Shown: piece by piece, positions 1 through 5,917 of the stretch | How the letters are laid out: the number at the start of each line of letters is the position of its first letter | Numbering within the stretch: position 1 is the stretch's first letter | NCBI GenBank assembly: GCA_021791615.1 | Contig: JAJYWG010000490.1 | Coordinates: 1-5,917, forward strand | Source: Actinomycetes bacterium | GTDB lineage: Bacteria > Actinomycetota > Acidimicrobiia > Acidimicrobiales > RAAP-2 | Reading direction: 5' to 3' | Length of the DNA stretch: 5,917 nucleotides | The notes under the pieces: generated by a model | Database searches by the model: none | The model's input: the letters and a program-made list of their open reading frames with translations, nothing else | What the model was told of the DNA's origin: nothing | Program-made: the position numbers and the translations under genes

Positions 1-989
1 AACCTCGGAGCTGACGCTCCGAGCAGGGCTTCGCCCCGCACCCCGACCTCGCGTCGCGACCACTGGCCCGAGGATGGCACCGGTAATTCTCTTGTCAGCT
101 TGCGTCTATCTGTCACCGGCGCGCCACCGCGGTCGTCCACCGGCATCGCCCGGTACCTGGCGTCAACGCGCGTGGGGTCTTTTCCTCCCGACATGGCGAT
201 GTCGACGCCCGAACGCGCCAAGATGGTCTGGATCACCGACCGAGCTTGCGGCGCCAGCTCGGAGAGGGGCCGGTTGCGGTGGCGGCGCTCGCCGAGGTCC
301 ACCTCGGCCATGGCACCGAGCCCGATGCGTCGTGCCACGTCGATGAGCGCGGCCACGTCGACTCCGTAGTCGGAAGGCAGCGCCAGGCCGTCGAGCACGG
401 ACCGCCGAGCCGCGATCTCGCCGGCCAGCGGTTGCCCGAAGCAGGCGAGGTCCGGTTGGAGCAGTGCCAGGAGCGGCTTGGCCGCAAGCTCGGTGACCCT
501 GCCCCCTTCCCCGGGCATCCCGGCGAGTGGCCGGCGGTAGGTGGCCTTCACGAAACCGATGCTCCGGTCGCTGAGCAACGGTCCGAGCAGTCCGACGACG
601 AAATGTGACGAGAAGGACTCGATGTCGGCGTCCAAGAAGACCACGAGATCCCCGCGGCTCTCGGCCAAAGCGGTCGCCATCGCCGCACCCTTCCCGGGTG
701 CAGAGCCTGCGGGCACCGCCACCGGCAGCACCGTGGCACCAGCAGTGGCTGCGACCGAGGCGGTGGCATCGCAGGAACGGTCGTCCACGACGAGGATCTC
801 GTCGACGAGGCGGACGTTGCCTGCAAGGTCTTCTCTGATGGTCGCCACGATGCGGCCGATCGTGGTCGCTTCGTCGCGGGCGGGCAGGCACACCGAGATT
901 GTCACGGCTTTCTTCGCCTGTGCGAGCGCCTGAGCCGTGAACTTCCAGTGGGAGAATCGCCGCGGGCCGGCCAGCCCGCCGGAGCTCAC
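1..989 (-). CDS. gpgS: glucosyl-3-phosphoglycerate synthase-like glycosyltransferase (GT81), open at left edge
   Basis: By family, it transfers glucose from an NDP-glucose to 3-phosphoglycerate in the cytoplasm, the first step toward glucosylglycerate or methylglucose lipopolysaccharides. The frame was read by hand and is uninterrupted from GTG 989 to base 1 (about 329 residues). GT-A fold signs in order are the strand TISVCLPARDEATTI (about 31-45), PGKG with Lys100, the metal-binding DAD at 120-122, GGRVTELAAKPLL with Arg164 and Thr166 (acceptor site in mycobacterial GpgS), and ERRHRNRPL with Arg235 and His237. These match the order and content of mycobacterial GpgS (about 324 aa). The GTG start overlaps the folE stop as GTGA, which implies translational coupling. 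No clear Shine-Dalgarno is present; an in-frame GTG at 998 is an alternative. The expected C-terminus falls near base 80, but no stop occurs there, and the tail contains rare TTA and AGA codons. Function is inferred from motifs; a related NDP-sugar transferase is possible. Confidence 0.85.
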   Translation of the reverse strand, partial: MSSGGLAGPRRFSHWKFTAQALAQAKKAVTISVCLPARDEATTIGRIVATIREDLAGNVRLVDEILVVDDRSCDATASVAATAGATVLPVAVPAGSAPGKGAAMATALAESRGDLVVFLDADIESFSSHFVVGLLGPLLSDRSIGFVKATYRRPLAGMPGEGGRVTELAAKPLLALLQPDLACFGQPLAGEIAARRSVLDGLALPSDYGVDVAALIDVARRIGLGAMAEVDLGERRHRNRPLSELAPQARSVIQTILARSGVDIAMSGGKDPTRVDARYRAMPVDDRGGAPVTDRRKLTRELPVPSSGQWSRREVGVRGEALLGASAPR

Positions 990-1606
990 GGACAGCACCC
1001 GACGATCGAGAAGAACTCCGCACGGGTCCGCTCGTCGTCGCGGACGATCCCGCCGAGCGCCGAGGTGACCGTCTTCGATCCCGCGGCACGAACCCCGCGC
1101 AGCGACATGCAGGCGTGCTCTGCCTCGAGGACCACGCCGACACCCTTGGGATGAAGGGCCCGTTCCAACGACTGGGCGACCTGGGTGGTGAGGCGTTCTT
1201 GGACCTGAAGACGCCGGGAGTAGTGGGCCACCACCCTTGCCAGCTTGGACAGACCGATGAGCCGATCCCCAGGCAGGTAGCCGACGTGGGCGAGGCCTGC
1301 GAAGGGAAGGAGGTGATGCTCGCACAACGAGGAGAAGGGGATCGAACGGGCCACGACCAGCTCGTCGTACCCCTCGACGTTGGCGAACGAGGTGGCCTCG
1401 AAGGGCTCTGGCGTGAGGAGCTCGGCATACGCGCGAGCGACGCGGGTCGGCGTGTCGGCGAGCCCGTCGCCGTCTCGGTCGACGCCCAGCGCGTCGAGCA
1501 GCTCGGAGACGGCGCGGGCTGCCCGCTGCAGGTCGATCTCGGACGGGACCTGCAGAAGCCCCAGGGTGTGCCGGCCCTCGTGGTGGTGGGTAGCGGTGAT
1601 CGCCAT
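986..1606 (-). CDS. folE: GTP cyclohydrolase I (FolE, zinc-dependent type IA)
   Basis: It converts GTP to 7,8-dihydroneopterin triphosphate, the first step of tetrahydrofolate and pterin synthesis, in the cytoplasm as a homodecamer. The 206-aa product has the family's usual length. The zinc ligands are visible as Cys95 and His98 in CEHHLLPF and Cys166 in ACMSLRGV. The 71-residue spacing between the two cysteines equals that of E. coli FolE (Cys110, Cys181). His97 is the counterpart of the catalytic His112. Other signatures are DTPTRVARAY (51-60) and GDRLIGLSKLARVV (113-126). The ATG start is supported by AAGGAG at 1613-1618, six bases upstream. The N-terminus MAITATHHHEGRH is unusually histidine-rich. 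The gene is divergent from the HTH regulator and ends in a GTGA overlap with gpgS. A palindrome covering its promoter implies repression control. Confidence 0.97.
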   Translation of the reverse strand: MAITATHHHEGRHTLGLLQVPSEIDLQRAARAVSELLDALGVDRDGDGLADTPTRVARAYAELLTPEPFEATSFANVEGYDELVVARSIPFSSLCEHHLLPFAGLAHVGYLPGDRLIGLSKLARVVAHYSRRLQVQERLTTQVAQSLERALHPKGVGVVLEAEHACMSLRGVRAAGSKTVTSALGGIVRDDERTRAEFFSIVGCCP

Positions 1607-1612
1607 CGACGT

Positions 1613-1618
1613 CTCCTT
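1613..1618 (-). promoter_or_regulatory. folE ribosome binding site
   Basis: The minus strand reads AAGGAG six bases before ATG 1606, which fixes the folE start. It directly abuts the palindrome at 1619-1646, so a protein bound there would also sit at the edge of the translation start region. Confidence 0.8.
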
Positions 1619-1646
1619 TCTAAGATCAACTACTGTTCATCTTAGA
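1619..1646. promoter_or_regulatory. 28-bp palindromic operator candidate between folE and the regulator
   Basis: The left arm TCTAAGATCAAC (1619-1630) and right arm GTTCATCTTAGA (1635-1646) are inverted copies, matching at 11 of 12 positions around a 4-base centre TACT. The outer 8 bp of each arm are perfect. The element lies in an AT-rich island within GC-rich DNA. It covers the proposed folE -10 box and transcription start and stops next to the folE ribosome binding site, a classic place for a repressor to act. The divergent HTH gene is the obvious candidate for the binding protein; that pairing is inference. Confidence 0.75.
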
Positions 1647-1669
1647 TAGCGGACCATGTGTTCCGTCAA
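1639..1669 (-). promoter_or_regulatory. probable folE-gpgS promoter
   Basis: On the minus strand, TTGACG at 1669-1664 matches the -35 consensus at five of six bases. TAAGAT at 1644-1639 is a -10 candidate (four of six) after a 19-bp spacer, slightly longer than ideal. TCTAAG two bases upstream, with a 17-bp spacer, is a poorer hexamer. The -10 box lies inside the palindrome. The predicted transcript would have a leader of roughly 25 nt. Confidence 0.5.
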
Positions 1670-1682
1670 CTTCGACATGTTT

Positions 1683-1688
1683 TAGAAT
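1683..1688 (+). promoter_or_regulatory. -10 box for the HTH regulator, possibly leaderless
   Basis: TAGAAT matches the TATAAT consensus at five of six bases and lies eight bases before the in-frame GTG at 1697. That spacing would give a leaderless or near-leaderless transcript, which is common in actinobacteria. No convincing -35 is seen 16-18 bp upstream. Confidence 0.45.
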
Positions 1689-1696
1689 GGGTGGTC

Positions 1697-2419
1697 GTGG
1701 AAGCCGACACCGACTCCGGGCCCGACACACTGGCCGCGCTGGCGGTGCTGAACGAGCCGCTGCGCCGACGCGTCTACGAGCATGTGGCGTCTTCGCCAGG
1801 TGGTGAAGTGAGCCGCGATGGCGTCGCGGTCGCCCTCGGCGTACCGCGCTCGGTCGCCGTGTTCCACCTCGACAAGCTGGTGGACGCCGGCCTGCTCGAG
1901 GTCCGCTTCCACCGACCTCCCGGGCGGGGTGGCCCGGGGGCGGGTCGACCGGCCAAGTGGTACCGCCGGGCGTCAGGCGAGCTCACCGTGAGTGTGCCCG
2001 AGCGCCGCTACGTCCTCGCCGCCGAGCTCCTCGCCCGTGCGGTCGAACGGGTCGACGGGGTTGCCGGTGACCTCGCCATCGGTGACCTGCTCGCCGATGT
2101 CGCCCGGATGCATGGCCACGACATCGGCCGCGACCTTCGCCCGTCACCGACCGGGGCCCCACTCGGCGAATCTCAGCCGGCGCTGATCGAGCGTCTGGTC
2201 GGCTTGCTCGCCCGCCACGGCTACGAGCCGAGGCTGGCTGGCGGAGTGGTCACGATGGCCAACTGCCCCTTCCATGCCCTGGCGGAGGAACACCGCGACC
2301 TGGTCTGCCACATGAACCACGAGCTGCTCTCTGGTGTCGTCGAGGAGGCGGGTCTCGCCCCTGGGGCCGTCCGCCTCGACCCCGAGCCCGGACGCTGCTG
2401 CGTCACTATCGTCGCCTGA
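1697..2419 (+). CDS. SufR-like winged-helix regulator with C-terminal cysteine (Fe-S/metal) domain
   Basis: This is probably a cytoplasmic DNA-binding sensor. From GTG 1697 it has 240 residues. Residues 11-70 form an ArsR/SufR-type winged HTH (LNEPLRRRVYEHV, then the recognition segment RSVAVFHLDKLVDAGLLE). The wing/linker GPGAGRPAKWYRR (80-91) is typical of actinobacterial SufR-like regulators. The C-terminal part has NCPFH (Cys190), VCHMNH (Cys204, His205, His208) and RCC (Cys234, Cys235). This spacing of cysteines resembles the cluster-binding region of SufR, so an Fe-S cluster or metal ligand is likely but unproven. GTG 1697 is preferred because a -10 box (1683-1688) sits just upstream; the frame is open from GTG 1658 (253 aa), and GTG 1691 is also possible. 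It is divergent from folE with a palindrome between them, so it probably controls folE-gpgS and perhaps itself. The inducer is unknown. Confidence 0.85.
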   Translation: MEADTDSGPDTLAALAVLNEPLRRRVYEHVASSPGGEVSRDGVAVALGVPRSVAVFHLDKLVDAGLLEVRFHRPPGRGGPGAGRPAKWYRRASGELTVSVPERRYVLAAELLARAVERVDGVAGDLAIGDLLADVARMHGHDIGRDLRPSPTGAPLGESQPALIERLVGLLARHGYEPRLAGGVVTMANCPFHALAEEHRDLVCHMNHELLSGVVEEAGLAPGAVRLDPEPGRCCVTIVA

Positions 2420-2470
2420 GGCCGCCGGTGTCACCGACGTCTCACCGGGACCGGTCGATCCCACTGATTC

Positions 2471-2932
2471 TCAGCGCAGCGGGTTCTCGCCTCCGCGCTC
2501 TCCAGCCGGGCGAGTCCCGAAGATGCGCCGCTCCGACTCGGCGATGCGGACGTCGTTGATGCTCGCTTCTCGGCGGGACATCAGGCCGTGCTCGTCGAAC
2601 TCCCACAGCTCGTTGCCATAGCTGCGCCACCACTGGCCGCTCGCATCGTGGCTCTCGTACTGGTAGCGCACGGCAATCCGGTTGCCGTCGAAGGCCCACA
2701 GGTCCTTGCGCAGCGCGTAGTCGAGCTCGCGTGCCCACTTCTGACGGAGGAACGCGACGATCTCAGCCCGGCCGGTGACGAAGGTGTCGCGGTTGCGCCA
2801 CACCGAATCCTCGCTGTAGGCGAGGGCGACGCGTTCGGGGTCGCGGCTGTTCCAGGCGTCCTCGGCGCCCTTGACCTTCTGGAGCGCCGTGTCCCTCGAG
2901 AAGGGGCGTAGCGGTGGGCGTTGTTCGGTCAT
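2471..2932 (-). CDS. DUF1348 family protein (NTF2-like/SnoaL-like fold)
   Basis: This is a 153-aa soluble protein with the characteristic DUF1348 pattern. An N-terminal helix ([21 protein letters not shown]) is followed by [21 protein letters not shown], then [17 protein letters not shown]. The conserved core is [20 protein letters not shown] and ASINDVRI. The NTF2 fold forms a cone-shaped pocket; no activity has been firmly assigned to this family, and none is claimed here. ATG 2932 is chosen because AAGGAG (2940-2945) lies seven bases upstream and family homology begins there, although the frame is open far upstream. It follows the channel gene by 56 bp and may be its last co-transcribed partner. 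A link to nitrate respiration rests on position alone. Confidence 0.9.
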
Positions 2933-2939
2933 GGTCGAT

Positions 2940-2945
2940 CTCCTT
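2940..2945 (-). promoter_or_regulatory. ribosome binding site of the DUF1348 gene
   Basis: AAGGAG on the minus strand lies seven bases before ATG 2932. It decides the start against a long in-frame upstream extension that is a shadow of the channel gene. Confidence 0.75.
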
Positions 2946-2988
2946 CTTCCTCGGCGCGAGCGTCTCGTGGGGCAAGCTGGGCGCGCGC

Positions 2989-4047
2989 TCACAGGGGGAC
3001 TCCGCGCATCGGCCGCCGGTGAGCGACGAGCACCCGCACGAGGGCGGCGCCCATCAACACGAGCACGGCGACCCACGCGGCGACCCCGACCCACACCCAC
3101 ACCCGGGCGATCGACGCCATGAACCCGAGTCCAGGGACGCGCCCGAGGCTGAAGGAGGCAACGGTGTACATGCCGAGGGGGAACACGACGTTCCACAGTC
3201 TCGGCTCGTAGGTGCGCGGGTAGCGGCGCAGCACGTAGCGCCAGAAGCCCAAGAGCACGAGCAGGGGGATCCACCAGGTGCCGAACGCCCACAGCACCAC
3301 GGACAGGCCGGTGACGAACGGTCGTAGCAGCGCCACGAGCACCGTCGCTCGAGGGTCGCGGAGAACGAGGATCCCCGCTGCAGCCCGGACACTGATGGCG
3401 GTCGCGCCCATGGCGATCCAGTAGGCCGGCCCCATCTCGGCAGGGGTGACCTCGATCAAGAGGAGCCGTAGGAAGATGATGACGATGAGGACGAGGTAGA
3501 GCATGACGCCCAGCCCCCACAGACAGACCGCTATGGCCGGTAGGTCAGCCCGAAGCCACGATGCGGGGGCGCTCGGCGTGACGGCGGCCGCCACGATGGA
3601 CAGAGACTGGGTGGCGACGACCCACACCAGCCAGGTTCCGTTGATCTCGCCGAGCACCGGTCGGCGGGCGGCGGCAACGATCGACCACGGCAGCGCGTAG
3701 GTGAGCCCGACCCACACGACGGCCGCGGCGGCGCCGAGCGCAAAGGCGACGAGGGGATCGCCGGCCAGCACGAGGCGGACGGCGAGCACATCGGTGCCGG
3801 CAACCACGGTGAAGAACGCCATGGCGGTGGTCGGGTCGGCCGCGCTCTGGCGGACAAAGGACCTGTAGAACGCGAAGCGCGCCGCGTAGGCGAGCACCAG
3901 CGCGACGAAGGCGGCGACCGTCACGCCGAGGATGACCTGGGAGAGCAGCTGGTAGCCGAGGAGGTCCGCGCCGATCGAGACGATGCCCGTCGCCATCACC
4001 CAGGCGAAGTAGCCGGGGTCGAGGGTGGCGAGGTTTCGACGCACCAT
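2989..4047 (-). CDS. TehA/SLAC1-family membrane channel or transporter (TDT family)
   Basis: This is an integral membrane protein of 352 aa with about ten hydrophobic segments, the usual size for the tellurite-resistance/dicarboxylate transporter (TDT) family. Family-type stretches in order are [18 protein letters not shown] in the first helix, [20 protein letters not shown] mid-protein, [13 protein letters not shown], and [18 protein letters not shown] near the C-terminus. Characterised relatives include bacterial TehA and the plant anion channel SLAC1, which passes chloride and nitrate; others move dicarboxylates or sulfite. The substrate cannot be read from the sequence. ATG 4047 is preferred because homology begins there and a GGCGGG stretch lies just before it. 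The frame is open to GTG 4173, which would add a 42-residue charged, proline-rich tail. It follows narI on the same strand, so nitrate or nitrite movement is an attractive inference. Confidence 0.85.
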
Positions 4048-4203
4048 CCCGCCTGGCACCGGCAAGGAAGCGGTGCGCCTCTGCTGCTCGCCTCGTCGGG
4101 CTTCCCGGAGCTCGGGGTCAGGCCGGGCTTCTGGCGAGGGACCGCCTGACGCGCCGAGCCAGCTCACCGCCACATCCCGCAGCCCGGCGTCGCCATCGCG
4201 GAT

Positions 4204-4221
4204 CCTCGGCGTGGGCCGAGG
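4204..4221 (-). terminator. stem-loop after narI, possible terminator or mRNA 3' end
   Basis: CCTCGGC (4204-4210) and GCCGAGG (4215-4221) form a perfect 7-bp stem with a 4-base loop, four bases past the narI stop. No U-tract follows, as is common in actinobacteria, so it could be a weak terminator or a stabilising 3' end. It suggests that the channel gene may have its own promoter in 4048-4203, where no clear -35/-10 pair is visible. Confidence 0.45.
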
Positions 4222-4225
4222 CGGC

Positions 4226-4978
4226 TCAATAGTGCACCCCGATCCGACGCCACCGCCGCCCGCTCGTCCCCGGTTCGTTGGGTCGCGTGGCGCGGCGACT
4301 GCGGTAGACGACGAAGGGCCGCCACATGTACCAGACCGGGGCGCTCCAGGCGTGCACGAGCCGGGTGAAGGGCCAGGCGGCGATGATGAGCCACGCCAGG
4401 CTCACGTGGATCTGGTAGAGCACCGGTGCGCCTGCGATGGCATGGACGTTGGGGTCGCCGGCGAAGAGGCTGCGGAACCACACCGACACGGTGGTCCGGT
4501 AGTTGTAGCCGGCACCGAGGAGGTTGACGCCCGTCGTCATCGCCATGCCGAAGGCGACCTCGATGAGCAGCAGGACCAAGATGAACCAGTCGACGGGGCT
4601 GGTCGTGGCGCGCACCCGGGTGACGAAGATCCGTCGGCCTGCCAGGATGGCGATGCCGATGAGGACGCCAACCACGGCGACGGTGCCTGCAGAGGCTGAG
4701 AACCACCGGTACACCGGTTCGGAGATGCCGATCGCCTTGGTCCACGTCGAAGGGATGAGGATCCCGATGACGTGGCCGCCGATGGCGAGGAACGTCGCGT
4801 AGTGGAAGATCGGCCCGCCCCAGCGGAGCCAACGCTTCTCCTGGAGCTCGGTGGAGCGGGTGGTCCATCCGAACTGGTCGTAGCGGTAGCGCCAGATGTG
4901 TCCGATCACGAAGATCGCGATCGCGACGTAGGGGATGACGGCCCACCAGAAGATCTCGAGGCCCGAGACGCCGCTCAC
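4226..4978 (-). CDS. narI: respiratory nitrate reductase gamma subunit (cytochrome b, NarI)
   Basis: This membrane diheme cytochrome b takes electrons from quinol and passes them to NarH and then NarG at the cytoplasmic face. The 250-aa product has five hydrophobic segments, the family norm. All four heme-ligand histidines are visible: His59 and His69 (HYATFLAIGGH), and His191 and His209 (QIHVSLAW and RLVHAWSAPVWY). The spacings of 10 and 18 residues equal those of E. coli NarI (56/66 and 187/205). The start is GTG 4978, which overlaps the narJ stop as GTGA; a GGGAG lies ten bases upstream. The frame is open further upstream but is then a shadow of narJ. The tail after RPFVVYRSRR is basic and cytoplasmic. 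Confidence 0.95.
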   Translation of the reverse strand: MSGVSGLEIFWWAVIPYVAIAIFVIGHIWRYRYDQFGWTTRSTELQEKRWLRWGGPIFHYATFLAIGGHVIGILIPSTWTKAIGISEPVYRWFSASAGTVAVVGVLIGIAILAGRRIFVTRVRATTSPVDWFILVLLLIEVAFGMAMTTGVNLLGAGYNYRTTVSVWFRSLFAGDPNVHAIAGAPVLYQIHVSLAWLIIAAWPFTRLVHAWSAPVWYMWRPFVVYRSRRATRPNEPGTSGRRWRRIGVHY

Positions 4979-5616
4979 CGCCGGGTTGCTCCCATCGTGA
5001 CGGCGTGGCCGAGGGTCTCGGGGGGAGCGAAGGGCTCGAGCCCAACTTTCTCCGACGGCGGGCCGTCCGCCCGGTACTGGCGCAGCGCCTCGCGGTCGGT
5101 GCGCGACGGTCCGGGCAGGACACTGCGCACCGCGGCGACGGCGTCGGCGTACGGGCTGTCTTTCTTGACAAGCACGCCGTGAAGGGCGTCGAGGGCCATG
5201 CGGTGCTCGCCGAGCACGGTGGCGCCGGCCGTGCTCGCGGCGGCCAGCTCCAACAGCGCAGGGAGGTAGTCGGGAAGCTCGCCGGGAACGACCCCGAACC
5301 CGGCGTCGCGGAAGGCCTCGACCAAGGCGGTGAGCGCCATGCCCCGCTCGCGCGTGTCGCCGTGACGGTAGTAGGTGAGGTACAGGCAGATCCCGCGGGA
5401 GAGGTCGAAGACGTCCACGTAGGTCTTCGCCGCCTCCACCACCGGCATCGGCGCCAGCCATTCGACAACCCGCTGGAGCTTGGCGCGCGCCGAGGTGCCC
5501 GGGAGCCTCTCGAGAGCCTCCTGCACCGCTGCCAGGTCGCTGGAGAAATCCCCGTCAGGGTAGCTGAGTAGCACCGACGCGCAGCCGAAGATCGTCGCTG
5601 CCACCTGGGGCCTCAT
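4975..5616 (-). CDS. narJ: nitrate reductase assembly chaperone (delta subunit, NarJ)
   Basis: This cytoplasmic chaperone binds NarG during insertion of the molybdenum cofactor and Fe-S cluster and holds the complex until it docks on NarI; it is not part of the final enzyme. The 213-aa all-helical protein shows the family core: SVLLSYPDGDF (14-24), then YVDVFDLSRGICLYLTYY (66-83) followed directly by RHGDTRERG, and ELPDYLPALLEL (113-124). ATG 5616 overlaps the narH stop as ATGA, and the gene ends in a GTGA overlap with narI, so the three are translationally chained. The proline- and charge-rich C-terminus (from about 170) is less conserved in character. Confidence 0.95.
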   Translation of the reverse strand: MRPQVAATIFGCASVLLSYPDGDFSSDLAAVQEALERLPGTSARAKLQRVVEWLAPMPVVEAAKTYVDVFDLSRGICLYLTYYRHGDTRERGMALTALVEAFRDAGFGVVPGELPDYLPALLELAAASTAGATVLGEHRMALDALHGVLVKKDSPYADAVAAVRSVLPGPSRTDREALRQYRADGPPSEKVGLEPFAPPETLGHAVTMGATRR

Positions 5617-5917
5617 AGGGCCCCGCCAGCGCCGGCCAGGCCGACCGACCCGGGCTCGGAGTGCTCGGAGACCCGCAGGTGCAGCCGGCCCTTCGGATCG
5701 CGCCCGGCGACCGAGGCGTCCGCCGAGTCCAGACGCTGAAGGTGGAACCCGGGCACCGCCTCCGCTTCAGGACCGCCTCCACCCATGCCCGGTCCGCCGT
5801 CACCCTCGAGTGAGCAGCCCGACAGGTCGTGCTGGGCGAGGAGGCGTCCGGCGTCTTCGGCATGCGCTGGGGGCACGACGTAGCGGTCCTCGTAGCGGGC
5901 GATGGCAAGAAGCCGGA
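5613..5917 (-). CDS. narH: respiratory nitrate reductase beta subunit, C-terminal end only (NarH)
   Basis: Only the last 100 residues are in the window; the start and the four Fe-S cluster motifs lie beyond the right edge. NarH carries electrons from NarI hemes to NarG. The assignment rests on the segment ARYEDRYVVPPAHAEDA, which matches the NarH C-terminal pattern (RYVIPTAHRE in mycobacteria), on a following GCSLEG region, and above all on its position immediately before narJ with a 4-nt ATGA overlap. A glycine-rich stretch (GGPGMGGGG) and a loosely conserved tail follow. The GTG at 5876 is internal and is not the start. Confidence 0.87.
   Translation of the reverse strand, partial: RLLAIARYEDRYVVPPAHAEDAGRLLAQHDLSGCSLEGDGGPGMGGGGPEAEAVPGFHLQRLDSADASVAGRDPKGRLHLRVSEHSEPGSVGLAGAGGAL

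Follow-up and report, generated by a model that had tools for sequence, protein, structure and literature searches.

Two described repressors come closest to the system analysed here. According to passages of PMC12343034, ArnR of Corynebacterium glutamicum is a [4Fe-4S]-containing, NO-sensing repressor of narKGHJI and hmp, and its conserved cysteines are Cys179, Cys193 and Cys223; the same passages term Rv2621c of Mycobacterium tuberculosis ArnR-like, a likeness taken here solely from that description. The ArnR operator sequence was looked for in passages of PMC12343034, PMC10436651 and PMC8959459 and was not found in them. SufR, the second case, is a [4Fe-4S] repressor of suf in cyanobacteria, Streptomyces avermitilis and Mycobacterium, for which excerpts of PMC8593673 give the cysteine pattern C-X12-C-X13-C-X14-C and the operator CAAC-N6-GTTG.

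The window, i.e. the whole stretch of 5,917 nucleotides that was analysed, contains a folE gene and a divergent regulator gene. They are separated by a gap of 90 bp with 44% GC, and a palindrome occupies most of the folE side of this gap. The features are as follows, with promoter elements placed by their sequence.

3-989, minus strand: glucosyl-3-phosphoglycerate synthase, cut by the window edge
about 989..1606, minus strand: folE, GTP cyclohydrolase I, accessory type; above the cut-offs of PF01227 and TIGR00063
1619..1646, no strand: predicted operator O1, TCTAAGATCAAC-TACT-GTTCATCTTAGA, 28 bp, conserved core TCTA-N20-TAGA
1639..1644, minus strand: presumed folE -10, TAAGAT, inside the right arm of O1
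1659..1686, no strand: predicted operator O2, TGTTCCGTCAACTTCGACATGTTTTAGA, over the presumed -10 of the regulator gene
1664..1669, minus strand: presumed folE -35, TTGACG, inside O2
1683..1688, plus strand: presumed regulator -10, TAGAAT, aligned in 9 loci
1697..2419, plus strand: divergent regulator, HTH_20 winged helix plus cysteine domain, start codon GTG 1697
within 2474-5917, minus strand: DUF1348 protein, SLAC1/TDT-family transporter, narI, narJ and the end of narH

The window FolE scored 201.4 bits against TIGR00063 (cut-off 181.6) and 214.5 bits against PF01227 (cut-off 27). The gene opposite the palindrome had been called a divergent HTH gene from the letters alone, and HTH_20 (PF12840) confirmed this with 35.9 bits at a curated cut-off of 27. 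The DUF1348 gene adjoins the regulator gene also in a Nocardiopsis MAG (L024).

Counted from GTG 1697, the cysteines of the regulator are Cys190, Cys204, Cys234 and Cys235, in the pattern C-X13-C-X29-CC. Cys190, Cys204 and Cys234 are invariant in 37 sequences, and all four positions are invariant in 44; set A1 comprised 36 of 120 listed proteins plus that of the window, and set A3 21 of 102. A PDB sequence search with the regulator yielded one match, an ArsR, and assignment to the ArsR/SmtB metalloregulators (NF033788) was rejected, with 24 bits against a cut-off of 55. A Pfam search of the C-terminal domain returned no family. As the whole-protein fold search covered mainly the N-terminal half, a separate model was built for the C-terminal domain. 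Among the structural neighbours of this model are the V4R sensor domains of MopR, PoxR and DmpR, which come from phenol-binding activators; this likeness is one of the model alone, with no sequence similarity shown.

In a quick tree, the clade of the window regulator (67 rows, SH-aLRT 98) was separate from a Corynebacterium clade (13 rows, 99), and the 8 SufR rows formed a clade of their own. The rows included 37 of the loci L001-L080, three short rows were omitted, and C. glutamicum ArnR was not among them. The regulator clade extends across Actinomycetota and includes two Chloroflexota MAGs and one Dormibacterota MAG. The 12 listed relatives with an NCBI organism were 11 Acidimicrobiales MAGs and one entry labelled Nitrososphaerales, and a search of viral contigs found no relatives. 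The regulator consists of an ArsR-type winged helix and a cysteine domain, and belongs to a clade apart from ArnR-type regulators and SufR.

The regulator resembles ArnR, as far as the latter is described in the available passages, in the winged helix of the ArsR/MarR type and in the C-X13-C-X29-C spacing, which Cys190, Cys204 and Cys234 reproduce. The two may also have a TRAPPC3-like C-terminal domain in common. A further similarity is linkage to nar genes, with narI, narJ and narH in the window and narI beside a member of the clade in L197. In contrast to ArnR, it lies outside the nar-linked Corynebacterium clade (in the tree without C. glutamicum ArnR), it has an extra cysteine (CC) and an NCPF motif, its clade is neighboured by doxX-like genes and folE instead of hmp or narK, and neither of the two Corynebacterium-type loci examined contains TCTA-N20-TAGA. 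The loose resemblance of the inner CAAC-N4-GTTC to the SufR site, noted earlier, stood only in part. An inner CAAC is common to both operators and the regulators are distantly related; excerpts of PMC8593673 describe for SufR, too, an HTH with C-terminal cysteines, autorepression and a palindrome with a CAAC half. However, the operator spacing differs, as CAAC-N4-GTTC lies within a 28-bp TCTA-N20-TAGA element, as do the cysteine pattern and the clade, and no suf gene was found in the window. Identity with SufR was rejected on these grounds and because TIGR02702 gave no match at E 0.01.

The palindrome itself was verified exactly in its letters, its coordinates 1619-1646, its TACT spacer and the pairing of 11 of 12 arm positions. 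No other palindrome of the window has 12-bp arms with one mismatch or none and a gap of 0-8. When the 90-bp intergenic stretch was shuffled by dinucleotides, 26 of 20,000 versions showed symmetry of at least 11/12 at any gap of 0-8, but so did 22 of 60 shuffled versions of the entire 5.9-kb window, and thus symmetry alone is not decisive. The near-perfect symmetry emphasized in the earlier note holds for the window copy, but not as a conserved trait, as the inner arms are weakly kept in relatives; the symmetry of this copy is partly luck. Conserved are the outer TCTA/TAGA, the length of 28 bp and a CAAC-type inner element. TCTAA-N18-TTAGA with up to two mismatches occurs in the window at O1 only (expected 0.17).

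As symmetry alone is weak evidence, the observation is carried by conservation. Eighty loci of regulator relatives (L001-L080) were gathered by protein sequence only, 78 of which were kept (L008 duplicates L007, and L010 is truncated), and a region of about 270 bp around every regulator start was searched for O1. TCTA-N20-TAGA was present at exact spacing in 59 of the 78 loci, compared with a mean of 0.045 of 78 in shuffled regions. Other spacings from 0 to 57 never occurred in more than six of the 78 loci. A small peak at spacings of 58-60 (11, 8 and 3 loci) represents, we think, the left end of O1 paired with the TAGA of the next site. Elsewhere in the same loci, the pattern matched 9 times in 858 kb. 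Streptomyces contributed 22 of the 78 loci, 21 of them with O1, and 38 of the 56 other loci also had it. The nine loci nearest to the window (L001-L007, L009, L014) contain an exact O1 in seven cases, and imperfect versions in this near kin keep 9 (L003) and 7 (L005) of the 10 letters of TCTAA-N18-TTAGA. The commonest letters over the loci are TTCTA[A/T]CG.CAACT....T T.ACG[T/A]TAGAA. Positions 5 and 24 often vary together, giving TCTAA/TTAGA or TCTAT/ATAGA. The comparison of orthologous intergenic regions, on which the earlier note had let its operator stand or fall, thus came out in its favour, and 15 of 21 new loci, described below, followed. The proposal that the operator is previously undescribed also agrees with the open-licence PMC literature, where none of the matches listed concerned an O1-type operator or the regulator clade, and none an ArsR-type regulator of an accessory folE. 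O1 is a real, widely conserved and apparently undescribed candidate operator.

On the minus strand, TTGACG is followed by a 19-nt spacer, TAAGAT, AAAGGAG (1613-1619) and the ATG at 1604-1606. With this placement, O1 would overlie the folE -10, the transcription start and the edge of the ribosome binding site. A consensus promoter scan of the window, which allowed only spacers of 16-18 nt, gave no match. The regulator message is probably leaderless, with a start near GTG 1697.

O2 is less symmetric than O1, and CAAC-N11-TTAGA is common to both. In the window, the O2 core extends from CAAC, beginning at 1667, to TTAGA, ending at 1686, and lies over the TAGAAT box of the regulator gene. When O1 was masked, CAA[C/T]-N11-[T/C]TA[G/C]A was found in 47 of 78 loci (0.08 in shuffles), and the core with spacers of N6-N10 and N12-N17 in none of the 78. 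The starts of O1 and O2 are 40 bp apart in the window and 37-41 bp apart in 41 of 43 pairings. Because O2 is conserved over the presumed -10 of the regulator gene, the gap between folE and the regulator gene is a two-operator divergent promoter and not a single operator, and O2 would be the site of autorepression.

The site follows the clade of the regulator. Further loci of the window clade had exact sites in 12 of 16 Acidimicrobiia and 5 of 7 Mycobacteriaceae cases (17/23); as the regulator of L016 recurs in L138, and L133 is identical with the Rhodococcus opacus locus L025, 15 of 21 new loci had the site. At related regulators outside the clade it was found in none of 28 loci (0/12, 0/6, 0/8 SufR-type and 0/2 Corynebacterium-type). 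These loci are 2.5-10 kb long, and thus its absence does not result from short sequences; L156 (a fragment), L224, L229-L231, L236 and L237 stood outside this comparison. The loci L152-L164 encode related Acidimicrobiia regulators with a CPF...C.LD motif and about 130-140 bits to the profile, without an O1-type site. Locus L150 has three exact operator-type sites within 1 kb around one regulator (1219-1285, 2184-2211). Two of them are 39 bp apart beside a lipoprotein-like frame, and on the other side lies a frame that resembles, by eye, a P-type ATPase/hemerythrin.

The gene families recurring around 79 loci (L008 omitted) are DoxX-like proteins (47), folE (34) and a ferredoxin-reductase-like flavoprotein with Pyr_redox_2 and Reductase_C domains (31). 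The usual first gene under O1 encodes the DoxX-like membrane protein, which is divergent across the site in 49 of 78 loci, 44 with an exact O1; the assignment to DoxX is weak, the Pfam cut-off being passed by one of three members scanned. The folE gene is divergent in 12 of the 78 loci (7 with an exact O1) and lies downstream on the regulator's strand in six (1), and 11 loci have other arrangements (7). A transaldolase-like gene, recognized by eye, is found near the regulator or the accessory folE in 9 of 79 loci (e.g. L012 and L016) and also in L100. A possible connection with the OsdR dormancy cluster of Streptomyces was considered; the passages of PMC5069765 seen do not mention folE or transaldolase.

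Scans of 18 genomes that contain the loci gave 0-4 copies of TCTAW-N18-WTAGA per genome, most of them at the regulator gene or in its operon. Eight extra copies were inspected, and four of them belong to the regulator/folE system: one lies in S. coeruleorubidus, where it precedes an accessory folE at a distance of about 340 kb from the regulator, one in palsa_655, some 6 kb away from the main site, ahead of a folE and next to a second regulator-like frame, one in Actinophytocola between a second regulator and folE-reductase genes, and one in genome G002 at a further copy of the locus, which is present three times (L002, L009, L090). The other four (L081, L083, L093, L099) have no gene of the regulator/folE type within the 3 kb inspected and may be there by chance. 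Across 61 Streptomyces genomes, 23 of which have a regulator match at E 1e-20, 20 exact sites were found. Twelve are no more than 170 bp away from a regulator match (10 on the 5′ side, 2 on the 3′ side), one is ahead of an accessory folE, and seven are elsewhere. The reversed control pattern was commoner than the site in these genomes, and therefore the site is more than just a common word. The regulon would be tiny, usually comprising the DoxX-like protein and an accessory GTP cyclohydrolase I, which the ferredoxin-reductase-like flavoprotein often joins.

The folE type of the window is a second, accessory copy. A search of 12 of the 18 genomes gave 10 matches of at least 243 bits, taken as housekeeping copies, 10 of 205-221 bits and 5 weaker ones. 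An exact site lay within 1.1 kb of all 10 genes of the 205-221-bit class, and of none of the 10 strongest or the 5 weaker matches. In two Streptomyces genomes, fragmentary folE matches directly adjoin the regulator (G432:C406:5047-5253 and G445:C2:322777-323150), as if the accessory folE were decaying.

In the window, folE has a peculiar beginning. Residues 1-23 of its product equal the first 23 residues of the DoxX-like gene as read in L001, a DNA alignment shows the stretch common to both genes, and in the nearest kin the DoxX-like gene sits between O1 and folE. A deletion of roughly 1 kb has removed most of the DoxX-like gene and left the frame open, whereby folE captured the promoter and start codon of its lost upstream neighbour. 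An assembly error was rejected because the separate protein cluster P0121 (10 members, 98% identical), which may be the same lineage, has the same junction. As folE adjoins O1 in other families too, control by O1 is not new for this gene.

We consider it likely that the palindrome is an operator of the divergent regulator, which would repress folE and, via O2, itself, and would be released upon sensing through a cofactor. One dimer on O1 would cover the folE -10 and transcription start and block RNA polymerase, and one on O2, 40 bp away, would cover the regulator's own -10 and mediate autorepression. When the cofactor of the C-terminal cysteine domain is lost or modified, the dimers would leave and both genes would be expressed. 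The cofactor would most likely be an Fe-S cluster, and the trigger NO or another reactive species, as in ArnR. The NO signal is suggested by the likeness to ArnR and by the nar neighbours in the window lineage and in L197, an independent case from a Mycobacteriaceae genome with the order DoxX-like gene, O1, regulator and narI. However, just 7 of the 80 regulator loci have narI nearby, and these are all closely related to the window, which weakens the case for NO. A more far-reaching reading, in which undescribed actinobacterial cysteine-cluster repressors related to ArnR and SufR run a two-operator, NO- or redox-induced pterin switch (doxX-like gene, second folE and reductase), is tentative and falls short of being probable.

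The main rival to the NO/Fe-S signal is a V4R-type ligand. The divergent regulator would still bind the site, but its V4R/TRAPPC3-like domain would sense a hydrophobic or aromatic ligand, perhaps with a structural Zn, as in MopR and PoxR. We regard this as rather unlikely, since the cysteine spacing equals that of ArnR, whose [4Fe-4S] cluster is measured, the four cysteine positions are invariant in the 44 sequences, and the linked folE and ferredoxin reductase suggest redox rather than aromatics. That another protein common in Actinomycetota binds the site, with the neighbouring HTH gene being incidental, would agree with the 7 of 20 exact Streptomyces sites away from regulator and folE; it is improbable, as the site tracks the regulator clade, is absent from all 28 related-regulator loci examined and is so rare in the 18 genomes and mostly placed at the regulator gene or operon. 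The conserved letters might also represent no more than a pair of divergent promoters that overlap (TTGAC and TANNNT boxes), with an incidental palindrome, given that TAAGAT and TAGAAT resemble -10 boxes and CGTCAA a -35 box of the other strand. This is highly improbable, because the TCTA beside the ribosome binding site does not correspond to any promoter box and is nevertheless exactly 20 nt from TAGA in those 59 loci, CAAC-N11-TTAGA recurs in O1 and O2, and the site also precedes a distant folE. An RNA hairpin or terminator in place of a DNA operator is hardly credible: the inverted repeat lies near the transcription start and the concerted changes at positions 5 and 24 would suit a hairpin and a dimer site equally, but a terminator scan found no terminator-like site, the right arm of O1 would not be in the folE message if the presumed -10 is right, and the inner arm letters are weakly paired in relatives such as L001.

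The O1 motif is a precise DNA code for a regulator clade found throughout Actinomycetota, and alone it lists the regulon in any genome. It links a second folE with a DoxX-like protein and a flavoprotein reductase in a single small regulon. Should the sensor be Fe-S based like ArnR, the clade would add another lineage to this type of sensor and would hint at an involvement of pterins in stress physiology. If the pterin module is real, its pterin product would serve a so far unsought function in nitrosative or redox stress.
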